NCBI RefSeq assembly: GCF_023638055.1
Contig: NZ_JAKRVY010000004.1
Span: 1 to 64,000, forward strand
Origin: Natranaeroarchaeum aerophilus
GTDB lineage: Archaea > Halobacteriota > Halobacteria > Halobacteriales > Natronoarchaeaceae
DNA length: 64,000 nt
Direction of reading: 5' to 3'
Both the position numbers and the translations under genes were made by a program. Below, piece after piece: positions 1 to 64,000 of the stretch. The notes beneath the pieces were generated by a model. The model was not told the origin of the DNA, did no database searches, and worked only from the letters and a program-made list of their open reading frames with translations. The first letter of the stretch is position 1. Each line of letters opens with the position of its first letter.

Positions 1-501
1 CACAATCCCGGACGGACGAAGCTCAAGACCCTGTGATTGATTCTATGACACGCTCTAAAATAGTATTCTTTATGTTATTATTCGCCGCAGATCCTACCAA
101 TAATGAATGCATCTTCCATCCACCGTTTACTAAACAAGTCGGTGATATTGGACTATTTGACCGTCCCAAACTATAGTATTAAACAACAGGGCCGCCAAAG
201 TAGGTTGAATCTTACAAGATAGCCAAACATGATCTGAAGACGACAGGACTCCAGCGGTCAGTACGCACGGCTACCTAACAGCTGATTCAGTTGCTTCTAC
301 GTGAATAGAACTTTCGTCGCCTGCTGGGTTGACACTCTGTATTCCGTACAATCACTGGAACTTATCATTGGCTAAGGATTTCAACAGGGCCGCGTATTCG
401 ATATATTTTGTGTCCGACTGACACCCGCCACAGCCCGGCCCCGTTGGCTCATGTTGTACACACGACAAGGGCTAAGTAAGCTGGCTCACAATGTACACAT
501 T
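1..501. other. Gene-free A+T-rich stretch
   Basis: I see no convincing gene here. Composition is clearly more A+T-rich than the core of the window, as expected for an accessory region. The 12-mer CAACAGGGCCGC occurs twice in direct orientation, at 184-195 and 382-393. An A+T-rich TATA-like stretch near 398-410 could belong to the promoter of the following toxin-antitoxin pair. Confidence 0.5.
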
Positions 502-804
502 ATGAGTGGCGATAAGAAGCGCGTCCAGTTCCGGGCACCCCACCGGCTCATCGACCGGACCGACGCCCTCGCGGAGGTGCTCGGCGAAGATCGGACGAAC
601 ATCCTCGTGACCGCGCTCCGGGAGTATCTACAAGAGGCCACGCACGACGACGCGCTGACCCAGGAGATCGCGGCCGCCTACTACGACGACGATATCACCG
701 TCGAGCAACTCAAATCACTCGTTGGTGCTGAAGAGGCAGCAAATCTTCGTGTATTGAAACAGCAGTTAGACGAGGACTTCATCGACGAGGTTGCTGACGC
801 ATAG
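502..804 (+). CDS. Ribbon-helix-helix antitoxin (VapB/CopG-like)
   Basis: About 100 residues from the ATG at 502; an upstream in-frame ATG at 451 would add 17 residues that do not look like part of the domain. The N-terminal half (beginning KKRVQFRAPHRLIDRTD) has the short beta strand and two helices of a ribbon-helix-helix DNA-binding domain. The acidic C-terminal half would bind the partner toxin. The stop codon at 802-804 is followed immediately by the ATG of the PIN-domain gene, so the two are probably cotranslated. Such antitoxins neutralise the PIN ribonuclease and repress their own promoter; here that is inferred from family and context. Confidence 0.7.
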   Translation: MSGDKKRVQFRAPHRLIDRTDALAEVLGEDRTNILVTALREYLQEATHDDALTQEIAAAYYDDDITVEQLKSLVGAEEAANLRVLKQQLDEDFIDEVADA

Positions 805-1317
805 ATGTCGACGCTCGTTGCCGATGCCTCCGCACTCGTCAATCTCGGAATCGTTGCTGACAGTGATCCTGATCCGCTCGCGCTCTGTCTCGCCAATTAC
901 GAGGTCGTCGTCCCAACAAAAGTCCTTGAGGAGCTCAACGAGATCGCCTCGTATGATGACGCGCACGGTCGTGCTACATCTATAGCCCTCGATCGAACCG
1001 AAGCGTACGAGACACGGTCAATTGCGCTTGACGCCGAGTTTCCGCTTGACGATGGCGAGAACGCGGCCGTTACTCTCGCAAACGACCTCGATGCTGCGCT
1101 TTTCCTCTGTGACGAGTTCAACCAGCTTGGCTTGATTCACGCCTCGCTTGCTGACACACGGCTCGTCACTACGCCAACGCTCCTCGCGATGCTCGTCCGA
1201 ACTGAACAGCTATCAGCAGCCGATGCACAGCTCCTTCTCGATACAATCAGCGATGCCCGTAGCTGGGGCACAAACAGCTACGTGCAACGGGCCCGATCGT
1301 TGTTCGAGGAGCACTGA
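805..1317 (+). CDS. PIN-domain toxin (VapC-like ribonuclease)
   Basis: 170 residues. The start has the PIN pattern VADASALVNLG with its first catalytic Asp (about residue 7). A second acidic cluster, LDDGENAAVTLA, and a third, LCDEFNQLG, fit the other metal ligands of the PIN nuclease fold. PIN toxins are Mg-dependent RNases that often cut tRNA or rRNA. The gene directly abuts the upstream ribbon-helix-helix antitoxin gene, which supports a type II toxin-antitoxin pair. It resembles the DUF3368-type archaeal PIN proteins. The RNA target cannot be read from sequence. Confidence 0.75.
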   Translation: MSTLVADASALVNLGIVADSDPDPLALCLANYEVVVPTKVLEELNEIASYDDAHGRATSIALDRTEAYETRSIALDAEFPLDDGENAAVTLANDLDAALFLCDEFNQLGLIHASLADTRLVTTPTLLAMLVRTEQLSAADAQLLLDTISDARSWGTNSYVQRARSLFEEH

Positions 1318-1498
1318 CATCGATGCTATCGTCCTCTGTTCTCGGTCTGCTACGTCGAAGATCACGATGATGGAATGTTCTGTGAATGTCGTTGGAATCG
1401 ATACCCGAACACGCATACTACCAGGTTCACTCCCATGAGCTACCATTTGCTACCGATATCTTTGACCTCGAACTCCTGCCACTTCTTCCACTCGACCG

Positions 1499-1645
1499 TT
1501 ATTCCGCTGTGTGCCAGTCGAGCCGTTCTTCGGCGAGCCGCTCGGCATACTCTGCTAGTTCAGGGTCCGTCTGTTCGTGCTGTGCGGAAAATTCAGTTAG
1601 TGCTACAGCGATGATGATCCGTTCAAGCCGAGTGTATTCTGCCAT
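1499..1645 (-). CDS. Small hypothetical protein (48 aa)
   Basis: A minus-strand frame from ATG at 1645 to TAA at 1499, giving a 48-residue acidic, largely helical product beginning MAEYTRLERI and ending LDWHTAE. The composition (many Glu/Ala/Arg, heptad-like spacing) resembles a real haloarchaeal small protein rather than a shadow. It lies in the gap between the toxin-antitoxin pair and the tnpB element. I do not recognise a family. An overlapping plus-strand frame from 1386 is the alternative; its C-terminal half is Ser-rich and looks like a shadow. Confidence 0.4.
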   Translation of the reverse strand: MAEYTRLERIIIAVALTEFSAQHEQTDPELAEYAERLAEERLDWHTAE

Positions 1646-1722
1646 CAGCGGTGTTGGATTCGGCTTGTAATATGAATGCGAGGACGTGTATCGGATGACC
1701 TATTTTCTTACAGCGAGAGAAT

Positions 1723-1740
1723 CCCGGCGTTTACGCCGGG
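1723..1740 (+). repeat. Left-end hairpin of the IS1341-type element
   Basis: A perfect 7-bp stem, CCCGGCG at 1723-1729 pairing with CGCCGGG at 1734-1740, closed by a TTTA loop. Imperfect or perfect subterminal hairpins are the sites recognised by IS200/IS605 transposases. Confidence 0.7.
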
Positions 1741-1827
1741 CGTGAATCGCGTCACCCAACTACACGATCCACCGTCGATAGCAGACCGGATATTGAACGG
1801 TAATCCGAATCAATAAGTGGATTTATC

Positions 1828-1842
1828 TACATAGGCTATGTA
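1828..1842. promoter_or_regulatory. Inverted repeat overlapping the tnpB start
   Basis: TACATA (1828-1833), GGC, TATGTA (1837-1842) forms a perfect 6-bp inverted repeat that ends on the first base of the tnpB start codon. It could be an operator or an RNA hairpin that limits tnpB translation. A possible TATA-like ATTTAT lies just upstream at 1821-1826. Confidence 0.4.
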
Positions 1843-3092
1843 TGGCGATTGAGGCTACTCGCACCTACGTTGGTTCCATCCAGAACCAGCGACAGGTCTG
1901 TGATGGCCTTGATTCGCTTGGAGACTCTGCCTCGAAAATCTGGAACGTTGCACGATGGACAGCCGACCGCATCTGGGATGAGACTGGGGACATTCCAGAT
2001 GAGGGAACGCTCAAAGCCTACATGAAGAACCAGCCGTGCTGGAAAGATCTGAACGCACAATCCAGTCAGAAAGTCATCGAAGAACTTTCTGACGCTTTCC
2101 AGTCGTGGTTCGACCTGCGACACAAGTTTGATGAGGCGAATCCGCCCGGCTACCGCAAACACCGCGACAGACGCCCCAAGAGTACAGTCACGTTCAAAGA
2201 AGACGGGTTCAAACACGACCCCGAGAACAACCGCGTCCGACTCAGTAAAGGCTCGAATCTCAAGGAGAATTGGTCGGACTTCATTCTCTGTGAATACCAG
2301 ACGCGCCCAGACGTTCATCTCTCGGAAGTCAACCGAGTGCAAAACGTTCGCGCCGTCTGGAACGGTGACGAGTGGGAGTTGCACTTTGTCTGCAAGGTTG
2401 AACTCGAAACCAACGATTCCGCGGGCGACGGCGTTGCAGGAATCGACCTCGGAATCACGAACATCGCCACGGTCGCGTTCCCCGACGAATACGTGCTGTA
2501 CCCCGGAAACTCGCTCAAACAGGACAAACATTACTTCACCCGAACTGAGTACGATACTGAGGGCGAGGACAGTCCGTCAGAGAAGTCGATGTGGGCACGT
2601 CGGAAACTCGCAGATCGGGAAACGCATTTCTACCACACGCTTACGCACACCATCATTAAGGAGTGTGTCGAACGTGGTGTCGGTACGCTCGCGGTGAGTT
2701 GGCCTGAAGACGTGCGAAAGTCAGACTGGGGGAAGACTGGGAACAAGAAACTCCACACCTGGGCGTTCGACCGCATCTACCAGTACCTCGAATACAAAGG
2801 CGAGATGCGTGGCGTTGAGGTGCTGAAAGAGAACGAGTGGGACACCTCGAAGACGTGTTCCCGGTGTGGTGAGGACACGAAGTCGAACCGTGTCGAACGT
2901 GGCCTGTACGTTTGTTCGTCGTGCGAGTTGGTCGGGAACGCGGATTGCAACGGGGCGGAGAACATGCGACAGAAGATAACTCCGAGTCCTCATGGTGAGG
3001 ATAGGAGTAACGGCTGTGTGGCACAGCCATCGGTACACCTGTTCGACCGCGAGAGCGGGACGTTCAACACGAGAGAACAGGTCGTATCGTAA
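1842..3092 (+). CDS. tnpB: RNA-guided endonuclease TnpB (IS1341 type)
   Basis: 416 residues, a normal length for TnpB. The RuvC-like nuclease is complete: first Asp in GIDLGITNIA (D202), Glu in SWPEDVRKSDWG (E289), and last Asp in GNADCNGAEN (D368). A zinc finger sits between, with CSRC (C339, C342) and CSSC (C358, C361). TnpB proteins are RNA-guided DNA nucleases, ancestors of Cas12, that use an omega-RNA from the 3' end of the element to cut the donor site and help keep the element. All catalytic residues are kept, so this copy is probably active as a nuclease even though no tnpA is next to it. Confidence 0.9.
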   Translation: MAIEATRTYVGSIQNQRQVCDGLDSLGDSASKIWNVARWTADRIWDETGDIPDEGTLKAYMKNQPCWKDLNAQSSQKVIEELSDAFQSWFDLRHKFDEANPPGYRKHRDRRPKSTVTFKEDGFKHDPENNRVRLSKGSNLKENWSDFILCEYQTRPDVHLSEVNRVQNVRAVWNGDEWELHFVCKVELETNDSAGDGVAGIDLGITNIATVAFPDEYVLYPGNSLKQDKHYFTRTEYDTEGEDSPSEKSMWARRKLADRETHFYHTLTHTIIKECVERGVGTLAVSWPEDVRKSDWGKTGNKKLHTWAFDRIYQYLEYKGEMRGVEVLKENEWDTSKTCSRCGEDTKSNRVERGLYVCSSCELVGNADCNGAENMRQKITPSPHGEDRSNGCVAQPSVHLFDRESGTFNTREQVVS

Positions 3093-3153
3093 ACCGGCAA
3101 ATATCCCACCTGCGGTACGGGAAGCCCCACCGTTCACGGTGGGGAGGATGTCA
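3000..3153 (+). ncRNA. Predicted omega-RNA (reRNA) of the TnpB element
   Basis: In IS200/IS605 elements the guide RNA scaffold covers the end of tnpB and the right end, and its guide is the flanking DNA just beyond the right end. Here the 3' end of tnpB runs into a strong hairpin followed by a GGATGTCAC-like terminus. The 5' limit is a guess and the 3' limit is uncertain by some bases. The guide would be the first 15-20 nt after about 3153, lying between the element and xseA. Confidence 0.45.
3125..3144 (+). repeat. Right-end hairpin of the IS1341-type element
   Basis: A perfect 8-bp stem, CCCCACCG at 3125-3132 with CGGTGGGG at 3137-3144, and a TTCA loop. It lies about 30 bp after the tnpB stop and matches the position of the right-end/omega-RNA terminal hairpin in related elements. 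Confidence 0.7.
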
Positions 3154-3233
3154 CCGTTACTCCTGGGTTCGTCTTGCCTGAGGGACAAGTGTCTCGTCAG
3201 AACTTTACCCACTGTGTCAGAACCAGTCTTACA

Positions 3234-4610
3234 ATGGCTGGGACAGACGAGGAGTCGACCGATTTCGATGTCGACGCGTTGGAAGGGAGTGCTTGGTCCG
3301 TCGCGCGACTCAACGCTGAACTCGACGCAGTCCTGACAGACGCCATCGATCGGTTTCCCACGTATGTCTACGGAGAAATTTCGGACGTCAACTCGTACGA
3401 TTTTGGGACCTTTTTCGAGCTGCGGGATATCGACGACGAGGCCGTGATTTCGTGTATCGCGTGGTCCCAATCAGTTGCAACCTTCGAGCAGCCACTCGAA
3501 GAGGGAACCGCAGCGATCGTCCGGGCCTCGGTTGATTTTCATGCAGAACGAGGGAACACGCAACTAGTCGTAGCAGATTACTGGCCGGCCGGTGATTCCG
3601 CGCGCACACAGGAACTTGAACAACTGCGATCCCAACTGGAATCGGAGGGATTGCTCGCCGAGGAGCGAAAGCGTCCGCTTCCGGAGTATCCGGAGTGTAT
3701 CGGTGTCGTAACGTCGCTGTCGGGGTCCGCGCGTGAAGACTTCGTGAGTAGCGTTCAAGCGCGCGCAGCGGGGGTAACGATCAAACTGTGCGGCGCGACA
3801 GTCCAGGGAGAGAACGCTGTTCCATCGCTTGTCGGCGCGATCCAACGACTCGAACGCGACTCTTCGGTCGATATAATCGTCGTCACGCGTGGTGGCGGGT
3901 CCGATGCTGACCTCTGGTGTTTCAACGAAGAACCGGTCGTCCGTGCAATCGCTGATGCATCGACTCCCGTTGTGGTTGCCATCGGTCACGAGGACGATGA
4001 GACGCTCGCCGAAGCCGTCGCCGACCGGCGAGCGATGACGCCGACCGATGCGGGTGTGGCGACGACGCCGAATATGGACTCGGTTCGACAGTCCGTCAGG
4101 CAGGTAGAACGCCGTGTAGAGAGTGCGTATGCAGCACTTGCCGAGGAACGACTTGTTGAGTACCAGCACCGCATCGAGACCGCGTATTCAGCGCTTGAGC
4201 AACAAATTGCAGCACAGACGGCGACACGGCAACGACTTAGCGATCTCGATCAGCGCATTGCATCAGCATACACCGCCATCGTCGAGACTCGGTTGACGAC
4301 GCTTGACCAGCGAATTGACACAGCATTACGAGACATCGAACATGCTGCCGAAACGGATGCTGTAACGGCTCAGGCTGTCCAAGGGCGTGTCGGTGATCTT
4401 GAAGCACGGATCGACAGAGCGTACCAGCATCGCGTCGACCAGGAACTCTCAGCATTTAATGCCCGAATTGACAACGCGTATCGAGAGATGGAGGCGGACG
4501 CCAAGATCGAAGCTGGGACGGCCGAAGCACGGCGACTCCGCATCGTCGTTGCTATTCTAGTCGGGCTGTTACTCCTCGGAGCTGCACTGGTTGTGTTGTT
4601 CTTGATTTAA
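3234..4610 (+). CDS. xseA: Exonuclease VII large subunit, membrane-anchored form
   Basis: 458 residues from the ATG at 3234; an upstream in-frame TTG at 3174 is less likely. After an N-terminal OB-fold region (about residues 25-115) comes the exonuclease VII core with TRGGGSDADLWCFN and IGHEDDETLAEAVADRRAM, the hallmark motifs of XseA. The C-terminal 170 residues are a coiled coil with a recurring pattern (RIETAYSALE, RIASAYTAIV, RIDRAYQH, RIDNAYREM). The last 23 residues are a continuous hydrophobic segment, a predicted transmembrane helix that bacterial XseA lacks. ExoVII degrades single-stranded DNA from both ends. xseB follows, so the pair is probably one operon. Confidence 0.85.
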   Translation: MAGTDEESTDFDVDALEGSAWSVARLNAELDAVLTDAIDRFPTYVYGEISDVNSYDFGTFFELRDIDDEAVISCIAWSQSVATFEQPLEEGTAAIVRASVDFHAERGNTQLVVADYWPAGDSARTQELEQLRSQLESEGLLAEERKRPLPEYPECIGVVTSLSGSAREDFVSSVQARAAGVTIKLCGATVQGENAVPSLVGAIQRLERDSSVDIIVVTRGGGSDADLWCFNEEPVVRAIADASTPVVVAIGHEDDETLAEAVADRRAMTPTDAGVATTPNMDSVRQSVRQVERRVESAYAALAEERLVEYQHRIETAYSALEQQIAAQTATRQRLSDLDQRIASAYTAIVETRLTTLDQRIDTALRDIEHAAETDAVTAQAVQGRVGDLEARIDRAYQHRVDQELSAFNARIDNAYREMEADAKIEAGTAEARRLRIVVAILVGLLLLGAALVVLFLI

Positions 4611-4657
4611 ATTATGAAATCCACATAGCCAAGTTGCTGGACTATCATCTTCCCGCC

Positions 4658-4873
4658 ATGGCCGCATACGAGGATGTCGATATCGAGTCGCGGATCGACC
4701 GTCTCGAAGAGATTGCTGAGACACTTGAAGACGGCGACGTTGGGCTGGAAACCGCCAGGGAACTCCGCGAGGAGGCGGATGACCACCTCGTGGCGTTGCG
4801 GGAGGCACTGGATGTGGATGATGGGGAATTAATCGAAATAGACGGTGCTGGTAGCACAGCCGAAGATCACTGA
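4658..4873 (+). CDS. xseB: Exonuclease VII small subunit
   Basis: 71 residues from the ATG at 4658 (an earlier in-frame ATG at 4634 would add 8 residues). The body is two long amphipathic helices with the small-subunit pattern IDRLEEIAETLEDGDVGLE, where the DGDVGLE turn corresponds to the conserved turn of XseB. XseB packs against the XseA coiled coil and is needed for a stable, active complex. It lies 47 bp downstream of xseA on the same strand. The acidic C-terminal tail fits a halophile. Confidence 0.85.
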   Translation: MAAYEDVDIESRIDRLEEIAETLEDGDVGLETARELREEADDHLVALREALDVDDGELIEIDGAGSTAEDH

Positions 4874-4928
4874 GCAGTTGGGGACCGAGAATATATTTTG
4901 AGAGACTGCTTACACTGTGGTGTAAAGA

Positions 4929-5849
4929 ATGGGATCTCCGACGGCAGCAACAGACGGGTCGTGTCACGTCGACAGCGTTGCAGATCTCAGAAACTCAGCA
5001 TCAGAAGCCCCTCCGACGATCGTCCAAATTAGCGATATCCACGGCTACCTGGAGAGTGCTCGCAGTGCACTGTTGGCTGTCGGAGAAGTTGATGAGTTCG
5101 ATCCAATCGTCGAAGCTGATGATCAGGGTCGCCTCCACTGGGCCTGTGGTGACGAGTATGTTCTTGTGTTCAATGGTGATATGGTTGACCGCGGGCCTGC
5201 CAGCGACGAGTGTCTCGACCTAGTGTGGCGTCTCCAGTCTGAGGCACCACCTGGGCATGTCCGGTATCACCTTGGGAACCACGAAATGGCACTACTGGTT
5301 CCCGATGTGCTTCACTGGCCTCACTGGTACGTCGGGAACCAGCCCCCATCGGTCAGCCGGATGTACTACAATGCAATCCGTGAAGGGCGCGTCTCCGTAG
5401 CGTTCGAGGGGTACGAGCACACGTATGCGCACGCGGGTTCCAACGATCCGATCGATGTCTCGTCACTGAATCAATCACTGCAGGACGCTGCACAGAAATT
5501 ACTCGTTGCAATGAACGATGGCGAATGGGCACAGGTACAACAGGAGCTCGTCGATCAATATCCGACAGTGTTTGGAACCGGTGGGACATCCGGACGTGGT
5601 CCAGGTGCGGGTGTTCTCTGGCTCGACTACCAGTACCTGTCCGACGATGCTCCACAACAAATTGTCGGACATACTCGACAGAGAAAGCCCACCCGCGATG
5701 GGAACGTGATCTGTGGCAACGTCATCCGGAAAAACCAGGGCTCTATCGGTGGTGAGGGCGTCATTGTCGAAACGCCTGATGACGTGGGTGTTGTGGTCCG
5801 GAAAGAGGACGAGTCAGCGTCGTGTACGTTCTTTTCAGAAGTGGAATAG
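4929..5849 (+). CDS. Calcineurin-like metallophosphatase
   Basis: 306 residues with the full dimetal phosphoesterase signature: SDIHG (D36, H38), GDMVDRG (D84, D87), GNHE (N117, H118, E119) and a late GHTRQ histidine motif. The GDMVDRG-GNHE spacing is that of the PPP/diadenosine tetraphosphatase group, so a protein Ser/Thr phosphatase or Ap4A-type hydrolase is possible. No signal peptide is seen, so it is cytoplasmic. It follows xseB by 55 bp on the same strand but has no clear functional tie. The substrate cannot be assigned. Confidence 0.75.
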   Translation: MGSPTAATDGSCHVDSVADLRNSASEAPPTIVQISDIHGYLESARSALLAVGEVDEFDPIVEADDQGRLHWACGDEYVLVFNGDMVDRGPASDECLDLVWRLQSEAPPGHVRYHLGNHEMALLVPDVLHWPHWYVGNQPPSVSRMYYNAIREGRVSVAFEGYEHTYAHAGSNDPIDVSSLNQSLQDAAQKLLVAMNDGEWAQVQQELVDQYPTVFGTGGTSGRGPGAGVLWLDYQYLSDDAPQQIVGHTRQRKPTRDGNVICGNVIRKNQGSIGGEGVIVETPDDVGVVVRKEDESASCTFFSEVE

Positions 5850-6105
5850 ACGGACTATGTGTAAGGAATAGAGTGCTGTACTATCTTTCAAACTACATTT
5901 GTGACCGGGGCGTCTGAATATGGATTTTTCTGGAGTATAACTCTGGTATATTAAATTATCGGCTGCTGTGCGGACGATGTTTTTCACCAGCCTGCGTAAG
6001 GGCGCCGGAACAAAATTCTACGTTCACAACGATATGCGTACTACTACTGGTCACGGCGTATCAGAAGACAAAGTCAAGTTGAAATTGCGATTCTGTTAGT
6101 ACGAA

Positions 6106-8319
6106 TTAGTCGGTACGGTACTGCTTTACCAGCGGCAGCACCTGTTCCGTGACGACATCTGCATCGACATGACTCCATCCACTAATTGAGACATCACTGC
6201 TGAAGTTCACTGAGATTGTCCCATCGCTACCCGCCCCCCTATGCTTCTTTATTAGGGGTACAATTTCGTCTTCAACTACCGATCTCTCAACCGGTATCCA
6301 TCCACCAATTGGCGCTCCATTCCCCAAGTATACCTTGTGTGATTTCGATTCGTGATCGCTTTTAGCCTCTCGTTGCCCTGTCGTTGTCTTTGAGTCGACG
6401 CCGTCCTCCAAATCAAGTTCCTGCCGGCGAATATACTTGCTTTCTGTAATCTCAAAGATCTCCTCTTCTGTGATTGGGACAGTTTCGTTCTCAAGAAGCT
6501 GGTCTATTTTTTCTGGATCAAATGTTTCGACAGTAACCTGCTCAGCTGGGACGCCGTGGTTACGAAGTACCTCGGTGACTGTCTCATCATCTCGTAACGA
6601 ACGCCGGCGACTTTCCGTCCCTACTACTTTCCCAAACTCACCCGCGACCGTTTCGTCCGGCCCGACTCGTGATGCTAGCTCATCTCGTACGTCCGTCCGA
6701 AGGTCGTCAATCTGTGATTTTGCCTTGGAGAACAATGCATAGCGATCCGCGAGTGTCTCCGTCTCCATCTCTGAAACATCGAAGGGGTGCTCCGTCTCTA
6801 ATCCCATTACTGTTTCCAGAACTTCCTGCAGAGCAGCCCCCTGACTATCGTCCGCAGTTGCGCTTTGTGGACCCTCTTCTTTCTCGTCTTCGTTGTCAGA
6901 GGTTGCTCGGTCATCATAGACCCGAGCACAGTATGCGTGGTCCCCAATGAGAGATTGAACCGCTTTCCGAGATGGCTTCTTCACCTCAGACCCAGATCCG
7001 GTTAAGACTGCGAGTACAGCCTGATTCTGCAAATCGTGGCGTTCTATCGTTGTCCGGATTGAATCGAGAGTTGTGGACCCTGTGACCTCGAACTCGAACG
7101 TACTGAATGAGCGAGTATCGAGTTCGTGTCGAGTCATCTGTAAGGTGCCATCCGAGATAGAGTACTCGTTGACCCCACACTCCGGTGGGGCTTGTTCTAT
7201 TGTCGATTGCGATAGAATATGCTCGACACTTCCAGGGTCAAGGAGATGCCTTCCAGCATGTTCTTTACAGACTGGATGTGCCCGTTTGCCGGCAAAGAAC
7301 GCTATCGGCTGTGAAGGTGCCCGACGCTCGACCGCTTGGATCACACGGTTGTTGGAGCGGCCCACATCGGTGCCGCCACACGCAACTAACAGTGTCTCGT
7401 CCTCAGAGACCTCCGTGAAAGCGATCTCCTCCACAGTTGATTGTGAAGCGTCGTCAATGCCGACCAGCGTCAGACCATCGTCCAGTTCGACAGTCTGTCC
7501 CCCGATTGGCTTCAGGAAGCCGCTTCTTGCAAGGCTCTCCAGTACGGTTGACTGAATCTCGGCTTCTTTTGGCCCGCACACAAAATAGAACGGTATAGAG
7601 TTGTCTTTGAGCTTTTTCAGCTCTGTTTGTAGATTAGAGACAGTCTCGCGGTCAGGCTTTCGGCTCTGGAATAGATGGCCTGTATGGAGGACCGCATCGA
7701 CTTGTCTGTCGATAGCAGTATCAACAGCTTGGGCAAAAGCGTCGAGATAATCGGACTTGCGCGCAACTCTACCCATGTTCTTACGGCCAAGCGTCGTTTT
7801 TCCTATGTGGAGAAGTGAAAGCGACGGCGACTGCTTATCCGGTGCTGGATGTTTCTTCTTTTGCTCAATCGGATCACTGTTACTTGTATCAGAGACCAAG
7901 GAGTCGGTCTGCGCTATCCAGTCTTCTTTGAATTCAAAATCAGCAACTGAAAGATGCTGATCCAAGGCTGAGGCGGCAATTACGTCAGATAGCTGTTCTC
8001 GGGTATCCCTGCCAACACGGCGTCCCTGAAGATGATCAGCTAGAGCTGCCGCTTCCTCACTCCGCATGGGAGTCAGCGCGTCCGGGACCGCGAGATCATC
8101 AGAAAACGAGCCACCCGTATTCGGTAACCAGGCGTCTCCAATGAGGGCTAACGCTTTGAACAAATACCAAGGCAAGGTATCGCCGGAGCTGTATCCTAAC
8201 TCGGTCAGCAGTTGCTTTGCCTCTGGACGAAGCGAGAACGTATACCGGCCATTTGGAAAAGAGGCCTTGATCCGAAGTTCGTCATCTGTGCTGCGGACCA
8301 ACTTAGGTGGCTTTGCCAT
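6106..8319 (-). CDS. Mre11/SbcD-like protein with a degenerate nuclease site
   Basis: 737 residues. Residues about 168-255 match the Mre11/SbcD phosphoesterase fold in order (LLHIGKTTLG, SDYLDAFAQAVDTAIDRQVD, LHTGHLFQSRKP, IPFYFVCGPKE), but the metal ligands are gone: HISDTHLG has become HIGKTTLG (K174, T176), GDLF has become GHLF (H215), GNHD has become GPKE (249-252), and the GHIH region is AGKRAH (343-348). A conserved N-terminal domain (about 1-140), an acidic linker near 475-500, a helical region and two C-terminal repeats (GGWIPVERSVVEDEIVPLI and SGWSHVDADVVTEQVLPLV) surround it. No Rad50/SbcC gene is next to it. The likely role is binding, not cutting, DNA or a partner; that is inference. 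Confidence 0.75.
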   Translation of the reverse strand: MAKPPKLVRSTDDELRIKASFPNGRYTFSLRPEAKQLLTELGYSSGDTLPWYLFKALALIGDAWLPNTGGSFSDDLAVPDALTPMRSEEAAALADHLQGRRVGRDTREQLSDVIAASALDQHLSVADFEFKEDWIAQTDSLVSDTSNSDPIEQKKKHPAPDKQSPSLSLLHIGKTTLGRKNMGRVARKSDYLDAFAQAVDTAIDRQVDAVLHTGHLFQSRKPDRETVSNLQTELKKLKDNSIPFYFVCGPKEAEIQSTVLESLARSGFLKPIGGQTVELDDGLTLVGIDDASQSTVEEIAFTEVSEDETLLVACGGTDVGRSNNRVIQAVERRAPSQPIAFFAGKRAHPVCKEHAGRHLLDPGSVEHILSQSTIEQAPPECGVNEYSISDGTLQMTRHELDTRSFSTFEFEVTGSTTLDSIRTTIERHDLQNQAVLAVLTGSGSEVKKPSRKAVQSLIGDHAYCARVYDDRATSDNEDEKEEGPQSATADDSQGAALQEVLETVMGLETEHPFDVSEMETETLADRYALFSKAKSQIDDLRTDVRDELASRVGPDETVAGEFGKVVGTESRRRSLRDDETVTEVLRNHGVPAEQVTVETFDPEKIDQLLENETVPITEEEIFEITESKYIRRQELDLEDGVDSKTTTGQREAKSDHESKSHKVYLGNGAPIGGWIPVERSVVEDEIVPLIKKHRGAGSDGTISVNFSSDVSISGWSHVDADVVTEQVLPLVKQYRTD

Positions 8320-8557
8320 GAATTAGAGTATAATGTCAATACTAGTGAAAAACATTTTGATGTAATGGTCTAATTAAGAACCTTGTCGATCGCCGTGCGG
8401 TGGGTCACTACCTGATTCGGTCGATATCGAGTAGAGGATGTCGCAAGATTGGATCGGGTTGTTAAACCTGACTGGTAGAGAACCAGCCGAATTGTCTAAC
8501 GAGTTGATTCTCAGTAAGTAGTATCAACGACAGGAATTTATGTGATTTCTTGATTAA

Positions 8558-8758
8558 CGCTCTACGCGCGGACACGTAGTTCAGTCTGGCAGAACGTCCG
8601 GATCACTCGGCAATGTGCAGGTCATTGACCCACGAATACTGGATCCAGATGTCATAGCCGATCTCGCAGCTTTGTTTGACGAGCTATCGGAACCTGGGTC
8701 TGACGACGGAAACACCGTTGACCGAATTGACGCTGCGTTGGCCGATTCCATACTCTAA
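8558..8758 (+). pseudogene. C-terminal remnant of a DNA methyltransferase-type protein
   Basis: An open frame without a usable start, ending at TAA 8756-8758, reads GHVVQSGRTSGSLGNVQV followed by IDPRILDPDVIADLAALFDEL. This pattern (short beta strands, then D-P-x-x-L-D-x-D-x-I-x-x-L-x-x-A/L-F) is what I know from the C-terminal ends of Eco57I/BREX-type N6-adenine methyltransferases. The rest of the gene is absent, so it is a relic. The match is from memory of the family, not a search. Confidence 0.4.
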
Positions 8759-8867
8759 GCGACTGACCGCTCAATCCAGTGTTCCGGTGCTCCTCTTGCG
8801 TGTCTCGTCCACAATCTTGACCAAGCAATCTAACGACCAGTACCGGGAATTCAGGTTATAGACCAGC

Positions 8868-9032
8868 TCACTTGAGGGCGATAGGCCACCCCTCGGTCAC
8901 GTCCACGGTTGTCGAGTATGTTTCACCGAAAACGTGATGTTCAGTCATAGCAACACGTCGAAGGTTGCTATTGACCGACGCTTCGACGCGGTATCCTGTC
9001 TCGGCGAGGTTGTCAGTACAACTGAATCGGAA
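8868..9032 (-). pseudogene. Possible protein remnant or start-less small ORF
   Basis: A minus-strand frame of 55 codons, opened by a stop at 9033-9035 and closed by TGA at 8868-8870. It contains NLAETGYRVEASVNSNLRRV and MTEHHVFGETYSTTVDVTEG, which look like beta strands of a real protein. An internal ATG at 8948 would give only 26 residues. It lies just downstream of the HNH gene on the same strand. It may be the tail of a deleted gene. I do not recognise the family. Confidence 0.3.
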
Positions 9033-9042
9033 CTATCGTGAG

Positions 9043-9678
9043 TTATGGACCTAGCCGGGAGAACTTTCGGTACATCCGCTTCCATCGGCGGTACGCCGTT
9101 TTCGCAGATTTCATCCCAGCGAGCACTTCCGCGAAAGTAGACGGTTCGGCTTCGGCTTCCGTAATCGCCGTCGGTGCGATCGCATTTCCCGAGTGAACGG
9201 CATCGTGACATGGTTCACACAACGTAACGAGATTCTCGAAGCGGTGAACCCCACCACGTGATTTCGGAACGATGTGATGAGCATGTAATTCGACATCACC
9301 ATACGGCCCCCCTCGGCGACGGCAGTTTTGACACTGGTAGTCGTCACGGCTGTACACTCGCTGTCGACGCCGATCCCAATCAGGAGGGTAGTCCTGCGTC
9401 GATTGGCGGACGACCCCCGTTTGAGTCCGGTTTTCTTCGACAGTTACGGGGGCATCAAGGACTTCCTCAAGATCGACATCGTCTGGGTCGATCGTCTCCT
9501 CTTCCTCCGTAAAGATGTCCAGCTCAACGACCTCCTGCAGATCGTCAACACTCTCCAGGGCGGCAGGATCGACATCCACCTCGTCAAGAAACTCACGAAC
9601 TGTCGCGGGATCATCGTCCTGAACATCTTCATTCTCAGTGTAAGCGTGCCTACCGCTATCGGGCGTTTTTCCCGTCAT
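9043..9678 (-). CDS. HNH endonuclease domain protein
   Basis: 211 residues. The first 95 are a very acidic, low-complexity region. The HNH domain follows: zinc ligands CQNC (C116, C119) and CEPCH (C154, C157, H158), the catalytic HAHHIVPKSRGG (H134, H135) and Asn149 in FENLVTLC. The C-terminus is basic (AYRRWKRMYRKFSR) and may bind nucleic acid. HNH proteins of this size occur as homing or restriction nucleases and as mobile-element genes. The accessory setting fits that, but the target is unknown. Confidence 0.8.
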   Translation of the reverse strand: MTGKTPDSGRHAYTENEDVQDDDPATVREFLDEVDVDPAALESVDDLQEVVELDIFTEEEETIDPDDVDLEEVLDAPVTVEENRTQTGVVRQSTQDYPPDWDRRRQRVYSRDDYQCQNCRRRGGPYGDVELHAHHIVPKSRGGVHRFENLVTLCEPCHDAVHSGNAIAPTAITEAEAEPSTFAEVLAGMKSAKTAYRRWKRMYRKFSRLGP

Positions 9679-9693
9679 GAGTCTTGAGCTATT

Positions 9694-9822
9694 TTATCGT
9701 TTGGCATTTTTGCCATGATATGCACTATCGACTTCCGTGCGTACCGTCGGGGTTATACTCAAGTGGTGTACAAATCCCACCGTCACTTGCGATCCACAGT
9801 TTTGACATGCACCCATAGTCAT
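9694..9822 (-). CDS. Possible small CxxC protein (42 aa)
   Basis: ATG at 9822 preceded by a GGAGGG Shine-Dalgarno-like run, ending at TAA 9694-9696, 15 bp before the HNH gene on the same strand. It begins MTMGACQNCGSQVTVGF, like the first knuckle of the small haloarchaeal zinc-finger proteins (compare the complete one at 54917-55066), but the second CxxC is missing. It may be a truncated or frameshifted relic. Confidence 0.3.
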   Translation of the reverse strand: MTMGACQNCGSQVTVGFVHHLSITPTVRTEVDSAYHGKNAKR

Positions 9823-10116
9823 CCCTCCTACTCATCGTGTCCGCTCTTTCGAGTCGGTCGTCTTCCGTAACGGGGTATTTTGACTGGTTGTACATACAAC
9901 TAGCCCATCCTGAGCCATCACTCTGGGGAAGGCAACCTAAAAAGAGACCTCTGTTAGTGGAGTGTAGACCTGAACGGCGATACGGTCATGCTGTCAGCCG
10001 GGAGTTCATATTGTGGGCACACATATGTCCATTTATTGCCCTTCGATGGCGAGTATTTTGGCAGTCTGGCGCGAGGATTTATACGTAACTGTTAATTAAA
10101 ATCATTTACAGCGATT
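9823..10116. other. Intergenic region upstream of the first recombinase
   Basis: About 290 bp with no supported gene. An A+T-rich run (TGTTAATTAAAATCATTTA) lies just before the recombinase start and may hold its promoter. Frames in it have no recognisable product. Confidence 0.45.
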
Positions 10117-11497
10117 ATGGATACAGAAAACAGAAGCAAGGAGATAACAGACGCGTTGGAAGGAATGGTCGGAGAGGACGCCGATCACGTCGAAAAAAGG
10201 CGTCAAGAATGGTATGATTGGATGAGAGAGAAGGGGAAATCCCCGCTCAAGCACGAACCGGTGGCGGAATCGAATGCTGATAATTACTATCGTCGACTCG
10301 ACCAGCTCCATAGGGCTGCGATCGAGTACCTCAACCCAGACGACAAGGCCTCTCTCACCCCCGACCAAGCAGACGAACTGCTGTTGCTATTGGCACGGGA
10401 TGAGCTACAGAAAGAGAATGGCGGGGATTACTCGTCTGCCTCGAAAAGAAAGTTCTCGGACGCGCTGAGAAAGTATTATCAGTTGGAGATACCATGAGGG
10501 GCCTCTGGACTTTGAGTGGCGGCCGAGAGTCAATTTTACAGACGGGAATCACACGTCAGCTGCTGAATTCTCATACGAGGAGACGGGGTTGTTGTTTGAA
10601 GCAGCGCAATCGTACCATAAACTCCCGTCCTACTACGACACCCCACCGGAAGAACGCGATCGGATCAACGGCCTCGTTGCACAGCGACTAAGCAAACCAA
10701 AGGGAGCTGTTACGCGAAAGGATTGGCAGCGGGCAGACCAGAGTAGTAAAATCTCTGCACTCATCAGTGTTGGACACGACGCTGGCCTACTCCCGGCCGA
10801 AGTCGAAGAAGCAGAGGTCAGTTGGTATAAACCAGATCAACAGATTTTGAAGATTCCCCCTGAGAAGGCTGCAAAAGAGCGAGAGAAGTTTGAGGTAGCA
10901 TTGTCTGACGAATCGTGTGAGTGGATGAGTCGCTGGGTACGAGAGCGACGACACCTCGCAAAGTATGATGGATCCAATAAACTCTGGCTCAACAGAGAGG
11001 GGAACCCGTACCAGTCAGGGAGCCTGTGTAATATCGTGCGGAAGCTCTGTGAGGAAGCCGACATACCGACTGAGGACCGCGAAGTGAGATGGTACAGTCT
11101 CCGGCACACCCTGGGCAGACATATGAAATCGGACGGCAGTCTAGCGCAAGTGAACGATCAACTTCGCCACGAAACATTCGAAACTACCGTCTCTACATAC
11201 GGTGATTCGGCTGCCGAAGAACGACAACAAACTCTCAACAAGAGTCGTCGGAAGGCAAAGCGAGCTGCTGAAGATCCGGAGTACAACCCATACGCGGACG
11301 ACGATGCCGACAACACCAGTGATCAGGTATCGAGATCATCAAGCGACGCGGATAAAGTTGTGACTGACGCTGGAGGGGGAGATGTACACATCGACGCCGT
11401 CATCGATAATACGAGCGAAGCAAAAGTCGATATCACCCGCAAAATCTTGTCAGACCAAGAATCGCCGGATGATCGCTCGTCGACTTCGGACGACTAG
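10117..11497 (+). pseudogene. Tyrosine recombinase, frameshifted and lacking catalytic Arg I
   Basis: The N-terminal core-binding half reads from ATG 10117 to a stop at 10497. The second half, recovered in the +1 frame, resumes as GPLDFEWRPRVNFTDG and runs to 11497. One extra T at about 10483 (CAGTTGG) accounts for the shift. In the catalytic part the first Arg is replaced: GLLPAEVEEA where the neighbouring intact recombinase has GLRPIEVERA. Later motifs (WYSLRHT, QLRHE, final Tyr in STYGD) are kept. It looks like a decaying paralogue of the convergent recombinase. A sequencing error could explain the shift but not the missing Arg. Confidence 0.7.
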
Positions 11498-12621
11498 CCC
11501 ATCCGATCCAGTGCGTTTTTGCGGTCCTCTACGGGTGCCTGATCGTATTTCATCGTCGTCTCAGGGCTCCGGTGTCGGAGCTGAGTTTGCGCTGCTGCGA
11601 GACCCTCCTCACGGGCCATATAGGTTCCAACCGAGTGCCTGATAGAGTACCAGCTCATCTGTCGGTTCTCGACAGAGATGTCCGCGTACTCACACAGCGT
11701 ATGCAGTACCGACCGGAGCGACGCCGATTGATACGGGTTCCCCCGCCTCGTCAGCCACAGCGCGTCTGTATCATCATACTTGTCGATCACCTTCCGCTGT
11801 TCGAGCCAGTACTCCAGCATCTCGATGGTTTGGTCTCGAAGACTCACGATCCAGTTTTCGACGTTTTTCGATGACTCCTCACGCGGGATTCGCAACACAC
11901 CGTTCTCTAGATCCACCCACGATGTACGGGCTCGTTCGACTTCGATCGGGCGCAGCCCCGCGTCCAGACTCACGCTGACCAGACTAGGGATCTTCCAGCT
12001 GTTCGCCCGCTCCCAGTCTTCCTCGGTGAGTTCCTCTTTCGGTTTCTCGAATCGCTGGGCAAGGTATGCACGCCAGCGCTCGCGTTCATCACCGTACACG
12101 CTCTCACGCTTGGGTACGCTCCCGTATTCGAGTGCTGCATCCCGGATCTTCGGGCGTTCCTCTCGTGTAAGGTAGTCCCTCGGCGTTGTCGACTGGTTCT
12201 TGCGAGAGAACGTGATCTCCGGATCCCACTCTTCGCCGCCACGCTCGTGCTGACGCCATTTATACAGCATCATCACCGCCTTGCGACAGGCGCTCTTGTG
12301 AGCGTTCGAGTTCTCCTGTCGGGCGAGGTGCTTCAGGTATCCGTCGGCATGAGCAAGCGTGACGCTGGACGTGTAGCCTCCTTCTTCTTGCCAGACCCAG
12401 CGGTAGAACTGGTCCATTCGATACGCCCGGTTCTTCACCGTTGTCTTCGCATACCCTTCAGCGTGCTTTGGGTCTTTGCCGAATACCAGCAGCCATTCGA
12501 GACAGTGTTCTCGCTGCGTTCGGTAGTCAACGAGTTGTCGTTCATTAAGTAATTCTTCTGAGTTTTCCGTGACGACAGTGACCCCTTTGAGGGGGGTGGT
12601 TGCCTGTTCGTCGTTATTCAT
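11494..12621 (-). CDS. Tyrosine recombinase/integrase (intact)
   Basis: 375 residues. A SAM-like core-binding domain (about 35-130) is followed by the catalytic domain with Arg in AGLRPIEVER (R224), a Lys in IPREESSKN (about 252), WYSIRHS (R328), LRHRSPETT (H350) and the nucleophile Tyr in TMKYD (Y359). Tyrosine recombinases cut and rejoin DNA through a 3'-phosphotyrosine. It overlaps the end of the frameshifted recombinase by 4 bp, tail to tail, and its start lies about 220 bp from the 3' end of tRNA-Glu, a likely attachment site. It probably drives or once drove integration of the accessory region. Confidence 0.85.
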   Translation of the reverse strand: MNNDEQATTPLKGVTVVTENSEELLNERQLVDYRTQREHCLEWLLVFGKDPKHAEGYAKTTVKNRAYRMDQFYRWVWQEEGGYTSSVTLAHADGYLKHLARQENSNAHKSACRKAVMMLYKWRQHERGGEEWDPEITFSRKNQSTTPRDYLTREERPKIRDAALEYGSVPKRESVYGDERERWRAYLAQRFEKPKEELTEEDWERANSWKIPSLVSVSLDAGLRPIEVERARTSWVDLENGVLRIPREESSKNVENWIVSLRDQTIEMLEYWLEQRKVIDKYDDTDALWLTRRGNPYQSASLRSVLHTLCEYADISVENRQMSWYSIRHSVGTYMAREEGLAAAQTQLRHRSPETTMKYDQAPVEDRKNALDRMG

Positions 12622-12840
12622 TGCCTGCCCTCCGATTTGGAACCCGGTTCGTTGCCCATCGATTTCGCTGATCGCAAGACGGCGATGGATTTTGCCCCGT
12701 TAACTTCGTTGCCTTTAATTTCACCCGGATCGCAAGAGGGCGGCGACTTTGACGCGTCTTCTGAACCGCATTGACCTTGAGCATGAGTTAATCACTTGTA
12801 ACTCACGGGTGAAAACTACCGGATGGGAGGAAGATAGGAG

Positions 12841-12915
12841 TGCTCCGACTGGGATTCGAACCCAGGTCATTGCCGTGAGAGGGCAATATGATTGGCCGGA
12901 CTACACCATCGGAGC
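12841..12915 (-). tRNA. tRNA-Glu (anticodon CUC)
   Basis: On the minus strand the 75-nt sequence folds as a cloverleaf. The acceptor GCTCCGA pairs with TCGGAGC and ends in an A discriminator. The anticodon stem TTGCC/GGCAA closes the loop CTCTCAC, giving anticodon CTC. The T arm contains GGGTTCGAATCCC. No intron. CCA is not encoded. Its 3' end faces the integrase. Confidence 0.93.
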
Positions 12916-13023
12916 GTGTACTAATCGGTAGCGGGGAGATGTGTTTAATAGTTCCGTTTTCACCGCGCCGTGTGGGTATCTGCCGTGGCTTGGGATCGGA
13001 TATTGGGGAGAAGTAGACGGCTT

Positions 13024-13401
13024 TCAGACAGGCTCGAACCGGAAGCCGTCCCACTCCTGACTGTCCGGTTCGCGGATCCCCGCTCCCGGTTCACGAAGGT
13101 CATCGGCATAGACCGGTTCGACCGTGTCACCGATCTCGACATCCGCGCCGTCGACGATCTGTCCGAGCGCCCGCACTGGTTCACCGTCCACGTCGAACTC
13201 GACGATCGCGATCGTATTCGGCTCGCGGACGCCGGGTGGCGTCGCCGTACTGGTCGTCCACGTGATGACCTTTGCGGTCCGGTCGGTCAAATCGACCGAC
13301 TCCGTCGCCTCGGCACCGCTCAGCCCGCGCGGGTGTCCGGGGTACGAAACAGTACCGTCATCGTAGCGCTGTGCCGTCAGTTCTGGCTCATCGTCGCTCA
13401 T
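13024..13401 (-). CDS. DUF35-type OB-fold protein, partner of the thiolase
   Basis: 125 residues. The middle and end (VITWTTSTATPPGVREPNTI, VRALGQIVDGADVEIGDTVE) match the OB-fold half of DUF35 proteins. The N-terminal zinc ribbon common in the family is missing: there are no cysteines. In archaea DUF35 proteins form complexes with thiolases and pass intermediates to HMG-CoA synthase. The gene overlaps the upstream thiolase-like gene by 4 bp (ATGA), so they are translationally coupled. Confidence 0.75.
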   Translation of the reverse strand: MSDDEPELTAQRYDDGTVSYPGHPRGLSGAEATESVDLTDRTAKVITWTTSTATPPGVREPNTIAIVEFDVDGEPVRALGQIVDGADVEIGDTVEPVYADDLREPGAGIREPDSQEWDGFRFEPV

Positions 13402-14552
13402 TGTCCTGCCTCCATGATCGTGGTGATGACACAGTTGCCGAAGCCGCCGACGTTACACGCGAGGCCGATATCCGCGTCAACCTGACGCGCCCCGGCGTCG
13501 CCGATCACCTGCTTGTAGATCTCGTAGCCCTGTGCGACGCCGCTCGCGCCGAGTGGGTGACCCTTGGACTTGAGGCCGCCGGACGTGTTGACCGGCAAGT
13601 CACCGGTCTTCTCCGTCCGTCCGTCTTCGATGGCTTTCCAGGCCTCGCCCTGTTCGGCGATTCCGAGCCCTTCCATCTGGAGGAACTCGAGGATCGTGAA
13701 CATGTCGTGGAGTTCGGCGACGTCCAGATCGTCCGGCCCGATACCGGCCATCTCATACGCTTCTTTCCCGCTGTCGACGACGCCACCCATCACGGTGGGG
13801 TCCTCGCGCTCGTGGACGACGTGCGTGTCGGTCGCGCCGCCGATACCCGAAATAACCGCGTAGTTGTCGGTGTACTCCGCAGCGACTGATTCAGGACAGA
13901 GCATGAGCGCGGCGCTGCCGTCGGTGATCGGACAGAAGTCGTACAACCGGAGCGGATCGGCGATGACCGGCGAGTCCATCACGGTCTCCAGACTGACTTC
14001 CTTCTGGAACTGGGCGTGAGGGTTGTCGACGCCGTTTTTGTGATTTTTGACGGCGACTTTCGCCAGACTTTCTCGCGGTGCGTCGTACTCGTGCAGATAG
14101 CGCCGTGCGGTCAGTCCCGCGAAGCTCGGCAGCGTGACGCCGTGTTTGTACTCTGCGGGATGGGTCAGCGAGGCGATTACGTCGGTGGCCTCCGCAGTAG
14201 TGCGGTGGGTCATCTTCTCGCCGCCGACGAGCAGCGTCATGTCGCTCGCCCCGCTGGCGACCGACTGCCAGGCGGCGTAGATCCCTGCCCCGCCGCTGGA
14301 GCTCGTCTGGTCAACTCGCTGGGTGTAGGCGGGGATGGCCCCCAGATCGTGAGCGAGGGCGTTCGGGACCCCGGTCTGTCCCTCGAACTCGCCGCTTGCC
14401 ATATTCGATACGTACAGATGTTCGACGTCGTCGGGTGCGACACCGGCGTCCGCGAGACAGGCCTCCCCCGCCTCTGCGAGGAGCTCGCGGATCCAGGCGT
14501 CGCGTTGCCCGAACTGTGTCATCGACGCGCCAATGACTGCCACGCGATCCAT
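13398..14552 (-). CDS. Thiolase-like acyltransferase (SCP-x/archaeal type)
   Basis: 384 residues of the thiolase fold. The C-terminal His motifs are present (ELHDMF, KSKGHPLGASG) and the end has CNVGGFGNC. At the usual nucleophile loop, where archaeal thiolases have a Cys in a CxSGG context, this protein reads VDQTSSSGG, so Ser84 stands where Cys is expected. It may therefore be a non-decarboxylating thiolase relative with altered chemistry, or the Cys may be supplied elsewhere. The coupled DUF35 gene supports a complex in acyl-CoA or mevalonate-linked metabolism. No signal peptide; cytoplasmic. Confidence 0.8.
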   Translation of the reverse strand: MDRVAVIGASMTQFGQRDAWIRELLAEAGEACLADAGVAPDDVEHLYVSNMASGEFEGQTGVPNALAHDLGAIPAYTQRVDQTSSSGGAGIYAAWQSVASGASDMTLLVGGEKMTHRTTAEATDVIASLTHPAEYKHGVTLPSFAGLTARRYLHEYDAPRESLAKVAVKNHKNGVDNPHAQFQKEVSLETVMDSPVIADPLRLYDFCPITDGSAALMLCPESVAAEYTDNYAVISGIGGATDTHVVHEREDPTVMGGVVDSGKEAYEMAGIGPDDLDVAELHDMFTILEFLQMEGLGIAEQGEAWKAIEDGRTEKTGDLPVNTSGGLKSKGHPLGASGVAQGYEIYKQVIGDAGARQVDADIGLACNVGGFGNCVITTIMEAGQ

Positions 14553-14671
14553 GTGAGGTCCCTCTCACGACGGGATAATATAAGCCGCGGGTTCGGAAGC
14601 GGATCCTCTCGCTCGGTTCATCCGCGCGACAGACCGGTGGTCTTTTGCTCGCCGCGGGCGCGGATTCTGGT

Positions 14672-15643
14672 ATGACTGACGAGGAGCGACTCACCTACTC
14701 GGATGCGGGGGTAGACATCGAGGAGAGCGAGGCGGCGACTGCCGCGCTGCTCGACGCCGTCGGCAACGTCGTCGACAGCGAGTATGCCGGATTACTCGAC
14801 ATCGGCGACCAGTACCTCGGTCTGGCCACTGACGGCGTCGGGACGAAACTGCTGGTTGCAGAGGCGCTCGAAGACTACTCGACGGTCGGTATCGACTGTA
14901 TCGCGATGAACGCCAACGATCTGGTCGCGGCGGGCGTCGACCCCGTGGCGTTCGTTGATTACCTCGCCGTCGAGGAGCCAAGCGAGGAGTTCTCCGAGCA
15001 GGTCGGTGACGGGCTCGCAGCGGGTGCGGAGGCCGCCGGGCTCTCACTGCTCGGCGGCGAGACCGCGGTGATGCCCGACGTGATCCGTGGGCTGGACCTT
15101 GCGGGCACCTGCGCCGGACTCGTCGACAAGGAGCAGACGTTCGACGGGGAGGCACAGCCGGGCGACGTTCTCGTCGGCTTCCCGTCCAGCGGCATCCACT
15201 CGAACGGGCTGACGCTCGCGCGGACCGCGGTGACACGGGAGTACGAGTACACGGATCCGTTCCCGCCGAACCCGGACCGATCCGTCGGCGAGGAGCTGCT
15301 CGAACCGACCCGTATCTACACCTACTTGCTCGAACCCCTGCGTGAGCACGACGCCCGCGCAGCGGCTCACGTCACCGGCGGCGGCTGGACGAACCTCACC
15401 CGGATGGGCGAGCACCGCTACGAGATCACCGACCCGTGTCCGGCCCACGACGTTTTCGAGTTCGTCCAGGAGCTGGGCAACGTCGCCGACGAGGAGATGC
15501 ACCGGACGTTCAACATGGGCACCGGCTTCGTCGCTGCCGTGCCCGAGGAGCAAGCAGACGCGCTCGCCGACGCGACCGATGGGCAGGTCATCGGGACGGT
15601 CGAAGAGGGTGAGAGCGTCGAAATTCGCGGGCTCTCGCTGTAG
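14672..15643 (+). CDS. purM: Phosphoribosylformylglycinamidine cyclo-ligase (AIR synthase)
   Basis: 323 residues from the ATG at 14672. PurM converts FGAM plus ATP to AIR, the fifth step of purine synthesis. Visible motifs are TYSDAGVDIEES at the start, the metal/ATP loop LATDGVGTKLL, CIAMNANDLVAAG, LLGGETAVMPD, GFPSSGIHSNGLTLAR and THVTGGG-like AHVTGGGWTNL with FNMGTGF. Length matches the family. It stands alone on its strand, divergent from the thiolase gene. purF lies 8 kb away, so the pathway genes are scattered, as usual in haloarchaea. Confidence 0.93.
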   Translation: MTDEERLTYSDAGVDIEESEAATAALLDAVGNVVDSEYAGLLDIGDQYLGLATDGVGTKLLVAEALEDYSTVGIDCIAMNANDLVAAGVDPVAFVDYLAVEEPSEEFSEQVGDGLAAGAEAAGLSLLGGETAVMPDVIRGLDLAGTCAGLVDKEQTFDGEAQPGDVLVGFPSSGIHSNGLTLARTAVTREYEYTDPFPPNPDRSVGEELLEPTRIYTYLLEPLREHDARAAAHVTGGGWTNLTRMGEHRYEITDPCPAHDVFEFVQELGNVADEEMHRTFNMGTGFVAAVPEEQADALADATDGQVIGTVEEGESVEIRGLSL

Positions 15644-15719
15644 CGATTGGTGAGAATCGACGACGGGAGGATCGCACGAACCGATACGTTCTTTCTGCAC
15701 CCGCGCCAACACTGTAGCT

Positions 15720-16271
15720 ATGCGCGTACGCGACTGGCAGGATATCGTCGAGGACGTCGTCGACAGCGGCGTCGATCCGGAGGGTTGGCGTGCCGTCGCG
15801 GGCGATCGTAGCGGTGGCGTCGGCGAGGACATGTATATCGGACATCCCGTCGGCGGCGTCTACCAGATCAAAACGTTTGCGAAGAACCCCTACGAGGTGC
15901 GCGGCGTCGGCACGCAGGTTGCACGGAAAATCGATGACGAGATTGGCTCGTATCTCCCCGAACAGCACGACGCCGGACGCTTTGCCGTCCAGCGTCCCCC
16001 CGAGGACGAGAGCGACGCAGAACAGAAGGTCAGTAACCTCGAAGAAGTGCTGAAGGCCCACTCGGACGCCCCGACGACGCCGGGCGATCTGTTCGACGAC
16101 GTGATGGAGGTACTGGAGAGTCCTGCTTTCGGTCCGATGGAGTACGACCAGTACGACCGGCCCGAGGAGCTCGACGACCTGGCCTCGACGTTCGAGGAAG
16201 CCGAGGAGTTACTCGACACCGAACTCGACGATCTCGTAGACGAGGGCGACGTCGACCGAGGGTTTTACTGA
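15720..16271 (+). CDS. Conserved haloarchaeal hypothetical protein
   Basis: 183 residues from ATG 15720. The first 85 residues look globular (VRDWQDIVEDVVDSGVDPEG, DMYIGHPVGGVYQIKTFAKN, YEVRGVGTQVARKIDDEIG). The rest is strongly acidic and helical with a coiled-coil-like end. No catalytic motif, membrane segment or signal peptide is visible. I have the impression of a conserved halophile-specific family but cannot name it. It sits between purM and a SnoaL-like gene on the same strand. Confidence 0.65.
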   Translation: MRVRDWQDIVEDVVDSGVDPEGWRAVAGDRSGGVGEDMYIGHPVGGVYQIKTFAKNPYEVRGVGTQVARKIDDEIGSYLPEQHDAGRFAVQRPPEDESDAEQKVSNLEEVLKAHSDAPTTPGDLFDDVMEVLESPAFGPMEYDQYDRPEELDDLASTFEEAEELLDTELDDLVDEGDVDRGFY

Positions 16272-16332
16272 GCTACAGAGGTTTCGTGGCGGCTTCGGCG
16301 GCTTCAAGTTCACGCCGGACGTTTTCTGGGAT

Positions 16333-16707
16333 ATGAGCGCCGAAACGACGGTTCGTAAGTATTACGCCGCGGTGCGGAACGGCGATCCCCTCGGTCCGTA
16401 CTTCGCGGACCACCCCGCTGCCGTCAAGTTCGGGATCAGCGAACAGCTCCGTGGCTTCGAGGAGATCACCGAAGCACTGGCGGAGCAAACGCGCACGACC
16501 GAGGAGTGGCGCGTCGAGTCGACCGATCTGACGGTCACCGAACAAGAGAGCCATGCCTGGTTCGCCGACTTCGTCGATATGGCGTGGACTGACACCGGCA
16601 CTGGCGAACGGTTCTCGTTCGAGTCCCGGTGGTCCGGGACGCTGGAGACACAGGATGGCGACTGGCAGTTCGTGAGCATGCACGTCAGCGCGCCGTGGGA
16701 GCTATAA
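16333..16707 (+). CDS. SnoaL/NTF2-like protein
   Basis: 124 residues. The helix-rich start (TTVRKYYAAVRNGDPLGPYF) and the curved-sheet end (GERFSFESRWSGTLETQDG then WQFVSMHVSAPW) are typical of SnoaL_3/DUF4440-type NTF2 folds, which form a small-molecule pocket and act as enzymes or binding proteins. The stop codon shares its last A with the ATG of the next gene, so they are coupled. Ligand unknown. Confidence 0.7.
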   Translation: MSAETTVRKYYAAVRNGDPLGPYFADHPAAVKFGISEQLRGFEEITEALAEQTRTTEEWRVESTDLTVTEQESHAWFADFVDMAWTDTGTGERFSFESRWSGTLETQDGDWQFVSMHVSAPWEL

Positions 16708-16913
16708 TGGTCGGACCTACCAGAGCTGAGATCGAGGAACCGAACGACTACAGCCAGATCAAGTGGGGATTCGTCGTTCTTATCGCGCTCTCGGGGGGTC
16801 TGACCGCCGTCTACGCCGATGCTTCGCTCACCGGGATCGCCGTGGCAACACTCGCTGGAGCGGTCGTCGGCGCGGCCCTGATGCAGTACCTCTTCTGGAT
16901 GCTCAGAGGCTGA
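16707..16913 (+). CDS. Small membrane protein (68 aa)
   Basis: Starts at ATG 16707, overlapping the stop of the SnoaL-like gene (TAATG). After an acidic N-terminus (EIEEPNDYSQIKW) come two hydrophobic segments, about residues 21-38 and 43-64, separated by a short loop (YADASLT). This is a two-helix inner-membrane protein of the kind common in haloarchaea. Function unknown; its coupling to the SnoaL-like gene is the only clue. Confidence 0.7.
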   Translation: MVGPTRAEIEEPNDYSQIKWGFVVLIALSGGLTAVYADASLTGIAVATLAGAVVGAALMQYLFWMLRG

Positions 16914-17862
16914 GCCGTCGGAGCCACGCGTTGGGATCGTCGATCTCCTCGCCTGTCGGCAGGTTCTCCGGTCGGTCCCAGACCTTACTCGCGGTCTCGA
17001 CATCTCGTTGCTCGGCGACGTGCTCGAAGAAGGCTTTCCCGCGTTCGTACTGGCGACGTTTCATCCCGAGGCCGAGCGTCCGGCGAACGAACTTCGCGAG
17101 CGGCCCGCGACCCTGTCGACGGGCGTCGAGTTTCTCACGGAGGTCGGCGTACTCGTCGTCGAAGGCGTGATCCATTAGCAACTCGGCGTACCCCTCGACG
17201 ACGGTCATCGTGGCGTCGAGTTCCTCGAAGGCCTCACGGTCGAGCGTGCCTTTGGAGAGCGCTTCGATCCCGTCGTCCATCGTCGCTTCGAGGTGGTCTG
17301 TGAGCCACGGTGCGGCACCGAACTCGGCCGCATGTGTCACCTCGTGGAACGCGATCCAGCGGCGGAACCGGTCGTACTCGACGTCGAGTTTCTCGGCGAC
17401 GTCAATGATGTTCGGCCGGACGAAGTAAAGCGCGTGATCGTTTGAGTCTGCGAGCAAAAGCGGGTCGTACTGACCGAGCACGTTTCGGCCGAGGAAGGCG
17501 AGCATAAAGCTCATCGTCCCGGTGTTGACGACCCGAGAAACGCCCGGAATCGCGACGGTCGTGTGCGCTTCGACTGGCCGCATGACACGCCGAAACGTGT
17601 CGGCGTTCGCATCGATCCAGTGGTGGCGGTTCTGGATCTCGATCCGGTCGGGGACGTCGAAGGACAGGTCGCCAACCGAACGAATCTGTGTGCGGGCGTC
17701 ACGGACGTCGTCGGCGTACGCCTCGCGTTCGGCCGCGGAGACGTCGAGAGATCCGGGGTCGGTGCTGGCGCGGGCCGCCTCGGCGACGGCGTCCCAGTCG
17801 ACAGCGCCATCTCCAGAGGCCCCGGTCACCGCGCGGACGCTACGATACAGGTTCACGCTCAC
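16903..17862 (-). CDS. Zincin-like metallopeptidase (DUF2342 family)
   Basis: 319 residues. The zinc site is visible as HEVTHAAEF (HExxH) with a downstream Glu in VVEGYAELLMDHAF, the DUF2342/zincin pattern. The region WIDANADTFRRVMRPVE and the C-terminal KRRQYERGKAFFEHV also match the family, which in actinobacteria sits near F420-related genes and is of unknown substrate. No signal peptide, so it probably acts in the cytoplasm. It is convergent with and overlaps the end of the small membrane protein gene by 11 bp. Confidence 0.8.
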   Translation of the reverse strand: MSVNLYRSVRAVTGASGDGAVDWDAVAEAARASTDPGSLDVSAAEREAYADDVRDARTQIRSVGDLSFDVPDRIEIQNRHHWIDANADTFRRVMRPVEAHTTVAIPGVSRVVNTGTMSFMLAFLGRNVLGQYDPLLLADSNDHALYFVRPNIIDVAEKLDVEYDRFRRWIAFHEVTHAAEFGAAPWLTDHLEATMDDGIEALSKGTLDREAFEELDATMTVVEGYAELLMDHAFDDEYADLREKLDARRQGRGPLAKFVRRTLGLGMKRRQYERGKAFFEHVAEQRDVETASKVWDRPENLPTGEEIDDPNAWLRRLSL

Positions 17863-17951
17863 AGCTAGGGAACGGGCGGGGAAAACAGTTCGCCCACCTG
17901 TCCACAGCCCCCGCCCGGTTCCGTTTTATTCGTCGAGCAGCTACGTCCGGT

Positions 17952-18695
17952 ATGCGCGAACTCGTCTTCACGCTCGATTATCATCCGGGCTGTAACGCGG
18001 TGGCGGACACGCTGGCCGAGTATCCGGACGCCGAGATCCGGTCGCTCTCCTTGCACGCCACCGAGTCGAGCCTCTGGCGCGTCGACCACGCGACCGGTTC
18101 GCCCGACGCGCTCGACGCCATCGAGGACGCCTTTCTCACCGCGGATTACTACGCCGACTGTCTCGCGACGGACCACTGCGGCGCGACCCAGACGATGCAC
18201 GTCCTCGAACACACCGACGACACGCTCGTGCTCTACTCCTACTGGAAGCGAACCCCGGACTGTGCGTCGGTTCCCCATACGGCCCTCGACAATCTGGGCG
18301 AGGGCGCGCTCTTCGAGACTCGCCACAGTGAGCGTGAGTACACCTGGCGGATCATCCACTCCGGACCCGCGGATGTTCGCTCCTTCGTCGACGAGCTCGG
18401 ACGGATCGTCGGCGACTGCGCCGAACTGGAGATCCGGCGCGTGACAGACGCCCCCTCGCCCGCCGAGTCGACCGACGACGGTGGACTCGCTCCCGAACAG
18501 GAGGCTGCGCTGGAGGCGGCTGTCGAGCACGGCTACTACGAGACGCCCCGGCAGGTCGACGTCAGCGAACTCGCCGAGCGCCTTGACGTCCCACGGTCGA
18601 CGCTGACCTATCGGCTCCGACGGGCCGAGGCGCATCTGGCAAAAGAGCGCGTTTCACGCCGCTTTTCGCCCGACAGCAGTTCCGCGCTGCTCTGA
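17952..18695 (+). CDS. Bat-type HTH transcription regulator, likely metal-responsive
   Basis: 247 residues from ATG 17952. The C-terminus carries the HTH_10 bacterio-opsin-activator type helix-turn-helix (LEAAVEHGYYETPRQVDVSE, then LAERLDVPRSTLTYRLRRAE). The N-terminal sensor half is unusually rich in Cys and His (HPGCN, YADCLATDHCG, TPDCASVPH), which could bind metal. It lies 100 bp upstream of and in the same direction as a Zn/Cd-type P-type ATPase gene, and the gap holds two copies of a palindromic site. A metal-dependent regulator of the ATPase is the simplest reading; this is inference. Confidence 0.75.
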   Translation: MRELVFTLDYHPGCNAVADTLAEYPDAEIRSLSLHATESSLWRVDHATGSPDALDAIEDAFLTADYYADCLATDHCGATQTMHVLEHTDDTLVLYSYWKRTPDCASVPHTALDNLGEGALFETRHSEREYTWRIIHSGPADVRSFVDELGRIVGDCAELEIRRVTDAPSPAESTDDGGLAPEQEAALEAAVEHGYYETPRQVDVSELAERLDVPRSTLTYRLRRAEAHLAKERVSRRFSPDSSSALL

Positions 18696-18722
18696 AGCTG
18701 TCGAACCAAATCTCAGCCTTGG

Positions 18723-18758
18723 TTGGAGTATTCCAAACAGAAAGTTGGAGTATTCCAA
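18723..18758. promoter_or_regulatory. Doubled palindromic operator before the metal ATPase
   Basis: TTGGAGTATTCCAA occurs twice, at 18723-18736 and 18745-18758, with a 22-bp centre-to-centre spacing (two DNA turns). Each copy has inverted TTGGA/TCCAA arms around GTAT. The spacing fits cooperative binding of a dimeric regulator on one DNA face, probably the HTH protein encoded just upstream. Confidence 0.65.
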
Positions 18759-18795
18759 GAAACTCGTATCCCCATCTGCTCCGTAGCGACGAGTG

Positions 18796-21180
18796 ATGAC
18801 TGCCAGTCGTATGGATGACGAAGGGGTCGCGGACGAACATGTCACCCTCCGACTTTCCGTCCCTGATATGGACTGCCCCTCCTGCGCGGGCAAAGTAGCG
18901 AACGCGCTGTCGGACGTGGATGGCGTAGCGACGACGGATCTTCGGCCGACCTCCGGGACTGTTACTGTCACCTATGCTGCGGACCGCGCGAACGAACAGG
19001 ACGTTGTGACCACCGTCGAGAGTGCTGGCTACGAGGTTGTCGAGCGGTCGGACGGGACCGATGTCAGTGGGTCGGGAGTCGCTGACTCCGCGGACGTCTG
19101 GACCAGCCCCCGGGCTATCAAGACGTGGATCGGCGCAGTCTTTCTGGTTGTCGGACTCGCGCTGACGTTCGTCCTGACCGGGCTGAACACCACGCTGGTC
19201 TCGACGACCGCTGTCACGCTCACCGTTGCCGACGCCGCGTTGCTCGCTGCGACCGCTGCGGCCGGTGTTCCAGTCGTCCGATCGGGCTACTACTCCGCTC
19301 GAAACCGGAGTCTCGATATCGATCTCCTGATGGGGACCGCAATCGTCGCCGCGACGGGGATCGGCCTCTACATCGAGGCGGCGACGCTTGCGGTCCTGTT
19401 CAGTATCGCGGAACTGCTCGAACGCTATGCGATGGATCAGACCCGCGACGAGCTGCGTGAACTGCTGGAGCTGTCGCCCGAGGAAGCCACTGTCTTCCGG
19501 AACGATGATGGCGGCGAACCACAGGAGGTGGTCATCCCCGCCGAGGACGTTCGGGTCGGTGAGCGTGTTATCGTCCGGCCGGGCGAGAAGATCCCCATCG
19601 ATGGAACCGTCGTCGAGGGGTCGAGTTCGGTGGACCAGTCGCCGATCACCGGCGAGAGCGTCCCCGTCGACAAGTCCGGCGGCGACGAGGTCTTTGCGGG
19701 CACACTCAACAAAGCGGGCTATCTGGAGATCGAGACGACCAGCGAGGCCGGTGAGACGACGCTCGCCCGAATTATCGACCTCGTCGACGACGCACAGGCC
19801 AAACAGACCGAGAAAGAGCAGTTCGTCGATCGCTTTGCAAGCTATTACACGCCGGTCGTGGTCGTGCTTGCGCTGTTGACCGCGTTCCTCCCGCCATTGA
19901 TCATCGACGGCACGGCAACGATTGGACTCGCGGGATTAGAGCACACGTTCGGCGACGACTCACTGGTGTGGTTCGTTCGCGGGCTGACGCTGCTTGTGAT
20001 CGCCTGTCCCTGCGCGTTCGTCATCTCGACGCCGGTCAGCGTCGCCTCCGGCGTAACAAGCGCAGCCCGGAATGGTGTCCTGATCAAGGGCGGCAACCAC
20101 CTCGAAGCGATGGGCGAGGTCGATGCTGTCGCCTTCGACAAGACTGGGACGCTCACCGCTGGCGAACTCACCGTGACGGACGTCCTTGGGATCGGCGAGA
20201 ACTCGCCTGAGGACGTGCTCGCCAGAGCCGCAGCGCTCGAAGGGCGCAGCGAGCACCCGATCGCCGAGGCCGTTCTGGAGCGGGCAAACGGGGCGGGAAT
20301 CGAACCGCGAGCTGTCACGGCATTCGAGAGCCTCACCGGCAAGGGCGTCCGCGGAGACATCGACGGGACGGCCTACTACGCCGGAAAACCGGGACTGTTC
20401 GAGGAGCTCGGATTCGATCTCGATCGATCGGCTGCCGGCCCCCAGCGAACCGACGGCGGCGTGTCGGCGGTAGGCGAGGACGCCCTGCCGGGGGGGCAGG
20501 ATGTGTCCGATACTGACTCCCCGTCGCTCCGCAGCCGGATCGACGCTCTGCAGGCCGAGGGCAAGACGGTGATCCTCGTCGGAACTGACCAGCGGCTCTT
20601 CGGGGCTATCGCCATCGCCGACGAGATCCGACCCGAGGCCCGACTCGCCGTGGACGCGCTTCACCGCCTCGGTGTCGGCCCGCTGGTAATGCTCACCGGC
20701 GACAACGAGGGCACGGCAAGAGCGGTCGCCGAGGAACTCGGGATCGGCGAGTACCGCGCCGGTCTACTGCCCGCGGAGAAAGTCGAGGCCGTCGAGGAAC
20801 TGCAGGACGAGTACGGCTCGGTTGCAATGGTCGGCGACGGGATCAACGACGCGCCCGCGCTGGCGACGGCAGATGTCGGTATCGCGATGGGGGCGGCGGG
20901 CACCGACACCGCCATCGAGACTGCCGATATCGCGCTGATGGGCGACAACGTCGCGAAACTGCCCTACCTGTACGCGCTCGCCCAGAGGGCCAACAGCGTA
21001 ATCCGCCAGAATATCTGGTCCAGCCTCGGCGTCAAGGCCCTCCTCGCAATCGGCGTCCCCTTCGGCTACGTCAGCGTCGCCGTGGCAGTCATCGTGGGTG
21101 ACATGGGAATGAGTCTCGGCGTCACCGGCAACGCGATGCGGCTCTCGCGGGTGACGCCGGAAGAGTTCATCGAGGAGTAG
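18796..21180 (+). CDS. P1B-type heavy-metal ATPase (Zn/Cd/Pb type)
   Basis: 794 residues from ATG 18796 (a GTG one codon earlier is in frame). An N-terminal HMA domain has MDCPSC (C27, C30). The ATPase core shows TGES (T285), the CPC metal motif in IACPCAF (C404-C406), the phosphorylated Asp in DKTGTLT (D448), SEHP and MVGDGINDAP. The last membrane segments keep a Lys (SLGVKALLA) and an Asp (VGDMGMSLG), as in ZntA-type P1B-2 pumps that export Zn, Cd or Pb. About eight transmembrane helices. An insertion near residues 540-575 rich in Gly/Asp separates the ATP-binding lobes. Probably controlled by the upstream regulator. Confidence 0.9.
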   Translation: MTASRMDDEGVADEHVTLRLSVPDMDCPSCAGKVANALSDVDGVATTDLRPTSGTVTVTYAADRANEQDVVTTVESAGYEVVERSDGTDVSGSGVADSADVWTSPRAIKTWIGAVFLVVGLALTFVLTGLNTTLVSTTAVTLTVADAALLAATAAAGVPVVRSGYYSARNRSLDIDLLMGTAIVAATGIGLYIEAATLAVLFSIAELLERYAMDQTRDELRELLELSPEEATVFRNDDGGEPQEVVIPAEDVRVGERVIVRPGEKIPIDGTVVEGSSSVDQSPITGESVPVDKSGGDEVFAGTLNKAGYLEIETTSEAGETTLARIIDLVDDAQAKQTEKEQFVDRFASYYTPVVVVLALLTAFLPPLIIDGTATIGLAGLEHTFGDDSLVWFVRGLTLLVIACPCAFVISTPVSVASGVTSAARNGVLIKGGNHLEAMGEVDAVAFDKTGTLTAGELTVTDVLGIGENSPEDVLARAAALEGRSEHPIAEAVLERANGAGIEPRAVTAFESLTGKGVRGDIDGTAYYAGKPGLFEELGFDLDRSAAGPQRTDGGVSAVGEDALPGGQDVSDTDSPSLRSRIDALQAEGKTVILVGTDQRLFGAIAIADEIRPEARLAVDALHRLGVGPLVMLTGDNEGTARAVAEELGIGEYRAGLLPAEKVEAVEELQDEYGSVAMVGDGINDAPALATADVGIAMGAAGTDTAIETADIALMGDNVAKLPYLYALAQRANSVIRQNIWSSLGVKALLAIGVPFGYVSVAVAVIVGDMGMSLGVTGNAMRLSRVTPEEFIEE

Positions 21181-21492
21181 TCACTCGGTCGTCGAAGTGA
21201 ACCGGCTGACCGGACCCTCCTCTTCCTCGTCCAGTTCCAGTTCCTCCTCTTCATCGTCTCCCCCGAGAAGCGTCTTCACTGCGACGCCGATGACGGCGAG
21301 GATGACCAGCGGGATCAGGACTGCTGCGATGCCGAGGCCACTATCGTCTTCTTCCGCCGTTTCCGCTTCCTCTCCTCCGTCCTCGTCGGTTCGATCGATA
21401 TCGGCCGAGAACAGTCCCTCGTCGTCGGGACCGCTGGGGCCGATCTGGATGCGTCCACGCGGGTTGAACTCGAACAACGTTATCTTTGCCAT
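21181..21492 (-). CDS. Single-pass acidic membrane protein
   Basis: 103 residues from the ATG at 21492 (an in-frame upstream ATG exists at 21618). It starts MAKITLFEFNPRGRIQIGP, then has an acidic linker, one transmembrane helix (GIAAVLIPLVILAVIGVAV) and a Glu/Asp-rich tail (DDEEEELELDEEEE). No enzyme motif. It resembles conserved small haloarchaeal membrane proteins of unknown role. It is convergent with the metal ATPase gene, whose stop it abuts. Confidence 0.7.
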   Translation of the reverse strand: MAKITLFEFNPRGRIQIGPSGPDDEGLFSADIDRTDEDGGEEAETAEEDDSGLGIAAVLIPLVILAVIGVAVKTLLGGDDEEEELELDEEEEGPVSRFTSTTE

Positions 21493-21605
21493 ACCTGCTA
21501 GTTGGACGAGACGGAACTTAGGAATGAGGGTGTCACGACGTATCACGTCTCCTGACAGCCTTGCCGTGACGACAGGCTTGAAACACCGGGACAACAAGTT
21601 CGGGT

Positions 21606-22661
21606 ATGGACGACTCACAGCGGGAGTTTCTCGACGAACTGCTCACGACGCCGAGTCCGACTGGCTACGAGACGGCTGGCCAGCGCGTCTGGATCGACTA
21701 CGTCTCTAAATTCGCCGACGATGTACAAACTGACGAGTACGGGAATGCAGTCGCGACCGTCGAGGGCGGGGAGCCGGAGATCGCGATCGCGGGCCATGCC
21801 GACGAGATCGGGTTTCTGGTGCGCCGGATCGACGACGACGGCTTCGTCCAGATGGCCCGACTCGGCGGCTCCGATCGGACGGTGACGCGTGGCCAGCACG
21901 TCACGATTCACGGCGAAGAGCCGGTCAGCGGTGTCGTCGGACAGAATGCGATCCACCTGCGGGATGCGGGCAAAGAGGAGTACGACGAGATCCGCGAGCA
22001 ACGGATCGATATCGGGGCCGAGGACGGCGAGGCGGCCCGCGAACTCGTCGAGGTCGGCGATCCGATCACGTTCTCCTCGACCATTGAGGAGCTACAGGGG
22101 AGTCTGGTCGCCGCGCGGGGAATGGACAACCGTGTCGGGACGTTCGTGGCCGCGGAGACGCTACGAGCGGCCGCCGAGGCCGACGTTGACGCGACGATCC
22201 ACGCGGTCAGCACGGTCCAGGAAGAGGTCGGGCTCAAGGGTGCACAGATGGTCGGCTTCGATCTCGACCCGGACGCCGCCATTGCGGTCGATGTCACACA
22301 TGCTACCGACTACCCCAACGCGCCGTCCGATCGGGCGGCGGACGTCGAACTCGGTGGTGGCCCCGTGGTCTCGCGAGGAACGACGAACCACCCGGTCGTC
22401 GTCGAGGCGGTTCGCGAAGCGGCCGACGACGCCGACGTCGACGTCCAGCTAGAGGCAGCCGGGATCCGTACCGGGACGGACGCCGACGCCTTCTTCGTCC
22501 AGCGCGGCGGTATCCCCTCGCTGAACGTCGGTCTGCCCAACCGGTACATGCACACGCCGGTCGAGGTCGTCGATACCGAGGACCTGACCGCGAGCGTCGA
22601 GCTGCTCGCCGCCTTCGCCGAGCGCGCCAGCGAGTACGAGGCGTTCGCTGTCGACGTCTAG
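21606..22661 (+). CDS. M42-family metallo-aminopeptidase
   Basis: 351 residues. The M42 pattern is clear: AGHADEIGFLV (first metal His/Asp), GMDNRVGTFVA (bridging Asp), TVQEEVGLKGA (catalytic Glu pair), DVTHATDYP (metal Asp) and the last metal His in PNRYMHTPVEV. These peptidases form large cytoplasmic tetrahedral (TET) dodecamers that trim peptides from the N-terminus; annotations as endoglucanase are a historical error. Length fits. Promoter region shared with the divergent acidic membrane protein. Confidence 0.88.
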   Translation: MDDSQREFLDELLTTPSPTGYETAGQRVWIDYVSKFADDVQTDEYGNAVATVEGGEPEIAIAGHADEIGFLVRRIDDDGFVQMARLGGSDRTVTRGQHVTIHGEEPVSGVVGQNAIHLRDAGKEEYDEIREQRIDIGAEDGEAARELVEVGDPITFSSTIEELQGSLVAARGMDNRVGTFVAAETLRAAAEADVDATIHAVSTVQEEVGLKGAQMVGFDLDPDAAIAVDVTHATDYPNAPSDRAADVELGGGPVVSRGTTNHPVVVEAVREAADDADVDVQLEAAGIRTGTDADAFFVQRGGIPSLNVGLPNRYMHTPVEVVDTEDLTASVELLAAFAERASEYEAFAVDV

Positions 22662-22725
22662 CCAGCCCCGCCGTCGCAATCATGCTGTTTTTGAGCCTAC
22701 TCTCGCCGTCGGTTAGCCTTGCGCC

Positions 22726-22766
22726 TGTAACATCTGGCACAAAGTACATAATGTTACAATGTAACA
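22726..22766. promoter_or_regulatory. Palindromic operator upstream of the small RHH-like gene
   Basis: TGTTACAATGTAACA (22752-22766) is a perfect inverted repeat around AAT, with an extra half site TGTAACA at 22726-22732. It lies 9 bp before the ATG of a small DNA-binding-type protein, so autoregulation is likely. Confidence 0.55.
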
Positions 22767-22775
22767 CCTGAAACG

Positions 22776-22958
22776 ATGTCTCCGACGATCCGGATCGACG
22801 ACGAGACGAAAGCGGCGATAGACCAGCTCGGCGGAACGTTCGACTCGGCGGACGACGTCCTCCGGCGGCTGATCGATGAGAGCGGAAACGGCGAACTACT
22901 GGCTGGTGGCGATGGGAACGGCGATCACCCCCATGGTGGGCCCCCGGGACAGCAGTGA
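22776..22958 (+). CDS. Small ribbon-helix-helix-like protein
   Basis: 60 residues. The start SPTIRIDDETKAAIDQLGG, then FDSADDVLRRLIDES, fits a short beta strand and two helices, as in ribbon-helix-helix antitoxin-like proteins (compare VapB/DUF7557-type). The last 20 residues are Gly/His-rich (GDHPHGGPPGQQ). No toxin gene follows; the next gene is lsm. The palindromic operator just before it suggests it controls itself. Confidence 0.6.
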   Translation: MSPTIRIDDETKAAIDQLGGTFDSADDVLRRLIDESGNGELLAGGDGNGDHPHGGPPGQQ

Positions 22959-23039
22959 CCGGCGAGCAGTCGGCGACTTCGTCGTCGGATCCCACTGTAA
23001 CCCGGTACGTTTATGCCCATCACGCGAGGGTATGAGCGT

Positions 23040-23276
23040 ATGAGTGGACGACCCCTCGACGTACTCGAAGCGTCTCTCGGCGAAGACGTACAGGTTCAGC
23101 TGAAGGGCGGCGAGATCTACGAAGGGCACCTGACGGGCTACGATCAGCACATGAACCTCGTGCTTGAAGACGCCATGAAAGTCCCCGCGCCCGAGGATCC
23201 GACGGGCGATTCGGAGCCGCCAGTCGAAGACACAACCATTATACGCGGCGATAACGTCGTTTCGATCATCCCATGA
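23040..23276 (+). CDS. lsm: Archaeal Sm-like protein (Lsm)
   Basis: 78 residues from ATG 23040 (an in-frame ATG at 23013 adds 9 residues). Sm motif 1 is [20 protein letters not shown] with [12 protein letters not shown]; Sm motif 2 is [10 protein letters not shown]. Lsm proteins form heptameric rings that bind U-rich RNA. The coding end overlaps the start of rpl37e by 4 bp, a conserved archaeal pairing, so the two are one operon. An acidic insertion ([14 protein letters not shown]) lies between the motifs. Confidence 0.92.
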
Positions 23277-23449
23277 CTGGTGCAGGAACCCCAAGCCAGG
23301 GTAAAAAGAACAAGACCACCCACGTCAAATGTCGACGCTGTGGTGAGAAGTCCTATCACATTAAAAAGAAGAAGTGCTCGTCGTGTGGCTTCGGCAAGTC
23401 CAAGAGCAAACGTAGCTACGCCTGGCAGTCGAAAGCTGGCGACAACTAA
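23273..23449 (+). CDS. rpl37e: 50S ribosomal protein L37e
   Basis: 58 residues, from ATG 23273 overlapping the lsm stop (ATGA) to TAA 23447-23449. It starts [20 protein letters not shown] and carries the zinc knuckles CRRC and CSSC spaced by HIKKKK, then a basic tail ([18 protein letters not shown]). Unlike most proteins here it is strongly basic, as expected for an rRNA-binding protein. Conserved lsm-rpl37e operon. Confidence 0.93.
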
Positions 23450-23605
23450 GCTCCACGACGGTTCTCTCTACTCCCAGTTGACGAGCGATAGCTATGTCTC
23501 TCGTTCTCACGATGGTATCCACGTATGTGTATATCCTGGCCACTGAGCTGGTCGAGTAGAACACGATTGGGAGGATTTATCCCCGATGACTCGCTAGACA
23601 CGTCC

Positions 23606-25087
23606 ATGTCAGACGGGCGGGTCGATAGGCGTTCCCGGAACGGGATGACCGAAAAGTGTGGCGTCGTTGGCGTCTCACTCGAAGACCGTGAGGCCGCACG
23701 GCCACTGTACTACTCACTGTACGCGCTCCAGCACCGCGGACAGGAATCGGCAGGTATCGTCACCCACGACGGGTTCCAGCAGCATAGCCACGTCGAGATG
23801 GGGCTGGTCGGCGATGCCTTCGGCGAGGGCGACGTCGCCAGCCTGAACGGCCCGGTTGGGATCGGACACGTCCGGTACCCCACTGCCGGAAGCGTCAACT
23901 CCTGTTGTGCCCAGCCGTTCTCGGTTTCGTTCAAGAGCGGTTCGCTCGGCCTCTCGCACAACGGCAACCTCGTCAACGCCGAGGAAATCCGTGACGAACT
24001 CGCAGGACTCGGCCACGCCTTTACCTCGGACGGAGATACCGAGGTCATCGCCCACGACCTCGCGCGCAATCTGCTCGAAGAGGATCTCGTCCGGGCAGTC
24101 AAGCGTACGATGGGGCGGATACACGGTTCGTACTCGCTGACGATCATGCACGACGACACCGTTCTCGGCGTGCGTGATCCGCAGGGTAATCGACCGCTCT
24201 GTATCGGTGAACTCGACGACGGCTATATCCTCGCGAGCGAGAGCGCAGCCATCGACACCCTCGACGGCGAGCTCGTCCGGGACGTCAAGCCCGGTGAGCT
24301 GATCGTTCTCCGGAGCGACGGGACTGGCTTTGACTCCTATCAACTGTTCGACGAGGATAACACGGCACACTGCTTCTTCGAGCACGTCTACTTCGCCCGC
24401 CCCGACAGCGTCATCGACGACGAACTGGTCTACGAGGTACGACGTGACCTCGGCCGGGAACTCTGGGCCGAAAGCGGCATCGAGAGCGACGTCGTGATGC
24501 CGGTCCCCGACTCGGGGCGATCCTTTGCCAGCGGCTACGCCGAAGCTGCAGCCGACGACGGCTCGGACGTCGAGTTCGCCGAGGGACTGATGAAAAATCG
24601 CTACGTCGGCCGGACGTTCATCATGCCGACACAGGACGAGCGCGAACGCGCCGTGCGGCTGAAGCTCAACCCGATCAAGAGCACAGTCGAGGGCAAATCC
24701 GTGACGATCATCGACGACAGCATCGTTCGTGGGACGACCTCGAACCAGCTCGTCCAGCTGCTCAAGGACGTCGGCGCTGAAGAGGTCCACGTCCGGATCG
24801 GTGCGCCGCCGATCATCGCCCCGTGTTACATGGGGATCGACATGGCCTCGCGTGACGAGCTGATCGCCGCCGGGAAATCGACCGACGAGATCTGCGAGGA
24901 GATCAACGCAGATAGCCTCTCGTATCTCTCGATAGACGCCGTCGCGAGCGCCCTACAGACCTCCCGTAGCGATCTCTGTCTCGGCTGTGTCACCGGGGAG
25001 TACCCCTACGATATCGAGGGCGAGGCGACTGATCGGGATGTCACACGACCCGATATCCCGACCGAATCGCCGCTTGCGGACGACTAA
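23606..25087 (+). CDS. purF: Amidophosphoribosyltransferase
   Basis: 493 residues from ATG 23606; a second in-frame ATG at 23645 would give a start MTEKCGVVGV. A TATA-like GATTTATCC near 23573 suits a leaderless start at 23606. The Ntn-type glutaminase Cys (EKCGVVGV) would be exposed by removing a short propeptide. QHRGQESAG, GIGHVRYPT and LSHNGNLVN follow; the PRPP site is TIIDDSIVRGTTS and the Fe-S-type cysteines CCYM-like (PCYMGIDM) and CLGCVTGEYP are present. PurF makes phosphoribosylamine, the first committed step of purine synthesis. Confidence 0.93.
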   Translation: MSDGRVDRRSRNGMTEKCGVVGVSLEDREAARPLYYSLYALQHRGQESAGIVTHDGFQQHSHVEMGLVGDAFGEGDVASLNGPVGIGHVRYPTAGSVNSCCAQPFSVSFKSGSLGLSHNGNLVNAEEIRDELAGLGHAFTSDGDTEVIAHDLARNLLEEDLVRAVKRTMGRIHGSYSLTIMHDDTVLGVRDPQGNRPLCIGELDDGYILASESAAIDTLDGELVRDVKPGELIVLRSDGTGFDSYQLFDEDNTAHCFFEHVYFARPDSVIDDELVYEVRRDLGRELWAESGIESDVVMPVPDSGRSFASGYAEAAADDGSDVEFAEGLMKNRYVGRTFIMPTQDERERAVRLKLNPIKSTVEGKSVTIIDDSIVRGTTSNQLVQLLKDVGAEEVHVRIGAPPIIAPCYMGIDMASRDELIAAGKSTDEICEEINADSLSYLSIDAVASALQTSRSDLCLGCVTGEYPYDIEGEATDRDVTRPDIPTESPLADD

Positions 25088-25428
25088 TCGGACAGATCGT
25101 CGAACCGGTCTTCGGCCGCTTCTCGTCGGCGCTTTGTTTCCGGTTTGTCGTAGCGCACTCGGTCGACATCATCGCCATCCATCACTAGCTCCAGCACTGC
25201 ACCTTCCTCTGCTGCAGGGCCAGGTAGCTCGTCGACTGAGAGCGTCGTCTGATCGATGAGCTCCCCATCGTCTTCGAGCAGTATCACTGCGAGGTCGTTG
25301 ACTACTCGGTCTACGACGCCGGTCAGGACCTCGCCCTCTTCGTCCCTGAACGGGAGTCCAGCGACCGATGCGGTTCCAAACAGTGCTGCCAGTTTCTCCA
25401 GTACATCGCGCCGTTGATGCAACGACAT
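25084..25428 (-). CDS. DUF3006-like protein
   Basis: 114 residues. The middle, GVVDRVVNDLAVILLEDDGE with LSVDELPGPAAEEGAVLEL and VRYDKPETKRRREAAEDRFD, has the SH3-like strand pattern and the basic tail of DUF3006. Members are short cytoplasmic proteins of unknown role, sometimes next to nucleases. It is convergent with purF, overlapping its stop by 4 bp. Confidence 0.65.
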   Translation of the reverse strand: MSLHQRRDVLEKLAALFGTASVAGLPFRDEEGEVLTGVVDRVVNDLAVILLEDDGELIDQTTLSVDELPGPAAEEGAVLELVMDGDDVDRVRYDKPETKRRREAAEDRFDDLSD

Positions 25429-25502
25429 ACACCGCTCTGGCCGCGGGTTCGTATATGAACCTGTGGACGTCTGAACACGACCCCTGGAACGGGGTTACAC
25501 GT

Positions 25503-26063
25503 TCAAAAGAGGACATACAGCATGAGATAGATCACGATCCCACCGGCAAAGGAGATGGTCCAGAGCGTCGCCGCGATCCGCCCGACGCGTGCGTGATTCG
25601 TCTTCGGGAGTTCGTGGATCGATCGTGTGGCCGCAAGCAGGAGAGCGTAGTAGACGAACGGAAGCGAGAGGACGGCAAGCAGGATATGGACGGCGAGGAT
25701 CGGCAGGTAGACGTAGAGTTCGATGGTCTCCGGGCCGGGAAACGACGAGGGGCCGAGCAGCGCGACGCGATAGAGGTACATCACGAGGAACCCGGCGAAC
25801 AGCGCGAAGGAGGCAGTCATGAGGCGGCGATGGCGTTCAATCTCCCCGGCGCGGATCGCCCGAACGCCAGCGAGAATCGTGACGATGGCGACCGCACTGA
25901 CGGCGGCGTTCAGGTGTGGGATCGCATCGAGTGCCCACTCGGGGGCGGTCGGGATCGCCTCCTGTGGGAACGCCTGTAGCGCCGCTCCGAATACGAGAAT
26001 CAGCGAAACGACGGTCAACACGGCCGTGACGGCGGGGACGTGCTCTCTGACCTGTGCTTGCAT
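25503..26063 (-). CDS. DUF420-type membrane protein
   Basis: 186 residues from ATG 26063 (start MQAQVREHVPAV); a longer frame to 26144 is unlikely. Five transmembrane helices are evident. Conserved His sit at helix ends (AIPHLNAAVS, GEIERHRRLMTASF, AVHILLAV, NHARVGRIA), the pattern of the DUF420/CtaM-like family, which is linked to haem-copper oxidase assembly. No oxidase genes are nearby in this window, so the role here is by family only. Confidence 0.75.
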   Translation of the reverse strand: MQAQVREHVPAVTAVLTVVSLILVFGAALQAFPQEAIPTAPEWALDAIPHLNAAVSAVAIVTILAGVRAIRAGEIERHRRLMTASFALFAGFLVMYLYRVALLGPSSFPGPETIELYVYLPILAVHILLAVLSLPFVYYALLLAATRSIHELPKTNHARVGRIAATLWTISFAGGIVIYLMLYVLF

Positions 26064-26122
26064 ACACGGCGATTGGGAAAGAAGCGTCTTATATTCGTCT
26101 TTCTCAACGGGAGACGGTCCGT

Positions 26123-26851
26123 TCAGAGGTACGCGGCGTCCCACCGCGTCGGTTTACGTGTATTCCCACACGTCGAGCACTCGATACGTTCCATCGCATC
26201 CATCGCCGCGGCGACCTGCTCGCAGTTCGTACAGTAGTACGCCCAGCGTTCGTCACGGTTCGGGTCGGCATAGATCGTATTGAACGGTGCAATCGTCCCT
26301 CGGTGGGTCTCGTTGTCGGCCACGTAGACGATTTCGTCGTCGACGGCGAGTGTCGTCAGACCCGTCGGCTCGATGTCCTGAAAGACGTTCTCGACGTGTC
26401 GGGTTCCGTCGATCTCGATGTGTCGTTCGCCGATCTTCTCGAAGCCGAAGTGTCGATAAAAGGAGTTGCCTTCGCTGTTGTCCGCGAGGACGAGTCCGCG
26501 GAGGTGTGAGGCCCCTGCTTCGACGAGCCGTGCTCTGGTCTCCTCGAGAAGCTGACGTGAAATCCCCCGTCCGCGGTAGTCCGGATGGACGTGAAGCCAG
26601 AGCAGGTCGCCCGGCTGTTCCGACCCGTGCAAGATTGCGTCGGTGAATCCGGCCAGCGTGTCGTCGTCTTCGGCCACCAGGAGGATTCGTTGGTCGTCAG
26701 CTAACAGCGTGTCGAGGGTGTCATTGCCGTACCACGACGACACGGCACTGTCGATGGTATCCGGGCTCATCGAGTAGGAACTGCGCATCGAGTCGCTGGC
26801 GATTTTTCTGATGGCGTCCCGATCAGCTGCGGTTGCGTGACGTATGTCCAT
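26123..26851 (-). CDS. GNAT acetyltransferase with C-terminal zinc ribbon
   Basis: 242 residues from ATG 26851. The N-terminal 150 residues are a GNAT domain: LLWLHVHPDYRGRGISRQLL is the acetyl-CoA loop and NSEGNSFYRHFGFEKIGE the end motif. A C-terminal extension has CTNC and CSTC, a zinc ribbon (DUF5816-like in halophiles). GNATs transfer acetyl groups to amines or protein N-termini; the ribbon may bind a nucleic acid or protein. Substrate unknown. Confidence 0.8.
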   Translation of the reverse strand: MDIRHATAADRDAIRKIASDSMRSSYSMSPDTIDSAVSSWYGNDTLDTLLADDQRILLVAEDDDTLAGFTDAILHGSEQPGDLLWLHVHPDYRGRGISRQLLEETRARLVEAGASHLRGLVLADNSEGNSFYRHFGFEKIGERHIEIDGTRHVENVFQDIEPTGLTTLAVDDEIVYVADNETHRGTIAPFNTIYADPNRDERWAYYCTNCEQVAAAMDAMERIECSTCGNTRKPTRWDAAYL

Positions 26852-26953
26852 GACACACGATACCAATTGACAACACTTAAATCATACTGGCCGAAACCGG
26901 AGTGTTCAGATCGACTTCTCGGTCACAGGTGGCCGTTCGTGGAATCGGTGCCG

Positions 26954-28387
26954 TCACTCTTCGAGTCGGCTCGACCACCGGGTAACGGCGTACCGGTAGC
27001 ACAGTTCCCCGGCGAGGAACAGGGCAATGCCGACAGCGCCCAGTACGATGAGAGCAGTAGTGGTAAGCGGCGTGATGACGAGGCCGACAACGAGCACCGG
27101 TACGAGTACGATGGCGACGGCGGCTGTAAAGAGCATGAACAGTGCAGTGTCGAAGAGGAATTCGTTCGGATCGAAGCCAGCCAGTGCTGCCGTCAGGCCG
27201 AACAGGTACTGGTGGTACCCGATGAGCAAGACGAGTCCAGTCAGAGCATCAACGGGGCCCGTACCGATCAGGGCCACCGCGAGCAGGTAGTAACCCGCCG
27301 CGGTCGGCAGTCCGACCAGGACCAGTGCGGCCCGCTTGGCAGCGAACAGATCCGAGATTCCGAGCGGATAGCGCAGGTACGAGGCTGGGTCATCGTACTG
27401 TGTAATCCAGTTGTAGGTCGTATAAGCCGAGAGCCCGAGCAGTGGGCCGAACGTGACGCCGACGGATGGTTCGACGCCAGTAATGCGCTCGGCGAGTTCG
27501 ATCAACCCCACGCAGACGGCGAAAATGATGCCGCCGGAAAAGATGACTTTCCAGAGGCCGCCACTACTTCGCGCGACGTCGAGCAGCGTTTTGGTCGTCA
27601 GGCCGGTGTCGTCCCGGAGGCGTCGTCGCCACGTCGTAAACGCGGGCGAGCGGGTGCGAGTTGGGCTGGCATCTACGGGGTCGTATGCCAGCACCCCGAC
27701 CGTGACGGTTCCAGCCAGTAGCGCAAGCGTCCCGACGACCGCCAGTAGTGACGGCTCGGCGTAGAGCGCGTACGGCGTCAGGGCGAGGATGTCGACGTTT
27801 GCGTACCAGAGCCCACCGCTGCCGACGCCGAACACGCCGACGGTCAGCGAGCCAGCGATTCCCCGGGTGGCGAGTCCGACCACGGCCAGCGTCACGACCA
27901 GACCGAGCAGGAACGTCGCAGTCGTCGAGAGCCAGAGGCGACCGAGGTCGACGAGTTCGAAACCGGTTCGGCCGATTGCGACGCCGAAGGCCCCCACGAT
28001 CGGGACCAGAAAGAGGGCCGAGTAGTAGAGTGCATCTTTGGCGAGGAAGTGTCCCAGCAGGCGCTCTCGGGAGATCGGTAGCGTCCGTGCTGAAAAGACC
28101 AGCAGCGTCACGTCGCCGAGGACATCGTCAATAGCGTCCCTGCCCACCAGACCGATCGTTCCCGTGTGGAGCCCGAACGCGAACACGAGCGCGTGCAGTC
28201 CGGCGATCACGGCTCCGAGGCTCGTTCCCGTCTCCACGAGCGCAAAGACACCACTCGCCGTCAGCACGGCAACGAGCAGGGGGAAGGCCGCAAAGCGGCG
28301 ACCGCCAAAGAGCGACGAATGCAGTCGCCACTCCTCGCGGAGCATCCAGACCAAAACGATACGGTCGATGCGGTTGATCCCCAGCAT
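26954..28387 (-). CDS. ABC-2-type transporter permease
   Basis: 477 residues with about 12 predicted membrane segments and no catalytic motif. The soluble loop near residue 235 is Arg-rich (TRTRSPAFTTWRRRLRDD). It lies 2 bp downstream of an ABC ATPase gene on the same strand, so the two form an exporter. A large ABC-2 permease with this layout usually exports drugs, lipids or polysaccharides; substrate unknown. Confidence 0.8.
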   Translation of the reverse strand: MLGINRIDRIVLVWMLREEWRLHSSLFGGRRFAAFPLLVAVLTASGVFALVETGTSLGAVIAGLHALVFAFGLHTGTIGLVGRDAIDDVLGDVTLLVFSARTLPISRERLLGHFLAKDALYYSALFLVPIVGAFGVAIGRTGFELVDLGRLWLSTTATFLLGLVVTLAVVGLATRGIAGSLTVGVFGVGSGGLWYANVDILALTPYALYAEPSLLAVVGTLALLAGTVTVGVLAYDPVDASPTRTRSPAFTTWRRRLRDDTGLTTKTLLDVARSSGGLWKVIFSGGIIFAVCVGLIELAERITGVEPSVGVTFGPLLGLSAYTTYNWITQYDDPASYLRYPLGISDLFAAKRAALVLVGLPTAAGYYLLAVALIGTGPVDALTGLVLLIGYHQYLFGLTAALAGFDPNEFLFDTALFMLFTAAVAIVLVPVLVVGLVITPLTTTALIVLGAVGIALFLAGELCYRYAVTRWSSRLEE

Positions 28388-28389
28388 TG

Positions 28390-29127
28390 TTATCGGACTG
28401 CGGTCGTCGGGGGTTCTACTGGGTCGTCGCGCTCGAACGCCTCCAGCAGCGACTCGTCGGGGCTCATCTCGGCAGGTCGGCGCTCCGCAACGAGCCGACC
28501 GTCGCCGACGACGCCAACTCGATCGCAGAGATCGCGGGCGACCTCGATACCGTGGGTCGAGAGCAGCAAGGCGTTATCCTGCGTCCGGTAGTGCTCGAAA
28601 TACTCCTTGACTCGCTCTTGCATGATCGGATCGAGATTCGCGAGCGGCTCGTCGATGAACACGGCGTCAGGGTCGTGAAGGAACGCCTGCGTGATCATCA
28701 CCTTCTGTTGCTGGCCGCGCGAGAGATCCGTCGCCATCGCATCGAGTTTGTCCCGAAAGGAGAGACGGTCGGCCCACTCCTCGACGCGCTCGGCGAGGCG
28801 GTCGTCGGGGATCCCGCGTACCTGCCCGACGAACTCGAAGTACTCGCGAGGGGTCAGAAAGCTCGGCGGCGACTCTTTCTCGGGGACGATCCCGACCCGC
28901 CGTCTGGTCTCGATTGGCTCGGTCGCCGGATCCGTTCCCAGAACGGAGAGCGATCCCTCATCGGGTGCTAGCTGTCCAGTTAGCAGTCCGATCGCGGTCG
29001 TCTTTCCGGCCCCGTTTGGGCCGAGCAGACCGAACAGCTCGCCGCGGTCGACGGCCAGGCTTAGTCCGTCAAGCGCCTGAAAGTCACCGTAGCGCTTGCC
29101 CACATCCACCATCTCGATTGCACTCAT
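28390..29127 (-). CDS. ABC transporter ATP-binding protein
   Basis: 245 residues from ATG 29127 (MSAIEMVDVGKRYGDFQALD); a longer frame to 29274 reads through the regulatory palindrome and is unlikely. Walker A is LLGPNGAGKTTAIG, the signature is TDLSRGQQQKV, Walker B is PDAVFIDEPLANLD and the switch His is in LLLSTHGIEV. It is the energising subunit of the exporter with the permease gene 2 bp downstream. The MFS gene upstream is divergent and shares the intergenic palindrome. Confidence 0.9.
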   Translation of the reverse strand: MSAIEMVDVGKRYGDFQALDGLSLAVDRGELFGLLGPNGAGKTTAIGLLTGQLAPDEGSLSVLGTDPATEPIETRRRVGIVPEKESPPSFLTPREYFEFVGQVRGIPDDRLAERVEEWADRLSFRDKLDAMATDLSRGQQQKVMITQAFLHDPDAVFIDEPLANLDPIMQERVKEYFEHYRTQDNALLLSTHGIEVARDLCDRVGVVGDGRLVAERRPAEMSPDESLLEAFERDDPVEPPTTAVR

Positions 29128-29255
29128 CTCGACTGCAAGTCTCACTGAACGATCAATAAACTCCCGGACGCGGCAGTCCCGCCACCACCGAACGGGGGTA
29201 GTCCGGTCGAGGTCGACCGGCTGATCGCTCGCGGAGACCGAATCCGTTAACAGGC

Positions 29256-29273
29256 TGACTGACCAGTCAGTCA
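29256..29273. promoter_or_regulatory. TetR-type palindrome between ABC and MFS genes
   Basis: TGACTGACCAGTCAGTCA has perfect 7-bp inverted arms (TGACTGA/TCAGTCA) around CCAG. It ends 5 bp before the GTG start of the MFS gene and about 130 bp from the divergent ABC ATPase. This pattern is typical of TetR-family operators. No TetR gene is next to it, so the repressor would act from elsewhere. Confidence 0.6.
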
Positions 29274-29278
29274 ATAGA

Positions 29279-30508
29279 GTGAGTTCCGAGCGTCGAGTGG
29301 TCTACGCGGTGATCGCCTGCACGTTCTTCGTCGGTTTCGGCGGCGGCGTCATCTTCCCGATCCTGCCGAACCTCGGGGTAGTGCTAGGGATCTCGCCGTT
29401 TCTGGTCGGCGTCATCCTGAGTGCCAACCGGTTCTCGCGGCTGTTTGCAAACGCTCCTGCCGGGGCACTCATCGACCGGATCGGCACCCGGACGCCGTTC
29501 GTCGCGGGGCTGTTTATCGAAGGCATCGCGACGCTTGGCTACGTCGTCGCTGTCATCGCTCCTGCTCCTGAGGTGTGGTTCCTGCTCGCCCGAATCCTCT
29601 GGGGCGTCGGCAGCGCGCTCGTCTTCGCGACGGCGTACACGATTACGGCGGACGTCAGCGAGTCGGGGTCGCGCGGGACGAGCATGGGCATCGTCCGTGC
29701 CGGGATCACCTTTGGCTTCCCCGCCGGACTGGTGCTCGGCGGGCTAGTCAGCGACCTGTACAGCGTGGAGGCGGCGTTCGTCCTTGCGTCGGCGTTTGCC
29801 CTTTTCGCTAGCGTGCTCGCCTACTGGATCGTTCCGGAGACCCACAGCGAGGCGATTGAGCGTCGCAAAGGTGGCGTCAAACCCTGGGAGATCGATACCT
29901 CGACACCCGCGCTGACGGTCGGACTCGTCAACTTCGGCGTCTTCTTCGCGTATATTGGGGCTCTGTTCGCCACGCTCGTTGTCTTCCTTGGCGAACTGGA
30001 AATCGGGATGTTCGGACTGGACGCACAGGGTACCTCGGGACTCCTGATGGCAGTCACTGTCCTCTCTGGCTCCGTCTGCATGCTCGGCGGCGGCAAGCTG
30101 AGCGACCTGTACGGCTATCGTGTTCCGATTATCCTTGTCTCGCTGGTCGTCTCCGGCGCGGGCTTCGTGTTGCTGGCTGGAGCTAGCTCTGTCTCGCAAC
30201 TGATCCTCGCCTGCCTCCTGATCGGCGGCGGACAGGGTGGAACCGGCGGTCCCATGATGGCACTACTTGCGGATCTCACCCCCGACCAGCGGATGGGACG
30301 AGCGATGGGGACGAACAACGTGCTCGGTGATATCGGCGGTGGGCTCGGCCCGCTCGTGACGCTCCCGCTGGGCGAGAGCATCGGCTTCGCGCCGATCTAC
30401 GTCGCCTGTGCGCTGATCCCGCTCGTTGCCGGGGTCGTGCTACTGGTCGGAATCCGTGCCGAAACCGGGAGTCTGAACCCGTCGCTGGAACTACAGGCGG
30501 GCGACTGA
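29279..30508 (+). CDS. MFS transporter
   Basis: 409 residues, start GTG at 29279 (next to the palindrome). Twelve hydrophobic segments. The MFS motif A lies in the 2-3 loop as GALIDRIGTRTPF, and a related motif in the second half as GGKLSDLYGYRVP. Proteins of this type export drugs or take up small solutes by proton exchange. The TetR-type operator at its start suggests inducible efflux. Alternative start codons are possible because GTG is weak. Confidence 0.85.
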   Translation: MSSERRVVYAVIACTFFVGFGGGVIFPILPNLGVVLGISPFLVGVILSANRFSRLFANAPAGALIDRIGTRTPFVAGLFIEGIATLGYVVAVIAPAPEVWFLLARILWGVGSALVFATAYTITADVSESGSRGTSMGIVRAGITFGFPAGLVLGGLVSDLYSVEAAFVLASAFALFASVLAYWIVPETHSEAIERRKGGVKPWEIDTSTPALTVGLVNFGVFFAYIGALFATLVVFLGELEIGMFGLDAQGTSGLLMAVTVLSGSVCMLGGGKLSDLYGYRVPIILVSLVVSGAGFVLLAGASSVSQLILACLLIGGGQGGTGGPMMALLADLTPDQRMGRAMGTNNVLGDIGGGLGPLVTLPLGESIGFAPIYVACALIPLVAGVVLLVGIRAETGSLNPSLELQAGD

Positions 30509-30519
30509 GAAAAGACAAT

Positions 30520-31818
30520 TCAGGGCCAGAGCCCACGGACGTCGTGGGCTTCGGCGATGCGGGACAGTGCCACCGCGTAGGCTGCTTCGCGCCATGTTGG
30601 GGCACCGCCTTCCTTTTCCGTACGGACGGCATCCCACGCGGCAAGCATCTCGCTTTCGAGCTCCTCGTGGACGCGTTCGAGCGACCACGACTGGCGGTTG
30701 ATATCCTGGAGCCACTCGAAGTAACTCACAGTGACGCCGCCAGCATTGGCGATGATATCCGGCACCACTGCGACGCCTCGGTCGGTGAGGATTTCCTGTG
30801 CCCGGCTCGTCGTGGGGCCGTTCGCACCCTCGACGATCAGATCGGCACTGACGTTGCCTGCGTTTGCTTCGGTGAGCACGTTCCCGATCGCCGCAGGGAT
30901 CAGGACGTCGACGTCGAGTTCGAGCAACTCGTCGTTGGTAACCGTACGTGGAGCACCGTGGTCTAACACCGCCTCTGGCTCCTCGTCATGAGAGGGAACC
31001 GAGTGCGTATCGATCCCGTCCGGGTCGTAGATCCCCCCGGTGACGTCGCTGATCGCCACGACGTTTGCACCCCAGCGGTCGAGCAGTCGAGCCGCGTTCG
31101 CCCCCACGCTGCCGTAGCCCTGAACGGCGATATCAGTGCGCTCGATATCGCGTCCGTAGTAGTCAATTGCCTCGCGTGTGATGATGGCGACACTCCGTCC
31201 AGGGGCCTTCTCCCGTCCTTTGCTTCCACCGATGACCGGTGGTTTGCCCGTGACGACGCCAGGAATCGTCTCGTCTTCCTGCATCGAGTAGGCGTCCATC
31301 ACCCACGCCATCGTCTGTGGGTCCGTTCCCATGTCTGGAGCGGGGATGTCCTTCGTCGGACCGATCACGGAGCGTATTTCCTGTGTGAACCGCCGCGTCA
31401 GTCGCTCCTTTTCACCAGCACTCAGCGCCTTCGAGTCAACAGCGATACCGCCTTTTGCGCCACCGAAGGGGAGATCCATAACCGCACACTTCCAGGTCAT
31501 CCACATCGCGAGCCCCACACATTCATCCCGCGTCACCTCTGGGTGATATCGCAGTCCACCTTTGAAGGGTCCCTTGACGCTGTCGTGCTGGGCTCGATAG
31601 CCCGTAAACACCTCGACCGAGCCGTCGTCGCGCTCGATCGGGACCGTGACCTCGTGTACTGAGGTCGGATGACTGAGCTGTTCGACGATCGCAGGGTCGA
31701 TCTCCAGTCTAGCTGCTGCCTGATTCAATTGTCGTCGGGCCGTTTCGAGCGCTGATTCCTCCGCTGGGGTGGGCTCCGCAGATGCCCGGTCAGTACGTCC
31801 CTTCGACTCGGAGGCCAT
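30520..31818 (-). CDS. gdhA: Glutamate dehydrogenase (Glu/Leu/Phe/Val dehydrogenase family)
   Basis: 432 residues, the usual family length. The substrate region has [13 protein letters not shown] and [13 protein letters not shown] (catalytic Lys), and the dinucleotide site [16 protein letters not shown] with [16 protein letters not shown]. The end, [17 protein letters not shown], is typical. It interconverts glutamate and 2-oxoglutarate plus ammonia with NAD(P). Haloarchaea have several paralogues; which cofactor this one uses is not clear from sequence. A small zinc-ribbon gene ends 3 bp upstream. Confidence 0.92.
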
Positions 31819-31820
31819 CG

Positions 31821-32003
31821 TTACTCGATCGGCATTCCCCGGTTCCGAAGCTCACCACCGCACTCCGGACAGTTCCCCACCGTGGTTGGATCAACGACGA
31901 TATTTCCACACTCGAAACACTCATACGTCATTTCCTCTCCGGCGTCCTGGGTGACATCTCTCATAGGTAGTCCCAGCACACGAGTCTCATGTGCTGTACT
32001 CAT
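31821..32003 (-). CDS. Small rubrerythrin-like zinc-ribbon protein
   Basis: 60 residues. Two metal knuckles, ECFECG and NCPECGGEL, form a rubredoxin/zinc-ribbon fold. It lies 2 bp upstream of gdhA in the same direction, so probably cotranscribed. An internal ATG at 31962 is an alternative start. Small proteins of this kind are frequent in haloarchaea; role unknown. Confidence 0.7.
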
Positions 32004-32127
32004 ACGTTGCGCCGGAATGAGGGAATAGCTGCTTGTTAATATGAAAACCCAATCAACAATCGTGTTGTTAATATATTAACCACGGCGGGCAGAACGGGCG
32101 TCAGAGGGGTCTGGATGTTCCCACGAC

Positions 32128-32199
32128 GCTACGCTTCCTCGAACAGATGCATCCAAACCGTTGGCTGCGTGTTCGACGAAGCTACGCTTCCTCGAACAG
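32128..32199. repeat. 19-bp direct repeat at the 3' end of the Bat-type gene
   Basis: GCTACGCTTCCTCGAACAG occurs at 32128-32146 and at 32181-32199. The second copy encodes the last residues and stop of the gene; the first lies just beyond it, suggesting a short 53-bp tandem-type duplication of the gene end. Confidence 0.7.
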
Positions 32200-35025
32200 T
32201 GCCGAAAACAGCTTTCGTTCGACTGTCCTGATATGCGTAGAAAATGCCGGTGGGGAGATTCCAAGCATTTCGGCCACTTCGGCACCGGTATGTTCCCGTG
32301 GTGACTCGAAAAAACCGCTGTAATAGGCCGTCTGGGTCACTTCTAGCTGTCGGTCGGTCAGCTCGTCGAAGACGCGGGAACGAACTGGTTCCCTCGAGGA
32401 TCGATCTATGTCCTGTTTCGAGCGGATCTCCACGCCGGTAAACAACTCGTGGATGAGCTGGCTAATATGGCGTGGCGTGACACTCTCGGGGACTTCAACA
32501 ACCAGTGTCGTCGAGTCCGGTGTCGCAGATGCACTCCGAAACACGGCTCCGTGATCGGCGAGTTCCGTTGCGAGGAACGCCTGTGCAAGTCTGAGGCCGA
32601 GGACACCACCGGATTCGTCCCCGCTGATCTGTCGAACCTCGTCGACCGCGATGAGGCTTTCCGCGACGTGCTCGACCTGATCGATCGCGGCCCCATCGAC
32701 GGTTACGACCACGTAACTTCCATCGGCAGTCTGCTGAATTCCTCCCTGATAGGACAGTTCACAGTCCGCCTCCCGAGCGATCTTCGAAAGGACGAAGCTC
32801 GGATCGTCGATTTCGAACTCGATTCTGGTCACCGAGCGTGTCACCAGTGCGTTCTTTCGCTCGATCGCACTCGTTGCGGACGCGATAGTTTCGCCGAGTT
32901 CGCGTAACACCGCCCGGACCGTCTCGTCGAATGCAGCCTGCGTATCGGCGTAGACGTTCAACACACCGTATGAGAGGTCATTGTACTCCAGCGGAATACT
33001 GATCACCGACAGGAAATCCCGTGAGAGGGCATCCGTCCGCCAGTCCTCCTCCCGGAGACGGCCTGCAACGTTCGCGACGTTCGTAATCTCGCGCGTGGCG
33101 ACTGTTCTTCCCGCGGGTTCGACCGCAGTGGTATCGACCGTAAACGTCACACTGTCCAGATACCCCTGTTCGGCTCCGGCCCACGCACGTGGTTCGACGG
33201 TCCCTGTTGCTGGACTCTCCTCGCCGATCCAGGCGAAGGTAAAGCGGTCATCCACCGTTAACAGCTCACAGACCGTGTGGTCGATCTCCTCACGGGTTTC
33301 GGCCTGTACGACCGCCTGGTCGATCTCGCGGATCGTTTCATTGATCCGGTTCAGGCGCGTGAGCTGGTTGTTCTGGCGCTGTAGCTCCCTGTCCTGGCTA
33401 CGGAGCTGGCTCTCACGGGTAACACGGTCGAGCGCCGCTTCTGCTGTTGCTGCCAGTAGATCCGCGAGCTCTCGCAACACGTCGTCGAACTCGCCGACCG
33501 ATGGCGACCCGGCGACGAACACCCCGTGGTTTCCAAGGGGAATATATGCCGTACTTCGAAGTCCGGTTGCGCGATCCTGAAGCTGTGGTGACTCGTGGAC
33601 GTCGTCGAAGAACATCGCCTCGTTCTCGACGAAGCTGTGGCTGACCAGCCCCTCCCCGTTAGCTCGTGCGACCGGAAGCGGGCCGTCCAGTCGCTCCATT
33701 GCGGGCGACCCTGCGGCCGGTTGTAGCTCGTTTGCTTCTACGTCGAACAGGTAGACTGCGCTTGCATCCAGATCAAGAACGCCCGCAGTGTCGTCGACGA
33801 CCTGCTGTGCGATCTCCCGTCTGGTCTCCGCGTACAGGAACTCTCTGGCCGTCTCCTGTAGCGTTGCCAGAGCCACCTCCCGTTGCTTTCGCTTCGTCAC
33901 GTCTCGACAGCTATACAGTAGCGTCCCGTCCTGAATCGATACTTCGCGGACGTTGACGAGCAGCGTGTGCTCGTGGCCCGCCTTGTCAGTCGCGGTGACC
34001 TCGATGTTTTTGAGTACACCCTCCTCGGCAAGCTCTGCACGATCGAACAGGTCCTCACCGAGCAGGGCCTCGATTGAACCAAGCTCCCGGATCTCCGCTG
34101 CGGTATAGCCGAAAATGAAGTTGACGTTCGGACAGACGTAAGTGTACTCCCCGTTCTCGTCTGTTATCAGTACCGTGTCCGTCATATTGTTGAGCGTGAC
34201 CCGGTGGAGCTCTTCGGAGCGGCGAAGATCCCGTTCAAGTGCAACTCGCTCGGAGATATCGACTGCTTCGACGACGATCGACCGGAGTTGGCCCCGGTCG
34301 TCGTGGACCGGTCTGGCCGAGAGGTCGACGACTTCCACGTCCGGATCGAAGGTCCGAGTCACCACTGCGTTACCGAACCGTCCGGCGATAGCCGTTTCGA
34401 CGATCCGGCGGACGTCTGCCTGTACCCCTTCGTCGCCGGACCACGACGGGAGCCGCCAGAACTCCTCACCGAGAACCGATTCGACATCTCCATCGATCAT
34501 TTCGCCTCCGGTTTCGTTCGCTCGCCGTAGCGCCCCCTCCGGATCGAGCACCCACGTCGCAGTACGAGGGTCCTGAAAGATGGCGTCGAACTGTCTCGCC
34601 CGGTCGTGCTGTTGTGCTTTTCGACGACGTGTTCCCACGCTTTCCTCGATACGCTCGATGATCGACTCGATTTCGGCGTCATCGAGGGTACTGATTGGGA
34701 CGTATCCGGAGACGTCGGCATCGACCGCCTCGCTGGCGACGGACTCGTCGCCGGAACTCGTACAGAACAGAACAGGGATCGTCTCCGAGGATTCTCGAAT
34801 TGATCGCAGGAGCGCGATCCCCGTAGACGCCTCGAGTTCGTGCGCCGTCACTACACAGTCGAGCCCCTCGTTACGAACGGCGTCGACCGCTGCTTCCGCG
34901 GTCGACGCGGAGTGGACTGTGGCACCGGTACGTGTTTCCAGGGCCGTCTCGAACTCCCCAAGCCAGGATTCCGTCCCTGCAAGTAGCACGCGGGTCGACG
35001 CCAGCGGCTCCGAGTCGGTCGCCAT
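32182..35025 (-). CDS. Bat-type multi-domain sensor and HTH regulator
   Basis: 947 residues from ATG 35025. Order: receiver-like domain (10-125), two PAS domains (about 150-265, 275-390; RTATWVLDPEGALRRANE and TDTVLITDENGEYTYVCP), two GAF domains (about 400-550, 575-720), a bacterio-opsin-activator middle domain and a C-terminal HTH_10 (LTDRQLEVTQTAYYSGFFES, EVAEMLGISPPAFSTHIRTV). The receiver is degenerate: the phospho-Asp site reads CVVTAHEL (A61) and the acidic pocket is VLLAGTES. It probably senses a ligand or redox/light cue rather than a phosphate. Targets unknown; it is divergent from nop5. Confidence 0.85.
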   Translation of the reverse strand: MATDSEPLASTRVLLAGTESWLGEFETALETRTGATVHSASTAEAAVDAVRNEGLDCVVTAHELEASTGIALLRSIRESSETIPVLFCTSSGDESVASEAVDADVSGYVPISTLDDAEIESIIERIEESVGTRRRKAQQHDRARQFDAIFQDPRTATWVLDPEGALRRANETGGEMIDGDVESVLGEEFWRLPSWSGDEGVQADVRRIVETAIAGRFGNAVVTRTFDPDVEVVDLSARPVHDDRGQLRSIVVEAVDISERVALERDLRRSEELHRVTLNNMTDTVLITDENGEYTYVCPNVNFIFGYTAAEIRELGSIEALLGEDLFDRAELAEEGVLKNIEVTATDKAGHEHTLLVNVREVSIQDGTLLYSCRDVTKRKQREVALATLQETAREFLYAETRREIAQQVVDDTAGVLDLDASAVYLFDVEANELQPAAGSPAMERLDGPLPVARANGEGLVSHSFVENEAMFFDDVHESPQLQDRATGLRSTAYIPLGNHGVFVAGSPSVGEFDDVLRELADLLAATAEAALDRVTRESQLRSQDRELQRQNNQLTRLNRINETIREIDQAVVQAETREEIDHTVCELLTVDDRFTFAWIGEESPATGTVEPRAWAGAEQGYLDSVTFTVDTTAVEPAGRTVATREITNVANVAGRLREEDWRTDALSRDFLSVISIPLEYNDLSYGVLNVYADTQAAFDETVRAVLRELGETIASATSAIERKNALVTRSVTRIEFEIDDPSFVLSKIAREADCELSYQGGIQQTADGSYVVVTVDGAAIDQVEHVAESLIAVDEVRQISGDESGGVLGLRLAQAFLATELADHGAVFRSASATPDSTTLVVEVPESVTPRHISQLIHELFTGVEIRSKQDIDRSSREPVRSRVFDELTDRQLEVTQTAYYSGFFESPREHTGAEVAEMLGISPPAFSTHIRTVERKLFSALFEEA

Positions 35026-35146
35026 TGTGTTGTCGTAACCAGTGGGGCGTGTTGAACGTACCGGCGTCGAGAGCGGCACGACGACCCGGATAAAGTTGGT
35101 ATCCACGGATCGGGAGGGATATGGGGCGGGACCGACAAGCAGGGGT

Positions 35147-35986
35147 ATGAACGAGGACGTAGCGTCCCCTGGCTGGTTCGCCGATGTGGACCATACGGAC
35201 GCGGAGGCTGCCGCGACACGGATCCGAACCGGCGAGGCGGAGACGCCGGAGGCGTGGCCAGCGATTGCGGTCGAGACGGGTACGGTGTCGGACGAGCAAG
35301 CGTACTACGATGCGCTGAGAGCGGCGACACTTCGGGCCGCCCGGGACGCCGTCACCGAGCGAGAGCGAGCAGACGACCGACAGCTGATCCACGCCGTTCG
35401 CTCGATGGACGATTGTGACAGAGTCGCCAATGAACTCGCCGAACGTCTCACCGAGTGGGCAGGGAGTCTGGACGACGAGGCGGGAGCAGGCGTCGAGTAC
35501 GCCCGCCAGATCGCGGGTGCTGACGACCACGAGCCGCAGCTCGTCTCGCTTGCCGAGCGGATCGTCGACCTCGCGGAGGAGGCCGAGGAGCTACGCACAT
35601 TCATCGAGCGGCGTGCGCCGGATGTCGCACCGAACCTCGCGGCGCTCGCCGGACCCGTCCTTGCCGCACGACTGATCTCGCTTGCTGGCGATCTGGAGTC
35701 ACTGGCGAAAAAGCCAAGCGGCACTGTCCAGGTCCTCGGTGCGGAAGACGCGCTGTTCGCCCATCTGCGGGGGCACGGAACCTCGCCGAAACACGGCGTC
35801 ATCTTCACCCACGAGTACGTCCGCGGGACGGACCCGGACGAGCGCGGATCCGCTGCACGTGCGCTTGCCGGAAAGCTCTCGATCGCCGCCCGAATTGATT
35901 ACTACTCGGGCGAGTACAACGCCGAACTGGAGGCCGAACTCGATCGGCGCATCGAGCGGATTCGCACGCGAGGTGACGCGGAATGA
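35147..35986 (+). CDS. nop5: Nop5 (archaeal Nop56/58), box C/D RNP core protein
   Basis: 279 residues from ATG 35147. The Nop domain is clear: ERRAPDVAPNLAALAGPVLA, LISLAGDLESLAKKPSGTVQ, GAEDALFAHLRG and SPKHGVIFTHEYVRG are the RNA/L7Ae-binding signature. It is shorter than many archaeal Nop5 proteins and lacks the Lys-rich tail. The end overlaps the start of flpA by 4 bp, the conserved operon. Nop5 joins fibrillarin and L7Ae in 2'-O-methylation of rRNA and tRNA. Confidence 0.93.
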   Translation: MNEDVASPGWFADVDHTDAEAAATRIRTGEAETPEAWPAIAVETGTVSDEQAYYDALRAATLRAARDAVTERERADDRQLIHAVRSMDDCDRVANELAERLTEWAGSLDDEAGAGVEYARQIAGADDHEPQLVSLAERIVDLAEEAEELRTFIERRAPDVAPNLAALAGPVLAARLISLAGDLESLAKKPSGTVQVLGAEDALFAHLRGHGTSPKHGVIFTHEYVRGTDPDERGSAARALAGKLSIAARIDYYSGEYNAELEAELDRRIERIRTRGDAE

Positions 35987-36612
35987 GCCTACCGGACAGC
36001 GTCACGCGCCGAGAGTTCGACGGCGAGGACCGACTCGCCACTCGCGGCCAGCCGGTCTACGGCGAGCCGACCGACGGCGACTGGCGGCTCTGGGATGCCC
36101 GTCGCTCGAAGCTCGGCGCGATGTTCGAGCTGGGGATGGAGACGGGCCTCGAAGACGGCGATCGCGTCCTCTATCTCGGTGCCGCAAGCGGGACTACGGT
36201 GAGCCACGTTGCTGACTTCTCCGGGCCGACGTACGCGGTCGAGTTCGCTACACGACCCGCCAGAGACCTGCTCGACGTCGCCGAGAGCCGCGATCGACTG
36301 TTCCCGCTGGTGAAAGACGCCCGGACGCCGGAGCGGTACGCCCACGTCGTCGAGAACGACCTCGACGCAATCGTCCAGGACGTTGCGACGAGCGGTCAGG
36401 CCCGTGTTGCGCTCGAGAATAAGCGGTTTCTCGCCGAGGACGGGCGACTCGTCGCCGCGTTCAAGGCACGAAGCGAGGACGTCACCGCCGATCCCGACGA
36501 CGTCTTCGAGGGAGTGCTGGCGACGCTGGAGAACGGCTACGAGATCCTCGACACCGAACGTATGGAGCCGTTCCACGACGACCATCTGGCGGTTATCGCG
36601 ACGCCGAAGTAG
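35983..36612 (+). CDS. flpA: Fibrillarin, box C/D-guided 2'-O-methyltransferase
   Basis: 209 residues, coupled to nop5. The S-adenosylmethionine site is VLYLGAASGTTVSHVADF, followed by YAVEFATRP and VKDARTPERYAHV. The Asp in DLDAIVQDVATSGQ and Lys in FKARSED complete the catalytic set. It is the methyltransferase of box C/D RNPs. Length equals typical archaeal fibrillarin. Confidence 0.94.
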   Translation: MSLPDSVTRREFDGEDRLATRGQPVYGEPTDGDWRLWDARRSKLGAMFELGMETGLEDGDRVLYLGAASGTTVSHVADFSGPTYAVEFATRPARDLLDVAESRDRLFPLVKDARTPERYAHVVENDLDAIVQDVATSGQARVALENKRFLAEDGRLVAAFKARSEDVTADPDDVFEGVLATLENGYEILDTERMEPFHDDHLAVIATPK

Positions 36613-36638
36613 ATCGTTCGCAGCAGAAATACAGCTTT

Positions 36639-37886
36639 CTATCGCGGCGTCTCGGTCCCCCACTCGTCCAGCGCAGCGGCGAGTTCCGGGACCGTTTCCG
36701 CACGGTGCTCCAGCGACTCGCCATCGACGTGGGCCTCGACGGCTTCCCGGAGCGCCCGTGCGCCCGCCTCCGTTCCGTCGGGATGGCCGTGGATTCCCCC
36801 GCCAGCCTGTACGCAGACGTTGGTTCCGACGGCGTCGAGCAACTGATCAACGATGCCCGGATGAAGTCCGCCGGAGGCGACCGGGAGAACGTCGTTCAGT
36901 CCGTGAAGGTCGCTCCGGAGCCACTCGTTGATGCCGACCGTGTCCTCGTTGGCGAGCTTCCCGAGCCCCGCCGTCCCGGTGTGGATGTGGTCGACGCCCG
37001 CAAGTCGGGCGAACTGTGCCAGACAGCGCATCGAGACGCCGTGATGATCGAGCCGATCGAAGGCGGCATGCATTGCGCGGTGAGCGTGGATCGCCAGCCC
37101 GAGCCCCTCACAGGCCTCACGGACGGTCTGGAGTGCGGCCCAGCCTGTCGTGATGATGTCGACCATCACGAACCGACCGCCGTGGTCGGCGACGAACTCG
37201 GCTCGCCGGACCATCTCGTCGGTTTCTGCGGTAATATTGATCAGATACCCCTTTCGCTCGCCCGTCTCGTCTTCGAGTTCGTCACGAGCGGCGAGGCTCC
37301 GTCTGGTGCGCTCCTCGAAGGGATTGAATGCCTGATCAGTCAGGTTCTCGTCGTCTTTCAGGAGGTCGACGCCGCCGCGCCACGCCTCCCGGCCGATCTC
37401 GACGTGCCGGTCGGTCGATAACCCGACTTTCGGCTTCGGGACGGTTGCCGTGATCGGCCGGTCATCAGCGTCGAGTAACTCCGACCGGACTGCCGAGCCA
37501 AACTGGGGGCCACGAAACCCCTCGACGAGCGAGGCGGGCCACTTACAGTCCATCAGCCGGATCGAGTCGACCGCTTTCATCCCCAGAATATTCCCGGCGA
37601 TACACGAGAGGATCTGCGGGAGGCTCCCGGCCTCGAACAGCGCGGCCGGGTATGCGACCAGCGCACGATCAGCGTCAATATCGAAGGCGACGGCACTGAG
37701 GTCGGTGACGTCCTCGCCCGCCTGCAGGGGGGCCCACGTTCCGTTCGAGCTTTCGGATGCGACGCGGCTCGCCGCTTCGTCCATACTCATCCCTGCAGCC
37801 GGATCGAGACGGAACTCGCAGACGAGGTCCGTCTCGACCGGTTCGTACTCCGGATCCAGAAAGTCGTCGTACTCGATGCCCGTCAT
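36639..37886 (-). CDS. rbcL: Ribulose-bisphosphate carboxylase, archaeal type III
   Basis: 415 residues. The active site is complete: KPKVGLS (151-153), GGVDLLKDDENL with carbamate Lys177, Asp179 and Glu180, HAHRAMH, HTGTAGLGKL and ASGGLHPG. The length and divergence from plant/cyanobacterial forms fit type III, which in archaea works in AMP/nucleoside salvage, turning ribulose-1,5-bisphosphate and CO2 into 3-phosphoglycerate. No phosphoribulokinase is nearby. Two TrmB-type regulator genes follow on the same strand. Convergent with flpA. Confidence 0.93.
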   Translation of the reverse strand: MTGIEYDDFLDPEYEPVETDLVCEFRLDPAAGMSMDEAASRVASESSNGTWAPLQAGEDVTDLSAVAFDIDADRALVAYPAALFEAGSLPQILSCIAGNILGMKAVDSIRLMDCKWPASLVEGFRGPQFGSAVRSELLDADDRPITATVPKPKVGLSTDRHVEIGREAWRGGVDLLKDDENLTDQAFNPFEERTRRSLAARDELEDETGERKGYLINITAETDEMVRRAEFVADHGGRFVMVDIITTGWAALQTVREACEGLGLAIHAHRAMHAAFDRLDHHGVSMRCLAQFARLAGVDHIHTGTAGLGKLANEDTVGINEWLRSDLHGLNDVLPVASGGLHPGIVDQLLDAVGTNVCVQAGGGIHGHPDGTEAGARALREAVEAHVDGESLEHRAETVPELAAALDEWGTETPR

Positions 37887-37956
37887 GCTAGATCATACCG
37901 TTCACGGGCTGGCAGTATAGCCTTTTGCACGAGCCACGAATATAGAAGGTGGCCGT

Positions 37957-39042
37957 TCACTCCGAGTCGAAACTCGTCACCGTGATCCGCTCGGCTTCGA
38001 CGTCCTCCATGGTCGCACCCCACCCGCCGACCGAGATAACCTCGTCACCAGTATCGACGCTGACTGCGGCGACGCCCGCGAACTCGGCCACCGACGGAGG
38101 CGACGTTTGCTCGCGGTCGATCTGGTCGAACTCGTTGGTCGTACTGATGTCAACGAGTTTCCCCTGAACCGTCCGTGAGCGCCCTGTCAACGTGTCGACG
38201 CCAACGATTTCGAGACTGATGTCCGCTCCGTTGTCGAACATCGGCTTGACGTCGCGCACGAAGTATCGAAGGTTGACGTAACTATCTGGCCGGTCCTCGT
38301 CGTGAACCGTATAGAGGGGCTCCCAGACATCCCACAGGGAGGTGAGGAAGAACCAGTGAAACACGTAGGTGTGGCTTCGGTCGTCGACGAGGACACCGTA
38401 CTGATTGATCGAGTCGCTATGTGGTGCGAAACATGTCTGTTTTCTGTCGACGATCACGACGAACGGCGAGGGAAGCGGGCGATGACGGGCCTCCGTACAC
38501 GCACCGGACACCGTGTTCACGTCGACTTCGTCACGGCCAGCGGAGTGGAGCGAGAGTTTGACCAGCACGTCCCTGTCTATTGCGTCGACGAGCGCTGGAC
38601 GCAGCGTCTCGAACTGGTTGGGCGTGACGGCAAGCTGGACCTGATTATCTGCCTCCCCGATATATCGCTTCGCACTGTCGATCACAGTCTCGAAGCGGGA
38701 GACAATGCTCACTTTGCTCTGGCCCATCTCCGGCTGGCTCCAGCGCTCTTCGATCTCGCTGGCGGCGCTCTCGAATTTCGACGCACGCGAGCGCAGGTCG
38801 TCAAGGACTTCGTCGGGATCGTGGGCGCGGGCGTGGAGACTGTCCTGTTCGTAGGTTTCGATGAACCCCTTCGACTCCAGATCGCGGAGCACGTCGTAGA
38901 TTCGTGGGTCCGGAACCTGACTGAGATCAGCGAGATCCGTTGCGGACGCCGAACCGAGTTCAAGTAGTGTCACGTACGCCTCGGCCTGATACGGCGAGAG
39001 CCCGGCGTCCTGCAGGACGGTCGTCAACTCGTCTTGCTCCAT
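37957..39042 (-). CDS. TrmB-family sugar-responsive regulator, copy 1
   Basis: 361 residues from ATG 39042. An N-terminal winged helix (LSPYQAEAYVTLLELGSASA, SQVPDPRIYDVLRDLESKGF) binds DNA. The rest is the TrmB ligand-binding region (coiled coil, then beta-rich end with GVDTLTGRSRTVQGKLVDIS). TrmB proteins in haloarchaea control glycolysis and gluconeogenesis genes in response to sugars. It shares its layout with the next gene upstream, so the two are tandem paralogues. Upstream of rbcL on the same strand. Confidence 0.85.
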   Translation of the reverse strand: MEQDELTTVLQDAGLSPYQAEAYVTLLELGSASATDLADLSQVPDPRIYDVLRDLESKGFIETYEQDSLHARAHDPDEVLDDLRSRASKFESAASEIEERWSQPEMGQSKVSIVSRFETVIDSAKRYIGEADNQVQLAVTPNQFETLRPALVDAIDRDVLVKLSLHSAGRDEVDVNTVSGACTEARHRPLPSPFVVIVDRKQTCFAPHSDSINQYGVLVDDRSHTYVFHWFFLTSLWDVWEPLYTVHDEDRPDSYVNLRYFVRDVKPMFDNGADISLEIVGVDTLTGRSRTVQGKLVDISTTNEFDQIDREQTSPPSVAEFAGVAAVSVDTGDEVISVGGWGATMEDVEAERITVTSFDSE

Positions 39043-39222
39043 TGTCAGTACCTGTTGGGTGTGCCGGTATCCGTTACTTTCGGTTGTCCGTTCCGCACTG
39101 GCTGGCTGCCGATACCGGATACCGACCGTAATTTGCCTCGTATCATGCTCGTCATACATATAGGTACAACATCAGTTATAAAAGAGTAGGGACTGCGGCA
39201 GATCCATCCTCGGCTGTGCCAC

Positions 39223-40287
39223 CTACTGTCCTGTGTCCGGCGGAGTCTCCCGTCCAACGTGGATCTCGTGAGCCTCGATATCCTCGAAGGCGGCGACCAA
39301 TCCACCGATAGCAAGCCGTTCGTCCCCGGTATCGACAGTGAGTCCCGCTACCTGCTCCGACGGGTCGAACTCGACATCGATGATTTTTCCACTCACACTG
39401 CGTTTACGTCCCGTCTTGACGTCCCGCCCCTCGATCGTTGCATAGAACTCCCCGCCGTCGTTGTGGAGGTCCTTGACACATCGCCGAATCGAAGCGTAGC
39501 GGCGGGGAAACGACCGGCCCGCCCCGTTCTCCGCGAGCGTCCTCGAAGCGGTCGTCCACAGTACGGTTCCGAAAAATCCGGACACGAGAAAGCCGAGCGC
39601 GGAGCGATTGAAGATCACGCCGTAGCGGTCCCGGTCGTTGTTTCGGATGGCGTCCTGTGTGGCGTAGACCGAGTACTCCCAGTCCGCAACGGCAATGATC
39701 GGTGTAGTGATGCCGTTTCTGGCCCGCACGGTAGTTGCAACGTCGAGGTACTCGTAGCGCTCCGGATCGTGGACCTCCGCTGCTGGGGTGAGCAGTAGAT
39801 CGATCGTGACCCCGTTTGCACACTGTCTTCTCAGCTGGTCCTCGAACCGCTCTAGAAGTTCGGGGGTCAGCGATAACGCCAGTTCGTACTCGGCCGACTC
39901 GATGGCATCCTCGACGTATTTGAGAATCGTCGACCGGGACTTGACAAGCGATACCGCCTCGGTGTCACGCGCCGGTGCTGTGTAGCGTGCGTCGAGTTCG
40001 GCAATCATCTCGTCGATAGACTCGGTGACCTCCCCGAAGGCCATGGATGGATCGACGGCCGTGATCTTCATCGGTCGTGACTCCCGGAGCTCTACCAGCC
40101 CCCGGTCGCTAAGGCTCCGAACCGTGTCGTACACACGCGGCTGTGGTATCTCCGTACTCTCCGCGATCTCGCTTGCAGTCAGTGTTCCCTGTTCCAGCAC
40201 CGCTAGATAGGCATCGATCTCGTACTCTCCGAGATCGAACCGATCCCCGACTCGTTCCAGTTGTCCACGCAGATCCTCGGAGCTCAT
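39223..40287 (-). CDS. TrmB-family sugar-responsive regulator, copy 2
   Basis: 354 residues. Same layout as its neighbour: winged helix (LGEYEIDAYLAVLEQGTLTA, STEIPQPRVYDTVRSLSDRG), coiled coil and a C-terminal sugar-type domain (EGRDVKTGRKRSVSGKIIDV, VDTGDERLAIGGLVAAFEDI). Sequences have diverged strongly, so ligands or targets probably differ. The 180-bp gap to copy 1 contains an A+T-rich run near 39158-39185 likely holding the copy 1 promoter. Confidence 0.85.
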   Translation of the reverse strand: MSSEDLRGQLERVGDRFDLGEYEIDAYLAVLEQGTLTASEIAESTEIPQPRVYDTVRSLSDRGLVELRESRPMKITAVDPSMAFGEVTESIDEMIAELDARYTAPARDTEAVSLVKSRSTILKYVEDAIESAEYELALSLTPELLERFEDQLRRQCANGVTIDLLLTPAAEVHDPERYEYLDVATTVRARNGITTPIIAVADWEYSVYATQDAIRNNDRDRYGVIFNRSALGFLVSGFFGTVLWTTASRTLAENGAGRSFPRRYASIRRCVKDLHNDGGEFYATIEGRDVKTGRKRSVSGKIIDVEFDPSEQVAGLTVDTGDERLAIGGLVAAFEDIEAHEIHVGRETPPDTGQ

Positions 40288-40360
40288 ACTATTCCTGCCG
40301 TCCTCTAGCGATAAATTATTTATTATATTCTGAGTAGCACTATATTATATAACCAGGTAG

Positions 40361-41962
40361 CTATTGAGGCTCGCCATCGCCTTCGGTTGCAGGAACGCTG
40401 ATTACCACTGTCGTTCCCGAATCACATCGGATCTCGACTGTACCCCCCGACTGTGACACGATCCAGTCGACGAGCCAGAGACCGAGTCCACCACTATGGT
40501 TGAGATGCGAGATCCGTTGCTCGCCACTGATCACTAGCCGTTCGTCCGGGGGTATCCCGTCTCCATCATCACTGATAGTCAACGAAACCGTCCCGTTGTG
40601 TTGGCTAATCGTGATGTCAACAGCCGGCTCCGATCCTGCGTGTGCTCCGGCGTTCGTCAGCAGTTCGTCCACTGCGGTTGGAAAGTCGGGACCGACAGCG
40701 ACGGGGGCAGACTCTGGGTGATCGAGCGTCACGGTGGCATCCGGGTACCGTTCCTGGAAGGTCGCCACCTGCCGTTCGACGATTTCGACGAGATCGACGG
40801 TCTCGTCGTGATCAGTGGTACCCCTCAGTAGCAGCTTTTCGGTCATTCGCGCCCGGTCGCTCAGCGTCAGAAGCTGGTCACAGGCCTCGGTAATCTCGAC
40901 TGTTCCACTGTCGTCGTCCGTGTCGAGTTGCTCTGCCTGACCCATCACGACGTTGAGCGTGTTCCGCAGGTTGTGGCGCAACAGCCGATTTAATACGAGC
41001 AACATCTGTTCACGTCGGGCGAGCGTTGCGGTGAGCCGATCGACCGCGTCGCTGATCTCGACCCATTCGGGACTCCCGGCAAGCGGTATCTTCTGGTCGT
41101 ACTGCCGCCGTTCGAGCCGCTCCAGACGCACCCGAAGCCGTTCTGTCTGGCGAATATGGTTCCGATATATCCACCCCCCGAACCCACCTACCGCGCCGAG
41201 CAAGACGAGCCCCGAGAGGAATTGTACGAGCGCTAGCTGGTGGATCTGTTCGGTCACCGCTGACTCGCGATGGTCGACCGTGACGACCCAGCCGGTGCTG
41301 GGGACGATAGCGGAGCCACTGATCGTCGTGTCGAACCGCTCCTGTCGCTCGAATAACGTCTGGTTTACTGAGCTAACTGATACTGCCGTCTCTGCAGTGT
41401 CCTGACGACTGACTGCCGACTCGAAGAACGCCCCGTCCAGATACAGCGCGGCGTTCAGCGTCCCGACGACCTCGCCGTCATCGTAGATAGGGACGCTCAG
41501 TACGACGATTCGGTTCCCCGTTTCCGCGAGAAGCGGCTCGCTAATGTGCTCTCCACCAGCAAGTGCTCTGCTTACGTACTCGCGGTCGCGATAATCCTCT
41601 CCAAGAACGTCATCGGACGACTCGCCGTCCGCCGTGAGGATATTGACCATCTCACCGTCGCCGTTGACCACCGAGACACCGCCGATCCCGTTGAGTTCCC
41701 ACACACCCTCCATCGCTGCTCGTTGCTCCTCTGAACCGTGTTCGAGTAGCCGCGGATCATCCGCAGCCACCCGGAGAGTTCGATGATTCTCCCGGAGTTG
41801 CTGGTCCAGTACCGATGCCGTCTGGTCTGCGCTGTCGTTGACATCCGCCTGTGCATCGGCTATCGCGGCCGATCGCTGTGATTCGAAGGTTACGAACATC
41901 ACCCCGCTGATGACCAGGCCAAGGAGGGCCAGACTCAACAGGAACTTCCGGCGGAGTTCCAT
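40361..41962 (-). CDS. Membrane sensor histidine kinase
   Basis: 533 residues. An N-terminal membrane helix (LLSLALLGLVISGVMFVTF), an extracellular Cache-like sensor (about 30-225, with GIGGVSVVNGDGEMVNIL and EPLLAETGNRIVVLSVPIYD), a second helix (about 232-255), a short HAMP-like linker, an H-box LLRHNLRNTLNVVMG (His about 327) and an ATPase with VDELLTNAGAHAG (N box), ISDDGDGIPPDE and GGLGLWLVDWIV. It signals from outside to a response regulator not seen nearby. The ligand is unknown. Confidence 0.88.
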   Translation of the reverse strand: MELRRKFLLSLALLGLVISGVMFVTFESQRSAAIADAQADVNDSADQTASVLDQQLRENHRTLRVAADDPRLLEHGSEEQRAAMEGVWELNGIGGVSVVNGDGEMVNILTADGESSDDVLGEDYRDREYVSRALAGGEHISEPLLAETGNRIVVLSVPIYDDGEVVGTLNAALYLDGAFFESAVSRQDTAETAVSVSSVNQTLFERQERFDTTISGSAIVPSTGWVVTVDHRESAVTEQIHQLALVQFLSGLVLLGAVGGFGGWIYRNHIRQTERLRVRLERLERRQYDQKIPLAGSPEWVEISDAVDRLTATLARREQMLLVLNRLLRHNLRNTLNVVMGQAEQLDTDDDSGTVEITEACDQLLTLSDRARMTEKLLLRGTTDHDETVDLVEIVERQVATFQERYPDATVTLDHPESAPVAVGPDFPTAVDELLTNAGAHAGSEPAVDITISQHNGTVSLTISDDGDGIPPDERLVISGEQRISHLNHSGGLGLWLVDWIVSQSGGTVEIRCDSGTTVVISVPATEGDGEPQ

Positions 41963-42059
41963 TAGTCTCTACTGGTAGTCTGGGGACACCGAACCCTATT
42001 GAGGGTTGTGGTACTGGCTAACAAGCAACGATCGAAGTTCGCGGAGCGGAGTCGGCAGT

Positions 42060-42509
42060 TTACACCAGCTCCGCGAGGATCTCGTCGGCGTGGCCCTCGG
42101 GATCGACCCCCTCGTAGACGGCGACGATCTCACCGTCCTCGACGACGTACGTGTTCCTGAACACGCCGTCGAAGGTGTTGCCGAACATCGACTTTTCGCC
42201 GTAGGAGTCGTACGCGCTCGCGACAGTACCGTCTTCGTCCGACAACAGTATGATCGGCAGGTTGTACTCCCCCGCGAAGTCGGCGAGGTCCTCGACCGGA
42301 TCGTCGCTGATTCCCACCACGTCGATCCCGCGCCGTTCGAACGCTTCCCATCGGTCCCGGAAACTACACGCTTCGGTAGTACAGCCGGGCGTGTCAGCTC
42401 GGGGATAAAAGTAGACGACTACCCGTCCCTCGAACTCCTCGAGTGACACCGTCTCACCATGCTGGTCCTGTAGTTCGAACGCTGGCGCAGCGTCACCGAT
42501 CTCGAGCAT
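42060..42509 (-). CDS. bcp: Peroxiredoxin of the Bcp/PrxQ type
   Basis: 149 residues from ATG 42509 (an in-frame ATG at 42515 is possible). The peroxidatic Cys is in YPRADTPGCTTEACSF (C43) with a resolving Cys five residues on (C48), the one-helix PrxQ arrangement. DVVGISDDPVEDLADFAGEY and SYGEKSMFGNTFDGVFRNTY complete the family pattern. It reduces peroxides with a thioredoxin-like donor. Cytoplasmic. Confidence 0.92.
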   Translation of the reverse strand: MLEIGDAAPAFELQDQHGETVSLEEFEGRVVVYFYPRADTPGCTTEACSFRDRWEAFERRGIDVVGISDDPVEDLADFAGEYNLPIILLSDEDGTVASAYDSYGEKSMFGNTFDGVFRNTYVVEDGEIVAVYEGVDPEGHADEILAELV

Positions 42510-42570
42510 ACACATTGTCAGCCAGTGGAGAACAAGCGAGTTTCGGTACGGGAAAGCAAGTCGGGCGTGA

Positions 42571-43518
42571 TCAGTCGATCCGCTGTGCGGCGTCCTGTTC
42601 GACCAGCGGTTCGGCGTTGACCGTGGGGAGCGTTACGACATCGTCGGCATCCAGTTCGTACTCCCTGTCGTCGACACCGAATATCTCGCCGATTTCCTCG
42701 GTGATCCGGACAGTTGTACGGTCGGTGTCATCGGTTACTGACGATGATTCGTCGCCGTTCGTCGGAGTCCCCTCCTCTGGTGGGATCTCCGGTGCTCTAC
42801 CGGCGTCGTCCCCCGGTGGATCTCCGCCCGGAGTCGGCTCCTCCTGGGTCGTTGTCCCGTCGCTCGAAGCTCCCACAGGTGTGTCGGAGCGGTCGGTTCC
42901 GGTTTCCTTACCACCCATGAGATCGGCAGCATCGACATCGGTATTGTTGACGGTTTCGACGTCTTCTGGCGGGGCCTCTGGGGGGTGGTCCGGCGGTGCC
43001 GGTGGGGTGTCATCAGCAGGTTCGGCCCGGTCCGGGGTCGACTTCCCTCTGGGCTGTTCCACACCCTGATCCTGGGACCGATCACCGGTTGTAGACTTGC
43101 CCTCCTCGTCTCCATCCGATGCCGGACTCGTCTCTCCGGCGAGGATGTCGAGCACGTGATCTTTGTTCCCCTCGATACGGTCGACGAGATCGCCAAACAG
43201 TTCTGCCTCCTCGCTCGTCAACCCCTCTTCGTCGGCGGGCATCCCCGCCGCGGCAAGGCTTGCACGTTTGACGATCTTCCCCATTCGGCGTTCGTAAACC
43301 GCCTCGACGACTTCCTCCGCGGTCTCGATCTCGTCAGTTAGCTGGCTGACTTCCGTCGAGGAAAACGGGTCCTCGGCTCGCTCGGCGGCGCGTTCGCGTT
43401 CGTTTTTGAGGTTCGCAATGTAGTTCCCGACGTCCTCGTAAAACGAGTCGCGCAGATGCTGCAAGCTATCTTTCTGACGCTCTTTGCTTTGCACGGAGCG
43501 TAAGTCGTCGAGATTCAT
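42571..43518 (-). CDS. gins: GINS complex protein (Gins15/51 type)
   Basis: 315 residues. The helical A domain (about 1-130: YEDVGNYIANLKNERERAAE, LTSEEAELFGDLVDRI) and a small C-terminal B domain (TVRITEEIGEIFGVDDREYE, VVTLPTVNAEPLVEQDAAQR) match GINS51/15. They are separated by a 130-residue disordered linker rich in Pro, Asp and Thr. GINS is part of the replicative helicase with MCM and Cdc45/RecJ. The gene overlaps the priS end by 4 bp, a conserved haloarchaeal pairing. Confidence 0.85.
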   Translation of the reverse strand: MNLDDLRSVQSKERQKDSLQHLRDSFYEDVGNYIANLKNERERAAERAEDPFSSTEVSQLTDEIETAEEVVEAVYERRMGKIVKRASLAAAGMPADEEGLTSEEAELFGDLVDRIEGNKDHVLDILAGETSPASDGDEEGKSTTGDRSQDQGVEQPRGKSTPDRAEPADDTPPAPPDHPPEAPPEDVETVNNTDVDAADLMGGKETGTDRSDTPVGASSDGTTTQEEPTPGGDPPGDDAGRAPEIPPEEGTPTNGDESSSVTDDTDRTTVRITEEIGEIFGVDDREYELDADDVVTLPTVNAEPLVEQDAAQRID

Positions 43519-44723
43519 TCTTTTTCCTTTTCAGCGTGACCGCGGGCCATCAGATAGACGCCCACGAACTCGGGTACTGTCTGTGCACCCTCCGTAATTG
43601 TAAAGCTATCGCCGCCCAGTCGGATCTCCCCACGCTCCGTTCCCGTCCCCGGTAGGGCGTCGAGCTCGGGGACGTCAATCCGGATCTCCTGGCCGACAAA
43701 GGGGTCGGGGATGGCATCGTCGAGCGGCCTGAACGAATCGAGCGCATCGCGCTCGATCTGGGAGACGACCAGCCCGGAGCCACCGTGTAGACTCCCCGGT
43801 AAGCGGATCAGTCTGTTCGTGTCCGTGGTTACCGGCTCGTCGATCGGCGCGCTCTCGGCTTCGATCACGTCTTCTGTGAGTAGCCGTGCAACCTGATAGA
43901 ACGCGGGATGGACGTCGATGTTGCCCGCCACGATCTCGTCGTAGTTGTTCCGCGCCGCGGTCAGCGCGGCGGTCGATTTCCCCTCGCCGATCCGGTCGAA
44001 CTCCTGGAGCCGCTCGATTGCGTCTTCCTCGGGGAGCGCGAGCAGTTCGTCGACGAGACCGACCAGACGCGTGTGGACGCGGCCGCTCCAGCCCCCATCA
44101 GTGACCAGCGACCGCTTGTGTGCCGGGCTAGAGCGTCCGGCAGTACCGCTGACCGCCTCGTGCTCGACGAGGTTCTCGAACTCGACGTCGATCCCGCGGA
44201 CGTAATCGACGATCTCACGGCGGTCGTCCCGATCGAGCCCTCTGATGCCCTCGTCACGCACGTGAACGTGATAGCCTCGACCGCCCGAGAAGACGATCGT
44301 CATGTCATCAAACGCGAAATCCGACTCCAGAAAATCAAGCAGTCTGAACAGGGCCTCCTTGCAGGTCGCCAGCATGTCCTCGTAGCTATCCTCTTCCGGG
44401 GAGACGCCGGGGAGATGGTCGGCGTCGAGATCGAAGACGAGATCCGAACTCCGCCAGCCCTTCTGTTGCATCGTCCCCGCGCCGGGATCGTCGTATCGGC
44501 CCGCGGAAAAGTAGACGTGACGCGGGCGCTTTCGTGCGAGAAAGTCGTCGATCGACCCGATATCCAGCAGTGATCGGTGGCGCACCATCGTGGTTCCGGA
44601 GCCGCTGGTCCACGGAATAAATCCCCACTCGCGCAGGTTCGCGTCGGGCGGCGGCGAGACCGCTGTCCGCCGATAGTAGTCTCGAAACCGACCGCGGAGG
44701 TACGCTCGGGTACGCTCTTCCAT
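43515..44723 (-). CDS. priS: DNA primase small subunit
   Basis: 402 residues. The catalytic acids lie in SSDLVFDLDADHLPG (D98, D100), with YFSAGRYDDPGAG just before and the His/Arg pocket FSGGRGYHVHVRDEGIRGLD after. The nucleotide-binding region RLPGSLHGGSGLVV is near the C-terminus. PriS makes RNA/DNA primers with PriL. It is upstream of and coupled to the GINS gene. Confidence 0.93.
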   Translation of the reverse strand: MEERTRAYLRGRFRDYYRRTAVSPPPDANLREWGFIPWTSGSGTTMVRHRSLLDIGSIDDFLARKRPRHVYFSAGRYDDPGAGTMQQKGWRSSDLVFDLDADHLPGVSPEEDSYEDMLATCKEALFRLLDFLESDFAFDDMTIVFSGGRGYHVHVRDEGIRGLDRDDRREIVDYVRGIDVEFENLVEHEAVSGTAGRSSPAHKRSLVTDGGWSGRVHTRLVGLVDELLALPEEDAIERLQEFDRIGEGKSTAALTAARNNYDEIVAGNIDVHPAFYQVARLLTEDVIEAESAPIDEPVTTDTNRLIRLPGSLHGGSGLVVSQIERDALDSFRPLDDAIPDPFVGQEIRIDVPELDALPGTGTERGEIRLGGDSFTITEGAQTVPEFVGVYLMARGHAEKEKE

Positions 44724-44892
44724 CGGTTACAGTCGTATGCAAGCGGGGATAGTTAAGGTACCGTTTGCGGTTCGAGTTCGTGTCAGTCGCCCATCTGGGT
44801 AGTGTGGCGACTGATACCACTACCAGCATAAGCCCGACTTACCCCAGTTTGAGCCTGTATAACTAATCAGGAACGGGCCGTGCAACCTTGCG

Positions 44893-46296
44893 ATGGCCAA
44901 CGGAGAAGCCGGCTCGCCGGGACCGAACAGACGACAACTGCTCGGACTCCTCGGGGCTGGCAGTCTCACTGCGCTCTCCGCGGCGATAGTCGCGACCAGT
45001 AGCGCACTCGACGATGATGAACCGGATGACGACGAAGAGAACGGTGAGGAACCGCCTGAAGACGACGATGAGACGGGCGGCGACGAATCGCCGGACCTGT
45101 TTTCAGTCGACTGGGACGGTATCTATGGTGATGGATCCACGGGATCGTTTATCGCTGCAAACCTCGGTGATAGCGGCCTCGAGCTCGGCGGCGTCCAGCT
45201 CGACGAGGACGACGCGGGCGTCGGCTGGCTGGTCGACGGTGCCGATCCCGACAGCGAAACGACTCCCCGAACCTACGTCTCCGAACTGAACCGGTCGAGA
45301 CGGGATCTCGATGAGGGATATGCCATCCACGACTCGATCGAACTCGTCCTCCCGGTCGACGATGGCCGACTGCTCGTTGGCTGGACACACGATATCTCGC
45401 CCGACAGCAAGACGGCGTGGGTCAAACGCGTCGACGGGGAGGGGTCTGTCGAATGGGACGCCGAGTACCCACGACCGGAGATCAACTCCTTTCGGGACGT
45501 CTTCCTCGACGGCGTAGCAACTGCTGATGGCGGTGCTGTTCTCGCTGGTGTCACCCTCGGCTCCGAGTTCGTCGACACACGCCACGGCGACGGCTGGCTG
45601 GCCAAAATCGCTGCTGACGGCGAACTGGAGTGGGAGCAAACGTACAATACAGCCGACACCACACACACTGACTGGACCGAGGACGACCGGCACGATCGGT
45701 TTACAACGATTCAGCGCGTCGAGGAGGGCTATCTGTTAGCTGGCACGACGACGCTCGGCGAGGATTCGTCGGTGGCTCCCTCGGAGCCGTGGATCCTCGC
45801 GGTCGATGACGACGGTGAAGAACGTTGGGAGGTGTACGACGACCGGGAGATCGACGACGATAGCGACCATCGGGATCGGGTAATCGAGGATATCGCGACG
45901 AACGGAGATGGGGTTCTCGCGGCGGGAACCGTTGGGAGCTACGAGTACGCTCGATCGTTCCGGACGAACACCCTCACGGGAGGTGGCTGGCTGGGATACG
46001 TAGAGGATGGGTCGCTCGACTGGGAACAGCGGATCAACGGGACGTCGATACGAACGATTGACTACGTCGGGGACGGATACTACGCCCTCGGCGGCCGACG
46101 TGATGACAGTGCGTGGCTCGGTGTCATCGATTCGGATGGCGAGATCGTCGAGGAAAAACGGCTGCACGAAGCCGATGGTGAGGTACTCGTGACGACGTAC
46201 GAGGAGGGTGAACTGGTGGTAGCCGGACGTCGATTCGACGGAGCGATCCCTGTGGGCTTTGCGGCGGGAGTGTCGGTCGACATTCCGGACGACTGA
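44893..46296 (+). CDS. Tat-exported beta-propeller-like protein
   Basis: 467 residues. The start has a twin-arginine signal, NRRQLLGLLGAGSLTALSAA, followed by a long acidic linker (residues 38-75). The rest repeats short blade-like units ending in W..(I/V).DG(E/D)..W (for example GWLAKIAADGELEWEQTYN, PWILAVDDDGEERWEVYDD, WLGVIDSDGEIVEEKRL), as in PQQ/WD-like propellers. It is probably cell-surface or secreted and folded before export. No enzyme motif found. Role unknown. Confidence 0.8.
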   Translation: MANGEAGSPGPNRRQLLGLLGAGSLTALSAAIVATSSALDDDEPDDDEENGEEPPEDDDETGGDESPDLFSVDWDGIYGDGSTGSFIAANLGDSGLELGGVQLDEDDAGVGWLVDGADPDSETTPRTYVSELNRSRRDLDEGYAIHDSIELVLPVDDGRLLVGWTHDISPDSKTAWVKRVDGEGSVEWDAEYPRPEINSFRDVFLDGVATADGGAVLAGVTLGSEFVDTRHGDGWLAKIAADGELEWEQTYNTADTTHTDWTEDDRHDRFTTIQRVEEGYLLAGTTTLGEDSSVAPSEPWILAVDDDGEERWEVYDDREIDDDSDHRDRVIEDIATNGDGVLAAGTVGSYEYARSFRTNTLTGGGWLGYVEDGSLDWEQRINGTSIRTIDYVGDGYYALGGRRDDSAWLGVIDSDGEIVEEKRLHEADGEVLVTTYEEGELVVAGRRFDGAIPVGFAAGVSVDIPDD

Positions 46297-46387
46297 GCAC
46301 CGTTTCGCCCGGAGAAACTTTATCATAATTGACTGTGTACGAAGCCGTGTGTATGTGTATCACTGATCGGTATCTATGGAGGAGAGT

Positions 46388-47164
46388 ATGAGCGAGACGC
46401 GGTTCGGTGTCGACGGGTCGACCGCAATCATCACTGGATCGTCCAGTGGCATCGGCAAGGCGATCGCCGAGCGGTTCGCCGCCGATGGCGTCGATGTCGT
46501 GCTCTGTTCACGCGAGCAGGACAACGTCGATCCTGTAGCAGAGTCGATCACCGACAGCGATCGACCGGGGTCCGCACTGGCGGTCGAATGTGACGTTACG
46601 GATCGGGATGCCGTCGACGCGCTGGTCGAAACGACAGTCGAGGAGTTCGGCGGTCTCGACGTGCTCGTCAACAACGCCGGCGCGTCGTTCATGGCGGACT
46701 TCGACGGGATCAGCCCGAACGGCTGGGAGACCATCGTCGACATCAATCTGACCGGCACGTACCACTGTACGCAGGCAGCGAGCGAATACCTGAAAGACGG
46801 CGGTGGGTGCGTGATCAACCTCTCCAGCGAGGCGGGACAGGATGGCGCACCGTACATGAGCCATTACGCCGCCGCGAAGGCAGCGGTCATCAACCTCACG
46901 ACGACCCTCGGCCACGAGTGGGCGGGCGACGATGTCCGCGTCAACTGTATCGCGCCCGGCTACGTGGCGACCCCTGGCGTCGAGTCCCAGATGGGCGTCA
47001 CTGCCGAGGAGATCGATCGTGACACGGTCGACCGGACGATTGGGCTGAGCGAGGAGATCGCGGATATCGCACAGTTTCTGGCGAGTAACGCAGCATCCTA
47101 TATCGTCGGCGAGACGATTCGTGCCGCAGGCGCACCCGACATCATGAAATCACCGAGCCAATGA
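46388..47164 (+). CDS. Short-chain dehydrogenase/reductase
   Basis: 258 residues from ATG 46388, chosen because a GGAGGAG Shine-Dalgarno lies 5 bp upstream; the ATG at 46376 is also in frame. The Rossmann motif is ITGSSSGIGKAIAERF, then DVLVNNAGASF, the Ser of the catalytic triad in VINLSSEAGQ and YAAAKAAVINLT (Tyr and Lys). The coenzyme is probably NAD(P); substrate unknown. Its stop overlaps the start of an F420-type reductase gene, so the two are coupled. Confidence 0.9.
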   Translation: MSETRFGVDGSTAIITGSSSGIGKAIAERFAADGVDVVLCSREQDNVDPVAESITDSDRPGSALAVECDVTDRDAVDALVETTVEEFGGLDVLVNNAGASFMADFDGISPNGWETIVDINLTGTYHCTQAASEYLKDGGGCVINLSSEAGQDGAPYMSHYAAAKAAVINLTTTLGHEWAGDDVRVNCIAPGYVATPGVESQMGVTAEEIDRDTVDRTIGLSEEIADIAQFLASNAASYIVGETIRAAGAPDIMKSPSQ

Positions 47165-48165
47165 CAGACCGAGAGATCCATCTTCCAGTCGCCGCACAGA
47201 GCAGTATCGATGGCATCGCCGAAATCACACAGCAAGCCGAATCCGAGGGCTACGTTCGAGCATGGATGCCAGAAACCTGGGGTCGTGACGGCGTCACGAC
47301 GCTGACCACACTCGCCGAACGAACGGACGAAATCGAACTCGGGACCAGCATTGCGAACGTGTTCTCACGCTCGCCCGCGCTGCTCGGCCAGACCGCGGCG
47401 ACGCTTCAGGAGGCCTCAGATGGCCGGTTCCGTCTCGGGATCGGTCCGAGCGGCCCCGCCGTGATCGAGGGCTGGCACGGCGAATCGTTCGAGCGCCCCC
47501 TGCGGCGTACTCGCGAATACGTCGAAATCATCGAGCGCGTCGTCGCGGGCGAGGGGCTGGAGTACGACGGCGACATCTACTCGCTGTCGGGCTTTCGGCT
47601 CCGATTCGATCCGCCCGAGACCCCGCCGCCGATCGACGTCGCAGGAATGGGACCGAAGTCAGTCGAACTCGCGGGACGGTTCGCCGACGGCTGGCACGCG
47701 ACAACCTTCACACCGGATGGGCTGCGCGAGCGACTCGATGATCTCCGACACGGCGCGGAACTGGGTGACAGGTCACCCGATGATGTTCGTGTCTCTCTAT
47801 CCTTGCCGTGTTGCGTACTCGACGACGGGGATCGCGCGCGCAATCTGGCGGCACAGCATCTGGCCTTTTACGTGGGTGCAATGGGCACGTACTATCGGAA
47901 ATCACTCGCACGACAGGGCTACGAAGCGGAAGCCAACGAGATCGCCGCAACCTGGGCCAGCGGTGATCAGGAGGCCGCGATAGCGCTGATCGAAGACGAA
48001 CTGCTCGACGACCTCGCCGTTGCGGGCACGCCCGAACAGGCCCGCGAACAGCTAGAGACGTTCACCGGAATCGAGGGACTCGACGCTGTGGCACTTGCGT
48101 TCCCACGAGGGGCATCGGCGTCTGATATCAGTGCCACCGTCGCGGCAATGGCACCAGATAACTGA
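47161..48165 (+). CDS. F420-dependent oxidoreductase of the luciferase-like (LLM) class
   Basis: 334 residues. The TIM-barrel LLM pattern is clear: AWMPETWGRDGVTTLTTLAE, EIELGTSIANVFSRSPALLG, RFRLGIGPSGPAVIEGWHG, PPIDVAGMGPKSVELAGRFA and DGWHATTFTPDGLRERLDD. The family resembles methylenetetrahydromethanopterin reductases and haloarchaeal F420-linked proteins (TIGR04024). It is coupled to the SDR gene by a 4-bp overlap. Substrate unknown. Confidence 0.85.
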   Translation: MTDREIHLPVAAQSSIDGIAEITQQAESEGYVRAWMPETWGRDGVTTLTTLAERTDEIELGTSIANVFSRSPALLGQTAATLQEASDGRFRLGIGPSGPAVIEGWHGESFERPLRRTREYVEIIERVVAGEGLEYDGDIYSLSGFRLRFDPPETPPPIDVAGMGPKSVELAGRFADGWHATTFTPDGLRERLDDLRHGAELGDRSPDDVRVSLSLPCCVLDDGDRARNLAAQHLAFYVGAMGTYYRKSLARQGYEAEANEIAATWASGDQEAAIALIEDELLDDLAVAGTPEQAREQLETFTGIEGLDAVALAFPRGASASDISATVAAMAPDN

Positions 48166-48307
48166 ACGGATTGCACGGGTATTTCTCACCATCTGTCTGG
48201 CTGTTTGCAACAGTACCGTGGCATGAGCAAGTTTAAATATCGATACCGACTAGCATCGTGACGAACGATTTCCGCCAACATTCCGGCGGGGAGTCTGATC
48301 TGCCACC

Positions 48308-51300
48308 ATGACAATGCGCATTGCAATCGACGAGTACAAGCAAAACCATCGTGAGGACGGCACCCATCCCGGCGAGCGAGCGTCGGTCAATGGGCTGTTT
48401 AGCGGTGACGAGGGACGACTCGTCTACGTTGACCGGGGCGGATCGATCCGCGATTACTCCGGTGCCACATTGAACAAACACGGTATCGAACGCTCGCGTC
48501 TGGGGATCGGCTCGGACGATGGGGTCTACTGGTTCGACGAGATGGAGACGACCCGGCAGACCTACGAGGGTGAGACGACGATGATCGTCACGGAACACGA
48601 CGCCGGCGAGTTCTCCGTCCACCAGTACGATTACACGCTGGATCGGGCACACCTCACCCACGTCGAAGTGCGTGGGGACATGCCAGAGCGCCCACGACTT
48701 GTCGCCACGATGGCGTTTGCGCCCGATGGCCAGTCGAGCAGTGTCGGCAATCTCAAGCATCAGGACGTCGTCGAAGTGTTCCACAACGCCGAACACGATT
48801 ACATCACCGCATCGACAGGCATCCGGAACGTCAGCAGTCAGCGCCGCCAGGGGATGGATGCACTGCTATCGGACGACCCGGGTGGGCTGGGAGTCGACGC
48901 TCACACCGACGATGACCTCTCCGATACGATGGTCGTCGAGACGCTTCTCGATGACGAAGGCGGACATGCACAGTCGACGCTCGTCACGCTGGTCGCCGAT
49001 CATGAGGAGACCAACAGAGACGACGCGCTGGCACACGTCCGGGCGTTCGCAGACCACTACCAGACCGACCGTGCGATTCGCAAGCGTGCGAACCTGCACA
49101 ACTCGATCGCGATCCCAGATATCCCTTCCCGGGACTCAGTCGTCGATGACCTGCGCGCGCTCTCCCTGCTCACTGCGCCGACGGGAGCACGGATCAAGGC
49201 CCCGGAGTTCGACCCGTATCACGTCTACTCCGGCGGCTACGGCTACACCTGGTTCCGAGACGATGCGGAGATCGCCCGACACCTGCTCTCCGTCGACGAG
49301 CAGTTCGGCGTCGACCTCGCCGATCGTCACGCCGACTCGGCCCGACTCTACGCCGACACGCAGCTCTCCGACGGGACGTGGCCACAGCGAGTGTGGGCGC
49401 ACAACGGCGCGCTCGCACCGGGTTGGGGCAACTCTCGTGTTAGCCGTGGCGGCTCCGAGTACGCCGCGGACGGAACCGCAAGCGTGCTGGCGTATCTCGC
49501 GACCTACCTGCGACAGGGCTCTCCCGAGACCGATCTGTTTGCCCGGGTTGAAGAGACGATCCGGGCAGGGTTCGAAGGACTGACCGACCTCCTCGACAAG
49601 GACGGGCTTCCGGAGCCGTGTCTGGACCTCTGGGAGGGCGATACCGGTCGGTTTACTCACACGGCCGCGATGGAACTGCTCGCCTTTTCGGCCATCGCAC
49701 GCGCACCGATCGACCAGGAGTTGACCGAAGCGGCATCGGCACGGGCCAAAGCGATCTACGAGGGTCTCGACGATCGGTACACCGAGGAGGGCATCTTCGA
49801 GCGAAAACCCGGCGACACGACCGCCGACGCGAGCACGCTTGCGCTCGTCGAAGCACACCGTGAGTATGCTCACGGCGTCGGCGACGTCGACGATACCCGG
49901 CTCGATCAGCTCGCCTCACACGTCGACATGACCATCGAGCGGCTCACACGGACTGACGATACCGGCGATCTCTTCGGCCTCTGTCGGTTCGAGGGCGATG
50001 AATTCCGCCAGCGTGGACAGGACGGGGAGAAGGTGTGGCCCCTCGCGACGATCTGGGGGGCCGAGGCCCTCGCGGCGCTGGGCGGCCTCGTCGAGGACGA
50101 GGAGTGGGAAGAGCAGATGTTCGAGTGGTCCAGAGAGCTGCTCGCCGCCGTCGAGTCGGAGGGACAGCTTGTCGGCGAGTCCGGGTATCTCTCCGAGCAG
50201 GTGTTCGATGACGGACGTGCCGACAGCGCGACGCCACTGGCATGGTCACACGCGAAACGATCGGGGACGATCGCGACGCTACAGAAGGTCGGTGGGTTCA
50301 GTACGACCTCGCAGACGACGCAGCCGGTCGGCCCGGCAGTGGCATCCACGTGGACCACTGGCGAAAAGTACGGAATCGGGACGGCTGCAGACCACGGCAC
50401 TGAATCACCCTCGCGGGTCTGGTTCACGCTGACAGAGGGGGCACTTACCGAGCCACGCTTCCCGCGGGCCGACCTGATGAACTTCCGGACGCTCGATTTC
50501 CTCGTCGTCGACGCCGACGAGGAGTCGACCTATACCGCGCGAACCCACAACGAGAGTCGGACCGACGACTCGCTGGAGACGATCGAGCGTGAAACCGAAA
50601 TGGTCGGCTCCGACTCGCTGGTCTACCGACAGACCATCACCGAGACCGGATCGAACGGTCACGGCTGGGAGATCGTCGTCGAGTACATCACCGATCCGGA
50701 GACAGAGACGATCCTGATGGACTTCGGCTTTACCGCGACCGACAGCAACCAGTACGATATCTACGTCGTCGGTGACGCCGCGCTCTCGGGCTACATGCAG
50801 GGCACGGAGACCGAACTCGTCGAGGATACCGACGGCTACGCGCTGACTGCGTGGGACGTCGAGGCGGCGGAAGACCCCGCCTTCGTCGATCCGAACGGCG
50901 AGCCGTACCAGGTGGCTGCCGCGCTTGCCTCGCATCGATCCTTCGACTGGGCGACCGTCGGCCGCGCGGGACAGGAGCATCTCGCTCGTCTGTTCGCAGA
51001 CGGGGAGACGATCGAATCCGTCGAACACGCAGATCCCGGCCACGGCGTGCTCGTCGGGCGGGTGGGTGAACGGACCGGATCGATCGCGGACACGATCGCG
51101 CTTGGCTTCGCGGAGAACGCGGATACCGAACGCGCGTTTACCGAAGCCCAGCGTGCACTTTCGCGGGGCTACGTCGGCGTCAGAAGCGAGTACGTCGATA
51201 GCTGGCAATCCTACACCGATTCGATCGAGCTTCCGGAGTCCGTACAGTCTAGCCCGGTGCTCGCGAACCAGTACCGTGCAGCCGCGATGGTGCTCAAAGC

Positions 51301-52792
51301 CGTCGAGGACAAGACGTTCGTCGGCGCTGGGATCGCCAGTCCGTCGGTGCCGTGGGGCGTCAACGTCGACGCGGAGAACCCGATGGACTTCGGTTACAAC
51401 TTCACCTGGTCCCGTGACCTCTATCAGGTGTTCACCGCGCTGGAGGCGATCGGCGACCTCGAAAGCGCCATCGAGGCGACCGAGTACATCTACGATTACC
51501 AGCAGCGACCGAACGGGTTCATCTCGCAGAACACCTACCTCGACGGACGGATCCGGTGGGGCGGCGAACAACTCGACAACGTGGCGTTCCCGTCGGTGAT
51601 GGCCTATCAGCTCTACGCTGACCACGGCATCGAGTTCGACGACGTCGTCTACGAGTACGATCACGTCCGCCGATCCGTCGAGTATATGCTCCGCTCGGGG
51701 CCACGAAGCGGCCAGGAGCGCTGGGAGGAGGAAGCGGGCTACTCGCCGTCGACGATCGCCGCCGAGATCGCCGGGATCGCCTGTGCGGCACCGTTAGCGG
51801 ACGCGGAAGGCAAGCGCGCAGACGCGCTTGCGTACCTCGGTTTTGCCGACTACTGGCGAACCGGCGTCGACCGCTGGTGTGCGACCTACGAGGGGACCGA
51901 ACGACACGGCGATGTGCCGTACTACATTCGTGTCTCCCGAAACGGGGATCCCGACAGCGGCGTCAAACGCGAACTGGCGAACAACGGGCCAACGCTGGAC
52001 GAACGGGATATCATCGACGGTGGATTCCTCGAACTCGTCAGGCTTGGTATCCGCGAACCCGACTACGAGCTCATCGAGAACTCGATCGAGGTCGCCGACG
52101 ACACGATTCGCGTCGAGACACCGAACGGCCCCGGCTGGTACCGGTACAACGGAGACTGCTACGGTGAAATGAGCGAGGTAGAACCGGACGAGGGTGGCCC
52201 GTGGGCACTCGACCGACAGGGAGCCGGTCGGCTCTGGCCGATCTTCACCGGCGAACGCGCCGAATACGAACTACTCGCCGGCACCGATGGCGGCGAGGAG
52301 GATCCCCAGCGGCTGCTCGAAACGATGCAGCAGTTCGCAAACTCCGCGCGGATGATTCCCGAACAGGTCTGGGACCGTGAGTACCCGACCGAGTACGGGT
52401 GGGAGTTCGGCGAGGGAACCGGCGCTGCCACGCCGCTGGCGTGGAGTATGGCACAATTCATTCGGCTCGCCGACGGCATCGACGCTGGCACGCCAGTTGA
52501 AACGCCAACGTTCGTGCAAGAGCGATACACCGTGCACGATCCGGACGGCCCGCCGCTGGCGGTCGACGAGATCACGATCGAGAACGAGACGGCGACTGTC
52601 ACCGGAACGACACGTGGCGACAGCGTCGTCCTCTGGACCCACGACGATACGCAGCTGTATTCCGTCGGCGACGGTGACTTCGAGGGTACCGTCGAGGTCG
52701 GCCCAAGTACCGAGTCGGTGACTGTCATCGCGGCGACCGACGCCGACGAACTCGAACAGGTCGGTACGACGCTCACGACGGTCGGCATCTGA
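48308..52792 (+). CDS. Double-domain glucoamylase (tandem GH15)
   Basis: 1494 residues, about twice a normal glucoamylase. The first half (about 1-660) is a GH15-type unit: FRDDAEIARHL, WPQRVWAHNGALAPGW, EPCLDLWEGDTGRF (Glu about 441) and GYLSEQVFDDGRADSATPL (Glu about 628). The second half (about 670-1440) is a complete bacterial-type glucoamylase: an N-domain, then FTWSRDLYQVFTA, QQRPNGFISQNTYLDG, WEEEAGYSPSTIAAEI (Glu about 1140) and IPEQVWDREYPTEYGWEFGE (Glu about 1350). A short beta-rich tail follows. No signal peptide, so cytoplasmic glycogen or maltodextrin breakdown is likely. malQ follows. TATA-like AGTTTAAATA near 48229. Confidence 0.88.
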   Translation: MTMRIAIDEYKQNHREDGTHPGERASVNGLFSGDEGRLVYVDRGGSIRDYSGATLNKHGIERSRLGIGSDDGVYWFDEMETTRQTYEGETTMIVTEHDAGEFSVHQYDYTLDRAHLTHVEVRGDMPERPRLVATMAFAPDGQSSSVGNLKHQDVVEVFHNAEHDYITASTGIRNVSSQRRQGMDALLSDDPGGLGVDAHTDDDLSDTMVVETLLDDEGGHAQSTLVTLVADHEETNRDDALAHVRAFADHYQTDRAIRKRANLHNSIAIPDIPSRDSVVDDLRALSLLTAPTGARIKAPEFDPYHVYSGGYGYTWFRDDAEIARHLLSVDEQFGVDLADRHADSARLYADTQLSDGTWPQRVWAHNGALAPGWGNSRVSRGGSEYAADGTASVLAYLATYLRQGSPETDLFARVEETIRAGFEGLTDLLDKDGLPEPCLDLWEGDTGRFTHTAAMELLAFSAIARAPIDQELTEAASARAKAIYEGLDDRYTEEGIFERKPGDTTADASTLALVEAHREYAHGVGDVDDTRLDQLASHVDMTIERLTRTDDTGDLFGLCRFEGDEFRQRGQDGEKVWPLATIWGAEALAALGGLVEDEEWEEQMFEWSRELLAAVESEGQLVGESGYLSEQVFDDGRADSATPLAWSHAKRSGTIATLQKVGGFSTTSQTTQPVGPAVASTWTTGEKYGIGTAADHGTESPSRVWFTLTEGALTEPRFPRADLMNFRTLDFLVVDADEESTYTARTHNESRTDDSLETIERETEMVGSDSLVYRQTITETGSNGHGWEIVVEYITDPETETILMDFGFTATDSNQYDIYVVGDAALSGYMQGTETELVEDTDGYALTAWDVEAAEDPAFVDPNGEPYQVAAALASHRSFDWATVGRAGQEHLARLFADGETIESVEHADPGHGVLVGRVGERTGSIADTIALGFAENADTERAFTEAQRALSRGYVGVRSEYVDSWQSYTDSIELPESVQSSPVLANQYRAAAMVLKAVEDKTFVGAGIASPSVPWGVNVDAENPMDFGYNFTWSRDLYQVFTALEAIGDLESAIEATEYIYDYQQRPNGFISQNTYLDGRIRWGGEQLDNVAFPSVMAYQLYADHGIEFDDVVYEYDHVRRSVEYMLRSGPRSGQERWEEEAGYSPSTIAAEIAGIACAAPLADAEGKRADALAYLGFADYWRTGVDRWCATYEGTERHGDVPYYIRVSRNGDPDSGVKRELANNGPTLDERDIIDGGFLELVRLGIREPDYELIENSIEVADDTIRVETPNGPGWYRYNGDCYGEMSEVEPDEGGPWALDRQGAGRLWPIFTGERAEYELLAGTDGGEEDPQRLLETMQQFANSARMIPEQVWDREYPTEYGWEFGEGTGAATPLAWSMAQFIRLADGIDAGTPVETPTFVQERYTVHDPDGPPLAVDEITIENETATVTGTTRGDSVVLWTHDDTQLYSVGDGDFEGTVEVGPSTESVTVIAATDADELEQVGTTLTTVGI

Positions 52793-52863
52793 CAGGTGTG
52801 ACTCCGTCTCACTGACGAGACGGTTGCACCACGTTTACTACACTCGCCTCTGAAAGTAATTCT

Positions 52864-54351
52864 ATGAGCCGGTTTTCACGTCAAAGCGGGGTGTTCGCGC
52901 ACCCGACATCGCTGCCCAGTACTCACGGTATCGGATCGATCGGACAGCCATCCCGGGAGTTCATTGACACGCTCGCCGAAGCCGATCAGTCGCTCTGGCA
53001 ACTGTGCCCACTCGGACCGATCTCCAGTATCCACGGCAACTCGCCGTACCAGGCGTACTCCGCATTCGCCATCGAACCGCTCCTGATTGACCTCGACGTG
53101 CTGGTCGAAGAGGAACTACTCACACCCCAGGAAGCGACACCTGCCGAGCCGTTCTCGGATGAGTACGTCGACTATGATGCTGTCCGTGAGTTCAAATATC
53201 CACTTCTCCGGACGGCGTTCGACCGGTTCGACGATGATCGCCCCGACGAACTGTGGGACGCGTTCGAGCGCTTCCGCGAGGAGACGGGCTGGCTGGAGAA
53301 TTACGCGCTGTTTCGCGCGCTGAAACGCGAGTTCGACGGAGAGGCCTGGACCGACTGGCCCGAGCCAGTCGCGCTACGCGAGCCCGACGCCCTCGACGAG
53401 TACCGCGAGGAACTGGCTGACGAGATCCGCTATCGGGCGTTTCTGCAGTTTGTCGCCGCCCGGCAGTGGGACCGACTCAGAGCTCACGCCGAGCAACGCG
53501 GCGTCCAGGTAGTCGGAGACCTCCCGATCTACGTCGCACAGGATAGCGCCGACGTCTGGGCCAACCCCGAACTGTTCGAACTCGACGAGGACGGCACGCC
53601 GAAGGACGTCTCGGGCGTCCCAGCGGACGAGGTCAACCCCGCACAGAAGTGGGGGCCGCCAGTTTACGACTGGGCCGAACACGAGGCCTCGGGCTACGAG
53701 TGGTGGATCGCCCGACTCGAACGGCAGCTCGAACTCGCCGATATCGTACGGCTCGACCACTTCCGTGGCTTCAAGGAGTACTACGCCATTCCCGCCGATG
53801 GTGACGGAGACGAGGGCGAATGGCGAGACGGACCCGGAATCGACTTTTTCGATCGGATCGAAGCGGAACTCGGCGAGCTTCCCTTTATCGCCGAGGACAT
53901 CGGCTTCATCACCGAGGAGATCACCCAGCTTCGCCGCGATATCGACGCACCCGGGATGAAAGTGATGCAGTACGCCGACTGGTGTTCCGAAGACCACATC
54001 TACCTTCCACACACCTACGAAGAGGACACCGTCGCGTATCCCGGCACCCACGACACGAACACGGTTCGAGGATGGTACGAAGCGCTGGACAACGAGCAGG
54101 TCGACTGCCTTCACTACTACCTCGGGAGCGACGGCAGCGAGATCCACTGGGACATGATCGAACGCGCCTGGCACACTGCCTCCTCGCTGGCGGTCGTCCC
54201 GCTACAGGACCTGTACGGTCTCGGTGCCGAAGCGCGGTTCAATACGCCGGGAACCGAGAGCGGCAACTGGGACTGGCGCTGTACCGACGAGCTACTTGAG
54301 GCGTTCCCGACCGACCGCCTGCGGACGATCACCGACGAAGCGGGTCGGTAG
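52864..54351 (+). CDS. malQ: 4-alpha-glucanotransferase (GH77)
   Basis: 495 residues. GH77 motifs are visible: FAHPTSLPSTHGIGSIG, GPISSIHGNSPYQAYSAFA, QVVGDLPIYVAQDSADVWAN, DIVRLDHFRGFKEYYAIP (nucleophile Asp), PFIAEDIGFIT (acid/base Glu) and YPGTHDTNTVRGWY. It transfers glucan chains to another acceptor. It lies 71 bp after the double glucoamylase, in the same direction, forming a starch/maltodextrin module. Length is typical. Confidence 0.95.
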   Translation: MSRFSRQSGVFAHPTSLPSTHGIGSIGQPSREFIDTLAEADQSLWQLCPLGPISSIHGNSPYQAYSAFAIEPLLIDLDVLVEEELLTPQEATPAEPFSDEYVDYDAVREFKYPLLRTAFDRFDDDRPDELWDAFERFREETGWLENYALFRALKREFDGEAWTDWPEPVALREPDALDEYREELADEIRYRAFLQFVAARQWDRLRAHAEQRGVQVVGDLPIYVAQDSADVWANPELFELDEDGTPKDVSGVPADEVNPAQKWGPPVYDWAEHEASGYEWWIARLERQLELADIVRLDHFRGFKEYYAIPADGDGDEGEWRDGPGIDFFDRIEAELGELPFIAEDIGFITEEITQLRRDIDAPGMKVMQYADWCSEDHIYLPHTYEEDTVAYPGTHDTNTVRGWYEALDNEQVDCLHYYLGSDGSEIHWDMIERAWHTASSLAVVPLQDLYGLGAEARFNTPGTESGNWDWRCTDELLEAFPTDRLRTITDEAGR

Positions 54352-54497
54352 GCTCCCGAGCGGATTGTACAGGTCCGTCTCCTGCTGAAAGAGTTCGACA
54401 GATACCGTCTCCGGATGTCTATTAAACCACTGATATGTAGGGTGTATTTAGCCACGCTGATAGCTTGGTCTGTCCCACCCCGAATATATTTTCTCCA

Positions 54498-54572
54498 CCC
54501 GAATCGGGTATATTACACATACCGGCCACATGAGCGATGATCGGCAGACACACATGGCGATTCGTGTGTGTC
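54498..54572. promoter_or_regulatory. Palindrome, TATA-like site and inverted repeat before padR
   Basis: CCCGAATCGGG (54498-54508) is followed at once by a TATA-like TATATTAC. Downstream, GACACACA (54547-54554) and TGTGTGTC (54565-54572) form an 8-bp inverted repeat that would lie in the leader. Either could bind the PadR regulator encoded next. Confidence 0.45.
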
Positions 54573-54619
54573 GGAGCGTTAGACTTAACATGATACGGGA
54601 ACTATTACCCTACATTCAC

Positions 54620-54916
54620 ATGTACGATCTGACCGGATTCCAGCGCGACCTGCTGTACGTCATTGCCGGACTCGATGATCCCCATGGGCTGGCGATCAAA
54701 GACGAACTCGAAGAGTACTACGAAAGCGAGATCCACCATGGCCGACTCTACCCGAACCTCGACACGCTGGTCGAGAAAGGACTCGCCGAAAAAGGGGAAC
54801 TCGACCGACGGACGAACTTCTACTCGCTCACCGCTCGCGGTAGCCGTGAGATCGAAGCGCGCCGCGAGTGGGAGGCCGAGTACGTCGACGAGTCGGTGTC
54901 GGTTACGGCGAACTGA
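54620..54916 (+). CDS. PadR-family winged-helix regulator
   Basis: 98 residues from the ATG at 54620 (MYDLTGFQRDLLYVIAGLDD); an in-frame extension to 54530 is unlike the family. The wing is HHGRLYPNLDTLVEKGLAEKG and LTARGSREIEARREWEAEYV ends it, as in the small single-domain haloarchaeal PadR proteins. It binds DNA as a dimer. It sits between the starch module and the defence island; its targets are unknown. Confidence 0.85.
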   Translation: MYDLTGFQRDLLYVIAGLDDPHGLAIKDELEEYYESEIHHGRLYPNLDTLVEKGLAEKGELDRRTNFYSLTARGSREIEARREWEAEYVDESVSVTAN

Positions 54917-55066
54917 TCACTGCGTTGCCGCTTCGGTCGCCCCGCCCGACTTGAGATCTCTCCCCGTCGTACACTCGACACAGCCGCTGACGTTCTCCTG
55001 GTTGTCACCGAACACGCGAGCGAAGTCTCGGGTCACGAACGCCCCACAGTTGTTGCACGTTGGCAT
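54917..55066 (-). CDS. Small zinc-finger protein (49 aa)
   Basis: ATG at 55066, stop TGA 54917-54919, directly convergent with padR. The product MPTCNNCGAFVTRDFARVFG with GCVECTTGRDLK has two CxxC pairs, typical of the many small haloarchaeal zinc-finger proteins (DUF7563-like). The Cys pairs could form one zinc ribbon. Such proteins are often regulators. It is not long enough for most gene finders. Confidence 0.7.
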   Translation of the reverse strand: MPTCNNCGAFVTRDFARVFGDNQENVSGCVECTTGRDLKSGGATEAATQ

Positions 55067-55375
55067 ACTCGGTCGTTTGCCGTGTAACCCGCTTAGTTAC
55101 TAACCGGGTATGAACGAACGATTCTGAACGGTTCGAAACACCGCACTCCGGTAACCGGTTACGATGGGGTTTCATCCAAGTATTTTCGGCCTGTGCGATC
55201 AAGCTGCCGGTGTTCGGTGAGTACCCTCACCGTCGCCACCATGCGCCAGTGGCAGTCTCGTGTGGTGTGAACGGGGTAATCCGAACTTATCGAGACCGCG
55301 AGACACGACTGTAGCGACAGTCAGTCCTGACGACACACCGCAGAAGATAACTTCTCTCGACGGATGGTAGCGAGC
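55067..55375. other. Gap before the type I restriction operon
   Basis: About 300 bp with no supported gene. It separates the small zinc-finger gene, read leftward, from hsdM, read rightward, and should hold promoters for both. I see no strong repeat or clear TATA/BRE pair. Confidence 0.5.
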
Positions 55376-56881
55376 ATGACGCTCTCCCTCGAAGACCTGG
55401 ACTCTCATCTGTTCAAATGCGCGGACATCATTCGCGATGCAGTCGACCCGACCGACTACAAGGAGTTCATCCTGCCGTTAGTCTACTACAAGGCGATCTC
55501 CGACGAGTTCGAGAAGCAGTATGAACAGAACGTCGAAGAGTACGGCGACGAGGAGCTGGCACGGAACCCCAGCCTCTATGACGTACCCGTCGTCCCCGAA
55601 GGCTATCTCTGGGAAGATCTCCGAGCAGTCAGCGACAACGTAGACGAGGCACTCAACGAAGCGTTCGACGCTGTAACCGACGAGAACCCCGAACTCACGG
55701 GTGTCTTCCGCGCGGACTACATCGATGCCGACGCGCTGGATGACGATCGGCTCGGTAAACTCGTCGAACACCTCTCTACCCACGATCTCGATCGCGACAG
55801 CATCCCCCCGGACATGCTCGGTGAGGCGTACATGGACCTCGTGCGCCAGTTCGCCGAAGAAGAGGGCAAGTCCGGCGGGCAGTTCTTCACGCCGCCACAC
55901 ATCGTCGAACTCTGTGTCCGACTCGTTGACGAGTTCGAGGACGGCGACACGTTCCACGACCCGACAGTCGGCTCCGGTGGGATGCTCATCGAGGCCGCGC
56001 GCTACTACCGCGAGGAACTCGGCGGTGACCCCTCCAAGCTCCGCTTCACGGGCCAGGAGATCAACCCGGACATCGCGGCCATCGCGAAGATGAACCTCTC
56101 GATCCACGGCCTTCACGGCTCGATCGAGCGTGAGGACTCGCTGTCGAGTCCGGCGTTTACCGACGAAGACCAGAACGAGCTAACGCGGTTCAACAGGGTT
56201 CTCGCCAACTTCCCGTTCTCGGCGGACTGGGCGAAAGACGAACTGCAAGACGACCCCTACGAGCGCTTCGACTGGCACGAGAAGCTCCCACGCGCCGACC
56301 GGGGTGACTACGCGTTCATCATGCACATCGCGAAGCAGTTGAAAACGCCAGAGAAAGACGGCGAGGGCGGGAAGGCGGCGATCGTCATTCCACACGGCGT
56401 GCTGTTCCGCAAGCACGAGGGGCGATACCGAAAGCCGATGCTGGAGAATGATATGGTGGAAGCGGTCGTCGGACTCCCCGAGAACCTATTCCAGAACAAC
56501 TCGATCCCCTCGGGAATTCTCGTGTTGAACACGGACAAGCCAGAGGAGCGAGAGGATGAGGTGCAGTTCATTCACGCCGCCGACGAGGACTTCTACCAGG
56601 AGCTCTCGAACCAGAACGAACTAATCGACGAGGGGCTGGATCACATTGTCGAGAACTTCGAGAACTGGACGACCGAGGAGCGCGTCAGTCGGACGGTTTC
56701 ACTGGAGGAGATTCGGGAGAACGACTACAATCTGAATATCGCGCTGTACGTCGATACGACTGAGCCGGAAGAAGACATAAACGTAGAAGAGGAACTCGGG
56801 AAACTACGCGAGTTACAGGCTGAACGAGACGAGATTGAATCACGCATGAATCAGCACATGAGGGCACTGAATTATGAGTGA
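55376..56881 (+). CDS. hsdM: Type I restriction-modification methyltransferase subunit
   Basis: 501 residues from ATG 55376; an ATG 12 bp earlier (55364) is also in frame. The N-terminal helical domain (LFKCADIIRDAVDPTDYKEF, VYYKAISDEFE) and SAM motif I, HDPTVGSGGMLIEAAR (about residue 193), match HsdM. The catalytic N6-adenine motif is LANFPFSADW (NFPF, a variant of NPPF/Y). KSGGQFFTPPHIVE precedes it. It methylates adenine at the specificity set by HsdS, whose gene overlaps its end by 8 bp. Confidence 0.95.
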   Translation: MTLSLEDLDSHLFKCADIIRDAVDPTDYKEFILPLVYYKAISDEFEKQYEQNVEEYGDEELARNPSLYDVPVVPEGYLWEDLRAVSDNVDEALNEAFDAVTDENPELTGVFRADYIDADALDDDRLGKLVEHLSTHDLDRDSIPPDMLGEAYMDLVRQFAEEEGKSGGQFFTPPHIVELCVRLVDEFEDGDTFHDPTVGSGGMLIEAARYYREELGGDPSKLRFTGQEINPDIAAIAKMNLSIHGLHGSIEREDSLSSPAFTDEDQNELTRFNRVLANFPFSADWAKDELQDDPYERFDWHEKLPRADRGDYAFIMHIAKQLKTPEKDGEGGKAAIVIPHGVLFRKHEGRYRKPMLENDMVEAVVGLPENLFQNNSIPSGILVLNTDKPEEREDEVQFIHAADEDFYQELSNQNELIDEGLDHIVENFENWTTEERVSRTVSLEEIRENDYNLNIALYVDTTEPEEDINVEEELGKLRELQAERDEIESRMNQHMRALNYE

Positions 56882-58193
56882 AGAAGCAACCTTGGATGAT
56901 TTCACCGAGACTGCTGAAGAGGCAGAGTCGGGAGAGGATGGTGAACAAGAACTCTTCGGGTTGGGGGAGATACCGGCATATTGGACAATTGACTCGCTCG
57001 CGGATATAGCCGAAATTATCCCGGGAAACTCACCCCCTTCGTCTACCTACAACGAGGAAGGAGAAGGGCTTCCATTCTTCCAAGGCAATTCAGAGTTCGG
57101 ACACTTCCACCCCAAGGCAGATACATGGTGTTCGGACCCTCGGAAAGAAGCCGAAAAGAATGATGTGCTGATGAGCATTCGCGCTCCGGTTGGGGACCTG
57201 AATATCGCTGATAGGAACTGCTGTATCGGGCGTGGACTTGCGGCCCTAAGACCAGAAACTGTCAGTGGACTCTACCTCTTCTACAATCTTGCAGAACGAA
57301 GGCCATGGCTTTCCCGTCTTGCTACTGGTAGTACATTTAAATCCGTCACAAAAAACGACCTACAGTTGCTTGATGTTCCGATTCCACCACTCTCGGAACA
57401 GCGCAAAATCGCCACCGTATTCCACAACGTTGACCAAGCAATTCAGAAGACCGAAAAAACTACTTCTCAACTGGGCCGAGTAAAAGAAGGTCTGTCTCAA
57501 ACCCTATTTTCAGAGGGGTACCGAAACCACAGCCAATTCAAATCAACCAAGTACGGTGAAGTACCAGAGAGTTGGCGTGTTTTGAAACTTGCTGAGATAA
57601 CATCTCAGATCCAAGCCGGTGGCACACCCGATACTAATGAACCAGAGTATTATGGCGGTGACATTCCTTGGGTTAAGACCGGAGAATTGTCGCAGTACCG
57701 TGTGAAGGAAACAGAGCAAAATATCACTGAAAAAGGATTCCAAGAATCTACGGCACGACTGTTCTCGCCCGGAACAATCTTAATCGCAATGTACGGGGCA
57801 ACAACCGGAGAGGTATCTCTGCTTGATATTGAGGCTACAACGAATCAGGCATGTTGCGGTGTTGTTACTACTGATGATATGAAACCTGAATTTTTATTCC
57901 ATCAACTGAACTATCTCTCTAACCACCTCAAATCGTTGAGCGCAGGGTCAGGTCAGCAGAATATTAGTAAAGGAATCATCGAAAAGTTCGATGTAGTCGT
58001 TCCGCCAGTTGAAGAACAGAGTTCAATAGTTAGTGTATTGAATAGCGTGGACGAATCTATCTCGGAAAATAAGTCTGCGAAGAGGCAATATCAGCGCCTC
58101 AAACAAGGCCTCATGCAAGACCTCCTCTCCGGAACAGTCAGAACGACCGACACTACCATAGAGGTCCCCGACGAGATCGCACAGTATGGATAG
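56874..58193 (+). CDS. hsdS: Type I restriction-modification specificity subunit
   Basis: 439 residues. Two target-recognition domains begin LFGLGEIPAYWTIDSLADIA and TKYGEVPESWRVLKLAEI. Each is followed by a conserved helix that sets the spacer length: PPLSEQRKIATVFHNVDQAI and PPVEEQSSIVSVLNSVDESI. The two halves define the two parts of the DNA site, which cannot be read here. It is A+T-richer and has different codon use from its neighbours, as hsdS genes often are after exchange. It overlaps hsdM by 8 bp. The end reads VPDEIAQYG. Confidence 0.95.
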   Translation: MSEEATLDDFTETAEEAESGEDGEQELFGLGEIPAYWTIDSLADIAEIIPGNSPPSSTYNEEGEGLPFFQGNSEFGHFHPKADTWCSDPRKEAEKNDVLMSIRAPVGDLNIADRNCCIGRGLAALRPETVSGLYLFYNLAERRPWLSRLATGSTFKSVTKNDLQLLDVPIPPLSEQRKIATVFHNVDQAIQKTEKTTSQLGRVKEGLSQTLFSEGYRNHSQFKSTKYGEVPESWRVLKLAEITSQIQAGGTPDTNEPEYYGGDIPWVKTGELSQYRVKETEQNITEKGFQESTARLFSPGTILIAMYGATTGEVSLLDIEATTNQACCGVVTTDDMKPEFLFHQLNYLSNHLKSLSAGSGQQNISKGIIEKFDVVVPPVEEQSSIVSVLNSVDESISENKSAKRQYQRLKQGLMQDLLSGTVRTTDTTIEVPDEIAQYG

Positions 58194-58199
58194 CCTCTG

Positions 58200-58865
58200 A
58201 TGTACCGCGTGTCGGTCAAGCAGTCAGCCGTACAATCAAACGATGCTGTTGCAGACATCGTGGAGGAACAGGGGGCAGTCCTTGAGTTTCAGTCACGAAC
58301 GGAGGCAGAAACGCTCGCACGGCGTCTGAGCCACTCTGGGGATCACGTAGGGATTCAGAAAGTCGCTCCCCAGGACCCCGAAGACGTGGATGGCTACCTG
58401 ATCTCCTCGCCCAAACGCTATACCTCGGAGCCGAAAGAGTCGACAGTGACTGGGCTGACATTCGATGTCGGGCCGAATCAGTACGGTGAACTGGGAGAGG
58501 CGCTGGTGTGTGGCTCCTACGGCCTGTCGCCCGGGATACAGTACTACTTGTACAACGAACTGGAGGGCATCGAAGAGGAAACCCACCGTCTCCGCGGCAC
58601 TGACGACGCGCAGCTTCCGGACGACATCAGAGCGGACGTGTCGTGGTCGCCGGACTGTGTGGTGCGGGTCCGATCGAGAGCCGACTGGCGTATCGTCGAA
58701 CAGTATTTTTGCGAGATCAAGACCGGAGACGCATCGTTCGAGCGCAATCAGGTCCGTGGCATGAAGGCAGTCGCTCGCGGGTACGGCGTTCTGAAGATTC
58801 GGGTCGTCATTGACGCCCTGCCGGACGAGTACACGGTCCGGATAACGGAAGTTCACTCGGAGTAG
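58200..58865 (+). CDS. Putative PD-(D/E)XK nuclease-fold protein within the hsd locus
   Basis: 221 residues, 6 bp after hsdS, so probably in the same operon. The centre fits a PD-(D/E)XK nuclease: PDCVVRVRSR (P151, D152), a strand, then CEIKTGDASFERNQVRGMKA with E172, K174 and a downstream Gln (Q184). An upstream Glu in YGELGEALVCGSYG could be the extra acidic residue. The family is one I do not know by name. Possible roles are an extra effector nuclease of the type I system or a DNA-end processing protein. The nuclease call is by motif, not a search. Confidence 0.6.
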   Translation: MYRVSVKQSAVQSNDAVADIVEEQGAVLEFQSRTEAETLARRLSHSGDHVGIQKVAPQDPEDVDGYLISSPKRYTSEPKESTVTGLTFDVGPNQYGELGEALVCGSYGLSPGIQYYLYNELEGIEEETHRLRGTDDAQLPDDIRADVSWSPDCVVRVRSRADWRIVEQYFCEIKTGDASFERNQVRGMKAVARGYGVLKIRVVIDALPDEYTVRITEVHSE

Positions 58866-58889
58866 CTGGTTGGATAGGTCGTCTCCGAC

Positions 58890-58948
58890 GATGTCCTAAT
58901 CACTGGCGTCAACGCGAGATCACCGACGAAATCGCCCAGCATGGCTGA
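58890..58948 (+). pseudogene. Relic of a second hsdS C-terminus
   Basis: A short segment ends EITDEIAQHG and a stop, against the intact hsdS end VPDEIAQYG and stop. Just before it, in a shifted frame, LITGVNAR resembles LLSGTVRT of the intact gene. So the tail of another hsdS survives, with a small indel. It suggests a past duplication or replacement of the specificity gene at this locus. Confidence 0.55.
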
Positions 58949-59106
58949 CACCATCGGTTCACGGGAGCAAGGACCTTTCCACAACTGCTGTTGATCGTGC
59001 AGCACCAGGAATCCATGTCGTATCGACCGGCCACGGGCTCGAAGAGGTACCAGAAGTAGTGCTCACAGGCGGAACACTTACCTGCTATTGAACTGATTAA
59101 TGGTTC

Positions 59107-59796
59107 ATGAACCGCAAAACAGTTCGGTCGGGAGATGGATGTGAGGGAACGTACGTTTGCCTCCCGATTCCACTCGGTGATCGCGAGGCGTTCCGACACC
59201 GCGCAACAGCTGACATCCTCCATATACTCGCTGATAACCCGGACAGGGCGTTCTCGAATCGGGAACTCCATCGATTGACGGACCGCGGAATGTCGAGCGT
59301 GAACGCCGCCGTTCTCTCGCTCGAAGCCCTCGGTATCATTCGCGTCGATCGCGACGGACGGTCAAACGCCGTCCAGATTCACCCGGAGCGATTCGTTCGC
59401 AGCGATGATCCAGTTACCACGATCCCACAGACCGAGTTCCACGACCCAGTGCGAACTGTTCGGGATCGGCTTGTAGAGCGTATTGGTGAGCAGGCAGCCA
59501 TCGTGTTGTTCGGAAGTGTCGCCCGCGGCGAGGCCGACCGGGCAAGCGATATCGATGTCTTCGTTATCGTTGGTGATGGCCGCATGGCAGCACAACGAGC
59601 GGCCCACAGTATCGAGGACGAGATTACGTCGGAACAGTTCGATGGTGATCGATTCGAGCCGCACATTGTCGTCGAAACGCGGGAGTCAGCAGTAACACAC
59701 GACCGAATCCGTACCGTACTGGTGGAGGGGATCACGCTTCAGGACGCCCCGGTTCTCGACGCGGTGAAACAGGAGGTGTTCGCGAATGGGACTTGA
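59107..59796 (+). CDS. wHTH-nucleotidyltransferase (MNT) protein
   Basis: 229 residues. An N-terminal winged helix (FRHRATADILHILADNPDRA, LHRLTDRGMSSVNAAVLSLE) is fused to a minimal nucleotidyltransferase domain: FGSVARGEADRASDIDVFVI with G136, S137 and the metal pair D148, D150. In MntA-type antitoxins this enzyme adds AMP to its HEPN partner. The next gene, a HEPN protein, overlaps the end by 11 bp. The pair sits between hsdS and hsdR. The wHTH fusion suggests it also binds DNA, perhaps for autoregulation. Confidence 0.85.
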   Translation: MNRKTVRSGDGCEGTYVCLPIPLGDREAFRHRATADILHILADNPDRAFSNRELHRLTDRGMSSVNAAVLSLEALGIIRVDRDGRSNAVQIHPERFVRSDDPVTTIPQTEFHDPVRTVRDRLVERIGEQAAIVLFGSVARGEADRASDIDVFVIVGDGRMAAQRAAHSIEDEITSEQFDGDRFEPHIVVETRESAVTHDRIRTVLVEGITLQDAPVLDAVKQEVFANGT

Positions 59797-60304
59797 AGCG
59801 GTTGTTGCTGCTGTCGAACACGTCGAGTCGTTGTTAGCCGACGAGGAGACCGGCCCTGTCCAGGATTCGTTGTCCTGGCAGCAGACGGATGCTGACGTGC
59901 AACTGGGGAAAGCCTGTGCGATGCTGGGAACGTGCCGACAGTTACGCGACGGAACGAACAACTACGTCAGTATCGTCGAGTTGTCGTTCAATGCGATCGA
60001 ACGGTCGTTCCAGTTCTATTTGGTAGATCAGACTGCGGCAGAGTCATCTGATTTCAGAAAACATGAGCAAGTGTTCGAGGATATCGAAAATCGTGGGGTA
60101 TTTTCCGATACAGGTGTGGCCGCCCGAATTGATGCGTTCCGGTCGGAGCATCGTGCCCGAATCTATTACGATATTGATCGGCCCGGCCGAGATCTGGCAG
60201 TGGGGATGCACGAGCTAGCTGAGGAAGTCCATTCGTACGCTGTCGAGTTTGCGGATGCGCAGTCTCGATGTAACTGCAACGAGCGCCACGAGAGCAAGCC
60301 ATGA
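59786..60304 (+). CDS. HEPN-domain protein, partner of the nucleotidyltransferase
   Basis: 172 residues, start ATG 59786 with a strong Shine-Dalgarno AGGAGGTG at 59771-59778. It is helical throughout. The HEPN RNase site, usually R-x4-6-H with a following Tyr, is here RSEHRARIYYD (residues 119-129); the His at the strict position is replaced by Tyr, though H122 is close by. It may be an altered or inactive toxin, or use H122. The 11-bp overlap with the MNT gene supports a type VII-like toxin-antitoxin module. Confidence 0.7.
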   Translation: MGLEAVVAAVEHVESLLADEETGPVQDSLSWQQTDADVQLGKACAMLGTCRQLRDGTNNYVSIVELSFNAIERSFQFYLVDQTAAESSDFRKHEQVFEDIENRGVFSDTGVAARIDAFRSEHRARIYYDIDRPGRDLAVGMHELAEEVHSYAVEFADAQSRCNCNERHESKP

Positions 60305-60396
60305 CGCTGTTGTATGGCGTCCGAGATGGTCGAATCTGTCTCATCCTGACATAGTAATCGATAGACACATCCGGTAAGCGAACAAACACGACGGTA

Positions 60397-63354
60397 ATGG
60401 TTAGCACTCCCAACGAAGGCGGCGTCGAGCGGTCCCTCCTCTCGTGGCTCGACGGCGTCGGTTGGGAAACTCATGGGAAAGACGGCGGACAGGGGGCCAA
60501 GGTCCTTGACGAGACACACGATCGCAAGCAAAAGGAGGTCATCTACTGGGATCTGCTAGAAGAGCAACTGATCGCGCTCAACGACGAGATCACCGAGGAC
60601 AACGTCGGCACATTCACCACATCCCTCCGGCGGGACCTCGATCACGACAACTTGCTCGCTGGTAACCAGCATTTTCACGAACTACTGACGAAAGGCAAGA
60701 CGTTCACCGTCCAGACCGACAAGAACGGAAAAGAGACGGTCTACGTTGATCTGATCGACTTCGAGACCCCGGAGGCCAATCGCTTCCACGCGGTCAACCA
60801 GTTCTCCGTCTCGCGCGGGACGACGATCCGTCCTGACGTGACGCTGTTCGTCAACGGGATCCCGCTGGTGACGATGGAGCTGAAAAGTCTCGCGCAGGAC
60901 AACGACTACTACGACGCCATCACGGACCTTCAGGAGTACGAGGAGGACGTCCCCCGGCTGTTCGTTCCGGGGCTGTTCAACGTCGCCGCCGACACGATGG
61001 AGCTTCGCTACGGGGCCGTGGGCGCACCGGGCGAGTTCTACGAGCCGTGGAATGAAGCGCCCGCGGAGTATGCCGCCGAAGAGAACCGGATGAAACAGGC
61101 GACGCAGGCGTTGTGTAATCCGGGGACCCTCCTGGACGTACTGAAGAACTTCGTCTTCTTCGAGGAACGGCCCGGCGGTGACGCCAAGATCATCCCGCGG
61201 TACATGCAGTACTACGCGGTCAACCGGATCCTCGATCGCGTCCGGCGCGGTGAACACGACCGCGGACTCATCTGGCACACGCAGGGATCGGGCAAGTCGT
61301 TCACGATGCTCTACGCCGCGGAGAACCTACTCTCCGGAAGTGCCGCCCGCAATCCGCAGGTCTTCATCATCGTCGATACGGACAAGCTCAACAGCCAGAT
61401 GCGCGACCAGCTGGCAAACCTCTCGCTTTCGCACTGGACTGAAGCCGAGAGTATCGATCACCTTCAGGAACTCATCGAGGAGGGCAGTAGCCAGCTCGTT
61501 TTGACGACTATCCAGAAGTTCCAGGACGTGGAACCGGACGTGCAAGGGAACAACGAGGTCGTGGTCATGTCCGATGAGGCCCATCGGTTCATGGAGGCCG
61601 ACCTTGGGAGCCGACTTGATGCCGCGCTTCCCGACAGTACCCACTTCGGGTTTACCGGAACGCCCGTCCGCGAAGGGGAACGCGAGAAGGACAAGAACAC
61701 CTTCCGTGAGTTCAGCCCAGAGGGCGAGGATTACCTCCATCGCTACTCGGTCAAGCAGGGGATCGACGACGGCCTGATCCTGCCAGTCTACTTCACGCTC
61801 CGCCACGAGATGGAGTGGGAGGTCTCCGAAGACGCTCTCGACGAACAGTTCGAGCAGGAGTTCCGCGGCATGACGACCGAGGAGAAACGAGAATTCATCA
61901 AGGATAACGTGACCAGCCGGACTATGGCGGAGATCGAACCCCGCGTGGACCGCGCTGTCGAGGAGATCGATGAACACTACAGCGAGAAGGTCGCTCCCAA
62001 CGGCTGGAAGGGGATGGTCGTGACGCCAAGCCGTCGGTCGGCCGCGATGTACGGCGAACGCCTTCAGGAGCGCCGCGGTGAGGACGCTGTCGAGGTACTC
62101 TACACAGCGACGAAGGACGACCCGGACCTCATCCAGCAGTTCCACACCGAAAACGAGGAACGCGACCAGATCGTCAAGCGATTCAAGGATCCAGACGAGA
62201 ACCCGAGCCTGCTGGTCGTCCACGACATGCTGTTGACCGGGTTTGACGCCCCGATCCTGAAGACGATGTATCTCGACCGAAACCTCAAAAACCACAATCT
62301 CATGCAGGCGATCGCCCGGACCAACCGGGTTGCCGAAAACAAGGAGAACGGCGAGATCGTTGATTTCCAGGGCGTCTTCGAGAACATCGACGAGGCCCTC
62401 GATTACGACGCAGAGACGAAGGCCTACGCCGCTCGTGACAAGGAGGAGCTGTACGACGACCTGATCGATCAACTGGAGTCCGTCGTAGACATTTTCGATG
62501 GCATTCCGATGGACGACTCGCAGGAAGCGACCAACGAGGCCGTCAACCGAATTAGCAAGCACCCCGAGCGACGGCAGTTCAAGCAGGGATTCCGCCGCCT
62601 CCAGAATCTCTACGAATCCGTCGCGCCGGACCGCCGTCTGATCGAGGACGGGATTCAGGACCAGTACAAGTGGCTCAGCAAGATACAGGTCGCCTTCCAG
62701 CGCACCACGTCGGGAACGGAGAGTCCTGAAGAGGATATGCAGGAGAAGACTCGCGAGATCCTCAACGAGAACGTTGACGTAGGCAAGATTCGCGACGACT
62801 TTCCAACATACAAGCTCGGAGAGGAGTACCTCGAAGACGTCGAAGAACTCGACAATCCGGGGGTGAAAGCGTCCCAGATCGCACACGCCACACAGGACCA
62901 TCTTCATCCGCGGATGGGGCAGAACCCACGGTATCAGCGACTTAGCGAGCGCGTTACCGAAATCGTTGAACGCTGGCAGGGGAAAGATCTCTCCGATCCT
63001 GAAGCGGTTGAGGCGCTGAAGTCCGTCGAGAAGGAGGTACTCGAAGTAGAGGAGGAAGCAGGTGAGGAGGCCGCTGAACGGGCGACCTATGCCATTGAAA
63101 CGCACCTGACCGAAGAATACGACGATGCTCTCGAAGACGACGAGAACGCCGCGGAGCTTGCGGCCGCTATCGTGGAAACCTTCGAGGACCGCATTGATTA
63201 CGGGTATCCCGGATGGGAGACGACACAGTCTACCGAACAGCAGATCACGAAACTCGTCTTCGACGTGGTGATCAAAGAGTTCGACCGTGCCGACCTCATT
63301 TCGGGATCGTTCGAGGACGATATTCGGACGTACCTGATCAGCAATTATGTCTGA
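60397..63354 (+). CDS. hsdR: Type I restriction enzyme, endonuclease/translocase subunit
   Basis: 985 residues. The N-terminal PD-(D/E)XK nuclease is RPDVTLFVNG and TMELKS (D147, E161, K163). The helicase motor follows: Walker A WHTQGSGKSFTM (about 293), DEAH in MSDEAHRFME (about 391), FTGTP, LLVVHDMLLTGFDAP and ARTNRV. The C-terminal helical domain (about 760-985) joins it to HsdM/HsdS. It translocates DNA and cuts when the site is unmodified. It follows the HEPN gene by 92 bp, and the next gene overlaps its end. Confidence 0.95.
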   Translation: MVSTPNEGGVERSLLSWLDGVGWETHGKDGGQGAKVLDETHDRKQKEVIYWDLLEEQLIALNDEITEDNVGTFTTSLRRDLDHDNLLAGNQHFHELLTKGKTFTVQTDKNGKETVYVDLIDFETPEANRFHAVNQFSVSRGTTIRPDVTLFVNGIPLVTMELKSLAQDNDYYDAITDLQEYEEDVPRLFVPGLFNVAADTMELRYGAVGAPGEFYEPWNEAPAEYAAEENRMKQATQALCNPGTLLDVLKNFVFFEERPGGDAKIIPRYMQYYAVNRILDRVRRGEHDRGLIWHTQGSGKSFTMLYAAENLLSGSAARNPQVFIIVDTDKLNSQMRDQLANLSLSHWTEAESIDHLQELIEEGSSQLVLTTIQKFQDVEPDVQGNNEVVVMSDEAHRFMEADLGSRLDAALPDSTHFGFTGTPVREGEREKDKNTFREFSPEGEDYLHRYSVKQGIDDGLILPVYFTLRHEMEWEVSEDALDEQFEQEFRGMTTEEKREFIKDNVTSRTMAEIEPRVDRAVEEIDEHYSEKVAPNGWKGMVVTPSRRSAAMYGERLQERRGEDAVEVLYTATKDDPDLIQQFHTENEERDQIVKRFKDPDENPSLLVVHDMLLTGFDAPILKTMYLDRNLKNHNLMQAIARTNRVAENKENGEIVDFQGVFENIDEALDYDAETKAYAARDKEELYDDLIDQLESVVDIFDGIPMDDSQEATNEAVNRISKHPERRQFKQGFRRLQNLYESVAPDRRLIEDGIQDQYKWLSKIQVAFQRTTSGTESPEEDMQEKTREILNENVDVGKIRDDFPTYKLGEEYLEDVEELDNPGVKASQIAHATQDHLHPRMGQNPRYQRLSERVTEIVERWQGKDLSDPEAVEALKSVEKEVLEVEEEAGEEAAERATYAIETHLTEEYDDALEDDENAAELAAAIVETFEDRIDYGYPGWETTQSTEQQITKLVFDVVIKEFDRADLISGSFEDDIRTYLISNYV

Positions 63355-64000
63355 GTCCACCCAGGGTGAGGCCACGCTTCTCGGGAAGACCGTACCGTAT
63401 GAGGTACGTCGGAGCAAGGAGGCGACCGAACCCCGGATCGACGTGGATATTCACGGCGTCCGAGTCGTGGTTCCTGAGGGCTCTTCAGCGGATCCAGAGA
63501 CCCTTCTCGCCGAGAACGGGGCGTGGGTCGTCGAGAAACAGTCCAAGTACGAACGGTTTCGCGAACAGGTCCCCGATCGAGAGTTTGCAGTCGGTGAAGC
63601 GTTTCCATATCGAGGGGAGCCCCACGAGATCGTCGTTGAGAAACGGCCCACCTCACGAGTGGTCGATAGAGAGTTCCGTCTCGCAAAACACCACGTCGAA
63701 CAGACCTCTATCAAACGGGCCCTGGAAACGCTGTATCGCCGTAAAGCTCGCGAGTGGTTCAAGGACCGAGCTGATCACTTCGCCGAGGAGATGGGTGTTG
63801 AGTACGAACAGATCGATATCCGGAATCAACGAACGAAGTGGGGGAGCTGTTCAACGTCGGGGACGCTCGGCCTCAACTGGCGGTTGATGATGGCCCCAGA
63901 AGAGGTTGCAGAGTATATTGTTGTCCACGAATTGGCGCATCTCCGCGAACAGAACCACACCGAGGAGTACTGGTCACTGGTCGCTGTACACGATCCCGAG
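63347..64000 (+). CDS. YgjP/DUF45-type zinc metallopeptidase (cut by window end)
   Basis: 218 residues are visible from ATG 63347, which overlaps the hsdR stop by 8 bp; the gene continues past the window. It has the YgjP pattern: KWGSCSTSGTLGLNWRL, then IVVHELAHLREQNHTEEYW with HExxH (H194, E195, H198) and H204. These proteins are often found next to hsdR in archaea and bacteria, with an unknown role. Coupled to hsdR, so probably part of the restriction operon. Confidence 0.88.
   Translation, partial: MSESTQGEATLLGKTVPYEVRRSKEATEPRIDVDIHGVRVVVPEGSSADPETLLAENGAWVVEKQSKYERFREQVPDREFAVGEAFPYRGEPHEIVVEKRPTSRVVDREFRLAKHHVEQTSIKRALETLYRRKAREWFKDRADHFAEEMGVEYEQIDIRNQRTKWGSCSTSGTLGLNWRLMMAPEEVAEYIVVHELAHLREQNHTEEYWSLVAVHDPE

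What the first reader, a model, noticed from the sequence alone, without database searches (positions are those of the whole stretch)
6106..8319. Mre11/SbcD-like protein with every aligned metal ligand lost
The Mre11 order of motifs is kept but H-D-T-H has become H-K-T-T, GDLF is GHLF, GNHD is GPKE and GHIH is AGKRAH. It also has a unique N-terminal domain and two C-terminal repeats. Clean loss of several ligands with the fold kept suggests a new structural or regulatory use, such as sensing DNA ends or phage anti-nuclease proteins. Its accessory setting hints at defence or element biology.
Basis: partly seen in the sequence, partly recalled or inferred. Interest (0 to 1): 0.75.

Follow-up and report, generated by a model that had tools for sequence, protein, structure and literature searches.

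The report
Nuclease-dead Mre11 cousin in haloarchaeal island
A salt-loving archaeon carries, on a mobile DNA island, a protein built on the frame of the DNA-break-processing enzyme Mre11 but with its metal-holding cutting site gone; it belongs to a small undescribed family, some of whose members are fused to the toxin half of a known antiviral system, which suggests the frame was reused to recognise DNA rather than cut it.

Summary
The 737-aa product (minus strand, 6106-8319) has a real Mre11 fold (NCBIfam Mre11_Halo E=2e-33; model vs archaeal Mre11s Z about 26, 2.9 A over 284 residues). All eight active-site positions kept by the host's own Mre11 (D,H,D,N,H,H,D,H) read K,T,H,P,K,G,K,A; shifts of up to 2 residues restore only one His. 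The loss defines a rare haloarchaeal clade (7 members, support 100), plus two Haladaptatus proteins of the same architecture on a separate long branch. The catalytic His is lost in all and is Arg/Lys in the clade. In related pairs the domain is under purifying selection (dN/dS 0.23-0.29); the clade has a fixed R-x-N-x-x-R loop. Five clade members belong to a group fused to ShosT-like phosphoribosyltransferase (one is cut by its contig end), next to DprA/ShosA. The nearest relative (Haloprofundus) lies beside McrBC. Here the gene sits on a low-GC island next to tRNA-Glu, beside a phosphatase whose homologues recur near these proteins. Best reading: a nuclease-dead DNA-recognition module of haloarchaeal conflict systems. 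Fold, ligand loss, clade and linkage are shown; DNA binding and defence are inferred. The N-terminal domain is not unique (39 of 391 genomes).

The parts
6106..8319 (-). CDS of the nuclease-dead Mre11-like protein (737 aa)
   Evidence: intact ORF, colinear homologues; GC3 0.52 against 0.77-0.85 in core genes of the window
7897..8319 (-). N-terminal domain, residues 1-141; family-wide domain (ASFxxGRYxFSL ... GDxWLP)
   Evidence: profile found in 39/391 haloarchaeal genomes; alignment A6; confident model without PDB match
6895..7833 (-). Mre11-fold phosphodiesterase plus capping domain, residues 163-475, active-site residues lost
7792..7809 (-). motif I HIGKTT (D8 to K174, H10 to T176)
7768..7785 (-). 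clade-specific basic loop R179-K-N-M-G-R184 (R/N/R invariant in 7 of 7 clade members; N/Y-R-Q-Y-x-S in intact Mre11)
7669..7686 (-). motif II HTGHLF (D49 to H215)
7564..7575 (-). motif III GPKE (N84 to P250, catalytic H85 to K251)
7369..7389 (-). motif IV region VACGGT (H173 lost)
7276..7290 (-). motif V GKRAH (D206 to K345, H208 to A347)
6400..6825 (-). C-terminal domain, residues about 499-640, homologous to phrog_35116 (haloarchaeal virus/plasmid family, annotated DUF2800 in one plasmid)
6109..6354 (-). tandem beta-beta-alpha repeats, residues 656-737
4929..5849 (+). neighbouring calcineurin/PPP-type phosphatase with intact-looking motifs (SDIHG, GDMVDRG, GNHE, GHT), convergent; homologues adjoin other members of the module set
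11494..12621 (-). tyrosine integrase at the edge of the low-GC island
12840..12915 (-). tRNA-Glu(CTC) at the island boundary

Best explanation
The protein is a catalytically dead descendant of haloarchaeal Mre11 that keeps the fold as a DNA-recognition module (inferred: ends, hairpins or forks) and hands that recognition to attached modules in place of Rad50. The metal site has been filled with basic and small residues (K174, K251, K345), which could hold the phosphate backbone without cutting. A new R-K-N-M-x-R loop next to motif I and a less acidic domain fit nucleic-acid binding. In related genomes the same dead module is fused to helix-hairpin-helix and ShosT-like phosphoribosyltransferase (toxin-like) domains beside a DprA/ShosA gene, so the family most likely serves virus/element defence. 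In this genome the output would run through the phrog_35116-like domain and C-terminal repeats and perhaps the neighbouring phosphatase, because no PRTase homologue was found. Shown: fold, ligand loss, clade, purifying selection in relatives, linkage. Inferred: loss of catalysis (from the lost ligands), DNA binding, sensing, defence, and any role of the phosphatase.
For: Mre11 homology and fold. Ligand table: 8 of 8 lost here, H85 and H208 lost in all 8 degenerate proteins, none lost in the ordinary ones; H85 is R/K in 7 of 7 clade members. Clade of 7 with support 100. dN/dS of the dead domain 0.29 and 0.23 in related pairs. Fixed basic loop. Net charge of the domain -4.5 per 100 residues against about -11 in intact haloarchaeal Mre11; group difference p=0.0014, not corrected for relatedness. 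ShosT PRTase hit 1.7e-14 in the fusions and ShosA/DprA partner 1e-57. McrBC next to the closest relative. The phosphatase is beside the window gene, downstream of the ShosTA-like operon in Natronorubrum thiooxidans, and 118 bp from an N-domain-HhH protein in two other genomes. In Haladaptatus the gene evolves about 3-7 times faster at the amino-acid level than its syntenic neighbours while still constrained (dN/dS 0.32). Island with integrase at a tRNA and low GC. DprA plus PRTase is an experimentally shown antiphage system in E. coli (PMC9122126).
Against: No activity was measured. The window genome has no detectable PRTase or NERD-helicase homologue, so the effector half of the defence reading is missing here. 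The two Haladaptatus members lie among transport and metabolic genes, not in a defence island. No viral or phage record matched the family. One clade member (L086) and the Haladaptatus type keep the normal acidic charge.
Confidence: 0.55

Rival explanations
1. It is a recombination or replication accessory protein of the integrated element rather than a defence protein: the dead Mre11 domain binds DNA ends to steer element recombination, helped by the phrog_35116-like domain typical of haloarchaeal plasmids and viruses.
For: The C-terminal domain belongs to a virus/plasmid family and is weakly similar to a phage exonuclease family, with one plasmid copy annotated DUF2800. The gene lies on a low-GC island beside integrases and tRNA-Glu.
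Against: The dead Mre11 module is shared with PRTase-DprA proteins and lies beside McrBC in the nearest relative. In Haladaptatus it is in a stable place shared by two genomes.
Confidence: 0.2
2. It is a regulator or inhibitor of the host's own Mre11(-Rad50): the dead subunit forms mixed dimers through the Mre11 dimer face and blocks or redirects end resection.
For: The Mre11 fold including the capping domain is kept, and the host has an intact Mre11 on contig C13.
Against: Only 27-28% identity to the host Mre11. Fusions to HhH, PRTase and unrelated N-terminal domains suggest a stand-alone module. The dimer face was not examined.
Confidence: 0.12
3. The pocket has been retooled for another ligand or chemistry (for example nucleotide or phosphate sensing) rather than DNA binding.
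For: Basic residues replace ligands in a site that normally holds phosphate. A phosphatase is the recurring neighbour.
Against: The pocket residues differ between members, and only the loss of H85/H208 and the basic loop are shared.
Confidence: 0.08
4. It is a decaying gene with no remaining function.
For: Eight of eight ligands lost; codon use far from the host's.
Against: Intact 737-codon frame. Losses of the same positions are shared across genera; dN/dS 0.23-0.32 in related pairs. New conserved residues.
Confidence: 0.05

Closest known systems
Archaeal Mre11 / bacterial SbcD nuclease
   Same: descent, phosphoesterase fold and capping domain; motif order
   Different: all eight metal/catalytic positions lost; no rad50 beside it; extra N-terminal domain and C-terminal modules; less acidic; basic loop R-K-N-M-x-R
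ShosTA / PRTase-DprA toxin-antitoxin and antiphage systems
   Same: the PRTase-group relatives carry the same dead Mre11 module; the four with complete genes have a ShosT-like PRTase and an adjacent ShosA/DprA
   Different: the window protein itself has no PRTase domain and no DprA beside it; no dead Mre11 domain was found described for ShosTA in the papers searched
phrog_35116 (haloarchaeal virus/plasmid protein, function unknown)
   Same: homologous C-terminal domain, residues about 475-639
   Different: there it stands without an Mre11 domain
Plasmid-borne haloarchaeal Mre11-Rad50-NurA-HerA operons
   Same: accessory Mre11 copies in haloarchaea
   Different: those keep all ligands and the rad50-nurA-herA-like neighbours
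Haloarchaeal N-domain-HhH proteins (about 340-370 aa)
   Same: the N-terminal domain and, in two genomes, the adjacent phosphatase
   Different: they lack the Mre11 domain and have HhH motifs instead

Membership tests
Mre11/SbcD (family by descent) | profile similarity to Mre11 | tested here: met
   NCBIfam Mre11_Halo 2e-33, Mre11_Sulfo 6e-18, though below the curated equivalog cut-offs
Mre11/SbcD (family by descent) | phosphoesterase fold plus capping domain | tested here: met
   model residues 167-472 on 3dsd/1ii7/5dny, Z about 26, 2.9-3.3 A over 279-285 residues
Mre11 nuclease | two-metal site D,H,D,N,H,H,(D/H),H with catalytic His85 | tested here: not met
   K,T,H,P,K,G,K,A; no rescue by shifts of up to 2 residues except one His
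Mre11 nuclease | rad50 in the neighbourhood | tested here: not met
   the flanking ORFs are a phosphatase and an HNH protein, with no AAA/SMC gene adjacent
Mre11 nuclease | C-terminal Rad50-binding helices | tested here: inconclusive
   the region after residue 475 is a low-confidence linker followed by a phrog_35116-like domain
ShosTA | PRTase (ShosT) domain in the protein | tested here: not met
   no Pfam or PADLOC hit in the window protein; met in relatives L012, L013, L014, L086
ShosTA | adjacent DprA/ShosA gene | tested here: not met
   none beside the window gene; present directly downstream of the fusion genes in L012, L013, L014 and L086 and of the separate PRTase gene in L010
phrog_35116 | profile similarity over its C-terminal part | tested here: met
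   E=8.7e-16 over positions 120-278 of 326
DNA-binding pseudonuclease | binds DNA without cutting it | not testable with these tools
   inference from the basic loop, charge and partner domains only

The most novel reading that the evidence does not exclude
A haloarchaeal clade turned Mre11 into a dedicated nuclease-dead immune sensor of DNA ends. It is a plug-in module with a basic residue in place of the catalytic His and a fixed basic loop. It is combined with toxin (PRTase/DprA), HhH, N-domain and C-terminal modules, and the window protein is a PRTase-free version working with a phosphatase.
Probability: 0.3. Interest if true: 0.82.

Novelty: new variant of a known kind. Interest (0 to 1): 0.62.

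Why it matters
A conserved clade of nuclease-dead Mre11 proteins is not described in any library or paper searched here. Because close relatives tie the dead domain to a known toxin-antitoxin type of antiviral system, it offers a direct test of whether the Mre11 scaffold can act as a pure DNA-end or DNA-structure sensor in immunity, separated from cutting and from Rad50. It also supplies a family-wide module set (N-domain, dead Mre11, HhH, PRTase, DprA, phosphatase, NERD-UvrD helicase) for guilt-by-association searches in archaea, where defence systems are less explored than in bacteria.

Tried and rejected
Direct pattern scans for close relatives in genome and viral collections found none; whole-genome and profile searches found the family. 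A search of annotated phage records and a profile scan of viral contigs were empty. PRTase and NERD-helicase homologues were not found in the window genome; empty answers, not proof. XseA as a linked partner: its homologue is not near any relative held, so it is not counted as part of the system. A conserved attachment repeat for the island was not found, and the other end lies off the contig. An N-domain fold assignment was not possible (best Z 2.6 in a second look at Foldseek's matches). Monophyly of all degenerate proteins is unsure: the Haladaptatus type (L011) is a very long branch. Papers: no match for pseudonuclease with Mre11, and no paper linking Mre11 with DprA and haloarchaeal defence was seen among the listed results.

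Full report
What is there. The ORF at 6106-8319 (minus strand, 737 aa) comes from a haloarchaeal genome (G000, 32 contigs). It has no Pfam hit but a clear NCBIfam hit to haloarchaeal Mre11 (E=2e-33, residues 169-481), and solved archaeal Mre11s are the best PDB sequence matches. A model from a 22-sequence alignment (mean pLDDT 81) gives archaeal Mre11 structures as top matches over residues 163-480: Z 26.7 to 26.1, 2.9-5.6 A over 279-295 residues, for example 3dsd at 2.9 A over 285. The protein is therefore an Mre11 relative by fold and sequence, including the capping domain.

Ligand loss. On a MAFFT alignment with the host's own intact Mre11 (contig C13) and the other ordinary haloarchaeal Mre11s, the ordinary proteins keep D,H,D,N,H,H,D,H. 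The window protein reads K174,T176,H215,P250,K251,G316,K345,A347. Allowing a shift of up to 2 residues at each place restores only the last His. Positions in motifs IV and V are less certain than in motifs I to III.

A family, not a singleton. A profile of the degenerate domain over 391 haloarchaeal genomes found eight degenerate proteins in seven genomes, above all ordinary Mre11 (lowest degenerate 225 bits, next 201, canonical about 165-180; the profile was built from seven of them, so their own scores are inflated). Names from a second collection: Haloprofundus marisrubri (L119, equal to L010), Natronorubrum thiooxidans (L120/L121, equal to L013/L012) and Halovenus rubra (L122, equal to L015). 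A ninth member is in Haladaptatus sp. DYF46 (L163). Ligand patterns vary (for example D,F,D,D,R,H,D,E in L014), but H85 and H208 are lost in all, and H85 is Arg or Lys in all seven members of the main clade. That clade has support 100 and 100/99: one branch is window plus Haloprofundus, the other five are the PRTase group. The Haladaptatus type shares the N-terminal and C-terminal domains with the window protein but has a very long branch of unsure position.

Still under selection. dN/dS of the dead domain is 0.29 (L013/L014) and 0.23 (L011/L163). In Haladaptatus the gene product is 69% identical between two genomes, while its syntenic neighbours are 85-95% identical with dN about 3-7 times lower. 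This is fast but constrained change. The window sequence itself has no close enough relative for such a test. Within the clade a loop after motif I is fixed as R-x-N-x-x-R (R179-K-N-M-G-R184 here), where intact Mre11 has R-Q-Y. The domain's net charge is -4.5 per 100 residues against -9 to -14 in intact haloarchaeal Mre11, though L086 and L011 are not shifted (the p-value of 0.0014 ignores relatedness). These facts fit nucleic-acid binding but do not show it.

Modules. Residues 1-141 are a domain found in 39 of 391 genomes, mostly as small proteins and also with HhH motifs. It has a confident model (pLDDT 90) without a clear PDB match in the searches made. Residues about 475-639 match phrog_35116, a haloarchaeal virus/plasmid family of unknown function (E=8.7e-16). 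Residues 656-737 are two beta-beta-alpha repeats, also present at the end of a DEAD_2/Helicase_C_2 helicase of Haloferax larsenii and in small proteins.

Company it keeps. In L012, L013, L014 and L086 the dead domain is fused to a PRTase domain (with a Pfam HhH hit in L012-L014) and followed by a DprA gene. PADLOC gives ShosT 1.7e-14 for the L014 fusion, and ShosA 1e-57 for the homologous DprA of L010. L015 is homologous to the first part of the same protein and ends at its contig end. In L010 the window protein's nearest relative lies next to McrC/McrB genes, with a separate PRTase-DprA pair about 5 kb away. DprA with a PRTase protects E. coli against phages T7 and lambda (PMC9122126). The window's neighbour at 4929-5849, a phosphatase with intact-looking motifs, has a 49% homologue directly downstream of the DprA gene in L012, and homologues 118 bp from an N-domain-HhH protein in G206 and G363 (counted as one inherited event, as the two loci are similar). 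At about 0.2 copies per genome (33 in 170 genomes of one family), an adjacent copy is expected in roughly 0.01 of the 47 or so loci in the set; this is my rough estimate. A NERD-UvrD helicase also recurs beside these loci but was not found in the window genome.

Island. The gene has GC3 0.52 against 0.77-0.85 for nearby core genes. GC rises from about 0.52 to 0.64 at 12-13 kb, where a tyrosine integrase (11494-12621) meets tRNA-Glu (12840-12915). The island runs off the contig start; no attachment repeat was found.

Mechanism. Most likely (0.55): a nuclease-dead DNA-recognition scaffold in haloarchaeal conflict systems, as set out in the best explanation. Shown: fold, loss, clade, selection in relatives, fusions, linkage. 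Inferred: loss of catalysis, DNA binding, end or fork preference, defence, phosphatase role. Main rivals: an element recombination accessory (0.2), an inhibitor of host Mre11 (0.12), a retooled pocket (0.08), decay (0.05).

Known or new. It descends from Mre11 but fails the defining nuclease test, so it should not be called an Mre11 nuclease; nor is the window protein a ShosT. Literature and family searches found no description of the clade (open-licence papers only). I rate it a new variant of a known kind.

Noticed in passing
3174-4610: Exonuclease VII large subunit (XseA, TIGR00237 1.4e-89) with an unusual hydrophobic, membrane-anchor-like C-terminus; no XseA homologue near any relative of the finding.
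   Followed up: partly
9043-9678: HNH endonuclease upstream of the gene on the same strand; its HNH part matches RNA-guided IscB (E=8e-16, below cut-off).
   Followed up: no
1842-3092: TnpB/IS605-type gene (Cas12f1-like TNB domain) on the same low-GC island, next to a possible VapB/PIN toxin-antitoxin pair (451-1317; no Pfam hit).
   Followed up: no
L010:13762-17052: In Haloprofundus marisrubri a 1096-aa protein joins an Mre11-like domain with nearly intact ligands to pentapeptide repeats and C-terminal hydrophobic segments, 3 kb from the window protein's closest relative.
   Followed up: partly
L087:1065-5351: A 1428-aa protein joins the same N-terminal domain to HhH, C2H2-like zinc fingers, a region shared with the PRTase proteins and a Bles03 domain.
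   Followed up: partly
L018, L019, L020: Haloarchaeal plasmids carry Mre11-Rad50-NurA-HerA-like operons, although a review says HerA/NurA are absent from H. volcanii (PMC7776575).
   Followed up: no
L086:7402-11832: A 1476-aa fusion carries two copies of the PRTase-accessory region, pentapeptide repeats, a dead Mre11 domain and a PRTase, next to DprA and a NERD-UvrD helicase.
   Followed up: partly
L011:9706-11769 and L163:8452-10215: In two Haladaptatus-type genomes the gene diverges about 3-7 times faster at the amino-acid level than its syntenic neighbours.
   Followed up: yes
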